Assembly: GCA_016184115.1 (NCBI GenBank)
Contig: JACPDH010000068.1
Location: 1-43,406 of the forward strand
Direction of reading: 5' to 3'
From: Acidobacteriota bacterium
GTDB lineage: Bacteria; Acidobacteriota; Thermoanaerobaculia; Gp7-AA8
DNA length: 43,406 bases
How positions within the stretch are numbered: position 1 is the stretch's first letter; the number at the start of each line of letters is the position of its first letter. The position numbers and the translations under genes were made by a program. Positions 1-43,406 of this stretch are shown here, piece after piece. The notes beneath the pieces were generated by a model. It searched no databases. It saw nothing but the letters and a program-made list of their open reading frames with translations, and had not been told where the DNA came from.

Positions 1-2
1 AA

Positions 3-308
3 GAGGGAAAGACGATCATCGACGGCGAGGAGGACTTCGCGGCGCGAGCGCTTGCGCAAATCGCGCGCGAGACATCGCGTGGCGCTCGTCCACCCACGAT
101 GATGCGCCTCGCGGCGGAGGCCGGTGCCGCTTCGATGAGGCTCGTGCAGCTTGACGCGCTACTGGCTGTACCGGACCTTGCCACTCGTCCTTCCGAGCGC
201 GACGCCGCGAAACGCGCGCTGTCGGACGCCGATCAGCTCGCGCAGCGCTCGGGCCTTCCTGGATACGCACGCCTCGTCGATGCGGCACGGTCCCGAGCGC
301 CTCACTGA
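3..308 (+). CDS. 3' end of an unidentified protein (partial)
   Basis: An open frame enters from the left edge and ends at TGA 306-308, giving about 101 C-terminal residues. They are rich in Ala, Arg and Leu, look mostly helical, and show no motif I recognise. I call it partial because the frame is open to the edge and the first Met (position 99) lies inside a compositionally continuous stretch. The gene is convergent with the DUF481 gene, with an 81-bp spacer that has no clear terminator. The opposite-strand frame is Arg-rich and looks like a shadow. The function is unknown, and coding status is only moderately supported because the fragment is short. Confidence 0.5.
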   Translation, partial: EGKTIIDGEEDFAARALAQIARETSRGARPPTMMRLAAEAGAASMRLVQLDALLAVPDLATRPSERDAAKRALSDADQLAQRSGLPGYARLVDAARSRAPH

Positions 309-389
309 TTCCCAACAGACGTCACGGAAAATCTGCGCGATCGAGCGCGCGAGGCGCAGTCGCTACCTCACGCCAGGCCGGTCGCGCGC

Positions 390-1121
390 TCAGAACTTCG
401 CAACCAGCGAAACACCCGAGGTGCTGTCGGACTTCTCGAATCCGGCCACCGGCTCGTTGAGGTGGACGACGTTGTAGTACGCCTTGAGCGAAAACATGGA
501 GTTGATCGCGGCAATCACGGCGACGGAGTTGAGGAACCGCCAATTGTCGGAGCGCTCGAAATCATGAACGTAGCTCGCGTCGTCGGTGAGCTCGGCATTC
601 TTCGAAAAGACGTACTTGTACTTCGCGAAAAGGGTGCCGGTCGCGAACTCCCGGTTGGCACCGACTGTACGCGACTCGGAGGTATACCCGATGCCGGTGC
701 CGAGATCGAGGAAGTGGTGTTCTCCCGTGAGCGCTTTCCAGGCAACGCCCGTGTCACCGCTGACGTTCGAGTCGATTCCTGCAAACTCGTCCGAAAGGTA
801 GGAGACGCGCGCGTAGTACTCGAGGCGCTCCGAAATCGGGCGGCTCGCCCCGAAGCGCGCAGTCAATTTCTCCGCGCTCGTCACGCCGTCAGTCTCCGCC
901 TCGACGTAATTCAAACCGAGCTCGTAGGTCCAGACTGCTGGCTTGAACTGAAGCTCGCCACCAAGACCTAGCGAGCGCGTGTCGGTGTTGCCGCTCGTGG
1001 CGACATACGAAAGCTCCGCTGACCCTGACCACGGCCGCGCCGGCACGTCCTCCGCGGCTGCAAGACTCGCGACCGCGAGTGTGATCGTCACTGCCGCAAG
1101 AAGTCGTCGAGCCTCGATCAT
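390..1121 (-). CDS. DUF481 family (YdiY-like) outer-membrane protein
   Basis: The 243-residue protein has an N-terminal signal peptide (hydrophobic stretch ending in ASLAAA, about residues 1-22). It then shows alternating aromatic/polar beta strands typical of DUF481 outer-membrane barrels: an early Tyr-Val-Ala-Thr-Ser-Gly-Asn-Thr motif, repeated tyrosine-rich strands, and a C-terminal Phe suited to BAM recognition. DUF481 proteins are described as salt-stress-induced outer-membrane proteins, but their molecular role is unknown. I chose ATG at 1121 because an AAGGAG lies about 10 nt upstream; an in-frame TTG at 1142 would place that site inside the gene. It follows the ABC transporter ATPase gene by 48 bp on the same strand and may be the last gene of that operon. 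Confidence 0.85.
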   Translation of the reverse strand: MIEARRLLAAVTITLAVASLAAAEDVPARPWSGSAELSYVATSGNTDTRSLGLGGELQFKPAVWTYELGLNYVEAETDGVTSAEKLTARFGASRPISERLEYYARVSYLSDEFAGIDSNVSGDTGVAWKALTGEHHFLDLGTGIGYTSESRTVGANREFATGTLFAKYKYVFSKNAELTDDASYVHDFERSDNWRFLNSVAVIAAINSMFSLKAYYNVVHLNEPVAGFEKSDSTSGVSLVAKF

Positions 1122-1169
1122 TTCTCGTGCACTCCTTCGCAAGGGGAGCCATCGGCCCGGCCTGTCGTC

Positions 1170-2054
1170 TTATCCGGAATAGAGCAAGTCGAGGAGTTGC
1201 TCCTCGACTTCGCGAAACTCTCTCGTCGACTTGAGCCCCGCGTCGCGGCTCCGGAAGAACGGCACGTCGACGCGGTGGAGGATGCTCGCCGGGCGAGCGG
1301 AGAGCACGTAGACGCTGTCGGCGAGGTAGACCGCCTCGGAGACATCGTGCGTCACGAAGAGAGTCGTATTGTCCTCATGCCTCGAGACGTCGAGCAGAAG
1401 GCTCTGCATGCCCCAACGCGTCTGCGGATCGAGCGCACCAAACGGTTCATCCATCAGCACGACGCGCGGCTTGTTGATCAAGGTTCGCGCGATCGCGACG
1501 CGCTGCTTCATCCCACCCGAAAGATCCTTCGGGTAACGCTCTGCGAAGTCGGCGAGACCGACCTCCTCGAGGTATTTCTGCGAGAGCTTTGTTCGCTCGG
1601 CGCCTCCCACACCGTGGAGTTTGAGGCCATACTCGACGTTCTCGCGCACGGTGAGCCATCCGAACGATGTGTAGGCCTGAAAGACCATGCCGCGATCGCG
1701 AGCCGGCTCCTCGATCGGCGTGCCGTCGAGAAAGACCTCACCTTTCGTCGGCGCGATCAGCCCCGCGACAGCCTTGAGGATCGTCGATTTCCCGCAGCCC
1801 GAAGGCCCGAGAAAGACTATGACCTCGCCGCTCCCCGGCTTGTCGATCACATCGAATGAGATGTCTCGAACGGCGTCGACCCCGCGTCCGACGCGGTCGA
1901 CGTAGGTGTGGGAGAGACCCTTCACCCGCAGTCGAGGCATCGGCCCCGTCTGATCGGGCGCGACCCATGTTGGCTCGCGGCGCGGGCGGTCAACCGTGAC
2001 CGCGACCGTTCCTGGCTCACCAGCCTGTGGCAGTGCGTTCGGCGCGTCGCTCAC
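1170..2054 (-). CDS. NitT/TauT-type ABC transporter ATP-binding protein
   Basis: This 294-residue ATPase belongs to the nitrate/sulfonate/taurine importer family (SsuB/TauB/NrtD-like). The motifs are in order: Walker A GPSGCGKST, Q-loop in the Gly-Met-Val-Phe-Gln stretch, signature LSGGMKQR, Walker B VVLMDEPFGALD and the H-loop His in FVTHD. About 40 low-complexity residues precede the domain. I chose GTG at 2054 because it overlaps the permease stop (GTGA) and has AGGAG about 8 nt upstream; extending further would run into the permease gene. It energises the permease encoded immediately upstream in the same operon. The substrate cannot be read from sequence: nitrate, sulfonates and thiamine or pyrimidine precursors are all transported by this family. 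Confidence 0.93.
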   Translation of the reverse strand: MSDAPNALPQAGEPGTVAVTVDRPRREPTWVAPDQTGPMPRLRVKGLSHTYVDRVGRGVDAVRDISFDVIDKPGSGEVIVFLGPSGCGKSTILKAVAGLIAPTKGEVFLDGTPIEEPARDRGMVFQAYTSFGWLTVRENVEYGLKLHGVGGAERTKLSQKYLEEVGLADFAERYPKDLSGGMKQRVAIARTLINKPRVVLMDEPFGALDPQTRWGMQSLLLDVSRHEDNTTLFVTHDVSEAVYLADSVYVLSARPASILHRVDVPFFRSRDAGLKSTREFREVEEQLLDLLYSG

Positions 2055-2851
2055 GAGCTCTTCTCCTTCCAACGGAACATCATCGCCGAGAGCGCGCGGA
2101 TGATCCCGTCGGTCGCAAGACCGATGCCGCCGATCACGAGCAGTCCGGCGAACGACCATGATGGTTTCTGATGCGTACGCGCGAGCTCGACCATGTAACC
2201 GAGCCCATGTTCAGGGTTCACTGCCTCCGCGAGGATGACATACGTCCACGAAATGGCGTTCATTACGCGAAACGAGTCGAAGATCTCGGGCAGCGCCGAT
2301 GGGACGAGCACCGTGCGGATCACCTGCGCGCGCGAGGCCCCTAGCGTCTGCGCGGTCTGTACGAGCTCTTCGGGAACACCCCCGATTGCCGAGACGACGA
2401 CGGGAAGCAGGTAGACGAACACGCCCAGAAACAGGAACGCGATCTTCTGCTTCTCATAGATTCCGAAATAGAGGATCAGCAGCGGGATGAATGCCGAGAT
2501 CGGCATGTAGCGGAGCGGAGCGACGATCGGCTCGAAGAAGCGGTTGATCGGCTCGAATGCTCCCATGAGGATGCCGAGCGGAAGCGCGACCGCCGAGGCG
2601 AGCGCGAACGCGATCAGGATCCTGCGCGTCGAGACCCAGATTGCCCTCGCGAGGTCATGTTCGAAGAAGAGTTGGAGCGTCCCCTTCACGACATCGGTGG
2701 GCGATGGAAGAAAGTCGGGAGGGGCGAGCCCTCCGTACGTCGCCACGCACCAGGCAGCGATTACGAGCACGGGCGCGACGAGTCCCACCGCGAACGCGGT
2801 CGAACGTCGCATCGGTTCACGGAGAGCGAACAACCGGCCTCGTTTTGCCAT
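2051..2851 (-). CDS. NitT/TauT-type ABC transporter permease
   Basis: This 266-residue inner-membrane protein has about six hydrophobic segments and the binding-protein-dependent transport permease fold (SsuC/TauC/NrtB-like). The coupling-helix EAA-type region is visible as a Thr-Ala-Gln-Thr-Leu-Gly-Ala-Ser stretch around residues 170-180, followed by a Pro-Ser-Ala-Leu-Pro motif. ATG at 2851 has AGGAG six nt upstream. It sits between the substrate-binding protein gene (65 bp upstream) and the ATPase gene (4-bp overlap downstream), so the three form one import operon. As a single permease gene it presumably works as a homodimer, as is usual in this family. Confidence 0.93.
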   Translation of the reverse strand: MAKRGRLFALREPMRRSTAFAVGLVAPVLVIAAWCVATYGGLAPPDFLPSPTDVVKGTLQLFFEHDLARAIWVSTRRILIAFALASAVALPLGILMGAFEPINRFFEPIVAPLRYMPISAFIPLLILYFGIYEKQKIAFLFLGVFVYLLPVVVSAIGGVPEELVQTAQTLGASRAQVIRTVLVPSALPEIFDSFRVMNAISWTYVILAEAVNPEHGLGYMVELARTHQKPSWSFAGLLVIGGIGLATDGIIRALSAMMFRWKEKSS

Positions 2852-2915
2852 CGGGGCTCCTCATGGCGCCCCGCCTCGCGGGACGCCCATTTCGAGGGTC
2901 AGGTCTTGATTTTCG

Positions 2916-4550
2916 TCACTCGCTGAGAATGACTTTGATGTCGGTACGGCGATTCAACTGCCGCCCCGCTTCGGTCTCGTTTGTCGCGAGCGGGTTCGCC
3001 GAGCCCCGGCCGATCGTCTGGAATCGGGACGGCTCGATGTTCGGGAAGTTCTTCACGATGTAGTTCTTCACCGCGATCGCACGGCGGTCCGAGAGCGTGA
3101 GATTCGTCGCGACGGATCCGGTCGAGTCGGTGTTGCCTTCGACGCGAAGATAGGTATTTCCGAACGACGTCATCGTGTCGCCCAGCGCATCGAGGACGAA
3201 GTAGGAACCCGCCATGATCTCGTCCGAGCCCGGCGTGAAGTGGATCTGGATCTGCCTGTTGATGATCGCGCGATCGCTCTTCGAAGGCGCCTTCGCAGCG
3301 ATCTTCGGTTCTTCCACCTTCTGGCCGGGATACTGCGCTGCGAGTGCGGAGAGGAAACGCGAGTCCGCCCAGTCCTTGGCATCGATCGAACGCGTCACGA
3401 GCCCCTTCTTGCGCCAGATGACGAAGGCCGTATTGAAGAGTGTGTCGTAGTGCGCCTTGCCGCCCGCGAGCCCGTAGAACTGCGCATTGTCGGCGTAGGT
3501 CGTGAGTTTCAGGCCGGAGAGCATTCCAGACACCGTCTCCGCATCGAGCTTGAGCGCACGGCCGACGATGTCGTACGACGACGCCGGATCCTTCTTCATC
3601 ATCTCGATTCCTTCGAGCCATCCGTAAACGAAGTCACGAACCGTCTCGGGGTTGCGGTCGATGAGATCCTGCCGCGCGACCAGGGTGTCGGCGATGATGT
3701 TCGAGGCCGCGGTCGTCGACACGAGGACGTGAGCCTCGTCGCCACGCGCCGCGACGGCGCCGGAGAGATCGGGTTCCCAGGTGACCGCGGCGTCGACCTG
3801 CTTCGCCTTGAACATCGCCGCCGCCGCGGGGGCGTCTTGCGTGAAGATGATGTCCCTCTCGACTTGCGCGCGGTCCTCGGGTGCAAGGCCCGACTGCGCG
3901 AGAACATAGAGGAGAAGGAAGTGCGAAGGGGTGAACTGCGTGCAGGCGACCTTGTGCCCCTTGAGCTCTTCGATCGACTTGATCGACGACAGCGAAACGA
4001 TGCCGTCGCCGCCACGCGACCAGTCCTGCAGGATGATCGACTTCGCCTTCTGGTTCTGCTCGGCGAGGATCGACGCTTCGCGCGCCCAGTTGTCGACCGT
4101 ATCCCACATGATGTCGACGTCTCCCTTACGGAAGGCGGCAAGCTTTGCCGCGGGATCTTCGATCAGGACGAACTTCACGTCGAGTCCGAACCGCTGGCGG
4201 TAGGTCGACGCGGCACCCGGCTCGAGGCCGCCGTTGTAGACGACGCCTGGTGCGTGTCCTGCCCAGGTATTGATTGCCACGACGAGCGGGCGATCGAGCT
4301 TTCCGCTCCCCGCGAGCGAGGCAGGAGTCACACCTGACGAGCCGACTCCGCGATCAGGGTCCGCCGGTGCGTTGTTCAGCGCGGAAAAGTCGGACTGCGA
4401 CACGCCGTCGGCCGATTTCGACGCGGCAACCTCGTCCTTGCCGGTCGCCCACTTTCGAATCTCGGTACCCTTGTAGTGCCAGGCCGCGTACCCGACGACG
4501 GCCAGGATGATGACAGTGATGAAGAGCTTGGCGAATGGTGTCAGTTTCAT
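2916..4550 (-). CDS. ABC substrate-binding protein fused to a C-terminal OmpA peptidoglycan-binding domain
   Basis: This 544-residue periplasmic protein starts with a hydrophobic segment (about residues 8-25, after MKLTPFAKLF) that could be an uncleaved membrane anchor. Residues about 75-390 form an NMT1/TauA-like type 2 solute-binding domain, with family-typical Ile-Asn-Thr-Trp-Ala-Gly and Asp-Val-Asp-Ile-Met-Trp-Asp stretches and a Val-Thr-Trp-Glu-Pro-Asp segment. After a Lys/Pro-rich linker, residues about 425-544 are an OmpA/MotB domain with the Gly-Asn-Thr-Asp-Ser peptidoglycan motif, LSDRRA and the terminal NRR-Asp signature. I chose ATG 4550 for its fit to the signal anchor. It is the first gene of the importer operon. 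The fusion suggests a binding protein tethered to both membrane and cell wall; that is inference. Confidence 0.9.
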   Translation of the reverse strand: MKLTPFAKLFITVIILAVVGYAAWHYKGTEIRKWATGKDEVAASKSADGVSQSDFSALNNAPADPDRGVGSSGVTPASLAGSGKLDRPLVVAINTWAGHAPGVVYNGGLEPGAASTYRQRFGLDVKFVLIEDPAAKLAAFRKGDVDIMWDTVDNWAREASILAEQNQKAKSIILQDWSRGGDGIVSLSSIKSIEELKGHKVACTQFTPSHFLLLYVLAQSGLAPEDRAQVERDIIFTQDAPAAAAMFKAKQVDAAVTWEPDLSGAVAARGDEAHVLVSTTAASNIIADTLVARQDLIDRNPETVRDFVYGWLEGIEMMKKDPASSYDIVGRALKLDAETVSGMLSGLKLTTYADNAQFYGLAGGKAHYDTLFNTAFVIWRKKGLVTRSIDAKDWADSRFLSALAAQYPGQKVEEPKIAAKAPSKSDRAIINRQIQIHFTPGSDEIMAGSYFVLDALGDTMTSFGNTYLRVEGNTDSTGSVATNLTLSDRRAIAVKNYIVKNFPNIEPSRFQTIGRGSANPLATNETEAGRQLNRRTDIKVILSE

Positions 4551-4700
4551 TCTTGGTCCCTCGGTTCCCACGCAAACGCGGGTGTGTTCGTGCCGGAGTG
4601 AATTCAGAAAGTATACGTTGAATCGCCCCCTGGCGCCGCCCGCCAACGGGCGCCCGCGAAGGCGCAAATCGCGCTAGACTCTCCGTTGTATCGAAAAGCC

Positions 4701-5645
4701 ATGAATGATCCGCTGCGCGCAAGCGCGCTTCTGGTCGGGTTCACCGACGCTGGCCCGGTCGAGCTGGTGAGGGACGCGGGGTACACCGCCAGGATGGCGC
4801 CTCCGTGGGCAGCCCTTCAGGCGGTGCGAGAGCGTGAATGCGACTTCGTCATCGTTCGCCTCACCGGCGCGTTCCGCGACGTGTTTGAACTGATCGAGGG
4901 AGCGCGCGCGGAGGGCGTACCGGTGCTGGCGATCGTCGAGAGCAGCGAGCGCGACCGCGCATGGGAGGCGGGGGTCTCCGACTGCATCGTCGAGCCATTC
5001 GGAGTCGCGGAGCTGAAGCAAAAGATGGAGTTGCAGGCGACGATGGTCGGGCTGCGAGGTGAGGTCAGGCGACTCGAGGCAGCCCTCGGCGACGCCGCGA
5101 TCGCGCTCGACGAAGCGCGCGGCGCCGCCACGCTTCAGTCACTTCAGGACGGCCTTACCGGAGTCGGAAACGCCAAACGCTTCTACACTGCGCTCGAGCT
5201 CGAATGGAAGCGCGCCGCGCGCTCGGGCAGCCGCATTTCACTTCTGCTCGCCGACATTGATCAGTTCCGTCTCTATAACGAGCGAAGCGGACACGCGAAC
5301 GGGGATGACTGTCTTCGTGCGATCGCCACGTCGATGGCGGCGGGCGTAAGCCGCGCGGGTGACCTCCTGGCCCGGTTCGGAGGCGAGGAGTTCGTCGTAC
5401 TCCTTCCCTCGACGACGCACGACGCAGCGCTTGCCGTCGCCGAGCGCCTGTCTCGTAGCGTGCGGGAGCTCAAGCTCCCCCACGAGGCGTCGACGCACCG
5501 CATCGTCACGATCAGTGTCGGCGTCGCGACCGTCGCCCCGTCGGAGTCGTCCGCTCCCGCCTCGCTTCTCGCCGCCGCCGAAGAGGCTCTCAGGACGGCG
5601 AAGGCAGGCGGACGCAACCGCGTCGCCGGCCGCAACGCCGGTTAG
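4701..5645 (+). CDS. Diguanylate cyclase with degenerate receiver domain
   Basis: The protein has 314 residues. Residues 1-110 resemble a CheY-like receiver, but the expected phospho-acceptor Asp at the end of strand 3 is replaced (Val-Arg-Leu) and the conserved Lys before the Pro-Phe pair is Glu. It is therefore probably a pseudo-receiver that is not phosphorylated. A helical linker (115-150) leads to a GGDEF domain (about 152-305) with an intact active-site GGEEF at 227-231. An RxxD inhibitory site at 218-221 lies exactly five residues before it, so an active c-di-GMP synthase with product feedback is expected. I chose ATG 4701; an in-frame TTG at 4686 is possible. A TAGACT hexamer at 4675-4680 could be its -10. 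It ends at a bidirectional terminator hairpin. Confidence 0.92.
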   Translation: MNDPLRASALLVGFTDAGPVELVRDAGYTARMAPPWAALQAVRERECDFVIVRLTGAFRDVFELIEGARAEGVPVLAIVESSERDRAWEAGVSDCIVEPFGVAELKQKMELQATMVGLRGEVRRLEAALGDAAIALDEARGAATLQSLQDGLTGVGNAKRFYTALELEWKRAARSGSRISLLLADIDQFRLYNERSGHANGDDCLRAIATSMAAGVSRAGDLLARFGGEEFVVLLPSTTHDAALAVAERLSRSVRELKLPHEASTHRIVTISVGVATVAPSESSAPASLLAAAEEALRTAKAGGRNRVAGRNAG

Positions 5646-5717
5646 GCGAACGAAGGCCTACCGTCATGCATCCGCGTAGCTCTCGTGGGGCTCGCGCAAA
5701 AAACGACCCACATATGA

Positions 5718-5743
5718 AGAGGCCCGGCGTTTGCCGGGCCTCT
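5718..5743. terminator. Terminator hairpin between convergent genes
   Basis: An 11-bp perfect GC-rich stem (AGAGGCCCGGC with its complement) and a GTTT loop lie between the stops of the diguanylate cyclase and the secreted repeat protein. Neither side has an immediate long T-run, but a T6 tract lies about 16 nt beyond on the minus strand. It probably serves both convergent genes. Confidence 0.65.
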
Positions 5744-5766
5744 CGATGTGAAGTCGGAGAAGTGAA

Positions 5767-7362
5767 TTACTGATTGGCGTTGTCTACGTAGAAATCGACC
5801 GAGCCGATCTCGGCGCGCTGTCCACCAGAGGTACTGAGTGCCGTTACCGTCATCCGGTGGCGTCCATCGCTCAGCTGCGTAGTGTCCATATTGAAGCGCC
5901 AGCCGCTCCGGAGCGCCGCGCTCGTGAACGTCGGATACGCCGCCTGGACGTCAGTGCGGAGGAATCCGTACTCTGCCAGTCCCGCAACGACGCCGTCGAT
6001 CGAAATCTCGACGGTTTGAACCTGCGGCAGGGCCCAGCCAAGGAACTGAACCGTGCCTTTCACGTGATCGAAGTTGTGCGGGAAGTCGATGTAGCCGAAG
6101 GGGGCGAAGAGGCTTCCACGGATGCAGCTGAAGAACACCGGAATGCCCGCGGTGCCCGGCAGCTCGGAGAACGTCTGCTCCTGATCGCCCACACGGACCT
6201 TCAGGACGTGCGGACCTTCGCGGAGGCCGGCGAGACTGACGAGGCTTCCGACATCCATCGCGAAGAAGTAGCCAGCGCGAGGCGAGTCGGGATGCGTCGG
6301 ATAGTACTTCGCTACATCGGGACGCGGCAGGCCGTAGCAGTCGACGTACGCACCGAAGGTGCTGTCGAAGCGGCAGTCATCGGTCGAGTACCACTGCACG
6401 CCGTCGATCATCAGCTCGGCGTAAGCGACGCGGCCCGTGTCTTCACGAGTTCCGAGATCGAGAGCCCAGCCGCGAACCGGCGTAATACGGTTCTCCGGAT
6501 CGATCAGCGGAGAGACGACCGGGCCGGTATCGCCGCAGTCTCCGTAAAGCACCGCGTCACGCTGCGGCTGGTCGAGCGACCCGAATGGCCGGAGATTGTT
6601 CTCACTGTTGAAGACCTGAATCGTCCTGCGCCCGATCACGCGGCTCAACCCGTTGCGGTCAGTCGCCCGAACATTCAGCGAGTGAACGCCGTCCGTCAGA
6701 CGGCTCGAATCGAGTTGCGCAAGGAAACCACTGTAGAGCGTGGATGGGAGGTCAGGGAAGGAGTTCTGGACATCGGGGCGTGGGTCGCCGTAGACCGCCG
6801 CCTGCGTGCTGAGGTTGTCGATCTGAACGTCAATCCGCGCAATACCATCGACGTCCGCGGCCCAGCCCGAGACCGGGAAGGAACCGTTCACGTCGTAGAC
6901 CGCGGTAGTCCCGGGGTTCTCGACAAAGCCGAACGGCGGCTGATTGATCGTGTTGTCGATGAAGACCGTCCGCTGCCCCACCTCGTAGACTTGATTGTCT
7001 TCGGTGAAGATCCGGACCATCACGGTATGAGTTCCGTTCGAGTAGCGCGCCGCAGAGAATCCGGTCTGGAAACCCGGTAGCCGATTCTGCGTGCCGCCCC
7101 AGTCGGGATGCGAATCGATGATGTCGGTCCGTGGAAGCGACAAGTTCGCCGAATGGACGAACTGTCCGTCGACGATCAGATCGATTCTCGAAATGCCGAC
7201 AGGATCGACAGCCCAGCCTTGAACGAGAACCATTCCGGAGACGGTCTCGTCGGGAACGGGCTTCTCCAGGAAAGCGATGAATTCCGTCTGGGCTGACGCA
7301 GTAGAAACAAGGCTCACGATCATGAGCCCGAGGACCAGCCCGCGGGTAACCATTCTCCACAT
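5767..7362 (-). CDS. Secreted protein with four tandem Ig-like repeats
   Basis: The 531-residue protein has a clear Sec signal peptide (residues 1-25, ending STASAQ). The rest is four repeats of about 110-130 residues. Each has a Gly-Trp-Ala strand, a [I/V]-x-[I/V]-D-G/N strand, a Leu-Pro-Arg-x-Asp-Val (or Thr-Asp) motif, a Tyr/Phe-Pro or His-Pro pair, a Ser/Thr-Gly-Phe turn and a closing Asp-Gly-x-His-x-x-x-Val strand. This pattern fits bacterial Ig-like or cadherin-like beta domains, but I cannot name the family. Four Cys sit in repeat 3 and at its boundary, a possible disulfide arrangement. ATG 7362 has GGAGG 8-9 nt upstream; an earlier in-frame TTG at 7377 would swallow that site. It is monocistronic and divergent from the threonine dehydratase gene. 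Confidence 0.8.
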   Translation of the reverse strand: MWRMVTRGLVLGLMIVSLVSTASAQTEFIAFLEKPVPDETVSGMVLVQGWAVDPVGISRIDLIVDGQFVHSANLSLPRTDIIDSHPDWGGTQNRLPGFQTGFSAARYSNGTHTVMVRIFTEDNQVYEVGQRTVFIDNTINQPPFGFVENPGTTAVYDVNGSFPVSGWAADVDGIARIDVQIDNLSTQAAVYGDPRPDVQNSFPDLPSTLYSGFLAQLDSSRLTDGVHSLNVRATDRNGLSRVIGRRTIQVFNSENNLRPFGSLDQPQRDAVLYGDCGDTGPVVSPLIDPENRITPVRGWALDLGTREDTGRVAYAELMIDGVQWYSTDDCRFDSTFGAYVDCYGLPRPDVAKYYPTHPDSPRAGYFFAMDVGSLVSLAGLREGPHVLKVRVGDQEQTFSELPGTAGIPVFFSCIRGSLFAPFGYIDFPHNFDHVKGTVQFLGWALPQVQTVEISIDGVVAGLAEYGFLRTDVQAAYPTFTSAALRSGWRFNMDTTQLSDGRHRMTVTALSTSGGQRAEIGSVDFYVDNANQ

Positions 7363-7503
7363 AACCCACACCTCCAACCCAGCTATAGACGGTCGCGCGG
7401 AATTTGACTCGTCAACGATACTCTCCCGCGCGCCCCAGAGTCAAATCGATGAGTTTTCAGCTTCTTCCGGAGCTGACCCAGACTTGTCCTATAGCGCGGA
7501 GTC

Positions 7504-7509
7504 TATACT
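7504..7509 (+). promoter_or_regulatory. Possible -10 element of the threonine dehydratase gene
   Basis: TATACT lies 8 nt before the GTG at 7518 and the gene has no Shine-Dalgarno sequence. Transcription would start at or next to the start codon (leaderless). No good -35 is seen at the right distance. Confidence 0.35.
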
Positions 7510-7517
7510 AGCCCCTC

Positions 7518-8474
7518 GTGACACATCAAACCGCCGTGACTTTCGACGACGTACTCGCCGCGCGCTCAAACATCGCTCCATGGATCGCACGCACTCCCCT
7601 CGTGACCAGCCGAACGCTTTCGGAGCTGGCGGGCGTCGAGGTCAGACTCAAGTGCGAGAATCTCCAGCGTGCAGGCGCCTTCAAGATCCGCGGGGCAATG
7701 AACGCGCTCCTCGGCATTGAGCCGGAGGCGCGCGGTCGCGGGGTCGTCGCGTTCTCCTCCGGCAACCACGCGCAGGGAGTCGCTCTCGCTGCACGATTAC
7801 TCGGCATCCCTGCCACGATCGTGATGCCGGAAAACTCGGTTCAGGCAAAAGTCGACGCGACGCTTGGCTACGGAGCGCGCGTCGTACAGGCGGGGGTGAC
7901 CTCCGCCACGCGTGACGCCGTGGCGCGATCGCTCGCCGAGGAGACCGGAGCGACTGTCATTCCTCCCTTCGACCATCCGCGCATCATCGCCGGCGCTGGC
8001 ACCGTCGGACTGGAGATCGCCGAGGAATGGCCCGAGGTGAAATCGATCCTCGTTCCGCTGGGAGGGGGCGGGCTGTTGGCGGGCGTGAGCCTTGCGGCGA
8101 CCTCGATGATTCCCGGCGTCGATGTGTATGGGATCGAGCCGGAAGCGGGCAACGACGGACAGCAATCGTTCCGCAAGGGTGAGATCGTCGAGATCGCGCC
8201 ACCGTCGACGATCGCGGACGGCGCACGTACGCTCGCCATCGGCAAGGCGAATTTCGAGATCATCCGCGACCGAGTGCGCGACATCGAAACGATCGGCGAC
8301 GAACGACTCCTCTACTGGACCCGCTTCGCGATCAACCGGACGAAGCTTCTGATCGAACCGACGGGAGCCCTTGGCCTCGCCGCGCTGCTCGAGGGACGCG
8401 TTAGGCCGAAAGGACCGGTTGCAGTCGTCGTCTCCGGCGGCAACGCAGACTGGTCGGTGCTCTGCGGAGGCTGA
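7518..8474 (+). CDS. Threonine/serine dehydratase, PLP-dependent (TdcB/IlvA catalytic domain)
   Basis: The 318-residue fold-type II PLP enzyme should deaminate L-threonine and/or L-serine to 2-oxobutyrate or pyruvate. The PLP lysine is in FKIRGA (about residue 55). The cofactor-phosphate loop is the usual Gly-rich GGGGLLAG, and the SSGNHAQG substrate loop is intact. There is no C-terminal ACT-like regulatory domain, so feedback inhibition by isoleucine is unlikely; this resembles catabolic TdcB or serine-racemase-like members. The GTG start at 7518 gives the expected N-terminus. It is followed after 3 bp by rarA, so the two are probably co-transcribed. Exact substrate preference (threonine, serine or hydroxyaspartate) cannot be decided from sequence. 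Confidence 0.9.
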   Translation: MTHQTAVTFDDVLAARSNIAPWIARTPLVTSRTLSELAGVEVRLKCENLQRAGAFKIRGAMNALLGIEPEARGRGVVAFSSGNHAQGVALAARLLGIPATIVMPENSVQAKVDATLGYGARVVQAGVTSATRDAVARSLAEETGATVIPPFDHPRIIAGAGTVGLEIAEEWPEVKSILVPLGGGGLLAGVSLAATSMIPGVDVYGIEPEAGNDGQQSFRKGEIVEIAPPSTIADGARTLAIGKANFEIIRDRVRDIETIGDERLLYWTRFAINRTKLLIEPTGALGLAALLEGRVRPKGPVAVVVSGGNADWSVLCGG

Positions 8475-8477
8475 TCG

Positions 8478-9815
8478 GTGACACTCTTCGATGACTGGCC
8501 TCCGCGCCAGACCGGCACCACGAGTGCGCAATCGCCACTGCCGGAACGGATGCGTCCGCGCTCGCTCGACGATCTCGTCGGACTGTCAGAGCTGCTCGCT
8601 CCGGGGAAATTTCTGCGCACGGCAATCGAGCGTGACCGCGTGCCATCCCTCATCTTCTGGGGTCCTCCAGGCTCGGGGAAGACGACGCTTGCGAGGATCA
8701 TCGCCTCGACGACTCGATCGACGTTCGTCACCTTCTCGGCGACGAGCTCGGGCATCAAGGAAGTCAAGGCGATCATGGAGGAGTCGCGCCGCGCCCGCGA
8801 AGCGCGCGGTATCCGGACGATCGTCTTCATCGACGAGATCCATCGATTCAACAAGGCGCAGCAGGACGCGTTCCTCCCCTATGTCGAGCACGGCGACATC
8901 GTGCTGATCGGTGCGACGACGGAGAATCCGTCGTTCGAGGTGAATTCCGCGTTGCTTTCGCGATGCAAGGTGATCGTGATCCCTCAGCTCGCGCACGAAG
9001 ACATCCGCGCGATCCTCCAGCGCGCGCTCGATGACGAGATCGTGAAGTCGCGCCGCGTCGGCCTGTCCGACGATGCGCTCGATTTCATCGCATCGATCTC
9101 CGGCGGCGACGGGCGGCAGGCGCTCAACAGCCTGCAACTCGTCGTCGAGACGGCCGATCCCAACGGAGCGCCGCTCGCGCGCGCCGACGTCCGCACGATC
9201 CTTCATCGCAGATCGCTCTCTCATGACAAGTCGGGTGAATCGCACTACAACCTCATCTCCGCGCTCCACAAATCGATGCGCAACGGCGACGCCGACGCGT
9301 CGATCTACTGGCTCGTGCGGATGCTCGAAGGAGGAGAGGATCCTCTCTTCGTGGCACGTCGAATCGTCCGCGCAGCGGTCGAAGACGTCGGACTCGCCGA
9401 TCCGGGCGCGCTCCGCCTCGCGCTCGGCGCGAAAGAGGCTGTCGAGTTTCTCGGCATGCCCGAGGCGGGCATCGCACTCGCCGAAGCCGCGGTCTATATC
9501 GCGCAGGCGCCGAAGTCGAACGCGATCTATCTCGCGTACGGCGATGCGATGCGCGACGTGCGTGAGGGAGATGACCCTGGAGTGCCACTCCATCTCCGCA
9601 ACGCGCCGACGTCTCTCATGAAGGAGCTCGGTTACGGCGGCGGCTACAGCTACGCTCACGACTTCGCGGAACAGACTGCGCCGATCGACTGCCTCCCCGA
9701 CGCCCTCGAGGGTCGGCGCTACTATCAGCCGAAGGACGCGGGTCTCGAGCGGCAGATCCGCGAGCGTCTCGAGGCGCTACGCCAGGCGCGCGAGGAGATG
9801 CGAAAGAAGCGTTAA
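8478..9815 (+). CDS. rarA: Replication-associated recombination protein A (RarA/MgsA)
   Basis: This 445-residue AAA+ ATPase of the RarA/WRNIP1 family acts at stalled replication forks. Walker A GPPGSGKTT is near residue 58, Walker B FIDEIHRFNKAQQD near 113, and sensor 1 GATTENPSFEVNSALLSRC near 140. The C-terminal tetramerisation region contains the family-typical His-Tyr-Asn-Leu-Ile-Ser-Ala-Leu-His-Lys-Ser stretch and a late Tyr-x-x-Pro motif near residue 415. Length matches the family. It starts with GTG three bases after the threonine dehydratase stop. It is followed by a purine-rich 7-nt-period element and the convergent thioesterase gene. Confidence 0.95.
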   Translation: MTLFDDWPPRQTGTTSAQSPLPERMRPRSLDDLVGLSELLAPGKFLRTAIERDRVPSLIFWGPPGSGKTTLARIIASTTRSTFVTFSATSSGIKEVKAIMEESRRAREARGIRTIVFIDEIHRFNKAQQDAFLPYVEHGDIVLIGATTENPSFEVNSALLSRCKVIVIPQLAHEDIRAILQRALDDEIVKSRRVGLSDDALDFIASISGGDGRQALNSLQLVVETADPNGAPLARADVRTILHRRSLSHDKSGESHYNLISALHKSMRNGDADASIYWLVRMLEGGEDPLFVARRIVRAAVEDVGLADPGALRLALGAKEAVEFLGMPEAGIALAEAAVYIAQAPKSNAIYLAYGDAMRDVREGDDPGVPLHLRNAPTSLMKELGYGGGYSYAHDFAEQTAPIDCLPDALEGRRYYQPKDAGLERQIRERLEALRQAREEMRKKR

Positions 9816-9817
9816 GA

Positions 9818-9945
9818 CAGAGAGAGGGAGCAAAGAGAAGAAGGCGAAAGGAGCAAGGAACAAGCCGAAAGAAGAAACGAGGAAGAGGGAAGTAGCTCGA
9901 TTGCCGATCGATTTCCTTTCTCTTTGCTCCTCGCTCCTTGCTCCC
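9818..9945. repeat. Heptad-period inverted repeat element A
   Basis: This fills most of the 140-bp spacer between rarA and the thioesterase gene. From 9846 seven consecutive 7-nt units follow the degenerate pattern [G/A][A/C/G]ANNNN, for example GAAAGGA, GCAAGGA, GAAAGAA and GAAACGA. A pyrimidine-rich arm at 9911-9945 carries the complementary pattern and shares a 13-base complement (GGAGCAAAGAGAA) with the first arm. No reading frame on either strand looks coding. It belongs with elements B to E below. Confidence 0.65.
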
Positions 9946-9955
9946 ATCGCTTGCC

Positions 9956-10345
9956 CTAACGGCGCGGAATCGGGATTGGCCTCCGGTCGGTACCGACGTT
10001 GACGTAGACGACCTGCGCTTCGGTCACGGTGATTTCCTGCCCGGCCATGTCGGGACGGGGGGCTTTGACGACGACCTTCACGGTGATCGACGTTCTCCCG
10101 ATGCGAATCGTTTCCGCCCAGAAACTGACGAGGTCACCGACCTGGACAGGCTCGTGAAACACGACCTTGTCCATCGTGACGGTGACCATGAGTGCGCAGC
10201 CCTGACGCCTCGCCTCGATCGCTCCCGCCTGGTCGATGTACGAGAGAATGACGCCCCCGAAAATCGTGCCGTGAGCGTTCGTGTCGCGCGGCATCATCAG
10301 CACGCGAATCGCCGGCTCGTTCCACGGCGGAAGGCTCTGACTCAT
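9956..10345 (-). CDS. Hotdog-fold acyl-CoA thioesterase (YciA-like)
   Basis: This 129-residue single-hotdog protein should hydrolyse acyl-CoA thioesters in the cytoplasm. The family signature near residues 20-45 is clear: Met-Pro-Arg-Asp-Thr-Asn, then HGTIFGG with the catalytic-loop residues, then a long helix with Asp-Gln-Ala-Gly-Ala-Ile. The second half has the Val-Gly-Asp-Leu-Val-Ser-Phe-Trp-Ala strand. ATG 10345 has AGGAG five nt upstream. It lies 76 bp downstream of ppiD on the same strand and might be co-transcribed with it. Substrate chain length is not predictable. Confidence 0.88.
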
Positions 10346-10421
10346 CGGCTCTCCTTCGGAAAACGCGCGAGGCGCGCGTCGCCGCGCGCCCCGCGATGGT
10401 TGCCGTTACTTCGTGTTTCGC

Positions 10422-12368
10422 TCAGACGCCCTGGCGCGTCGTGCCGAGGAGCTGTTCGTTCGTCACGATCTTGGCCGACTTGCGAAGCTTCTCGAGGAGG
10501 GCGGCCTGCATTCGACGCGCTTCCGTCGATCGCATGTTCTCCGTGAACCGCTCCTTCTCCGTGGCCCAGACAGCAGGATCGAATTGCTTCTTCTCGACAA
10601 TGCGCGCCATTACCGCGCCCTGCTCGACGGCGACGGGGCCGACCGTCTCTCCCGCCGTGCCGCTGAACACGGCGTCGACGAGCGCGGAGACGTCGCCGGA
10701 GAGCTTCTGCACGTTGCCACCGCGGGTCACGTTCGATTCTTCGACAGTCAGACCGAGCTTCTTCGCAACGGCCTCGATCGAATCGCTACCGGCGGCTGCC
10801 TTCAGCTCGGCCGCCGCGCTCGCGGCCGCCTTCGTGCGCCTCGCCTCGGCTTCGACGCGCTCCTTCACGTCGGCAAGCTCGGAGATCCCAGCCGAGCGGG
10901 TCGCCTCGAGCCACGCGACGATCGGGCCGCGATCGGTGTCGATGATCTCGCTGATGTCGCCCGCCTTCGCGCCAAACGCCCAGTCGGAGACTGCGGCCAC
11001 ACGGCCAAGTCCGAAGATCGAGCCGCTCTTCTCGAACCACTTCGTGTCGTTGATCGCGACGTTCGGGCTCGCCTCCGCGATCGCGCGGAGAGCGGCCTCG
11101 TCCTTCGGTTTGTCCTTCTCCATTTTCGTTCGTGCGATCGCGACGGCGTCGCGCGCCATCGTGCGGGAGCGCTCGTCGGTGTAGCGAGCAGAGAGCTCGG
11201 CGCGAGCCTCTTCGAATGGGCGATACCCTTCAGGACGCTTCTCGCTGACGCGGAGGATGTGGAACCCGAACTGAGTCTTCACCGGTTCGCTGATCTCGCC
11301 GATCTGCAGTGAGAAGGCCGCGTTCTCGAACTCGGGAACCATGCGTCCGCGCTCGAAGAAGCCGACGTCACCGCCGCGCGTCTTCGAGCCGGGATCCTCA
11401 GAGTTCTCCGCAGCAAGCTTCGCGAAGTCGGCGCCGGCGCGGAGTTGCTTGACGAGCGCATCTGCCTTCGCCTTCGCGGCAGCGGTCGCCTCCGCGCTCG
11501 CGTCTGGCGCGACGGGAATCAGGATGTGCGCCGCACGCACCGCGTCGCGGCTCTTGAAGCTCTCTTTGTTCTGCTCGTAGTACGCCTTGAGCTCGGCGTC
11601 TCCGGGCGTGAGCTTCGCGCGAAGCTGCGCAAGATCGGCGATCAGGTAGCGGACGCGGCGCTGTTCGCCGTGGGCGTACTTGTTCGAGTTGGCCTTGTAA
11701 TGCGCTTCAACCTCGGCGGGCGTGACTTGCGTCGTCGCGGCGATGCGATCGCTCGGGAAGAGCAGGTACTGCACCTTCGCGGTCTCGCTGCGAACGCGGA
11801 ACGCCGCCTCCGCCGCGGCAGGAGAGATGGCCACAGAGCTCATCAACGCGCTCTGCATCTTGCGCAGGGTTAGGTCGGCCTTGAGCTCGCGCTCGAAGTC
11901 GTTCACCGACGGATAGCCCTGACCAAGGATGTACGTCTTGTAAAGCTCGGCACCGACGAACTTGCCGTCGGGGTTGAGTACGGGGATCTCGAGGATCGTC
12001 TTACGCACTTCCTCGTCGGTCGCCTCGAGATTCATGCGCCGCGCCTCCGACCGGAGAAGCGCTTCATCGACGAGCTGCGCGATGACCTGCTTCTCGAGCC
12101 CGAGCGACTCACGCATCTGAGGCGTGAGCTTCTGTCCGTACATCTGCTCGAGGCGCTGCTCGGCGTAGAAAAGCGCGCGACGATATTCGTCGAAGGAGAT
12201 CGTGTCGCCATCGACACGCGCGGCCGCCGAGCCGAGGTCATTCCCTCCCGACCCGCCGGTACGTCCGGCGCCGCCCCAGTCGACGAAGATCAGGAGAACG
12301 AAAAGGGCGACGATAAAGACGAGAATCCACTTCAGCTGCTGGAAGCTGTCGCGCATCACCTTGAGCAT
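10422..12368 (-). CDS. ppiD: PpiD-like periplasmic peptidyl-prolyl isomerase/chaperone
   Basis: The 648-residue protein has a single N-terminal transmembrane helix (about residues 14-33) and a large periplasmic part. A SurA_N-type chaperone region (about 50-210) precedes a PpiC parvulin domain (about 270-385) with His-Ile-Leu-Ile, GGDVGFF and a late FGFHIL strand. A second, degenerate parvulin-like or helical chaperone region follows. This order matches PpiD/SurA-type folding helpers that assist proteins leaving the Sec translocon. ATG 12368 has GAGGTG about 8 nt upstream; an in-frame TTG two codons earlier is less likely. It is divergent from the FecR-domain gene across a 256-bp spacer. Confidence 0.9.
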
Positions 12369-12561
12369 GGGCAAAACACCTCGTTGATTCCGGAGTTGTG
12401 GAACGTGACGGTACGGCAGCTAGGGCGCCGCCTCGGCGCAAGCCGATCCGGCGCGGCCCGAAACACGCTGGCCGCACCCTCCCGCGAAAAGCGCTGAAGT
12501 GTAACCATTTCCCCGATGGGCTGCAATCCTGCCGCGACGATTCCTGCTCGGAGCCCCCATA

Positions 12562-12570
12562 TGCTATAAG
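12562..12570 (+). promoter_or_regulatory. Possible extended -10 promoter of the FecR-domain gene
   Basis: TGCTATAAG has the TG-N-TATAAG form of an extended -10 and lies 55 bp before the ATG at 12625. It is in the 256-bp spacer between divergent genes. No strong -35 is seen, and the rest of the spacer holds nothing else I recognise. Confidence 0.4.
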
Positions 12571-12624
12571 AACGGATCGGCCGGGGGACTCGACTTCGGG
12601 TAAGATTCGGCTCGTCAACGGATT

Positions 12625-15290
<2,666 letters not shown>

Positions 15291-15309
15291 CCCACGCCGC
15301 GAACGATCA

Positions 15310-16161
15310 ATGCAAACAGCCGCCGAACGCCGGCCCACACTCTTCCTGATCGTGGTTCTGGCCTCACTCTTCTTGTTGATGGCCACGAATTCCAGGACGA
15401 GAAGGGTCGAAGACCAGCGCACGTTTCTCGTACGCGCCGTGGTGCGAACGTTTGCACCGGTGCTCGAAGCAGTCGACCTCGGTTACGTCAACCTGCTCGA
15501 CGCCTGGCACGGCTACCTGGACATGCGCGCCGCGGTTCGCGAGAACGTGGCCCTGCAAAAGCGCCTCGCCGAGCTCACCGCGGAAAACGTAAGCCTGCGT
15601 GGCCGCAATACCGAGATCTCGAGGCTACGCGCGATCCTCGGCTACTCCGAACAGATCGATATTCCTGCGACGCTCGCACGCGTCGTCATGATCGACACCG
15701 GCAGCCGATTCAAGTCGCTCATCCTCGATCGCGGCTCGGATGAAGGGATCCGCGTGAATGACCCGGTACTCTCCTCGGAGGGGCTCGTCGGACGCGTCGT
15801 ACTGACGACGCCGAGCGTATCCAAGGTCCAGCTCATCATCGACGGCGACTCTTCGGTGGGTGTCCACTTCGAGCGGACACTCCGGCAGGGCGTCGTGCGC
15901 GGCACCGGCGGCGACGATCTCGCGATGGCATTCGTTCCGTTCACCGCAGACGTCGTGCCCGGCGATCGAGTCTACACGGCAGGCATCGACGGGACCTATC
16001 CGCGAGGGATTCTCGTAGGGCGGGTCACATCGGTCGAGAAGGGCAAGGATCTCTTCAAGACCGTTCGCTGCGTGCCCGCAACCGACTTTTCGCGTCTCGA
16101 AGATCTGATCGTCCTCAGCCCGAAACGTCTCGACCCCGCGGCGACGGAGTTCACGCCGTGA
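15310..16161 (+). CDS. mreC: Rod-shape-determining protein MreC
   Basis: The 283-residue bitopic membrane protein has an N-terminal transmembrane helix (about residues 12-28), a periplasmic coiled coil (about 75-105) and the MreC beta domain (about 120-270). Family landmarks are present: Asp-Arg-Gly-Ser-Asp-Glu-Gly-Ile, GLVGRV, and a terminal Tyr-Pro-Arg-Gly-Ile-Leu-Val-Gly-Arg-Val stretch. MreC links MreB filaments with MreD, PBP2 and RodA in the elongasome. It starts 19 bp after mreB and overlaps mreD by 4 bp. Confidence 0.95.
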   Translation: MQTAAERRPTLFLIVVLASLFLLMATNSRTRRVEDQRTFLVRAVVRTFAPVLEAVDLGYVNLLDAWHGYLDMRAAVRENVALQKRLAELTAENVSLRGRNTEISRLRAILGYSEQIDIPATLARVVMIDTGSRFKSLILDRGSDEGIRVNDPVLSSEGLVGRVVLTTPSVSKVQLIIDGDSSVGVHFERTLRQGVVRGTGGDDLAMAFVPFTADVVPGDRVYTAGIDGTYPRGILVGRVTSVEKGKDLFKTVRCVPATDFSRLEDLIVLSPKRLDPAATEFTP

Positions 16162-16670
16162 CGATTCTGCGCTTCGCTGGTGGACTCGTAATCGCCGTCG
16201 CGATTCACGCGACGCTCAACAAGGTGGCACCCGGTTCGCTCGTCTACTTCAACCCGTACGTCATCCTCGTGACGTATCAGGCGATGCGGAGCGGCAGCCT
16301 CGCCCAGGTCATTGCACTCGGCGCGCTCGCCGGCCTCGTGCAGGACGCATTCTCGATCTCGCTTGCGGGGGCAAACGCGTTCGCGCTCACGCTCTGCGGC
16401 TACGCGGTTGCGTTCATCAACGCGAAGCTCGTCCTGCGCGGGAATGCTTCGTTCGGCGCGTGCCTCGCGGGCTCGACGTTCGGCGCCGAGCTCATCGTCT
16501 GGACGCTCACGAGCATCCTCGTCGAGACGCCGATACCGTTCGCGATCGACATATGGCTCGCGCGAACGCTCGTGACCGCACTCTTCGGCTTGCTGTTACT
16601 GCAGTCGCTGCGGCTCGTCCTCGGCGCGGACGTTGTCGCACCCGGCCAGCAGCGCCGGCGAGACTGGTAG
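16158..16670 (+). CDS. mreD: Rod-shape-determining protein MreD
   Basis: This small (170-residue) polytopic inner-membrane protein has about five hydrophobic helices and the length and position expected of MreD. The sequence is weakly conserved as usual; the Leu-Val-Gln-Asp-Ala-Phe motif in the second helix (about residue 60) supports the family. It starts at GTG overlapping the mreC stop (GTGA), so translational coupling is likely. It works with MreC in the elongasome. A short spacer leads to mrdA. Confidence 0.88.
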   Translation: MTILRFAGGLVIAVAIHATLNKVAPGSLVYFNPYVILVTYQAMRSGSLAQVIALGALAGLVQDAFSISLAGANAFALTLCGYAVAFINAKLVLRGNASFGACLAGSTFGAELIVWTLTSILVETPIPFAIDIWLARTLVTALFGLLLLQSLRLVLGADVVAPGQQRRRDW

Positions 16671-16718
16671 GAACGGAGCCGTGCGTCTCGACGTTGAAGA
16701 GTACGACCCGCTCGACCG

Positions 16719-18647
16719 ATGAAGGTATACCGCGAAGATCAGAAGACACTGCAAGGGCGCATCGACGTGCTCTTCTGGGCTGTCGTCTCCGGATTCATCG
16801 TTCTCGCGTCGTCGTTCTGGTACGTCCAGGTGCTCCAGGCCGAAAAGTACCGCGACCTTTCCGACGCCAACGCGCTACGCGACGTGACCGTGCGCGCACA
16901 GCGCGGCCTGATTCTCGATCGCAAAGGGCGCGTCCTGGCGGAGAACCAGCCATCACACACGCTCGTACTGATGCGGAACGAGCTATCGCAGGCAACGCGG
17001 CGCGATCCCTCCCATCTCCCCCGCCTCGTTCGCTTCGTCTCGACGGTGCTCGGCGTTGGGGAAGCGGAAGTGAAACGCCGAATTGAGAAAGGGCGCTCGA
17101 CCCCGGTCAACCGGCCCTTGACCATCGCCGAGGATCTGTCGATTCCACAGGTCGCGACGATCGAGGCAGGTAAGCTGACGTTCCCGGCGCTCTCGGTCGA
17201 GAGCACGGCGAGCCGCAACTATCCGAACGGGACGATCGCTGCGCACGTTCTCGGCTACATGGGTGAGGCGACGGCCGAGGAGCTCAAGAGAAGGCCCGAG
17301 TTGCGGATGGGTGACCTCGTCGGCCGCCGCGGCGTCGAGCTCGTCTACGACGCAGAGCTGCGCGGCAAGGATGGCGCGAAGTTCATCGTCGTCGACAGCC
17401 ATGGCCGCGTGAAGGAAGAGTACGACAAGCTGAGCCGCGAGCCGCAGCGCGGGCAGAACATCTATCTCACAATCGACCTCGACCTTCAGCGCAAGGCGGA
17501 GCAGTACTTCATGGAGAACGAGATGGTCGGCTCCTGCGTCGTGCTCGATCCGCGCAACGGCGAGGTCCTCGCGCTCGTCTCGAGTCCTGCCTACGACCCA
17601 AACGTCTATTCCAAGCGCTTCACCAGCGCCGTATGGAAGATCATCCTGTCGAACCCGTTCCGCATCGAGGTCAACCGCGCGATTCAGGGACTCTACTCTC
17701 CCGGTTCCGTCTTCAAGATCGTCATGGGCATGGCGGGGCTCGAGCTTGGCGTGATCGACGAATCGACGAAGTTCCATTGCTCGGGGAGCGAAGCGTTTTA
17801 CGGACGCAGATTCCGCTGCTGGAACCGGAACGGACATGGCGCGGTGAACCTCGAGGAAGCGATCAAGGTCTCGTGCGACGTCTTCTTCTACAATCTCGGG
17901 GCGAAGTTAGGCGTGAACCGCATCGCTGATTACTCGCACCTGCTCACGTATGGCGAGCAGACGACGATCGATCTCGAAGGTGAAAAACCGGGGCTCGTGC
18001 CGTCCGAGACGTGGGCGCGTGAGAAACAGAAGCGAAAGTGGTACCCGAGCGAGACGATCTCCGTGGCGATCGGTCAGGGGCCGCTGCTGGTTACACCTCT
18101 TCAGGTCGCGAACATGATGGCCGCCATTGCCAATGGAGGCTCCGTTTACCAGCCTCACGTGCTGAGACAGAGGCAGGTCACCGATGCGGCGGGCGAACCG
18201 CAGACACTTCCCGTCGCGGCGCGCCTTCTCCACCAGATTCACCTCGATCCCAAGGCACTCGCTCCGGTGCGCAACGGCCTCTGGCGAGTCGTCAACGAGG
18301 CGGGAGGCACAGGCTCGAAGGCGCGCGTCGACGGAATCGACGTCGCCGGAAAGACTGGAACGGTTCAGGTCGTGGCGCAGGAAGGCTGGGTCCGAGCGGA
18401 GGATCTCCCGTTCAAGTTCCGCGACCACGCCTGGTTCGCGGCGTATGCGCCCAAAGACAACGCGGAGCTCGTCGTCGTTATCTTCATCGAGCACGGCGGA
18501 CACGGAGGGTCGGACGCCGCTCCGCTGGCAAGGACGCTCTTCGAGACTGTCTTTGCCGACCGTCTGCAGGGAGGCGGCGCGCGCGTCTCGACGAATCAGC
18601 CCCGCCTCACCGTGACGAAGCCGGCGGTGCAGGGAGCGACACGATGA
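16719..18647 (+). CDS. mrdA: Penicillin-binding protein 2 (elongation transpeptidase)
   Basis: This 642-residue class B PBP has one transmembrane helix (about residues 20-42). A PBP dimerisation domain follows, with the Arg-Gly-Leu-Ile-Leu-Asp-Arg-Lys-Gly motif near residue 62. The transpeptidase domain holds the active-site SxxK (Ser-Val-Phe-Lys, in SPGSVFK near residue 335), the SxN-equivalent Ser-Cys-Asp in VSCDVFFYN near 387, and KTGT near 545. PBP2 crosslinks peptidoglycan during elongation, in complex with RodA. It overlaps rodA by 4 bp, matching the usual coupled pair. The C-terminus extends somewhat beyond the catalytic domain. Confidence 0.96.
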   Translation: MKVYREDQKTLQGRIDVLFWAVVSGFIVLASSFWYVQVLQAEKYRDLSDANALRDVTVRAQRGLILDRKGRVLAENQPSHTLVLMRNELSQATRRDPSHLPRLVRFVSTVLGVGEAEVKRRIEKGRSTPVNRPLTIAEDLSIPQVATIEAGKLTFPALSVESTASRNYPNGTIAAHVLGYMGEATAEELKRRPELRMGDLVGRRGVELVYDAELRGKDGAKFIVVDSHGRVKEEYDKLSREPQRGQNIYLTIDLDLQRKAEQYFMENEMVGSCVVLDPRNGEVLALVSSPAYDPNVYSKRFTSAVWKIILSNPFRIEVNRAIQGLYSPGSVFKIVMGMAGLELGVIDESTKFHCSGSEAFYGRRFRCWNRNGHGAVNLEEAIKVSCDVFFYNLGAKLGVNRIADYSHLLTYGEQTTIDLEGEKPGLVPSETWAREKQKRKWYPSETISVAIGQGPLLVTPLQVANMMAAIANGGSVYQPHVLRQRQVTDAAGEPQTLPVAARLLHQIHLDPKALAPVRNGLWRVVNEAGGTGSKARVDGIDVAGKTGTVQVVAQEGWVRAEDLPFKFRDHAWFAAYAPKDNAELVVVIFIEHGGHGGSDAAPLARTLFETVFADRLQGGGARVSTNQPRLTVTKPAVQGATR

Positions 18648-19786
18648 TCGATTACCGTGAAGCGTCATCCACGGGACCGATCTCTCGGCTCGTCAGCTCG
18701 CGCACGCTCTCGCGTCTCGATCTCAACCTTCTCGGCACGGCGCTCGTGATCGCGGCGATCGGCTGCGTTCTCGTCTATAGCGCGACCGCCGAGGGCCGCG
18801 ACGCACAGCTGTTCGGGCGACAACTCGTCTGGATGGCCGTCGGCATCGTCGCGATGCTCATCTTCACATTCATCGATTACCGCTTGCTGCTCGACATCGC
18901 GCTGCCGCTCTGGATCGTCGGCCTTCTTCTGCTTGGGTGGCTTCTGGTCTGGGGTCAGGAGACTGCAAAGGTCAAGTCGTGGATCCACGTCGGCGGCTTC
19001 CAGTTCCAACCGTCTGAGTTCGTGAAGATCTTCACGGTTCTCCTCGTCGCCAAGCATTTCGAGAACAACAAGGAGCCGTACCTCACGTTGCGCTCCCTCC
19101 TGATGCTCTCCGGAATCGTCGGGTTCCCTGTGGCGATGATCGTCGTCCAGCCCGATTTCGGTACGGCCGCGACGTTCGTACCGGTCGCGTTCGCAGCGGT
19201 CTTTCTCGGCGGCATCAGGCCGCGCTTCTGGATCATCGCCATCATCATCGCCCTTCTCGCGGCGCCCGTCATCTGGTTCGGATTCCTCCAGCCCTATCAG
19301 AAGGAACGGGTGATGAACTTCGTTGACCCCGAGCGCGACCCGCTCGACTCGGGATACCAGGTCAGGCAGTCGAAGATCGCCATCGGCTCGGGAGGGATCA
19401 CAGGGAAGGGTTTCCGCGAAGGGACGCAGGCAAAGCTCGAGTACCTCCCCGCGCGCCACACCGACTTCATCTTCGCGGTGTTAGGCGAGGAGTGGGGCTT
19501 CGTCGGCGTCCTCGTCATGCTCACGCTCTACCTCTTCTTCATCACGAGCGCGCTGCGCATCGCCAAGGCGGCGCGCGACCGTGCGGGAACGTTCCTCGCC
19601 GCCTGCCTCACGTCATTCTTCATCTTTCACATCCTGATCAACGTCGGGATGCAGGTGGGCCTGCTGCCGACGACCGGCATCCCGCTTCCCCTCGTCTCCT
19701 ACGGCGGGTCGTCGATGCTGATGTTCTTCATCGCGACGGGGCTCATCCTGAACGTCGACTATCGAAAGTTCGTCAACGTCGACTGA
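18644..19786 (+). CDS. rodA: Rod-shape SEDS peptidoglycan glycosyltransferase RodA
   Basis: This 380-residue SEDS-family inner-membrane protein has about ten transmembrane helices. It polymerises lipid II into glycan strands together with PBP2. Conserved SEDS features are visible: Trp-Ile-x-x-Gly-Gly-Phe-Gln-x-Gln-Pro-Ser-Glu in the first half, an ARHTDFIFAVLGEE loop containing the catalytic-site Asp, and the late PLPLVSYGGSS motif. The ATG at 18644 overlaps the mrdA stop (ATGA). An upstream extension would read entirely through the mrdA gene and is rejected. The gene ends just before a strong terminator. Confidence 0.96.
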   Translation: MIDYREASSTGPISRLVSSRTLSRLDLNLLGTALVIAAIGCVLVYSATAEGRDAQLFGRQLVWMAVGIVAMLIFTFIDYRLLLDIALPLWIVGLLLLGWLLVWGQETAKVKSWIHVGGFQFQPSEFVKIFTVLLVAKHFENNKEPYLTLRSLLMLSGIVGFPVAMIVVQPDFGTAATFVPVAFAAVFLGGIRPRFWIIAIIIALLAAPVIWFGFLQPYQKERVMNFVDPERDPLDSGYQVRQSKIAIGSGGITGKGFREGTQAKLEYLPARHTDFIFAVLGEEWGFVGVLVMLTLYLFFITSALRIAKAARDRAGTFLAACLTSFFIFHILINVGMQVGLLPTTGIPLPLVSYGGSSMLMFFIATGLILNVDYRKFVNVD

Positions 19787-19804
19787 GTTGGATCAAGACG
19801 CGAG

Positions 19805-19828
19805 CGGGCGCGCCGAGGCGCGCCCGTT
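19805..19828 (+). terminator. Terminator hairpin at the end of the mre/rodA cluster
   Basis: CGGGCGCGCC pairs perfectly with GGCGCGCCCG (19805-19814 and 19817-19826), followed only by TTGAG. It lies between rodA and the convergent HU/IHF gene. The weak T-tract lowers certainty that it works without Rho. Confidence 0.6.
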
Positions 19829-19854
19829 GAGCGGTTTCGATGTGGCCCGAACGG

Positions 19855-20133
19855 CTACTCGTCGAGAAGATTCCGAAGCTCTTTCCCCGGCTTGAAGCGG
19901 ATCGTGTTTCCCGGCGGAATGCGAACTTCGACTCCGGTCTTCGGGTTGCGACCAATCCCCTTCTTCCGCTGCTTGACCTGAAAGACGCCGAAGCCGCGCA
20001 GCTCGATCCTCTGTCCGCGTGCGAGCGCGTTACGCAGCCCGTCGATCACGGTATCGACCGCGTGTGCGGCCTTGAAACGCGAGACTTCGGGAAGCGTGTC
20101 GGCGACTCTGTTGACGATATCAGCCTTGATCAT
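19855..20133 (-). CDS. HU/IHF family DNA-binding protein
   Basis: This 92-residue histone-like protein has an N-terminal dimerisation helix pair and the beta-arm segment with Gly-Phe-Gly-x-Phe and a Gly-Arg-Asn-Pro-Lys-Thr-Gly tip, then a closing Phe-Lys-Pro-Gly-Lys. Such proteins bend and compact DNA as dimers. The arm has the Arg-Asn-Pro intercalating Pro shared by HU and IHF, so subfamily cannot be decided. ATG 20133 has GGAGG close upstream. A near-consensus promoter lies directly before it, fitting a highly expressed gene. Confidence 0.94.
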   Translation of the reverse strand: MIKADIVNRVADTLPEVSRFKAAHAVDTVIDGLRNALARGQRIELRGFGVFQVKQRKKGIGRNPKTGVEVRIPPGNTIRFKPGKELRNLLDE

Positions 20134-20153
20134 TCGACCTCCAGGGACGAGCG

Positions 20154-20183
20154 ATTATAGAATCGCGTCGCCGGATGCGTCAA
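20154..20183 (-). promoter_or_regulatory. Sigma-70-type promoter of the HU/IHF gene
   Basis: On the minus strand, TTGACG (20178-20183) and a perfect TATAAT (20154-20159) are separated by 18 bp. The predicted start is about 15 nt before the ATG, leaving room for the GGAGG site. Confidence 0.7.
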
Positions 20184-20221
20184 CGTTAACTAATTGATAA
20201 AATTGAGCTTGACCGACGACA

Positions 20222-20584
20222 ATGGAACAACCTCGCATCGACCTATGGCTCAAGCACGTCTGCCTCGTCAAACACAGGGCGGAAGCAACGGAGGCGTGCC
20301 GCGGCGGACTCGTCAAAGTCAACGGCCAGCGCGCCAAGCCAGCGTCGGTCGTCCGGCTCGACGATGTCGTCGAGCTGACCGAGCCGCGATACCGCAGAGT
20401 CGTCGTACTCGAGATTCCGTCAAAGCAGGCGTCGAAGGAAGGAGCACGCGCGATGTATCGCGACGAGACCCCTCCGCCCGATCCGGTCGTCACGCGCGGT
20501 CTGGGCGTCGAGCGCGACGACGGCTCGGGCCGTCCGACCAAGCGCGATCGTCGCGAGATCGAACGCTGGCGCGGCCGCGAGTGA
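20222..20584 (+). CDS. S4-domain RNA-binding protein (Hsp15/RqcP-like)
   Basis: The 120-residue protein has an S4 RNA-binding domain at residues about 5-70: Arg-Ile-Asp-x-Trp-Leu-Lys, then the Ala-x-Ala-Cys-Arg-Gly-Gly-x-Val-x-Val-Asn-Gly core. A charged C-terminal tail ending Arg-Arg-Glu-Ile-Glu-Arg-Trp-Arg follows. This matches the Hsp15 (HslR)/RqcP group, which binds stalled 50S subunits carrying peptidyl-tRNA. It is divergent from the HU/IHF gene and convergent with pheS, with a gap of only 7 bp. No clear Shine-Dalgarno is seen before ATG 20222. Confidence 0.85.
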   Translation: MEQPRIDLWLKHVCLVKHRAEATEACRGGLVKVNGQRAKPASVVRLDDVVELTEPRYRRVVVLEIPSKQASKEGARAMYRDETPPPDPVVTRGLGVERDDGSGRPTKRDRREIERWRGRE

Positions 20585-20591
20585 CGCAACG

Positions 20592-21614
20592 TCAGAACTG
20601 CCGCAACACGCGCAAATCGTTCTCGAAAAGCGTCCGTATGTTCGGCATCCCGTACTTGATCATCGCGACGCGGTCAATGCCAAGACCGAAGGCGAAGCCG
20701 CTCCACTCGTTCGGGTCGACGTCGCAGTTTCGCAGTACCTGCGGGTGAATCATGCCGCATCCGAGAATCTCCATCCATCCCGTCTTCGAACAGGTGCCGC
20801 ACCCCTCGCCGCGACAGAACGGGCAGGAGATATCGACCTCGGCCGATGGCTCGGTAAAGGGGAAGTAGCTCGGCCGGAAGCGGATCTCGGTATCGGGTGT
20901 GAACACCCGGCGCATGAAGTGCTCGAGCGTCCCGCGAAGGTGTCCGAAGTGGACTCCTCGATCGACAAAAAACCCTTCGACCTGATGGAACATCGGCGAG
21001 CGCCGCAGCGTGATCTCGTCGCGGCGATAGACGCGGCCGGCCGAGAGGACTTTGAAGGGGGGCTGCCCCTTCTCCATCGTCCGGATCTGCACGTTCGACG
21101 TGTGCGTTCGGAGCAGGAGCTCGGGGCCGAGGTAGAACGTATCCTGCGTGTCGCGCGCCGGATGGTCAGGCGTGAAGTTCAGACCTTCGAAGTTGTACCA
21201 ATCGGTCTCGATCTCGGGGCCCGGATCGATCGAGTAGGCCATCTCACGAAAGATCTGCTCGATCTCCCGCCTAACGAGCGTGATCGGATGGAGCGAACCA
21301 AACGAGGGTTTCCTTCCGGGGAGGGTAACGTCAATCGACGAACGGGCCTGCTTGCGCGCAGCCTCCTCGGCAGATGACGCCTCGAGCTTCTCGCGAAGCC
21401 GTGCTTCCAGTGAATCGCGGAGCCGGTTGAGCTGCTCACCGACGTCCTTCTTTCGTTCTGGCGCGACCAGCTTGAGCTCGGCGAAGAGCGCGTGGACGGC
21501 CCCCCCTTTGCGACCGAAGAAGCGGACGCGGAGCGCCTCGAGGTCGGCGTGAGAGCTCGACGCGGCAAGCGCCTCGTCGAATTCACGTTCGGTCGTGCGG
21601 ATCGAGTCGAGCAT
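20592..21614 (-). CDS. pheS: Phenylalanine-tRNA ligase alpha subunit
   Basis: This 340-residue class II aminoacyl-tRNA synthetase subunit charges tRNA-Phe as an alpha2-beta2 enzyme with PheT. The N-terminal coiled coil (about 1-85) leads to the catalytic core with motif 2 (GRVYRRDEITLRRSPMFHQVEGF) and motif 3 (GFAFGLGIDRVAMIKYG). A Cys-rich insertion, Cys-Pro-Phe-Cys then Gly-Cys-Gly-Thr-Cys, precedes Glu-Ile-Leu-Gly-Cys-Gly-Met; such a zinc-finger-like insert occurs in many PheS. I chose ATG 21614 from the family N-terminus. An in-frame ATG at 21653 would translate through the terminator T-run. No pheT follows: the next gene is convergent. Confidence 0.95.
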   Translation of the reverse strand: MLDSIRTTEREFDEALAASSSHADLEALRVRFFGRKGGAVHALFAELKLVAPERKKDVGEQLNRLRDSLEARLREKLEASSAEEAARKQARSSIDVTLPGRKPSFGSLHPITLVRREIEQIFREMAYSIDPGPEIETDWYNFEGLNFTPDHPARDTQDTFYLGPELLLRTHTSNVQIRTMEKGQPPFKVLSAGRVYRRDEITLRRSPMFHQVEGFFVDRGVHFGHLRGTLEHFMRRVFTPDTEIRFRPSYFPFTEPSAEVDISCPFCRGEGCGTCSKTGWMEILGCGMIHPQVLRNCDVDPNEWSGFAFGLGIDRVAMIKYGMPNIRTLFENDLRVLRQF

Positions 21615-21634
21615 TTCGGTCAACGGATTCCCCC

Positions 21635-21666
21635 AAAAAAAAGACGCGGGCATTGTAGCCCGCGTC
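21635..21666 (-). terminator. Intrinsic terminator after rplT, directly upstream of pheS
   Basis: On the minus strand, GACGCGGGC and GCCCGCGTC (9-bp perfect stem, 6-nt loop) are followed by eight T residues. It is 26 nt after the rplT stop and 20 nt before the chosen pheS start, so it must limit read-through into pheS. Confidence 0.9.
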
Positions 21667-21692
21667 CTTCGAATGTCGAGATCGTTTGCGGC

Positions 21693-22046
21693 TCAGGCGC
21701 GGGCGCGCTTCGCCGTTTCGGCGAGCGAAGCGAAGGCCTTCGGATCGCTCACCGCGATGTCAGCGAGGACCTTGCGGTCGAGCGCAGAGCCAGCGGCCTT
21801 GAGGCCGGCGATGAACGTGGAGTACGACATGCCATTGATGCGCGCGGCAGCGTTGATGCGCGTGATCCAAAGCTTTCGGAACTCACCCTTGCGGTCCTTG
21901 CGTCCCGTGTAGGCGAAATTCAAGGCCTTATCCACCGCCTGCTTCGCGTGGCGGTAGTTCTTCGACCTCATACCCCAGAAGCCCTTTGCGGCCTTCAGGA
22001 GCTTGACGCGCTTGTTCTTGCGCTTAAATCCGCGTTTGACTCTCAT
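21693..22046 (-). CDS. rplT: 50S ribosomal protein L20
   Basis: The 117-residue L20 is typical: basic N-terminus MRVKRGFK, the Gly-Phe-Trp-Gly-Met-Arg and Tyr-Arg-His-Ala-Lys motifs, and the Trp-Ile-Thr-Arg-Ile-Asn-Ala-Ala segment. It binds 23S rRNA early in 50S assembly and in many bacteria represses its own operon. GGAG lies 7 nt before ATG 22046. The 109-nt spacer upstream can form two mutually exclusive small stems (see findings). It is the last gene before a strong terminator in the thrS-infC-rpmI-rplT cluster. Confidence 0.97.
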
Positions 22047-22155
22047 CTCGTTTCTCCTCGTTTCTGCCCGTCGGGCGTTTAGGAGCGGCCGGGTCAGGAG
22101 GGGGTGTCGATCACCCGGGCGCGCTCGTCCGTTCCCCCCTAAGGGGACGCGGTCG

Positions 22156-22353
22156 TTATAGGTACGGAATCATGCGGCGCACGGTCTTCTCGTTCGCGGG
22201 TGACACCTCGGCCTCGTTCGCCAAATGCGACTTGCGCGACGGCGACTTCTTCGTGAGGATGTGTCCGTGATACGCGTGCGCCCGGCGCAGCTTTCCGGTG
22301 CCGGTGGTCTTGAAGCGCTTGGCAGCGCCACGATGCGTTTTCATCTTCGGCAT
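22156..22353 (-). CDS. rpmI: 50S ribosomal protein L35
   Basis: The 65-residue L35 has the family start Met-Pro-Lys-Met-Lys-Thr-His and a highly basic body with Thr-Gly-Thr-Gly-Lys and His-Ile-Leu-Thr-Lys-Lys. ATG 22353 is preceded by GGAAGGAAAA; longer starts up to 22425 would add residues foreign to L35. It sits between infC and rplT in the classical order. Confidence 0.96.
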
Positions 22354-22438
22354 GGCTATTTTCCTTCCCGCCCGGAGACACGTCTTCCAGGCGTTTACCG
22401 CCGCAACTCCAACGAGCAGCGGCACTAATTATTCCCCG

Positions 22439-22999
22439 TTACTTCTGGCCGACGGGACCGATGATGATCGCCATCCGGTTTCCCTGGAGCGTCGGCATCC
22501 CTTCCGCCGCTCCCTTATCTTTCACTTCGGCGAGGAGCCGGTCGAGCACCGCCCTGCCCAGCTCCTGGTGCGCCATCTCGCGCCCGCGGAAGCGGACCGT
22601 CGCCTTGACCTTGTCCCCGTCCTCGAGGAAGCGAAGCACGTGATTCCGCTTGAAGTTGAAGTCGTGCTCGTCGATTCGGGGGCGGAACTGCACCTCCTTG
22701 ACCACGATCACTTTCTGCTTCTTCTTCGCCTCGTTCGCCTTCTTCTTCTGCTGGAACAAGTACTTCCCGTAGTCCATCACCTTGCAGACGGGCGGCTTGG
22801 CGGTCGGAGCGATCTCGACGAGATCGAGCAGCTTTTCCGCGGCCAGCGCACGCGCCTCGGCGAGAGTCACGACTCCGCGCTGTTCGCCAGCGTCGTCGAT
22901 GAGACGAACTTCCGTGGCGCGGATCTCATCATTGATACGGGTGTCGTCGCCCGCCCTCTTGGGTGGCGCGAATCGGTCGAAACGTCGTGGCGGTCTAAT
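22439..22999 (-). CDS. infC: Translation initiation factor IF-3, AUU start codon
   Basis: The 186-residue IF-3 prevents premature 70S association and checks start-codon fidelity. The N-domain shows Arg-Ile-Asn-Asp-Glu-Ile-Arg-Ala near residue 22 and the C-domain contains Val-Met-Asp-Tyr-Gly-Lys-Tyr and Gln-Phe-Arg-Pro-Arg-Ile. The open frame upstream of the conserved N-domain begins after a TGA at 23005-23003 and contains no ATG, GTG or TTG at a suitable place. It does contain ATT at 22999-22997, exactly 9 nt after AGGAGG. Escherichia coli infC also starts with AUU, which IF-3 uses for autoregulation. The GTG at 22870 would delete conserved residues and is rejected; CTG at 23002 is a weaker alternative. 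Confidence 0.9.
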   Translation of the reverse strand: MRPPRRFDRFAPPKRAGDDTRINDEIRATEVRLIDDAGEQRGVVTLAEARALAAEKLLDLVEIAPTAKPPVCKVMDYGKYLFQQKKKANEAKKKQKVIVVKEVQFRPRIDEHDFNFKRNHVLRFLEDGDKVKATVRFRGREMAHQELGRAVLDRLLAEVKDKGAAEGMPTLQGNRMAIIIGPVGQK

Positions 23000-23008
23000 C
23001 AGTCAAAG

Positions 23009-23014
23009 CCTCCT
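23009..23014 (-). promoter_or_regulatory. Ribosome binding site that fixes the infC start
   Basis: The minus strand reads AGGAGG, a full Shine-Dalgarno core, 9 nt before the ATT codon at 22999 and 6 nt before CTG at 23002. No standard start codon is at a comparable distance. Confidence 0.75.
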
Positions 23015-23050
23015 GCTGCTCGAGGATCCGTGGTTCGGAACCTCTAAAAC

Positions 23051-23110
23051 CGCGAGACTGGAATCTCGCGACAAAGACACTTCCGCTCATCGTACTCGTA
23101 CGATGAGCGG
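23051..23110 (-). other. Two hairpins in the thrS-infC spacer
   Basis: On the minus strand a 13-bp perfect stem (CCGCTCATCGTAC with its complement, 23083-23095 and 23098-23110) is followed by a 7-bp stem CGCGAGA/TCTCGCG (23051-23070) and GTTTTAG. The second resembles a weak terminator. They occupy most of the 134-nt spacer and precede the infC ribosome binding site. Confidence 0.6.
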
Positions 23111-23133
23111 CGCACAATCTAAGGGAGCCTTCC

Positions 23134-25047
23134 TCACAATGTCAAGGAGCGGCGACGGATCAAATCGCCGGCATCGATTGCAAGCTGGTCGATCGAGACT
23201 GCTCCCACGTCACCGACCCCTCGTTTGCGGAGACTCACGGTACCCGATTCGACTTCCTTCTCGCCCACGATCAGCATGAGCGGCACCTTCTCGAGCTGGG
23301 CCTGACGGATCTTCGCGCCGAGCTTCTCGTTCGACTCGTCGGCGACAACCCGGAGGCCTCGCTGGCCGAGCTCCGCCGCGACGCGATGCGCGTACTCGAG
23401 GAACTTCTCCGAGACCGGCAACACTTTCGCCTGAACCGGTGCGAGCCAGAGAGGGAATGCGCCCGCGAAGTGCTCGACGATGATTCCGAAGAAACGCTCG
23501 ATCGAACCGAGGATCGCGCGGTGAATCATCACGGGGCGGTGCTCCGCATTGTCGGCGCCGACGTAATTGAGGTCGAAGCGCTCGGGGAGGTTGTAGTCGA
23601 CCTGCACGGTGCCGAGCTGCCAGGGGCGGCCGATCGCGTCGGTCACCTGGAACTCGAGCTTCGGACCGTAGAACGCCCCCTCGCCCGGGTTGATGTGATA
23701 GTCGGTGCCGCGCGCCTTGAGCGCCCCTTCGAGCGCCGCTTCCGCCGCGTCCCAGACCTCGTCGCTGCCTAGGCGCTTCTCGGGACGGGTCGAGAGCGCG
23801 ACGCGAACATTCTCGAAGCCGAACACCGAGTACATCTCCTCGATCAGCTTGATCTCGCGTTCCATCTCCTGAGCCAGCTGCTCGGGTGCGACGAAGAGAT
23901 GCGCGTCGTCCTGCGCAAACGAGCGGACTCGCGCGAGTCCGTGAGTCACACCCGATCGCTCATAGCGGTGCAACCGCGCGAAGTCGGCGATTCGGAGCGG
24001 CAGGTCGCGATACGACCGTCGCGCATGCGCGAAGATCTGGGTATGGCCAGGGCAGTTCATCGGCTTCACGCCGTACTCCCGCTCGTCGACCTCCGAGAAG
24101 AACATCGCGTCTTTGTAGTTCTCGTAATGTCCCGAGATTTTGAAGAGCTCGGAGTCCCAGATCAGCGGGGTGACGACTTCCTGGTAGCCGTCGCGGCGGT
24201 AGTACTCGCGCACGAAATCGATCAGAGCGTTGTAGATGAGGGTCCCCTTCGGCAGGAAGACCGGCATCGCCGGCGCAAAGTGGGAGAACATCACGAGCTC
24301 GAGCTCCTTGCCGAGCTTGCGATGGTCGCGCGCTTTTGCTTCCTCGATCCGCTTGATGTGCTCGTCGAGCTCCTTCCTGTCGGCCCAGGCAGTTCCGTAG
24401 ATGCGCTGGAGCATCGCGTTCTTCTCGTCGCCTCGCCAATACGCGCCGGCGACCGAGAGGAGCTTGAACGCGCCGAGCTTGCCGGTCGATGGGACGTGCG
24501 GGCCCCGGCAGAGATCTTTCCAGTTTCCCTGGCCGTAGACCGAGAGCACTTCGCTCTCCGGGATTTCGCTGATGATCTCGACCTTGTACTTCTCCCCCAT
24601 CCGCTCGAACTCCTTGATCGCGTCATTGCGCGACCACTCGGAGCGCTCCACGGGGAGGTCGCGCTTCACGATCTCGTCCATCCGCTGCTCGATCGCTCGA
24701 AGATCCTCGTCGCTGAAGGGGCGGTCGGTCGCGAAGTCGTAGAAGAAGCCGTTCTCGATCACGGGGCCGATGGTGACCTGGGTACCTGGGAAGAGCTCCT
24801 GAACTGCCATCGCCATCAGGTGGGCAGTCGAGTGGCGAATGACGTCGCGACCTTCGTCGCTCGCGGGAAGGATGATCTCCACCTTCGCACCGTCGGGCAC
24901 CTTCACGGAAAGGTCGACGACCTTGCCGTCGATCTTTCCCGCGATCGCGTCCTTGGCGAGCCGCTTGCCTATCGACGCGGCGACGTCGGCAAGGCTCGCT
25001 CCCTCGGCAACTTCTCGCGACGATCCGTCGGGCAGTATCACGTTCAT
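23134..25047 (-). CDS. thrS: Threonine-tRNA ligase
   Basis: This 637-residue class II synthetase charges tRNA-Thr. An N-terminal TGS domain (about 1-62) precedes the editing domain (about 65-225) with the HSTAHLMA zinc-site motif near residue 72. The catalytic core holds the Asn-Cys-Pro-Gly-His zinc-ligand motif near residue 333, RSGVTHGLARVRSFAQDDAH and a C-terminal HxxxG-type anticodon-binding domain. GGAGG lies close upstream of ATG 25047, and a 7-bp hairpin lies just before it. Upstream are a Thr-rich leader frame and an intrinsic terminator in attenuator layout. It is followed by infC, rpmI and rplT on the same strand. Confidence 0.97.
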   Translation of the reverse strand: MNVILPDGSSREVAEGASLADVAASIGKRLAKDAIAGKIDGKVVDLSVKVPDGAKVEIILPASDEGRDVIRHSTAHLMAMAVQELFPGTQVTIGPVIENGFFYDFATDRPFSDEDLRAIEQRMDEIVKRDLPVERSEWSRNDAIKEFERMGEKYKVEIISEIPESEVLSVYGQGNWKDLCRGPHVPSTGKLGAFKLLSVAGAYWRGDEKNAMLQRIYGTAWADRKELDEHIKRIEEAKARDHRKLGKELELVMFSHFAPAMPVFLPKGTLIYNALIDFVREYYRRDGYQEVVTPLIWDSELFKISGHYENYKDAMFFSEVDEREYGVKPMNCPGHTQIFAHARRSYRDLPLRIADFARLHRYERSGVTHGLARVRSFAQDDAHLFVAPEQLAQEMEREIKLIEEMYSVFGFENVRVALSTRPEKRLGSDEVWDAAEAALEGALKARGTDYHINPGEGAFYGPKLEFQVTDAIGRPWQLGTVQVDYNLPERFDLNYVGADNAEHRPVMIHRAILGSIERFFGIIVEHFAGAFPLWLAPVQAKVLPVSEKFLEYAHRVAAELGQRGLRVVADESNEKLGAKIRQAQLEKVPLMLIVGEKEVESGTVSLRKRGVGDVGAVSIDQLAIDAGDLIRRRSLTL

Positions 25048-25067
25048 GGCTTCACTCCTCCCGGCTT

Positions 25068-25084
25068 GCGGCCCCTCGGGCCGC
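25068..25084 (-). other. Small hairpin just upstream of the thrS ribosome binding site
   Basis: GCGGCCC pairs perfectly with GGGCCGC around a 3-nt loop. It ends about 9 nt before the GGAGG of thrS. It could be a 5' stabiliser or a ThrRS-recognised operator, but nothing in the sequence decides. Confidence 0.5.
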
Positions 25085-25100
25085 GCATTCGATGCTCAAA

Positions 25101-25131
25101 AGAAAAAAGGACAGGGCGCCTGCCCTGTCCT
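25101..25131 (-). terminator. Intrinsic terminator (attenuator) upstream of thrS
   Basis: On the minus strand AGGACAGGGC (25122-25131) pairs with GCCCTGTCCT (25108-25117) around a 4-nt loop and runs into TTTTTTCTTTT. It lies 26 nt after the stop of the Thr-rich leader frame and about 55 nt before thrS. The upstream segment 25164-25173 (GCCCCGTCCT) is complementary to the 5' arm in nine of ten positions and could act as an antiterminator. Confidence 0.88.
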
Positions 25132-25157
25132 CGAATCGTTCCTTGGATCGGTTTCGA

Positions 25158-25229
25158 CTACGCAGGACGGGGCCTTGACGACGTTCGCGTCGTCGTTCGC
25201 GTGGCCTGCGTCGTCGTGAATCTGTGCAT
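25158..25229 (-). CDS. Threonine-rich leader peptide (putative thrS attenuation leader)
   Basis: A 23-codon frame runs from ATG 25229 to TAG 25160-25158. Eight of its 23 residues are threonine, all ACG, in runs of three, one, three and one; the rest are mainly Arg, Ser, Ala and Pro. It ends 26 nt before the intrinsic terminator. The Thr codons overlap a pause-type stem: 25205-25215 pairs with 25156-25166 (10 of 11), and inside it 25177-25183 pairs with 25188-25194 perfectly. This matches leader peptides of ribosome-mediated attenuation, in which stalling at Thr codons would favour the antiterminator. There is no convincing Shine-Dalgarno, and ACG repeats are favoured by the base composition, so translation is inferred. 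Confidence 0.6.
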   Translation of the reverse strand: MHRFTTTQATRTTTRTSSRPRPA

Positions 25230-25253
25230 TTTCGTATCGACCAGTAGGTGAAA

Positions 25254-25330
25254 TGGTAGGCTCTAGCGGACTCGAACCGCTGACCTCTACCGTGTCAAGG
25301 TAGCGCTCTAACCAACTGAGCTAAGAGCCT
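25254..25330 (-). tRNA. tRNA-Val (anticodon GAC)
   Basis: A 77-nt cloverleaf on the minus strand. The acceptor stem AGGCTCT pairs with AGAGCCT, the anticodon stem CTACC/GGTAG encloses loop TTGACAC (anticodon GAC), and the T arm has the usual TTCGAGT loop. The discriminator A and the CCA end are encoded. It lies 18 nt after tRNA-Val(CAC) and 24 nt before the Thr-rich leader frame. Confidence 0.97.
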
Positions 25331-25348
25331 ATGTTTTCAAACCGTGTT

Positions 25349-25425
25349 TGGTAGGCGCTATCGGACTCGAACCGATGACCTCTACCGTGTGAAGGTAGCG
25401 CTCTAACCAGCTGAGCTAAGCGCCT
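25349..25425 (-). tRNA. tRNA-Val (anticodon CAC)
   Basis: A 77-nt cloverleaf on the minus strand. The acceptor stem AGGCGCT pairs with AGCGCCT, the anticodon stem CTACC/GGTAG encloses loop TTCACAC (anticodon CAC), and the CCA end is encoded. It is very similar to the neighbouring GAC gene, suggesting tandem duplication and anticodon change. Confidence 0.97.
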
Positions 25426-25484
25426 GCACTGCTGGAGCCCTCTCAAACGGCACTCCGGCCCCCCGGTATTTCCGAGGGAGTGGA

Positions 25485-25513
25485 AGCATAGGGAATGGGC
25501 CTGCGCGTGTCAA
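25485..25513 (-). promoter_or_regulatory. Sigma-70-type promoter of the tRNA-Val/thrS transcript
   Basis: On the minus strand a perfect TTGACA (25508-25513) and TATGCT (25485-25490) are separated by 17 bp. Transcription would begin about 50 nt before tRNA-Val(CAC). There is no space for a separate promoter between the second tRNA and the Thr-rich leader except inside the tRNA gene. Confidence 0.72.
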
Positions 25514-25582
25514 CCGAGCGGCGGCTGGTCAGCGCGAGCGCTCGCCAGATCGCTCGGCTTGCCTGCGTTCGGCGTCGTGTCG

Positions 25583-25673
25583 AAGTTAGAACGCAGAACG
25601 ATGAATTGAGAACCGAGAAACGGTACCAACCCCTTTCTGGGTTTTCAATTCATCGTTCTGCGTTCTGACTTCC
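25583..25673. repeat. Heptad-period inverted repeat element B
   Basis: Arm 1 (25583-25615) is a run of 7-nt units GAAGTTA, GAACGCA, GAACGAT, GAATTGA, GAACC. Arm 2 (25641-25673) is its reverse complement, with two mismatches in 33 bases. The 25-nt centre can also pair partly (AGAAA/TTTCT). It lies in the 373-bp spacer between the tRNA-Val promoter and lysS, with no reading frame and no visible target duplication. Confidence 0.85.
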
Positions 25674-25798
25674 CGAAGATCACGCCGAGCAATCACCCGA
25701 GTGTCCCTGCGCGACACCGACGGCTCCCCTCCTCCCCCCTACGCTACAATGCGCCCTTCCGGGGCCCCCCCGAAAAACCAGGCAGCGGAGATCGAGCC
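25674..25798 (+). other. Non-coding leader region upstream of lysS
   Basis: This part of the spacer has a TACAAT hexamer at 25744-25749 that could be the lysS -10, about 50 nt before the GTG start. No clear -35 is seen. A pyrimidine-rich tract precedes it and a C-rich tract follows. Nothing else is recognisable. Confidence 0.4.
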
Positions 25799-27379
<1,581 letters not shown>

Positions 27380-27393
27380 TCGCCCAGGAACGT

Positions 27394-28584
27394 GTGAACT
27401 ACGAGCTCGCAATCGCCCTTCGCTATCTCTGGACCGCGCGGAAGCAGCTCCATACGGCGTTTCTCTCGGTCATCAGCGCCCTCGGTCTCGCCGTAGGAGT
27501 TGCGACGCTTCTCCTTTCTCTCGCTCTTCTCTCGGGATTGCAGCTGCGGATCAAGTCGAGACTCATCTCGTCGAGCCCGCACGTACTCGTCGAGCCGGTC
27601 GGCGACTACGCGATCGACGACAGCGCGAAGGCCGAGGAGGTGTGCGCCCGCGTGGCAAGCCGCGTCGAGCCATACGTCTCCGGGCTCGCGTGGGTCTCGA
27701 ACGCACGCACAGAGAGTGGCAGGCCCGTGCGCGTGCGCTCAACTGATCCGGCCGCCCTGGCGTCGGCAGAGCTGCTCACCCCTTCCGCGAGAGGCGGAAG
27801 CGTCGCGTGGATCACGCGCAGCGCGGCCGCGGCGCTGCGTCTCCGCGATGGCGATCGCATCGTCGTCGTCGGACCGCGCACGCGCCTAACTCCGTTCGGG
27901 GCCGCGCCGGTGTTCCGTAGATTCGCCGACATCCGGATCGTCGACGCGCTTCCCGACCACGACGGCGACGCGGAGGTACTGCTCACGTTCGATGACGCCG
28001 CGGCGATCTTCATGACCGCGGGGAGGCCGACTGCGATCGCGCTCTGGCTCGACTCCGTCGAGCGGGTCGACGCGGCGCGCCTCGCGCTCGAGGGGTCACT
28101 CGCGTCGGTTTCGGTCAAGACCTGGAAAGAGATCAACCGCCCCCTCTTTCTCGCGCTTCGGCTCGAGAAAGTCGTGATGTTTGCGACCATCTCGCTGATC
28201 GTCCTCGTCGCCGCGCTGAATCTGATCTGTTCGCTCGCGATGCTCGTCGTAGAAAAACGATCGCGGATCGGTATCCTGCGAACGTTAGGCGCGACGGAGT
28301 CGTCGATCCGGCGCGTGTTCCTCTTCGTCGGCCTGCTGATCGGAATCACGGGCACGCTGGCAGGCAACGTGGCGGGCCTGGGGTTCTCCTGGCTCGCCGA
28401 ACGCTACCATCTCGTTCCTTTGCCGGGCGACAGCTTCGGCGCATCGAACGTCCCCTTCGCGATCGAGCTTCCCGACGTCCTGATCGTCAACGCGATCGCC
28501 GTCACCCTTTCGATCATCGCCGCCTGGTACCCCGCCTCGATCGCCTCGCGCCTCGACCCGATTACCGCGATCCGCGAGGAGTGA
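27394..28584 (+). CDS. LolC/LolE-like FtsX-family ABC permease
   Basis: The 396-residue inner-membrane protein has the lipoprotein-release permease layout. It has one N-terminal helix (about residues 20-45), a large periplasmic MacB-type domain (about 48-245) and three C-terminal helices of the FtsX domain. The Arg-Ile-Gly-Ile-Leu-Arg-Thr-Leu-Gly-Ala-Thr cytoplasmic coupling motif is near residue 290. Such proteins extract lipoproteins from the inner membrane with the ATPase LolD. It starts at GTG, 14 bp after lysS. No lolD follows here: the next gene is convergent, so the partner ATPase must be elsewhere. Confidence 0.88.
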   Translation: MNYELAIALRYLWTARKQLHTAFLSVISALGLAVGVATLLLSLALLSGLQLRIKSRLISSSPHVLVEPVGDYAIDDSAKAEEVCARVASRVEPYVSGLAWVSNARTESGRPVRVRSTDPAALASAELLTPSARGGSVAWITRSAAAALRLRDGDRIVVVGPRTRLTPFGAAPVFRRFADIRIVDALPDHDGDAEVLLTFDDAAAIFMTAGRPTAIALWLDSVERVDAARLALEGSLASVSVKTWKEINRPLFLALRLEKVVMFATISLIVLVAALNLICSLAMLVVEKRSRIGILRTLGATESSIRRVFLFVGLLIGITGTLAGNVAGLGFSWLAERYHLVPLPGDSFGASNVPFAIELPDVLIVNAIAVTLSIIAAWYPASIASRLDPITAIREE

Positions 28585-28644
28585 GCCGGATCGTCGAACG
28601 GAACGCCTCGAGAACGACGACATCCGGATTCGGACGAAGCACGT

Positions 28645-30573
28645 TCACCTACCCGCGCGCGCTTCATACACGGATACACCTTCTCGGTTTGCGATCTGGA
28701 CAGCTTCCGACGAGAGGAACTGGCGCAGATTCGCCGCAGTGCGACGGTCGATGCGGAGCTGGCGCTGTGCCTCGCGCGTCGACGTCTGAATGGTGCCGAT
28801 CACAATGTTCGACTCGAACAGCACCACGTGCGTGATTCCGTCAGCACGCAACCGGTCGCCCAGCTCATCAGGAGACGCCGCGTCGAGATAGCGCGCGAGG
28901 CGCGGGCCGTCGAAACTGCCACCTCCCCGCGCCCGCACATCGAAGCCGTGAATCTCCTGCATGCCGAGAATCAACGCGCGCGCCGACGATGGGAGCTGCG
29001 CGTTGCACCACTCGACCGCAGCAGCGTCCTTGCGCTGCAACGCGACGTAGCTCGCATCGCTCATCGCTCCGCGCGCGATCGCCAGCGGATCGAGCGACGA
29101 GAGGTAGGCTGCAGCCACGCCGAGCTGTAGAAACGAAGCAAGTGCAAGTAAGGCTCCAACCGTGGCCCGCACACGAGTCCGCCCCTCGGTGGCCTTCTCC
29201 AGCCCGCATGCAACGATCCACGCGAAAGTCGTAAGAAACGGAATGAGAATCCGTCCTGCCGGCGCCATGGCAATGAGTAGCACCACGACGGCAAAGAGCG
29301 CCCAGCCGCATACACGAATTCGTCGATCGCGAATCGAGCTCGCGATCGCTGGAAACATGAGGAGCAGCGCGAGCAACGCGACACCAAGCGTGTCGTCGAC
29401 CCAACGTCCATCAAACAGATAGCTGAGCGCAGTCTCAGAAAGCGACTCCCCACGTCGAAATCCGCTGATCTCGCCCCCCTCTCCGGAGAGAAACGGTGCA
29501 ATCGGATTCCACGTCAGAATCAGGTTGCGCAGAAAGAAGACCGACCCGAGTGTGGCGCCGAATAACGCGGCCCGCGCGGTCGAAGCCCTTCGCGGCGGAT
29601 CGACGACGAGCGCAACCGCGCAGAGCGTGAACGCAAGCGGGATAAAGCTGTATTTGAGGAGAAGCCCGGCGGCGATCGCTGCGGCAATAGTCCCGGAGCG
29701 TGCCTGCGTCGACTCGTCGAGGAGCGCGACGAGGAGTGCGAAGCTCACGCCGGTGAGAAGAACATCATTCCCCGACCAGCCTGCCCCGAGGAGCAGTGCC
29801 GGCGTGGTCGCGACCGCGACGGCGAGTGCCGGGCCGAGGGATGGCGCAACTCGCCTCATCCCCCCGAGAAGCAGCAGACCGGTTGCCAACGCCAGAAGCG
29901 CATGAGCCATGTGCGAAGCTAGAGGTGCGGAAGAACCAAGCAATGCGAAAAGCGGGATGTCGGATGACTCCGCGCCGAGAGGAAACCACGAGTGCGACAT
30001 GAGCGGGAAACTGACCGCGTGCCCCTCGAGCGCCCATTGCTTCGGGATCGCGAGATGGTAGGCAGCATCGTCGAGGCTGATTACGGGGAGCTGCGCGAGA
30101 AGCATCGCGGTGAGCGCGCAGATGACGAAGGCCGCACCAACCCAGCGAGAGCACCTCGCGCCCTCGCGCAGCGAAGTCAGTGTGAGGCGCCCTGCCTGAC
30201 TCACGAGTGCGGCAATCCCGGCCACGCACGGCACCAGCATCGCTGCCCGATGCGTCGTCATGTTCGCGATTAGAAACGCGAGCGATCCGTAGACGGGGAA
30301 CCCGACGAGAAGGGCGAGCTCGACCGGGATCTCGTGGCGCACACCACGATCGTTTCGGATCGTCAGTCGCTCGAGCCACTGAATGAGCGCTGCGCCGATT
30401 CCGCTCGCCGCAACGACGGTCACGAGCGCGGCCGCGAACGGTACGGCCAGCCGGCGAATGTTGAGCTCCACAAGAAGGTAGCGTTGGCTGAACGCGAGAA
30501 GAAGAACTGCGACCGCGGCGATCGCGATCGCCGCTGCGAGGCCATCACGACGCTCTCGTTCCTGATCGCTCAA
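28645..30573 (-). CDS. Polytopic membrane protein, GT-C (ArnT/PMT-like) glycosyltransferase candidate
   Basis: The 642-residue protein has about a dozen hydrophobic helices and a soluble C-terminal part (about 510-642). The first large periplasmic loop contains Leu-Asp-Asp-Ala-Ala-Tyr-His (about residue 168), like the acidic motif that GT-C enzymes use at the catalytic site. The C-terminus resembles the small globular domain of family 39-like transferases. These use polyprenyl-phosphate sugars on the periplasmic face; donor and acceptor are unknown here. The start is uncertain: TTG 30573 is the first in-frame option and lacks a Shine-Dalgarno. It follows rimI by 60 bp and may be last in that operon. 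Confidence 0.75.
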   Translation of the reverse strand: MSDQERERRDGLAAAIAIAAVAVLLLAFSQRYLLVELNIRRLAVPFAAALVTVVAASGIGAALIQWLERLTIRNDRGVRHEIPVELALLVGFPVYGSLAFLIANMTTHRAAMLVPCVAGIAALVSQAGRLTLTSLREGARCSRWVGAAFVICALTAMLLAQLPVISLDDAAYHLAIPKQWALEGHAVSFPLMSHSWFPLGAESSDIPLFALLGSSAPLASHMAHALLALATGLLLLGGMRRVAPSLGPALAVAVATTPALLLGAGWSGNDVLLTGVSFALLVALLDESTQARSGTIAAAIAAGLLLKYSFIPLAFTLCAVALVVDPPRRASTARAALFGATLGSVFFLRNLILTWNPIAPFLSGEGGEISGFRRGESLSETALSYLFDGRWVDDTLGVALLALLLMFPAIASSIRDRRIRVCGWALFAVVVLLIAMAPAGRILIPFLTTFAWIVACGLEKATEGRTRVRATVGALLALASFLQLGVAAAYLSSLDPLAIARGAMSDASYVALQRKDAAAVEWCNAQLPSSARALILGMQEIHGFDVRARGGGSFDGPRLARYLDAASPDELGDRLRADGITHVVLFESNIVIGTIQTSTREAQRQLRIDRRTAANLRQFLSSEAVQIANREGVSVYEARAGR

Positions 30574-30633
30574 TCGCGGCCATTATCGATCATCGAGGTG
30601 CGCTCACGCCAACGCTCGCGTACGACTCACCGC

Positions 30634-31143
30634 CTACGCGATGCCTGGCGCTGGCGCGATGCTGCAGGTCATCACGATCGCCGACTCGCCATCGGGGTAG
30701 TAGCGGGGGCGCCGGTAGCGCTCCTCGAACTCGAGCGCGCCATAGAGCTTGCGTGCAGCCTCGTTCGACTCGCGAACTTCGAGAGAGACGCTCGCGATAC
30801 CATTCAGGCGCGCGAAGGCGAACACTTCATCCATCAGCAAAATCGCGACGCGCTGCCTTCGCCACGATGGATCGACCGCGATCTTGTTCACGTGCATTTC
30901 GTCGAGAAAGTACATCGAGAAGATGTATGCGACGAGCTTGCCGTTCGCGGTCGTCGCGACGAGATTGAAGCGGCCGATCGCATCGATCTCGGTCACAAAG
31001 AGCGGGCGCGTCCACGGCACCGGGAACGACAGCTGCTCGAGGGCGACCACGCCATCGAGATCCTCATGTGTGGCTCCTCGGACGACGAGTGGTTCAGCCG
31101 TTCTTTGCAAGCAGCTTCGCTTCCGCTTCGGCGAGACGGACAT
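30634..31143 (-). CDS. rimI: Ribosomal-protein-alanine N-acetyltransferase RimI-like
   Basis: The 169-residue GNAT acetyltransferase is RimI-like: Leu-Glu-x-x-Ser-Phe-Pro-x-Pro-Trp near residue 40, then a His-Val-Asn-Lys-Ile-Ala-Val-Asp-Pro strand, the Arg-Arg-Gln-Arg-Val-Ala acetyl-CoA loop, and Leu-Glu-Val-Arg-Glu-Ser-Asn-x-Ala-Ala with Tyr. The usual Gly in the CoA loop is Val-Ala here. RimI acetylates the N-terminus of S18 and related targets. ATG 31143 overlaps tsaB by 50 bp; TTG 31110 (17-bp overlap) better matches the usual N-terminus, so the start is open. Adjacency to tsaB is a common arrangement. Confidence 0.88.
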   Translation of the reverse strand: MSVSPKRKRSCLQRTAEPLVVRGATHEDLDGVVALEQLSFPVPWTRPLFVTEIDAIGRFNLVATTANGKLVAYIFSMYFLDEMHVNKIAVDPSWRRQRVAILLMDEVFAFARLNGIASVSLEVRESNEAARKLYGALEFEERYRRPRYYPDGESAIVMTCSIAPAPGIA

Positions 31144-31708
31144 AGATCGGAGTGGTGTCGGAGTACTGCTCGAGACGTCCGGCGGATTCGAGATTCAATG
31201 CTCGCTCCGCCGCGAGCAGCGCAATGTTCCGTTCCCACATCGCCTCGCGCGCATCGACACAAACGTCGAATTGTCCTCGCAGATCGCTCACTTCGCTCGC
31301 CGACGCGATTCCGTGAGGCAGGGCTTCGTCTCCGCCTTTGTACGCGGACACATAGAGTTCTCCCCTTCCCGCGTCGTTGGTGACCAACACAGACCGGCCC
31401 CGATATCCCGCCGCGATCGCTTCGTGAGTTGGCATGGCGCAGATCGGAATTCCGAGCGCAAGTGCGAGCCCCTCGGCCGACGCCAGTCCGATTCTCACCC
31501 CGGTGAACGAGCCCGGGCCGCGCGTCACGGCGATGCGGCGGATCGAGGCGCGATCGATGTCGCTCTCGCGGAGCAGCCATTCGATCGCCGGCAGCAGTTT
31601 TTCGTTGCGCGACTCCCGCCCTTCGAATGCGATCGCAGCAACCGGCGCCGTCTGCGAAACGACCGCCACCGAGAGCACGGGAAGTGAGGCGTCGAACGAA
31701 AGAATCAT
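31094..31708 (-). CDS. tsaB: tRNA threonylcarbamoyladenosine biosynthesis protein TsaB
   Basis: This 204-residue ASKHA-fold protein acts as the TsaD partner that makes t6A37 in ANN-decoding tRNAs. It begins with Met-Ile-Leu-Ser-Phe-Asp-Ala-Ser and has the family Gly-Pro-Gly-Ser-Phe-Thr-Gly-Val-Arg-Ile-Gly motif near residue 65, followed by Ala-x-Gly-Leu-Ala. The ATG at 31708 overlaps the stop of the dCMP deaminase gene (ATGA). TsaC, TsaD and TsaE are not in this window. It is followed by the overlapping rimI. Confidence 0.93.
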   Translation of the reverse strand: MILSFDASLPVLSVAVVSQTAPVAAIAFEGRESRNEKLLPAIEWLLRESDIDRASIRRIAVTRGPGSFTGVRIGLASAEGLALALGIPICAMPTHEAIAAGYRGRSVLVTNDAGRGELYVSAYKGGDEALPHGIASASEVSDLRGQFDVCVDAREAMWERNIALLAAERALNLESAGRLEQYSDTTPIYVRLAEAEAKLLAKNG

Positions 31709-32142
31709 GTGCGTTGGGGAGCGGGGATCTCGAGGTCGATCAGCTCGATTCCGAGCTCGGCGGCCACTTGCTTCGACCGCTCGTCACGGTAGAACTCGCC
31801 GAAGTAGATCGTTCGGATTCCGGTGTTGACGATCAGCTTGAAACAGTTCCAGCAGGGGGACGCGGTCGTGTAGAGCTCGCTGTTCTCGAGACTCACCCCG
31901 TTCTTCGCGGCCTGGATAATCGCATTCGCCTCGGCATGCACCGTCGCGACGCAGTGGCCGTCCTCCATCATGCATCCGGTGTCTTCGCAGTGGGGCAGCC
32001 CGCGGATCGATCCGTTGTAGCCGGTCGACAGCACCGTGCGGTCGCGGACGATCACCGCGCCAACGTGCTTGCGCGGGCAGGTCGCTCTCGTAGCAGCCTG
32101 GTGCGCCATCCCCATGAAGTACTCGTGCCAGCCAGCCCGCAT
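31705..32142 (-). CDS. Deoxycytidylate (dCMP) deaminase, ComEB type
   Basis: The 145-residue zinc deaminase should convert dCMP to dUMP for thymidylate synthesis. The catalytic zinc motif His-Ala-Glu-Ala-Asn-Ala (about residue 69) and Pro-Cys-Trp-Asn-Cys (about 95) are intact. The second metal-site residues (Cys-Pro-Arg-Lys-His near 22 and the His-Cys-Glu pair near 50) are also present, as in ComEB/phage T4-type dCMP deaminases. GGAGG lies 4 nt before ATG 32142. It is first in the operon dCMP deaminase-tsaB-rimI. Confidence 0.93.
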   Translation of the reverse strand: MRAGWHEYFMGMAHQAATRATCPRKHVGAVIVRDRTVLSTGYNGSIRGLPHCEDTGCMMEDGHCVATVHAEANAIIQAAKNGVSLENSELYTTASPCWNCFKLIVNTGIRTIYFGEFYRDERSKQVAAELGIELIDLEIPAPQRT

Positions 32143-32167
32143 CTTGCCTCCGGTAACAGGTCGGAGG

Positions 32168-32173
32168 ATTATA
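32168..32173 (-). promoter_or_regulatory. -10 element upstream of the dCMP deaminase operon
   Basis: A perfect TATAAT on the minus strand lies 25 nt before the ATG at 32142. No convincing -35 is seen, so the promoter is only partly supported. Confidence 0.4.
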
Positions 32174-32225
32174 GGGCTTCCTCACACCGAGCGTGTGCTG
32201 CCCATTGCAACAGGCTGGAAACCCT

Positions 32226-32324
32226 GAGGTTAGAAGTCAGTGCGTTGAATTGAGAACCCCGAAAGGAGATCCACCGGAGACTTCTATTCTGGATTCTGAA
32301 TTCACCGTTCTAACTTCTAACTTC
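32226..32324. repeat. Heptad-period inverted repeat element C
   Basis: The first arm (32226-32267) reads in 7-nt units GAGGTTA, GAAGTCA, GTGCGTT, GAATTGA, GAACCCC, GAAAGGA. The complement of the second arm (32281-32324) reads GAAGTTA, GAAGTTA, GAACGGT, GAATTCA, GAATCCA, GAATAGA. The arms are complementary over about 40 bases with about eight mismatches. It occupies the 275-bp spacer between divergent dCMP deaminase and FHA genes, and it resembles element B more than the others. Confidence 0.85.
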
Positions 32325-32417
32325 AGCCTTAGACCAACCGCCCTCGCCGCCACGCCCCACCCCAGGAGTGGCCGAACCGGCCCGATTGGTCTAAACTACA
32401 TCAAAGATTGCACTTGG

Positions 32418-33665
32418 ATGGCAAAGATCTCGTTTTTCGGTGTTGACGGGGAGGAGAAGAGCTACACGCTGCACCCGCAGCTGACGCTCCGAGTAGGACG
32501 AGATCCCGGCAACGACGTCGTGCTTCGCGATCCCAAGGTCTCGCGACGCCATGCGGAGATTGTGTTTGAGCGCGGCTTCTTCGTTCTTCACGACCTCCAG
32601 AGCGCGAACGGTACGTACGTGAACGGAGTCCGGGTGAACGTCGCCCCGCTCACGAACGGCTCCGAGCTCAAGCTCGGGAGCAGCCATGCGCGCTTTGTCG
32701 ATGACGCGGAAGCCTCTCCTCGCCGTGAGACCGCACCCGCCTCCGAGCCCGTCGTCGCCAAGCGGAGGACCGCGGAGATTCCTCCCGATCAACTCGACGG
32801 AACGTTTCCGCACGATAAAGCCAGCGGCCGCGCGCCGGAGGCTGCGGGTCCGACCTCGAAGGAACCGAGACTTCGCGAAGATACCGCTCTCGTCGAGGAG
32901 CAACAGGACGACACGCCGATCGCCGACAAGAAGCGTGAGGCGCTCGACCCCGCAGAGCTCGGAGGCGTGACGCTCGACGTCCAGACTGACATCCCCTGGG
33001 GCGAGGTCGTGACCGTTCGAGACGAGGGTTCCTCGAAGAGCTTCCACTACCGACGAATCTTCAACGTCGTGGCGCTCGTCGCCGCGATCGTGGCGGCGCT
33101 CGTCCTTTTTGCCGGAAGCATCGTCGCCACGTTTCTGGCGGTCGAAAAGCACTCGCTTCTGGCCGCGGTCGCGGTCTCACTCACTCTACTCTTCACCGGA
33201 GGAATCCTGCTCCTGGTGCCGAAGCGCCACGTGCACATATTCGGCGACGAGGCACTTTCGCGGCTCGTCTTCGCGATCAGCGAGGAGTCGATCTTCGGAT
33301 TGCCGATCGTCACGTTCCGAGTCAGGCTATCCGATGGGTCAACTGTCGGGTTTCTGACGAAGAATCTCTTTCTGAGCATCGTGCGGCGGCGCTGGGACTT
33401 TCTCGACACCGACCGGCGCAAAGTTGGCTATGCGGTCGAGCTCGGCGCGGGGCGACCGTTCTGTCGCAAGTTTCTCGGTGATTTTTTTGGTCTGTTCACG
33501 ACCGACTACGCGGTGATGTTGACGAACGGCGCGCGCGCCGGGGCCTACTATCGCCGCCAGCCGCGTGGAACTCCGCGACGGATCGAGTTACCGTCGAGCC
33601 GGCCCGACCCACGCCTTGCCCTCGCCTTCGCTCTTCTCCTCGACACGATTGAAAAGGCCCGATGA
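32418..33665 (+). CDS. FHA-domain membrane protein
   Basis: The 415-residue protein starts with a forkhead-associated phosphothreonine-binding domain (about 1-97). Its binding residues are intact: Gly-Arg at 27-28, Ser-Arg-Arg-His at 42-45 and Asn-Gly-Thr-Tyr-Val-Asn-Gly at 64-70. A disordered acidic/Pro-rich linker (about 98-210) leads to two transmembrane helices (about 216-241 and 246-268). A cytoplasmic C-terminal region of about 145 residues, which I do not recognise, follows. I chose ATG 32418, directly before the FHA beta strand; the frame is open upstream but would run through repeat C. No Ser/Thr kinase gene is adjacent. Confidence 0.85.
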   Translation: MAKISFFGVDGEEKSYTLHPQLTLRVGRDPGNDVVLRDPKVSRRHAEIVFERGFFVLHDLQSANGTYVNGVRVNVAPLTNGSELKLGSSHARFVDDAEASPRRETAPASEPVVAKRRTAEIPPDQLDGTFPHDKASGRAPEAAGPTSKEPRLREDTALVEEQQDDTPIADKKREALDPAELGGVTLDVQTDIPWGEVVTVRDEGSSKSFHYRRIFNVVALVAAIVAALVLFAGSIVATFLAVEKHSLLAAVAVSLTLLFTGGILLLVPKRHVHIFGDEALSRLVFAISEESIFGLPIVTFRVRLSDGSTVGFLTKNLFLSIVRRRWDFLDTDRRKVGYAVELGAGRPFCRKFLGDFFGLFTTDYAVMLTNGARAGAYYRRQPRGTPRRIELPSSRPDPRLALAFALLLDTIEKAR

Positions 33666-33735
33666 GGCTTTCCTCGCTCCGCCCTTCGCTTCGCTCGCGG
33701 CGAGACGCTCGTCGGGTCGCGTCCGGCGCAATCGC

Positions 33736-35967
33736 CTAACGCCCCGCGAGAGACGACAGCGGCACGATCGCGACGTCCGTGTAGTAGCGCTTCAGAATCT
33801 CCTCCGCCTTCGCGCCCCGCAGCGCCATCCCCTGCGAACCGTTCTGGCAGAAACCGACGCCGTGGCCCCAGCCCTTGCCGAGGAACGTGTAGCGTACGAC
33901 TCCGTCCCTCCCCTTCGACGTGTCGAGAACGAAGAGATTGTCGGGGATGCCTAACGACCAGCGTATCGGCAGCCCTTCGAGCGTAAACGTTCGTCCCTCT
34001 TCGGCCTCGATCTCCAGCGAGGTGACCCGCTGCGACGGGTCGCGCCCGAGGATACGGATCGCGTGGAGCTCGCTGATCGGGTTACGCCTGCTAATCGACG
34101 CCACGAGCTCATCCTCACGAAACGTTCGCACCCAGCTCGAGAACGACGACCGCTGGTCGAATGCGGCACCGTCGAAATTCTCCTGCAGCACGACGCCGGC
34201 CACGACGTCTCCCATGCGAATGAGCGTGGCACGATCACCAGGCTGCGCGACGAGCTCCCGCTCCTCGCGAACGCGGTCGTTGAGCCTGCGAAAGAGCGGC
34301 GTCCCCGGCGCAAAGATCGCCGTCACATCGCGATCCTTGTTCCTGACCACGACGAGCCGCCCTTCACCGCGCACGAGACTTCCATTGAGCTCCGTGAAGA
34401 CCCCTGCGTTGCGGAGCCACGCGTAGAGGAGCGAGAAGAGCTCGTCGCGCGTCATCGCCGCGTCGAGGTCGCGGAGGTCGAGTCCAAGCAGCGACGCCGC
34501 CTCGAACTTCACCGCGACCGCCGCGACGCGCGCCGCCCGTCCGTCTTCGATTCCCGGCATCAGGTACCGGAGATCCTCGTCGAGTAGCAGCACGCGTCCC
34601 GCCTCGTCGAGGCCCCAGACCTCGCCAAGGTACTCGAGCACGTCGCGCCTTCGGCTCGATTTCGGCGCCCTAGACGAACGGGGAGAGATCCCCGCGAGGG
34701 CGCCGGCTGCGGAGACCGCGTTCGCGATCTGCGTCGCTCCCCACGCCGCATCGACCTGGCTGCCCTTCATCGACACCGCGCGCATGACTGCCGCGCGCAT
34801 GCCGCTCTCGTCGGTGACGGCACTCGTCTGTCTCCCTTCGAGCGTCACGACTTCGAGCTCGACGCAACGAGCGCGCTTGAGGTATGGCTCACTCCTTCCC
34901 GGGAACATGATCCCGACGTCGGAGGTCTCGCCGCCGCAGGTCGACGTATAGAGCGCGTCGATCGGTTTCCCGTCGAACGCGATCACCAGGCCGGCCGTCT
35001 CGGTCACGGCCCGGTTTGACAACGCGTGTTCTGTGGAAAGCCCGCCGTAAACCTGGCAGCTCGGTGTCGCGCAGATGTCGTACCCCTCGCCGGCGTACTC
35101 GCCGCGGCGACTGACGACGTACGTGCGCGCCGCGATCGCTTGCGCCTTCAGCGCCTCGACCTGATCGAAAATGTTAGGCCCCATCTCGTTCGGCACGACT
35201 CCGCGAACGTAATCTTCCAGGTTGAGCTCGTTCACCAGGTTCAGCGTTCCTCGGTTGTTGAGTACGACCCGCGCGCCGCCGCGGTAGCTCTTGCCGGCGA
35301 TCTCGATCCCTTCGCCTTCGAGCGGCACGACGAGGAGCGAATCTGCATTGAACGAGGTCTCGTCGCCTTCGTCGTCGACGAGCCGGAGGCGCTTCGCAAA
35401 CGGTTGCGCCGAAGGGCGCCGCGTGGCAAGAATCTCCTTCGGCCAGCCTCGCGCGATCAGGTCACTCCGGACCGGGTGCGACGACGCCTCGTCGGGAAAC
35501 TCGCCGACGAGAACCTTGTAAGTTGCGATCGCCGTGTCGAAGGCGAGGTCGGCGCGAATCCCCGTCTCCTTTCTGGCGCGCTCGGCAAGGCGTTCCGCGC
35601 TCACCTTGTCGGAAATGGCACCGACCTGAATCGCGAACGTGACGCGTGACGACGCGACGGGCGCGTGGACCGAGAATCCTCGTCGAATCGTATGGACGCG
35701 AGTGCCCTCCCTCACCTCGTAGCCGCCCGTGACGCGTGCGAATGGCGCGCTCGGAAGATCGCTCGCGAGACCGACCCGGACGACCGGCTCGACGATTCGC
35801 GCCGATACGACGGTCGTCTCGCGCAACGCATTCGGGTGAGGCGCGCGCGCCGCGGGCCGCGAGTCGCGTGGCGGCAGCGTAGTGACGGGCGCGGGCGCCG
35901 TTGCACACGCGAGCGCAAACATCGCAGTCAGCGGAGCAATCGCGTCACGTAGCTCGAGCTTGATCAT
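33736..35967 (-). CDS. SpoIID/LytB-domain lipoprotein with SPOR-like segment
   Basis: The 743-residue protein has a lipoprotein signal with lipobox Ala-Leu-Ala-Cys at about 18-21. Residues about 105-165 resemble a SPOR peptidoglycan-binding domain. The SpoIID core starts near 240, with Val-Pro-Asn-Glu-Met (catalytic-type Glu), AlaLeuLysAlaGlnAlaIleAlaAlaArgThr and CysGlyGly-Glu-Thr. The SpoIID end motif Gly-Trp-Gly-His-Gly-Val-Gly-Phe-Cys-Gln appears only near residue 700. About 300 residues therefore separate the halves, including an SLH-like helical part. SpoIID enzymes cleave glycan strands lacking stem peptides. The ATG overlaps the aminotransferase stop (ATGA). Confidence 0.87.
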   Translation of the reverse strand: MIKLELRDAIAPLTAMFALACATAPAPVTTLPPRDSRPAARAPHPNALRETTVVSARIVEPVVRVGLASDLPSAPFARVTGGYEVREGTRVHTIRRGFSVHAPVASSRVTFAIQVGAISDKVSAERLAERARKETGIRADLAFDTAIATYKVLVGEFPDEASSHPVRSDLIARGWPKEILATRRPSAQPFAKRLRLVDDEGDETSFNADSLLVVPLEGEGIEIAGKSYRGGARVVLNNRGTLNLVNELNLEDYVRGVVPNEMGPNIFDQVEALKAQAIAARTYVVSRRGEYAGEGYDICATPSCQVYGGLSTEHALSNRAVTETAGLVIAFDGKPIDALYTSTCGGETSDVGIMFPGRSEPYLKRARCVELEVVTLEGRQTSAVTDESGMRAAVMRAVSMKGSQVDAAWGATQIANAVSAAGALAGISPRSSRAPKSSRRRDVLEYLGEVWGLDEAGRVLLLDEDLRYLMPGIEDGRAARVAAVAVKFEAASLLGLDLRDLDAAMTRDELFSLLYAWLRNAGVFTELNGSLVRGEGRLVVVRNKDRDVTAIFAPGTPLFRRLNDRVREERELVAQPGDRATLIRMGDVVAGVVLQENFDGAAFDQRSSFSSWVRTFREDELVASISRRNPISELHAIRILGRDPSQRVTSLEIEAEEGRTFTLEGLPIRWSLGIPDNLFVLDTSKGRDGVVRYTFLGKGWGHGVGFCQNGSQGMALRGAKAEEILKRYYTDVAIVPLSSLAGR

Positions 35968-37166
35968 GCGGCGAAGAAGAGCTCCGCGACGCGGCGGATG
36001 CCTTCGCGCATCCGGTCGTCGGTCTCTTTGGCGAACGTGAGGCGCATCGTGTTCGCTCCCGAGCCATCGACGAAGAACGCACCTCCCGGGATAAACGCGA
36101 CGCCACGCTCGACCGCGGGAGGCAACAGCTCCGCCGTGTCGCGCTCATCGTTGAGCGTCACGAAGGTGAATAAGCCGCCTTCGGTCCGCGTCCAGGTCGC
36201 GCGCCCCGTGAAGTGCTCATCGAGTGCACCTAACAGCGCGTCGCGACGGTCGCGGTAGAACGCGCGCACCGATTTGATCTGCTCGGGAAGCTCGCCCGCG
36301 GCGCAGAACGCGGCGATGATCGCCTCGTCGAGCATCCCCGAACAGAGATCCGCCGACTCCTTCGTGAGCTCGAACTGCCGGACGAGCGCTGGCTCGCCGA
36401 CGATCCACCCCGTCCGCAACCCGGGCGAGAGGACCTTCGAGAACGACCCGAGATAGATCACGCGCTGCTCGTCGTCAGACGTCTTGATCGGCGTCGTGTC
36501 GAGATCGTCCGCGAAGCAGAGCTCGCCGTAAGGATCGTCTTCGACGACGAGGAAGTCGAAGCGTTTCGCGAGCTCGAGGACGTCGCGCCGGCGCTCCGCC
36601 GCGAGCACGCGTCCCGACGGATTCTGAAAATTGGGAATCGTGTAGAGAAACTTGATCCTGCGTCCTTCGGCCCTCAGCCTCGTTGCCGTTTCTTCGAGCG
36701 CAGCCGGCACGATACCGTCGTCGTCCTGCGCGACGCCGACGAGCTCGGCGCGTCGCGCATAAAACGCTCCTGCGCCCCCGATGTACGTCGGCAACTCGAC
36801 GAGCACGACATCACCCGGGTCGAGAAGCGTCGCGGAGACGAGATAGAGCGCCTGCTGCGAGCCGGTCGTCATGAGCAGCTGCGTCGCCGGATCGCAGGCG
36901 AAGCCGCGCTCGCGACAGATCGAGGCGACCGCATCGCGGAGTGCGGGAAGACCGCGAGTGGGACCGTATTGAAGCGAAGTCGCCGCCGTGTCGCGCACGA
37001 CCTTCTCGGCGAAGTGTGCGATGCGCCCCGCAGGGAACGTGGCCGGACTCGGCGCGCCGCCGGCGAACGAAATGATCGCCGGATCGTTCATCATCGCCGC
37101 GAACTTCCTGATCGCCGACGGACGCAGGTTTCTCGCGTCGGCCGACAGGAGGGACTCAATCTGCAC
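35964..37166 (-). CDS. PLP-dependent aminotransferase, class I/II (LysN/MocR-like)
   Basis: The 400-residue fold-type I aminotransferase has the PLP-binding lysine in Gly-Ser-Phe-Ser-Lys-Val-Leu-Ser-Pro-Gly (about residue 245), the Asn-Phe-Gln-Asn-Pro-Ser-Gly motif near 176 and a late Arg for carboxylate binding. N-terminal features (Ile-Ser-Phe-Ala-Gly-Gly-Ala-Pro) match the 2-aminoadipate/aromatic aminotransferase group related to LysN and to the enzyme half of MocR regulators. No DNA-binding domain is present. GTG 37166 has GGAGG five nt upstream. It overlaps the preceding membrane-protein gene by 11 bp. The specific amino acid substrate is not predictable. Confidence 0.9.
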   Translation of the reverse strand: MQIESLLSADARNLRPSAIRKFAAMMNDPAIISFAGGAPSPATFPAGRIAHFAEKVVRDTAATSLQYGPTRGLPALRDAVASICRERGFACDPATQLLMTTGSQQALYLVSATLLDPGDVVLVELPTYIGGAGAFYARRAELVGVAQDDDGIVPAALEETATRLRAEGRRIKFLYTIPNFQNPSGRVLAAERRRDVLELAKRFDFLVVEDDPYGELCFADDLDTTPIKTSDDEQRVIYLGSFSKVLSPGLRTGWIVGEPALVRQFELTKESADLCSGMLDEAIIAAFCAAGELPEQIKSVRAFYRDRRDALLGALDEHFTGRATWTRTEGGLFTFVTLNDERDTAELLPPAVERGVAFIPGGAFFVDGSGANTMRLTFAKETDDRMREGIRRVAELFFAA

Positions 37167-38130
37167 GTTTGCCTCCGATTGGCCCGGAGAGGCCCTCGTG
37201 AACGATGATCGCGAAGCACGCCGTTAGGCAGAGACCGAGGATCGAGCTCGCGAACGAACTGACGAACGTGAAGGCAATCCGAAGCGGGAGAGAGAAAAGG
37301 TCACCACCAGGAAGTAGCGCCGCCGAGTCGAAGGCAAGCCCCATCGTCGATGAGACCGTCGAGACCCCGATCGATGCGGCAAAGAAGATCAGCATCACGA
37401 CGACGATCGTTCCGAAACGCGCACCGATCAGGTCACCCGCTGCCGAGCTTGCGGCCACCGCGCCTCGCGGCGTCGCGATCCCGATCGTGATCGCGATCTG
37501 CGCCCACGCACCTGCCACGATCGCCAGAACGATGCCGAAGAACACCGCAATCAGGATGCCGCAACAGGCGACAACGAGCGCCGCCGCGTTCTCGCCGATG
37601 ATCAGCACCACCGCGAGGATTAGCACGAGAGGCACGAGCAGAAAGAGCCCGGCGACGCCCCAGACCACGTTGTAGATCCAGAACGTACGCCAACCCCTCG
37701 TCAGCGCAAATTGCAACACCGTTTGCGGCTCGAACCGCCGCCACGCCTCACGCCAGTTCCACGTGACGCCCCGACGCTCGTAGTCGACGAAGACACCCGT
37801 GATTCCCGCGTGGAAGTAGGAGTGGATCAACATCGCGACGCCGAAGGCGAGGAAGACCGCGAGGCCGATCCACGCCGCGGCTGCGGCGTTCGTCACGATC
37901 CACTCGGCTACCGCCTCGCCGATCGCCTCCGGATCGTTCCCGGGCGAACCGAAGCTCGAGATCGTGTCCCAGTCGATTGAAAGCCCGACGGCTGCGATCG
38001 CGAACACGATCGCGCCGAGCATCACGATCACGAGAACGATCATCTCGGCGAATGCCACGAGAAGCAGCGGCCAGTTCGCGAGCGTGGAGGCGATGCCGCG
38101 CCTGATGATGGTGAAGGGATCTGTCGCCAA
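37156..38130 (-). CDS. Polytopic membrane protein of unknown function
   Basis: This 324-residue protein has about six hydrophobic segments: about 22-50, 85-108, 150-180, 182-215, 240-265 and 285-315. They alternate with short Arg/Trp-rich loops such as Thr-Trp-Asn-Trp-Arg-Glu-Ala-Trp near 125. Small residues are frequent within the helices. I recognise no catalytic motif; it resembles uncharacterised membrane proteins of the DUF975/YesL or glycerophosphodiesterase-membrane-domain type, but I cannot assign one. The start is TTG 38130, one base after the TAG of the DnaC-like gene. It lies in a packed four-gene run with the aminotransferase and the SpoIID lipoprotein. Confidence 0.75.
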   Translation of the reverse strand: MATDPFTIIRRGIASTLANWPLLLVAFAEMIVLVIVMLGAIVFAIAAVGLSIDWDTISSFGSPGNDPEAIGEAVAEWIVTNAAAAAWIGLAVFLAFGVAMLIHSYFHAGITGVFVDYERRGVTWNWREAWRRFEPQTVLQFALTRGWRTFWIYNVVWGVAGLFLLVPLVLILAVVLIIGENAAALVVACCGILIAVFFGIVLAIVAGAWAQIAITIGIATPRGAVAASSAAGDLIGARFGTIVVVMLIFFAASIGVSTVSSTMGLAFDSAALLPGGDLFSLPLRIAFTFVSSFASSILGLCLTACFAIIVHEGLSGPIGGKRAD

Positions 38131-38131
38131 A

Positions 38132-38851
38132 CTACACCCACTTGCCCGAAACGTTTTTGCGGTAATCGTCGGCCTCGACGAGCACGCGCTCGGCCATCTC
38201 GAAGAGTCTGCTGCGGAGCCGCTTGCCGATCCGAGTCTCGAGCGACTCTTCCTTCGGGTCGCGTGGTTCGTCGAGATAGTTGGTCGTGAAGATCGTCGTG
38301 CGCTGCTCGTTGTAGCGCGTATTGATGATGTAGTAGAGCATGTCCTGCACGAACTGCGTCGGCTTCTGCGAGCCGAGCTCGTCGAGCACGAGGAGGTCCG
38401 CCGTCAGGATCGGCTCCAGAATCTCCGAACGGCTCGGCGCATGGTCCGAGTCGATCGACGCGAGGATCTCCTGAATCAGGTCCTGGAAATTCGAGAAGAG
38501 AAGCCGCCCAGGCTTCCCTTGCGCGATGATCTCGATCAGTGCCGCGACGGCGAGATGCGTCTTTCCCGACCCGCAGGGTCCCATGAGGAGAAGGCCTCGC
38601 TCCGCCATCGGCCACTCGTCGACGAGTCGCGCGATCCGGCGCTTCGCCGAGGCAAGCGACGCATTGCCTCGCTCGTGAAAGCCCGCGAGCGTGCAGTGCT
38701 GCGTGTAGCGCGCCGGGATCTGTGCGTTCACCCGTTTCTGGCTGCGCTTCATGTCCGACTGACAACTGCACGGCCGCACTCGGAATGTGCCTTCCTCAGG
38801 CACCCATCCGGAGCCGTTGCACAGCGAACAGGTCGTCGCCACCGAATCCAC
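38132..38851 (-). CDS. DnaC/DnaI-like AAA+ ATPase with N-terminal Cys motif
   Basis: This 239-residue ATPase is of the DnaC/IstB helicase-loader type. A Cys-Ser-Leu-Cys motif (about 8-11) and a Cys-Ser-Cys (about 28-30) suggest a small zinc site, as in DnaI-type loaders. Walker A is GPCGSGKTH (about residue 92), Walker B LLVLDELGS (about 150), sensor 1 TIFTTNY (about 185), and a late Arg-Ser-Arg may be the arginine finger. I chose GTG 38851, just before the Cys motif; an upstream frame to 39118 passes through repeat D. There are no IS21 istA, terminal repeats or phage genes nearby. Role in replicative helicase loading is plausible but inferred. Confidence 0.85.
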   Translation of the reverse strand: MDSVATTCSLCNGSGWVPEEGTFRVRPCSCQSDMKRSQKRVNAQIPARYTQHCTLAGFHERGNASLASAKRRIARLVDEWPMAERGLLLMGPCGSGKTHLAVAALIEIIAQGKPGRLLFSNFQDLIQEILASIDSDHAPSRSEILEPILTADLLVLDELGSQKPTQFVQDMLYYIINTRYNEQRTTIFTTNYLDEPRDPKEESLETRIGKRLRSRLFEMAERVLVEADDYRKNVSGKWV

Positions 38852-38906
38852 GGGCGGATGATACCACCCGCTTCGGGCGCTTCGAGGGGACGACACGGAG
38901 CGCGGA

Positions 38907-39093
38907 GAACTGTGAATGCAGAACGCAGAATGCAGAACGATGAATGTAGAAATGGGATTCGGAGCTGGGCGGGCACCGCCGTTTCTACAATCATGGTGCA
39001 GCGCGCTGCATTCGTTGTTTCCCTCCGCTCCGCCATCCCTGAAGTTTCCCAAGCCCCGCCTCCCATTCCTACATTCTTCGTTCTGCATTCGTT
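38907..39093. repeat. Heptad-period compound repeat element D
   Basis: The first block (38907-38955) holds seven consecutive 7-nt units: GAACTGT, GAATGCA, GAACGCA, GAATGCA, GAACGAT, GAATGTA, GAAATGG. Two inverted blocks follow. At 39062-39093 the complement reads GAATGCA, GAACGAA, GAATGTA, then GGAATGGGA. At 38981-39015 the complement reads GAATGCA, GCGCGCT, GCACCAT, GATTGTA, GAAAC, still in 7-nt phase. It fills most of the 314-bp spacer between the divergent DnaC-like and cyclase-like genes; the remainder is C-rich with TATACT at 39138-39143. Confidence 0.8.
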
Positions 39094-39165
39094 GTGTCCC
39101 CCCCCTCCCCGTCCCCACCCCCCGTCCCTCGGGGCGCTATACTCAGCCCCAGCCCCGTCTCGACT

Positions 39166-41502
39166 ATGCCACGACACCTCGTCGCTTATCTCGTACAGAA
39201 GCCCGAGCAGTCGCCGTTTCTGCTCGCCTCGGATTTGCCGCGGCTACTTCCCGCGATCTTCCCTCGGCCCGAGTGGCTGCTTCCGCGCCCTTACAAGATC
39301 TACTTTCAGGATGAAGGGGCGCCGCCCGTCACCGGCTTCCCGGTACTCCACTCCGAGGTGCTGCGCGATCTCGACACGAAGCTCGATCGCTGGCTCGCCG
39401 ACGAAGTGAAGTGGCAGCTGAAGATGGAGGATGCTCGCGAGCGAGCCCGCAATGCGTTCAGCCAGTACGTGTCGATGGTGGTGAAAGTCGCCGAGAACGC
39501 GATGCTCTCGAACCTTCTCGCCGACTATCACGCCGTCTTCTGGCTGGCCCACTCGTTCGACTTGTCGCGGCACTTCATCAACCTGCCGAAGCGGATCAGC
39601 CTCGTCGACACGCAGGCAGCGAAGAATCAGGCCGACGCGATCAAGTACCGGATCTACTCAAAATGGGCCGCGGAGATGCGCGAGCAGATGACTCGCCTCG
39701 CCGCGCGGCTCGCACCAATTCTCGACGGCGAAGAAGAGCGAGGATTGAAGTTCTTCCGCATGATTCAGGACAACGTACTCATCCTCACCGAGGAATTCGT
39801 CAGTCCCGATCTGCGAGAGCTTCGTCCGTTCTTCAACGGCTACCTCCATCGTGACTTCTTCGCCTTCCGCGATATGTTCGAGAGGATCACGGGTCAGGCG
39901 GTCGACCTCGTGAAGCGCGACGTGACCTTCCATGGGCTCGTCGGCCTCTTCGGGGTCAACGCCGAACAGGGAATCCCGGTCGCGCTCATGCTCGATCAGA
40001 AGTTCCAGGAGGTCCTTTTCTCCCAGCCTTCGGTCGAGGTCCGCATCTCGCGCGAGGAGCGCGAACAGCTCCGCTCCCTCTCGCGGCGCCTCCAGGAGTA
40101 CTCGGTGTTGAACGCACTTCGGCGCGGCATCACCTGGATGGCGCAGCTGCCTAACGGCGACACCGTCGCCCTCGACCGCCGGACGGGAGTCGTGTACTCG
40201 CGCGCCACGCGGCCGATCGACTTCGGCCGCCCGGGCGTCGTCGATCCGATGGTCTACCGCTTCGGTCTAATGTACGACATCAGCGCGTTCTCGCAAACGC
40301 TCGGCGATGTCGCGCGGAGCGGCAGGAAAGGTGAGTTTTCGGCCTACAGGCAGATGCTCCTTTTCCAGAAGAAGCTTGCGACGATCACCGACCGCCACGT
40401 CCTCCAGTTCGAGAAGTTCCTGGGTGACGGAGCGTTCTACACGACGCGTCGAGCGCTCCGGCTCGTCATGGCAGCCGTCGAGATTCAACGCTTCTATTCC
40501 GAGATGCGACGCAAGGGGTTCGCCTTCAACAAGGGACTCCGCGTCGCGCTCAACTATGGCTACTACCGGCTGCTGCCGCTCAAAGGAACGCCCGACTCGC
40601 CGGAGCACGTCATCGAGTTCTACGGCCCTGGAGTCGTCGAGCTCTCGCGCCTAACTACCGGCAAAGCGACGAAGGAAGTCGAAGAGATTCAGGCGTTCCT
40701 CGTCGCCCACGGCTACGACACGAACGAGGTCTCGCGTTTCTTCGCGCCGCTCGCGACCGGTGCCGACATGGTCGACAAGGAGATGCATCAGCGCGAGTTC
40801 TACGCCTACGTCAACGCGAACGGGCATCTCGTCAACGAAGGGATCGTGTCGTCGATGAGCCTCGTGAGCGAGCTCTCGGGCGAGCTCGCCGCCGACGGGC
40901 AGCAGCTTCACCGCATCCAAACGCCGTGGAGCACCTACATCGGGTTCAGCGCGCCGATCGAAGAGGCCGACTTCGTCGGCATCAAGCTCATCGGGCGCGT
41001 CCAGCTCAAGGGCCTCGGAAAAGTCGAGGTCGCGGAGCTCGCCTCGTTCAACCGCGCCGACGTGACTCACACCCGCGCGGACGACGGCGAGACTCTCTTC
41101 AGTCTGCTTCGCCAGGAGTTCCATCAGTCGACGATGACACGGACAGATGACGAGCTCGTCGCCCGCTCGACGCGTGAGAGCAGGTTGCCAGCGCAGCAGA
41201 TCCTCGTCTGCACCTTCCGCGATCCATTGAACGGCGACGTCGCGATCTACCTCGGCGAGTGGGATCCTGCGATGGACTCGCTCCGCAACGCGGTCAAGCT
41301 GGGAGAGTCGGACATCGAGACGCGTCTCGGCCTTTCGCTACCTATCACGACCGACCAGCTCGGGCAGCAGCGAGCGCGCCTGCTCGAGTCCTATATCGAC
41401 GAGGCACGCGACAGCTACCTGCCGTCGATCCCGATGGACAGTGTGCGGGCACTCCCCGACCTGCGCCTTTTCCTCGTCGGCGACACGGTCGAGTTGCTGT
41501 AG
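39166..41502 (+). CDS. Large protein with degenerate class III nucleotidyl cyclase domain
   Basis: The 778-residue protein has an N-terminal region (about 1-350), helical and without a recognised domain. Residues about 366-628 resemble a class III cyclase. Met-Tyr-Asp-Ile-Ser-Ala-Phe at 369-375 matches the first metal-Asp motif (D371). Lys417-Phe-Leu-Gly-Asp421-Gly matches the second. Residues 483-496 align with the segment of the purine-selecting residue, transition-state Asn and Arg, which here read Glu484, Val491 and Arg495. A Leu-Lys-Gly-Leu strand near 614 matches the usual cyclase end, after an insertion of about 110 residues. The Asn loss makes activity doubtful. ATG 39166 follows a TATACT by 22 nt. 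It is monocistronic. Confidence 0.72.
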
Positions 41503-41513
41503 GGCGGGCGCCG

Positions 41514-41548
41514 ACTTCGGATTTCGAATCTCGGATTTCGGATTTGCT
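41514..41548. repeat. Heptad-period element E (single arm)
   Basis: Five 7-nt units in a row (ACTTCGG, ATTTCGA, ATCTCGG, ATTTCGG, ATTTGCT) lie 11 nt after the cyclase-like gene. On the minus strand they read as GAAATCC, GAGATTC, GAAATCC, GAAGTCG, again GAANNNN. No second arm is visible. Confidence 0.65.
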
Positions 41549-41602
41549 TCGCCATCTCGCGCGATTCGCGCACTTCAGTTCATCCCATCCCGGTGCTCCA
41601 TC

Positions 41603-41631
41603 TTGACAGGGCGGCCCGGAACCGCGCTAAT
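41603..41631 (+). promoter_or_regulatory. Promoter of purC, probably leaderless
   Basis: A perfect TTGACA at 41603-41608 is followed 17 bp later by GCTAAT (41626-41631); TAATTC at 41628 is an alternative -10. The ATG of purC begins 7 nt after GCTAAT, so transcription would start at the start codon. No Shine-Dalgarno is present. Confidence 0.5.
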
Positions 41632-41638
41632 TCGCCCC

Positions 41639-42523
41639 ATGAGTTCCGAATCGCTCTCCTCGACCTCGCTCCCGCTCGCTCTGCATCGCCGAGGAAAGGT
41701 CCGCGACGTGTATGCGATCGGCGACGCGCTTCTTCTCGTCGCGACCGACCGGATCTCGGCGTTCGATGTCGTCCTCTCGCCCGGTGTCGGCGGGAAAGGC
41801 ATCGTCCTCACGCAGCTCTCGAATTTCTGGTTCCGAATGTTCGGTTCGGTGAAGAACCACCTCATCGAGACCGATCTCGACCGCTTTCCCGACGAATTTC
41901 GCGCGCATGAGGAACTGCGTGGTCGCGCTGTGATCGTCAAGAAGTGCGAGGTCGTCCCGATCGAATGCGTCGCGCGTGGATACCTCGCCGGTTCCGGCTG
42001 GAAGGAGTACCAGGAGGACGGCGCGGTATGCGGCGTCGCACTTCCCGCGGGGCTCAAGCAGGCCTCCAGGCTCCCCGAACCGATCTTCACGCCGGCGACG
42101 AAGGCCGACGAGGGGCATGACGAGAACATCTCCTTTGCGAGGATGTGCGATCTCGCCGGCACCGAACTCGCCGGCAAGCTGCGCGACCTGACCCTCCGGA
42201 TCTATATGGAGGCCGCAGCCCACGCGATGGAGCGGGGCGTCATCATCGCCGACACGAAGTTCGAGTTCGGCATCGCCGATGGGGAGATCGTCTGGATCGA
42301 CGAAGCGCTCACCCCCGACTCCTCGCGTTTCTGGCCAGAATCGGAGTACCGCGAGGGAATCAACCCGCCGTCGTTCGACAAGCAATTCGTCCGAGACTGG
42401 CTCGAGTCGACCGGATGGGACAAGACGCCGCCGGCTCCCGACCTCCCCGCCGACGTCGTCGCGAAGACGTTAGGGAAGTACCGCGAGGCCTACAGGCTGC
42501 TGACGGGCTCGGAGCTGGTGTAA
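41639..42523 (+). CDS. purC: SAICAR synthetase (phosphoribosylaminoimidazole-succinocarboxamide synthase)
   Basis: The 294-residue enzyme joins CAIR and aspartate using ATP in purine synthesis. The Arg-Gly-Lys-Val-Arg-Asp-Val-Tyr motif (about 17-24), Ala-Thr-Asp-Arg-Ile-Ser-Ala-Phe-Asp (about 35-43), Glu-Cys-Val-Ala-Arg-Gly-Tyr (about 112) and Asp-Thr-Lys-Phe-Glu-Phe-Gly (about 205) are all intact. The [13 protein letters not shown] segment near 220 is also present. I chose ATG 41639; an earlier frame start at 41441 lies inside the upstream gene and reads through repeat E. No other purine genes are adjacent. Confidence 0.96.
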
Positions 42524-42552
42524 CCACGGGACTGCAGTAACCGTAGAGTGGC

Positions 42553-43406
42553 CTACTCTTCGTAGTCGGGACGCGCGCCCGGCGGCCACGTCAGGAACAT
42601 TCCTTCCTGATAGATGATGTCGTCGTCGAGCGACCGGTTTTCGATGCTCTTGGTTCCGGGATCGAGCGCCCTGATCACGCGGCTCGTCCCGTCGACCGTC
42701 CCGTCGGCGCCGCCGCTGATGATCCTGTAGTGCAGCTGATCCGCGCTCACGAGGTAGACGTAATCGTGCCCCCAGGGGTCTTCCTCCGGGACATCTCGGA
42801 TGTACGTCGGCGAAATCACCAACTCCAGCGACGACATCGTGACCGCCTGCGGGTACAGCTCTTCATCAGTCGCGTATGCTTCCACCGCGGTCGCGACCGA
42901 CCGGATGTCGGCGAGAGCACGCCTCCACGGATTCCGGCGGTGCTCCTCCTCCGCCGCCTCTTTCCGAATCTCGTCAGCGATATCCCTGACGAGCGGCGTC
43001 AACACCTTGTTCATCGCGAGCTCAGTTTCAACCGTGATCTTTGCCTCGTTCTCGACACGCTTTCTCCCCGTTGGCGTCCTTGAGAATGCAATCATTGCTC
43101 GAAGGTCGTCCTCGGTGAAGTACCGGTCGATGATCGGCCCGATCACGTCATGCGCGAGACTATTGAGGTCGACGCGCGACAGCAACCGGTCGAGGAGCTT
43201 TTGCATCGCCGCCTTCTGCTCTGAGAGCGACGCCGCGTAGGCGAGCTTCGCCTCGGCGTCCATCTCGCCGAGTTCGGTCTCCGTCACCCCCAGGGATTCG
43301 CGGATCTGGTCGTCCGAGCTATCGAACGCGAGCCGTAACGCCTCCTCCATCGTTCGCTCAGCCTGCGTCACTTGCATGTACTCCTCGATGAGCGCAGCCT
43401 TCGCCG
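42553..43406 (-). CDS. DUF2059-like protein with C-terminal GspG-like domain (partial, 5' end beyond window)
   Basis: About 284 residues are present and the frame stays open through the right edge, so the N-terminus, probably with a signal peptide, is missing. The ATG at 43377 is internal to a conserved-looking helix. Residues before about 140 are helical, with Leu-Ala-x-Asp-Val-Ile-Gly-Pro-Ile-Ile-Asp-Arg-Tyr-Phe-Thr-Glu-Asp-Asp-Leu, as in DUF2059 proteins. The C-terminal part has Asp-Ile-Arg-Ser-Val-Ala-Thr-Ala-Val-Glu-Ala-Tyr, then Asp-Pro-Trp-Gly-His-Asp-Tyr-Val-Tyr and Ser-Gly-Gly-Ala-Asp-Gly, typical of the type II secretion pseudopilin GspG C-terminal domain. The pilin N-terminal helix is not in that position. 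Confidence 0.78.
   Translation of the reverse strand, partial: AKAALIEEYMQVTQAERTMEEALRLAFDSSDDQIRESLGVTETELGEMDAEAKLAYAASLSEQKAAMQKLLDRLLSRVDLNSLAHDVIGPIIDRYFTEDDLRAMIAFSRTPTGRKRVENEAKITVETELAMNKVLTPLVRDIADEIRKEAAEEEHRRNPWRRALADIRSVATAVEAYATDEELYPQAVTMSSLELVISPTYIRDVPEEDPWGHDYVYLVSADQLHYRIISGGADGTVDGTSRVIRALDPGTKSIENRSLDDDIIYQEGMFLTWPPGARPDYEE

Follow-up and report, generated by a model that had tools for sequence, protein, structure and literature searches.

What sets the level of threonyl-tRNA synthetase in this acidobacterium? The window, by which we mean the whole 43,406-nucleotide stretch of DNA analyzed here, carries on its minus strand the open reading frame of the enzyme (thrS, 23134..25047, with the Shine-Dalgarno sequence GGGAGGAG at about 25055-25062), downstream of it infC (IF3; 22439..22999, recognized by its translation and the Shine-Dalgarno sequence AGGAGG), and then the open reading frames of rpmI, rplT and pheS, reaching to 20592. 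The apparent start codon of infC, at 22999 behind AGGAGG, is ATT, similar to that of E. coli infC, where a rare start codon serves IF3 autoregulation. Ahead of thrS lie a short threonine-rich frame and a terminator. We consider it very likely, reading the locus from its sequence, that this leader works by ribosome-mediated transcription attenuation, sensing charged Thr-tRNA to set the expression of thrS and probably also of the downstream infC genes, and that more ThrRS would very probably be made when charged Thr-tRNA runs short.

Anatomy of the leader and a proposed switch

The leader frame, MHRFTTTQATRTTTRTSSRPRPA*, runs on the minus strand from an ATG at 25229 to a TAG at 25158 (25158..25229), and eight of its 23 codons are ACG threonine codons (25217-25209, 25202-25200, 25196-25188 and 25184-25182). 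Re-reading the minus strand returned this frame, with its eight ACG codons and a stop 26 nt ahead of the terminator stem, just as the original prediction had it; the leader also lacks a clear Shine-Dalgarno sequence, as had been noted, with neither such a site nor a -10 box within 80 nt. The fold of the 209-nt leader region beats all 200 dinucleotide shuffles (z -3.9).

The putative attenuator is an intrinsic terminator (25097..25132, minus strand) with an 11-bp stem (25132-25107), a 4-nt loop and a T6-C-T4 tract; it scores -23.3 kcal/mol and was independently picked up by a pattern scan, in agreement with the strong terminator first proposed here. Its 5' arm (segment 3), AGGACAGGGC at 25122..25131, doubles as the 3' arm of a candidate antiterminator whose 5' arm, GCCCCGTCCT at 25164..25173, pairs with it at 9 of 10 positions, a duplex (z -3.1) that none of 300 shuffles equalled. 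A pause stem joins segment 1, GACGACGCAGG (25205..25215, overlapping the first Thr codons), to segment 2, CCTGCGTAGTC (25156..25166, overlapping the leader stop codon), through 10 of 11 pairs, with a z of -2.7 for the leader fold, and an inner hairpin of seven perfect pairs, GACGACG with CGTCGTC around a CGAA loop, occupies 25177..25194 (arms 25194-25188 and 25183-25177). All of these minus-strand pairings had been put forward before, and each was recovered as described.

How might these elements work together? The sequences show the anatomy, its conservation, its tie to thrS and a coding signature; that the frame is translated, that ribosomes stall on it, that the hairpin ends transcription and that all this answers to Thr-tRNA is what we infer from them. 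A ribosome would translate the Thr-rich frame while RNA polymerase transcribes the leader. With Thr-tRNA plentiful, the ribosome would reach the stop codon and cover segment 2, the GCCC[CT]GTC arm immediately ahead of that codon, leaving the terminator hairpin to form and transcription to end before thrS. With Thr-tRNA scarce, the ribosome would stall on the ACG codons in segment 1, and segment 2, left free, would pair with the 5' arm of the terminator as an antiterminator and let transcription run into thrS. Were the leader not translated at all, the stem between segments 1 and 2 would form and the terminator would win.

Conservation across the order

Among named organisms, genomes of Thermoanaerobaculia (Acidobacteriota) come closest to the window. 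The order to which the window belongs is represented by 19 genomes, 17 of which have readable DNA upstream of thrS, a gene whose identity across the order ranges from 61 to 87%. A leader frame followed by a terminator precedes thrS in all 17, and 16 of these leaders contain 5-9 Thr among 16-23 codons (examples are MKRTTTGLTRTTTGSPPCR, MTRTTTTAQTRTGRTPAPCR and MKHTTTTQTRTTGTTLMPCQ). Attenuation by a leader peptide before thrS, as originally proposed, is thus supported by an order-wide Thr cluster, terminator and complementary antiterminator arm. The remaining leader, MRPTCSSPPCR in G007 (L015), has one Thr only and retains its terminator; it may be a natural variant in which Thr sensing has been lost. 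In that genome the leader stop lies 66 nt upstream of thrS, and the promoter, the antiterminator arm and the terminator are all retained. An automatic filter for Thr-rich frames (4 or more Thr, making up 28% or more of the frame) passes 15 of the 17 genomes, with L010 (5 Thr in 21 codons) slipping below it, and enrichment of any other amino acid occurs in at most 2 of the 17. The same filter finds no Thr-rich frame upstream of thrS in the 42 genomes from the rest of the class or the 19 from the rest of the phylum, and the leader is therefore specific to the order within our phylum sample. Relatives that keep the terminator without the Thr cluster, named at the outset as evidence against attenuation, are thus represented within the order by G007 alone, although Thr leaders are absent from the class and phylum relatives sampled beyond the order.

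A covariance-model search of the 19 order genomes returned 17 strong matches (61-100 bits), every one at thrS, although the model scored mainly sequence because RNAalifold had kept only the terminator stem (6 pairs). A weak match (25 bits) also lies at thrS in G018, where the leader is plain by eye, and in G016, the one genome without a match, the contig ends at thrS. Matches thus fall one per genome in 18 of 19 genomes and always at thrS, and no extra copy elsewhere in the 19 genomes exceeds 26.4 bits. The best match away from thrS (G004:C103, L258) shows no leader on inspection and is apparently a chance match. Seven loci of other aminoacyl-tRNA synthetase genes in the genome of the window (PF00587, PF00133) likewise have no such leaders in front of them, only chance Arg-rich frames.

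The frame also behaves as a coding sequence. When the alignment is anchored on an R-T-T motif, pairwise differences at the three codon positions are 0.30/0.23/0.44, whereas the stretch after the leader stop has no periodicity (0.65, 0.67, 0.69); a third position that varies most is expected if the leader frame is translated. The Thr codons of the order leaders interchange at that position (ACG 87, ACC 14, ACT 14, ACA 3), with an ACG share of 74% as against 30% in the thrS genes, a preference that may reflect either the pairing of segments 1 and 2 or the choice of the tRNA that reads ACG.

The switch structures are conserved to different degrees. All 17 genomes have a strong intrinsic terminator in this position, and between 65 and 174 nt separate the leader stop from the start of thrS, a stretch in which nothing is conserved beyond the terminator. 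In most relatives the last leader codons are GCCCTGTCGNTGA, giving a peptide that ends P-C-R*, because the antiterminator arm CCCTGTCGNTGA is encoded there; this arm, GCCCTGTC(G) in the relatives, can base-pair with the 5' arm of the terminator, GACAGGGC, whose core is present in all 17 genomes except L019. There a T-A pair has become C-G along with the 3' arm of the terminator, so that all three strands change in concert. Core antiterminator pairs are retained in 14-16 of 16 sequences; L006 has a different pairing of similar strength, and there is a single mismatch in each of the window, L009 and L010, the pairing being weak in the latter two. Since the core hardly varies, covariation is thin, with one clear compensatory case, and the invariant pairs do not count as independent evidence. 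The alignment that had been suggested as a check thus recovers the Thr cluster with its variable flanks, the terminator and the complementary arm at the leader stop, but little of the expected covariation. The pause stem is less even: it is strong in the window, as had been proposed, and also in the congener L004 and in L014 and L019, but not uniformly so across the order, where its mean z of -1.1 is not consistently stronger than shuffles. The inner hairpin is found in the window, in L004 and in changed form in L019, and is not conserved elsewhere in the order.

Could a translated Thr frame act by some other route, as a self-stalling peptide or through Rho or translational control, and not through a terminator switch? 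Most order leaders share R-T-T and the C-terminal P-C-R*, as a peptide with a function of its own might, and G007 retains the architecture with its single Thr. We nevertheless regard this reading as very unlikely, as the P-C-R* end is accounted for by the antiterminator arm encoded there, the N-terminal sequences otherwise vary freely apart from Thr, and a strong intrinsic terminator follows the frame in all 17 genomes of the order.

Transcript starts and the tRNA-Val genes

Where would the leader transcript begin? In 12 of the 17 genomes a -10 box (TATACT or TACAAT, mostly extended to TGCTATACT) has its end 7-15 nt upstream of the ATG, from which we take the transcripts to be leaderless or nearly so; in two more the box lies 22-29 nt before the ATG and is joined by an SD-like GAGG. 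The missing Shine-Dalgarno sequence of the window fits this leaderless pattern. Boxes resembling a -10 element also lie near the start codons of other synthetase genes in the genome of the window (L171, L175, L176), a hint that this lineage often makes mRNAs with a short leader or none.

The window and L004 differ in having no -10 box within 80 nt of the leader ATG. They are also the only members of the order with a pair of tRNA-Val genes upstream, a feature missing from the original prediction: in the window, tRNA-Val (CAC) occupies 25349..25425 (minus strand; Rfam tRNA 69.4 bits, ARAGORN anticodon cac) and tRNA-Val (GAC) 25254..25330 (minus strand; 71.2 bits, anticodon gac), and the pair ends at about 25254, some 25 nt upstream of the ATG. 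Upstream of both lies a probable promoter, TTGACA-17 nt-TATGCT (25485..25513, minus strand), the sole promoter-like site in 24950-25900, with 10 of 12 matches as against 0.1 such sites in shuffles; from its sequence it would drive a tRNA-Val/leader/thrS transcript. The economical reading is that, in this genus, leader and thrS are transcribed from the tRNA promoter and translation of the leader takes place on the tRNA trailer. Transcripts would then start upstream of the two tRNA-Val genes in the genus of the window, and at or just before the leader ATG in most other genera. Within 500 nt upstream of thrS, none of the other genera of the order has a tRNA. The genus of the window has the two genes as CAC, GAC, but almost every other family of the class has them as GAC, CAC.

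The proximity of these genes raises the possibility that the hairpin merely terminates a tRNA-Val operon, the Thr-rich frame being a by-product of ACG/CGT repeats within it. Of the 42 genomes from other parts of the class, 40 have tRNA-Val genes ahead of thrS, nearly all as GAC then CAC and without a Thr leader, and in some (L024, L027, L029, L030) a terminator stands there with no leader, as this explanation would have it. We find it hardly tenable all the same, and reject it because in 15 of the 17 order genomes the leader and its terminator stand without any neighboring tRNA, and in 14 of these a -10 box lies directly ahead of the leader; hairpins also do not explain the codon-phase signature or an enrichment confined to Thr.

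In E. coli, ThrRS binds the leader of its own mRNA and thereby regulates itself, and the inner hairpin of the window, with a CGU near its loop, could be taken for an anticodon-like site of this kind, bound by ThrRS or another RNA-binding protein with no ribosome sensing the frame. This is barely conceivable: the hairpin is confined to the window, L004 and, altered, L019, so that the sole candidate for an operator of the E. coli type (a conserved tRNA-Thr-like hairpin at the thrS start) is not conserved in the order, the stretch between leader stop and thrS is unconserved beyond the terminator and variable in length, and protein binding would not keep Thr codons through synonymous changes. A T-box riboswitch, marked by a stem I with specifier loop and by the T-box antiterminator sequence, can be discarded, since the Rfam scan of the window returns the two tRNAs only, with no T-box and no known leader family. 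A chance Thr-rich frame is ruled out by rarity, as 603 kb of related DNA (single strand) yields only 2 frames other than the leaders with 6 or more Thr and a Thr share of 28% or above, and by the Thr-only enrichment in the order.

Parallels and implications

Ribosome-mediated sensing of charged Thr-tRNA, the reading we favor, has a classical counterpart in the thrL leader of the E. coli thrABC operon, which is Thr-rich and combines a terminator and an antiterminator in ribosome-mediated attenuation. The E. coli leader contains Thr and Ile codons and serves threonine biosynthesis, whereas the leaders studied here have almost no Ile and act, as we propose, on the synthetase gene. Synthetases, too, can be controlled in this way, as E. 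coli pheST is, and in Firmicutes thrS is governed by a T-box riboswitch that likewise raises ThrRS on uncharged Thr-tRNA; in the window the proposed sensor is instead the translating ribosome. Leader-peptide attenuators have also been described for trpS and leuS in Streptomyces (PMC1262725) and for hisS paralogues in bacilli (PMC2965389), which, like pheST, place a synthetase under cognate leader codons, but for other amino acids and in other phyla. For thrS itself, a thrL was proposed in Streptomyces lividans TK24 from RNA-seq, with a leaderless transcript and proposed attenuation (PMC8079986). This short Thr-containing leader resembles ours in position and in its leaderless transcript, but it has two Thr codons (MKRVRPFLETTPGFVPAR) and no clear intrinsic terminator and is known from a single genome (PMC8079986), whereas the leaders described here have 5-9 Thr and strong terminators and extend through an order of another phylum.

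A further parallel comes from Burkholderiales. The motif TTATGACACCGCGAAC, encoding MTPRT, is present in 72 of the 101 Polaromonas-family genomes (Betaproteobacteria) and in none of the control. All 30 loci that were read have it at the opening of a short and mostly Thr-rich frame; 28 of these run into a recognized thrS start and 29 have a terminator. Antiterminator pairing is modest in these loci (mean z -1.4). As in the order of the window, a mostly Thr-rich leader of 11-27 codons is followed by a terminator and then by thrS, but the Burkholderiales leader has an SD-like GAGAAAGG, a fixed N-terminus MTPRT and unrelated terminator and antiterminator sequences, and it probably arose independently. 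An MTPRTTT... leader with the motif AGCGAGAAAGGCA ahead of it and a terminator behind it precedes thrS at L066, L069, L071, L083, L090, L094, L097, L108 and L209-L238. An unclassified bacterium (L043) carries a short frame, MNMFSFSNSTNTFLTTTMTF, about 90 nt upstream of thrS and directly after a terminator, which may be another Thr leader. Leader-peptide control of thrS, called unusual in the original prediction, is less so in the light of the S. lividans thrL (PMC8079986) and these MTPRTTT leaders. In the literature searched (open-licence papers), we found no description of a thrS leader in Acidobacteriota or Burkholderiales. As leader attenuation of synthetases is already known, what our sequence comparison adds is an order-wide Thr leader before thrS in Acidobacteriota.

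Three other betaproteobacterial loci (L180, L189, L191) bring the tRNA genes back into the picture, each with tRNA-Val(GAC), a Thr leader (MQRTSTKTITYLG, MLKTDTTTLMISG and MIMSFRTTTTGTLNQG, respectively), a terminator and thrS. We tentatively propose that in the genus of the window the attenuator lies in the 3' trailer of the tRNA-Val precursor, with one promoter serving both and stalling deciding on extension into thrS-infC, and that this circuit has evolved twice, once here and once in those betaproteobacteria. If true, tRNA transcription would be coupled to synthetase supply. A Thr leader placed behind tRNA genes is possibly a new arrangement.

In Acidobacteria, almost no predicted attenuator has an associated function (PMC2965389), and the leader described here would give one to an attenuator of this phylum. 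Control of thrS by its own codons would add a third solution to the T-box and ThrRS autorepression. The Burkholderiales parallel suggests that such control is widespread and has been overlooked, because no Rfam family covers it, and none matches the MTPRTTT leader. The leaderless leaders, together with the tRNA-trailer version in the window, would make good test cases for the evolution of attenuators and of translation start, and the natural variants across the order, including the single-Thr leader, make the proposed mechanism directly testable.

Follow-up and report, generated by a model that had tools for sequence, protein, structure and literature searches.

Seven-base inverted arrays in an Acidobacteriota genome and their association with genes of the S23 (PF05635) family

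Several spacers of this Acidobacteriota genome contain arrays of consecutive seven-base units, most of them arranged as hairpins, and the question that they raise is what kind of element they are and what maintains them. The window, that is, the whole stretch of 43,406 nucleotides that was analysed, contains five such spacers. The preliminary description took Element B as an inverted repeat of heptads beginning with GAA and assigned four further spacers to the same GAANNNN rule. The features are listed here; S23 denotes the PF05635 protein family discussed below, and G004 is a congener.

25582 to 25672, no strand assigned: Element B, an S23-less heptad hairpin of the GAAGTTA/GAACGAT family, from arm reading and fold.
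25582 to 25619, forward strand: left arm of Element B, GAAGTTA GAACGCA GAACGAT GAATTGA GAACCGA GAA.
25635 to 25672, read on the reverse strand: right arm of Element B, GAAGTCA GAACGCA GAACGAT GAATTGA AAACCCA GAA.
32226 to 32324, no strand assigned: second hairpin of the GAAGTTA family, five units per arm; the syntenic site of G004 lacks it.
38907 to 39090, no strand assigned: third element, of GAATGCA/GAACGAT type, about 100 bp between the arms; G004 lacks this one too at its syntenic site.
9826 to 9950, no strand assigned: element of the GGAGCAA class with imperfect inverted arms, beginning right after a RarA/MgsA-like gene.
41516 to 41545, no strand assigned: lone TTCGGAT array (GAAATCC on the reverse strand) with no second arm.

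The inverted arms of Element B (25582-25623 and 25631-25672) are 42 nt each, 90% complementary and separated by a 7-nt loop, and the element folds as single-stranded DNA at -39.2 kcal/mol versus -11.3 for shuffles (z = -11.8), which confirms both its location and its palindromic character. Each arm consists of five GAANNNN units and a final GAA; one unit of the right arm begins with AAA instead. The GAANNNN rule extends to the elements at 32226-32324 and 38907-39090, which are of the same kind, but not to the other two spacers: the one at 9818-9945 has a seven-base period and inverted arms (73% complementary), with GGAGCAA rather than GAANNNN as its unit, and the one at 41514-41548 is single-armed. 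All five lie between recognisable genes, as had been claimed. Their neighbours are protein and tRNA genes, none is located inside a 23S rRNA helix, and an Rfam search of the window returned two tRNAs and nothing else. Two tRNA-Val genes, one with a GAC and one with a CAC anticodon, sit in a 95-bp tandem arrangement at 25254-25425, directly upstream of Element B. In G004, a long inverted (GGATTTC)n element (L087 4700-5050, G004:C317) stands in place of about 2 kb of the window genome with an ORF (28586-30653); the lone window array at 41516 has the same unit.

The GAANNNN family is spread over the whole host genome. In pattern searches, run one pattern at a time, the four-unit pattern GAANNNNGAANNNNGAANNNNGAA has 802 matches (438 + 364) in the 4.42-Mb genome (G000), versus 37 (18 + 19) for the same pattern read backwards, which is more than chance. 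Many of these arrays form pairs that face each other across 9-23 nt, and some across 280-370 bp; the modal array length is five units per arm. The covariation of arms, a check that the preliminary description had proposed, is found: identity at the variable positions is 0.68 within elements versus 0.57 between elements (p = 1e-4). Of the idea that period and GAA are kept while the sequence varies, the seven-base period stands, but GAA is not universal: as a repeat class it belongs mainly to a single S23 clade. The suggestion that selection or copying acts on spacing over identity is supported, together with arm matching, since the arms covary and both differ jointly at orthologous sites. Some gene-less copies have loops and flanking modules in common. 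Many hairpins of the host genome (L031, L033, L034, L035, L037, L039 and L091) have an extra outer inverted module, approximately CCAATGGCCTGAACTTAAG...GAAAG.CTC / GAGGAAGAGGCT, and a common GC-rich loop, and look like a unit of about 155 bp that was copied whole.

Because the interiors of some array pairs are long, a cargo gene was suspected, and the profile PF05635 ('23S rRNA intervening sequence protein', S23) was tried. The host genome contains five S23 genes, all over the Pfam gathering cut-off and all outside the window's own contig. Four of them sit between inverted seven-base arrays. Gene L046 is bracketed by GAAGTTA-GAACGAT-GAACGAT-GAATTGA-GAACCCA arms, which are those of the window's own family; L043 and L044 have inverted AGTGCTG/AGTCCTG arrays on both flanks, and L047 has inverted GGAATGC arrays on both flanks. 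At the fifth gene, L045, there is no more than a GC-rich inverted flank, in which no 7-nt period is clear. The L046 gene adjoins a 400-aa ORF and is not in 23S rRNA. Its ORF (L046 1423-1839) apparently begins upstream of the left array and reads through it (MNEEAEVRTMNDELRTQK...), so that an N-terminal tail with a 7-residue period would be encoded. Three other GAA elements (L031 340-720, L032 310-600 and L033 1200-1480) have a common filler starting with CCCACCGGCGGTTGCCGACCACCGATGACCA in place of S23.

ORFs for S23 proteins have been known since 1993 from the intervening sequences of 23S rRNA, and pentameric structures have been solved, but to our knowledge no function or catalytic activity is established for them. 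The fold is a pentameric four-helix bundle, and the entries 2gsc, 2rld and 4dwl of the PDB each have five chains. The Xanthomonas S23 is an orthologue of XCC0516, the protein of 2gsc.

The layout of inverted array, S23 gene and inverted array surrounds S23 genes in many phyla. Within the class, S23 matches occur in 67 of 147 genomes, patchily among relatives, and the loci with intact flanks have mostly inverted 7-nt arrays (a few are 8-nt), each with its private unit. Beyond these, 80 named S23 loci were collected from Proteobacteria, Bacteroidota, Acidobacteria, Planctomycetes, Chloroflexi, Verrucomicrobia, Nitrospirae, Firmicutes, Synergistetes, Hydrogenedentota, Cloacimonadota and others, and 76 were scored together with 240 control windows from the same contigs. 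An inverted flank match score of at least 18 was reached by 38 of the 76 loci versus 1 of 240 controls, and a lag-7 match of at least 20/28 on both sides by 39 of 76 versus, again, 1 of 240. Arrays are present at 29 of a further 40 S23 matches, the failures being mainly partial-match paralogues of one family. In the larger set, which relies on the Pfam profile for detection and includes relatives that are not independent, inverted arms (score of at least 15) flank 103 of 142 S23 loci from at least 12 phyla, versus 2 of 240 controls; the unit length is 7 in 85 loci and 8 in 14. The upstream heptad is the reverse complement of the downstream one, with 0-1 differences, at 61 of 77 loci versus 5% of shuffled pairs. 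Since the upstream arm is G-rich in 80 of 87 loci, the arrays have a fixed inward polarity. A G-rich upstream arm was also considered as a signal of S23 orientation and rejected; the arms are inverted, hence only the inward polarity of the arrays is indicated.

About a quarter of PF05635 matches have no arrays, and most of these are partial-match paralogues in one family. Such partial matches reach up to 25 per genome in that family (L199-L203, L205-L207 and L209-L211 in G087, G063 and G033); they mostly have no flanking heptads and possibly represent another S23/Avd-like family. Loci with 8-nt units include L145, L153, L161, L162, L168, L071, L181, L192, L212 and L213; several of their S23 proteins fall in a subgroup that has the motif GEWRQFLSQARGSL.

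Unit sequence and unit length are specific to each S23 lineage. In a phylogeny of 97 S23 proteins, whose forks are poorly resolved outside the named clades and in which near-copies favour clustering, the GAA class requires 4 changes versus 9.3 when shuffled (0 of 500 shuffles as low), and the 8-nt class 4 versus 9.2 (1 of 500). All members of a fully supported ten-protein clade have AGTGCTG-like units or near variants, while a clade centred on Xanthomonadaceae has GGGAATC/GGGATTC-like units. Over all pairs, the correlation between protein and repeat is weak (Mantel r = 0.17, p = 0.0015) and is carried by clades.

In the cases examined, genomes with dispersed hairpins also hold an S23 with the same unit or a near variant. 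Among genomes with dispersed AGTNCTG arrays, G000, G004, G011, G012, G013 and G014 hold an S23 with the AGTNCTG repeat, as predicted; the S23 of G002 is flanked by the complementary form, and those of G009 and G016 by close variants. Within the class, 20 or more GAA runs occur in 35 of 67 genomes with S23 versus 2 of 80 without it, though relatives among these genomes do not count as independent cases. In family f5, the S23-less G020 and G026 have three GAA runs each, and most S23-bearing members have dozens to hundreds. The Xanthomonas S23 gene is flanked by GGGAATC arrays, and two Xanthomonas relatives have 84 and 110 GGGAATC triplets versus 0 for controls. X. campestris has been reported to contain 186 GGGAATC arrays, including 70 inverted pairs (PMC4692102); inverted pairs of heptads had thus been described earlier, and the link to cyanobacterial heptads that the preliminary description raised is not needed.

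Orthologous elements can differ in both arms at one site, and their arrays change copy number. At the site of Element B (25583), G004 has a hairpin of a different heptad, of GAATGAA type. Loss of the 7-nt periodicity in relatives had been named as evidence against the family; the periodic hairpin is kept at this site, but the elements at 32226 and 38907 are absent from the syntenic spacers of G004. Eight orthologous hairpin sites were compared in four Xanthomonas species. The array copy number varies between species, and at site e5 two of the four have an element and the other two an empty site. At three of the eight sites (e3, e4 and e7), both arms in X. dyei are GGGGACC/GGGACCC, where the other species have GGGAATC, though the listed X. 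dyei S23 (L099) retains its GGGAATC flanks. The X. dyei (G150) heptad GGGGACC is a cyclic form of GGGACCG, which has been reported at 49 sites in Geobacter metallireducens (PMC2700814). Since the Xanthomonas elements are positionally very stable, rewriting of the arrays may outpace jumping. No case of transposition with a cleanly duplicated target site was found, the edges of the empty sites (32226 and 38907 in G004, e5 in Xanthomonas) having diverged. A repeat unrelated to these, about 145 bp long (AGCGGCTAACAAA...TTTTATTAGC; L266 1496-1650 in Xanthomonas G147) is missing at the corresponding site of G148; it has dozens of diverged copies in X. dyei and looks like a small mobile repeat.

Several known systems have features in common with this layout. 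The REPIN/RAYT system also has a gene with inverted short repeats, dispersed gene-less hairpin doublets and a repeat class tied to the gene lineage (PMC3116915). However, its gene is a Y1 tyrosine transposase and its REP is one conserved palindrome, whereas the flanked gene here is S23 and each arm is a tandem array of 7- or 8-nt units. The S23-array element would appear to work like REPIN/RAYT but is no member of it, because the gene between its repeats is not the transposase that defines that system. The 23S rRNA intervening sequences of Leptospira and Coxiella likewise have an S23 ORF within an inverted repeat, but the elements of the window have protein and tRNA genes as neighbours and heptad arrays as arms, and gene-less copies are dispersed. 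Intervening sequences are suspected to be selfish elements, and how they move is an open question (PMC4990558). The Xanthomonas GGGAATC repeats of Rehm et al. 2015 are the same arrays and match the flanks of the Xanthomonas S23; that study treats them as G-quadruplex SSRs and does not mention S23 (PMC4692102). Intergenic multi-copy 7-nt arrays have also been described, each without a partner gene, as TAACTGA heptads in Beggiatoaceae (PMC4679880), as GGGACCG and MTYCTGA heptads in G. metallireducens (PMC2700814) and as STRRs in cyanobacteria; they were regarded as direct repeats or putative regulatory sites (PMC4679880, PMC2700814). In the open-access literature, subscription papers and preprints being outside the search, no paper linking S23 to heptads was found. 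Avd, the accessory protein of diversity-generating retroelements (DGRs), resembles PF05635 in sequence and structure (PMC10053308), with five chains in 4dwl as in 2gsc and 2rld, although the profile match of PF05635 to Avd is not significant (E = 0.78). Unlike DGRs, the arrays here require no reverse transcriptase or template and variable repeats. Indirectly, the Avd resemblance suggests a nucleic-acid role for S23.

The window hairpins appear, on sequence evidence, to belong to a widespread S23 element family, in which the gene is mostly bracketed by mirror-image arrays that follow the protein tree. The reading we lean towards, with some reserve, is that they lack S23 and are non-autonomous forms of an element in two parts, S23 and its cognate array. 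A complete element would comprise an inward array of about 4-6 seven-base units, the gene for the S23 four-helix bundle and the same array inverted. The directional array may be bound by the S23 pentamer, whether in the form of a duplex, a single strand, a cruciform or RNA, and such binding would preserve unit length, direction and arm matching. It would also open the S23-less hairpins to replication or repair enzymes of the host, which would copy or re-template them in trans; the chemistry is assigned to these enzymes because S23 has no catalytic activity that we know of. The pair would then correspond to REPIN/RAYT with the transposase replaced by a recognition protein that is not an enzyme. 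One repeat unit might occupy each subunit of the ring, five per arm in the host genome; since five units are modal there but array lengths vary widely elsewhere (the detection floor of the survey being about four units), equating five units with the pentamer stays a guess. The case as a whole is one of association, which does not prove binding.

The main rival is that S23 is a host regulator or a nucleoid- or RNA-binding protein whose sites are the hairpins, acting at mRNA ends, as terminators or in chromosome organisation, with the arrays around S23 serving autoregulation and nothing being mobile. Purifying selection on S23 (dN/dS 0.02-0.08), which speaks for the two-part element as well, the stable hairpin positions over the Xanthomonas species, the several hairpins that begin at gene ends and the proposal that Geobacter heptads are regulator sites (PMC2700814) would all suit such a protein. 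It is nevertheless rather unlikely, given that arrays lie on both sides of the gene with the inward polarity of a mobile element, that S23 is patchy between relatives, that a genome can hold several S23 copies with a different heptad each, and that some gene-less copies have common loops and flanking modules, hence whole units were copied. More doubtful still is that a transposase or reverse transcriptase encoded elsewhere moves the hairpins, as in MITEs, REPIN/RAYT or retroelements, with S23 as a passenger. The layout resembles that of MITEs and REPINs, and the S23-like Avd works with a reverse transcriptase in DGRs (PMC10053308), but the repeat class follows the S23 phylogeny, and RVT_1 (PF00078) has no match in G000, G004 or most array-rich relatives. 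Dependence on reverse transcriptase was therefore rejected for the host genome, and dependence on RAYT was rejected for G017, which has 513 GAA arrays and one GAA-flanked S23 with no match to the Y1 transposase (PF01797); neither enzyme is thus generally required.

There are two further explanations, and we give little credence to either. Ordinary slippage could produce microsatellites in palindromic form with no dedicated protein, in keeping with the copy-number differences between species and with heptads being a common bacterial repeat class (PMC4692102). This is strongly disfavoured by the tight cross-phylum linkage to one gene family and the association across genomes (35 of 67 versus 2 of 80), as well as by the inverted arrangement, inward polarity and within-locus heptad identity. 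Just as improbable is that the repeats act through G-quadruplex structure (Rehm et al. 2015): GGGAATC and GGGGACC arrays could form it (PMC4692102), but most units (GAACGAT, AGTGCTG, AGTTGAC, AGTGAAG) have no GGG tract and yet the same architecture. General action through G-quadruplexes was rejected, as the window family also has no GGG; it may be a side property of one lineage.

Through the association with S23, a large class of bacterial repeats, described piecemeal in Xanthomonas, Geobacter, Beggiatoa and cyanobacteria, gains a partner gene, and S23 a direct and cheap binding test. The pairs of protein and repeat form a natural series, possibly readable as a recognition code, and the switching of both arms in place means that the repeat sequence turns over while the architecture is kept. 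It is conceivable, though we hold it with less assurance than the two-part element itself, that S23/IVP proteins are recognition rings specific for both the sequence and the period of tandem 7-8-nt arrays. With these arrays they would constitute a class of minimal elements, mobile or self-maintaining, that spans phyla and has so far gone unrecognised. Such elements would have no nuclease or polymerase of their own; the protein would direct enzymes of the host to inverted arrays, to be copied and re-templated in trans. If this is true, it would explain the genome-wide heptads of many bacteria as well as the origin of the rRNA intervening sequences.
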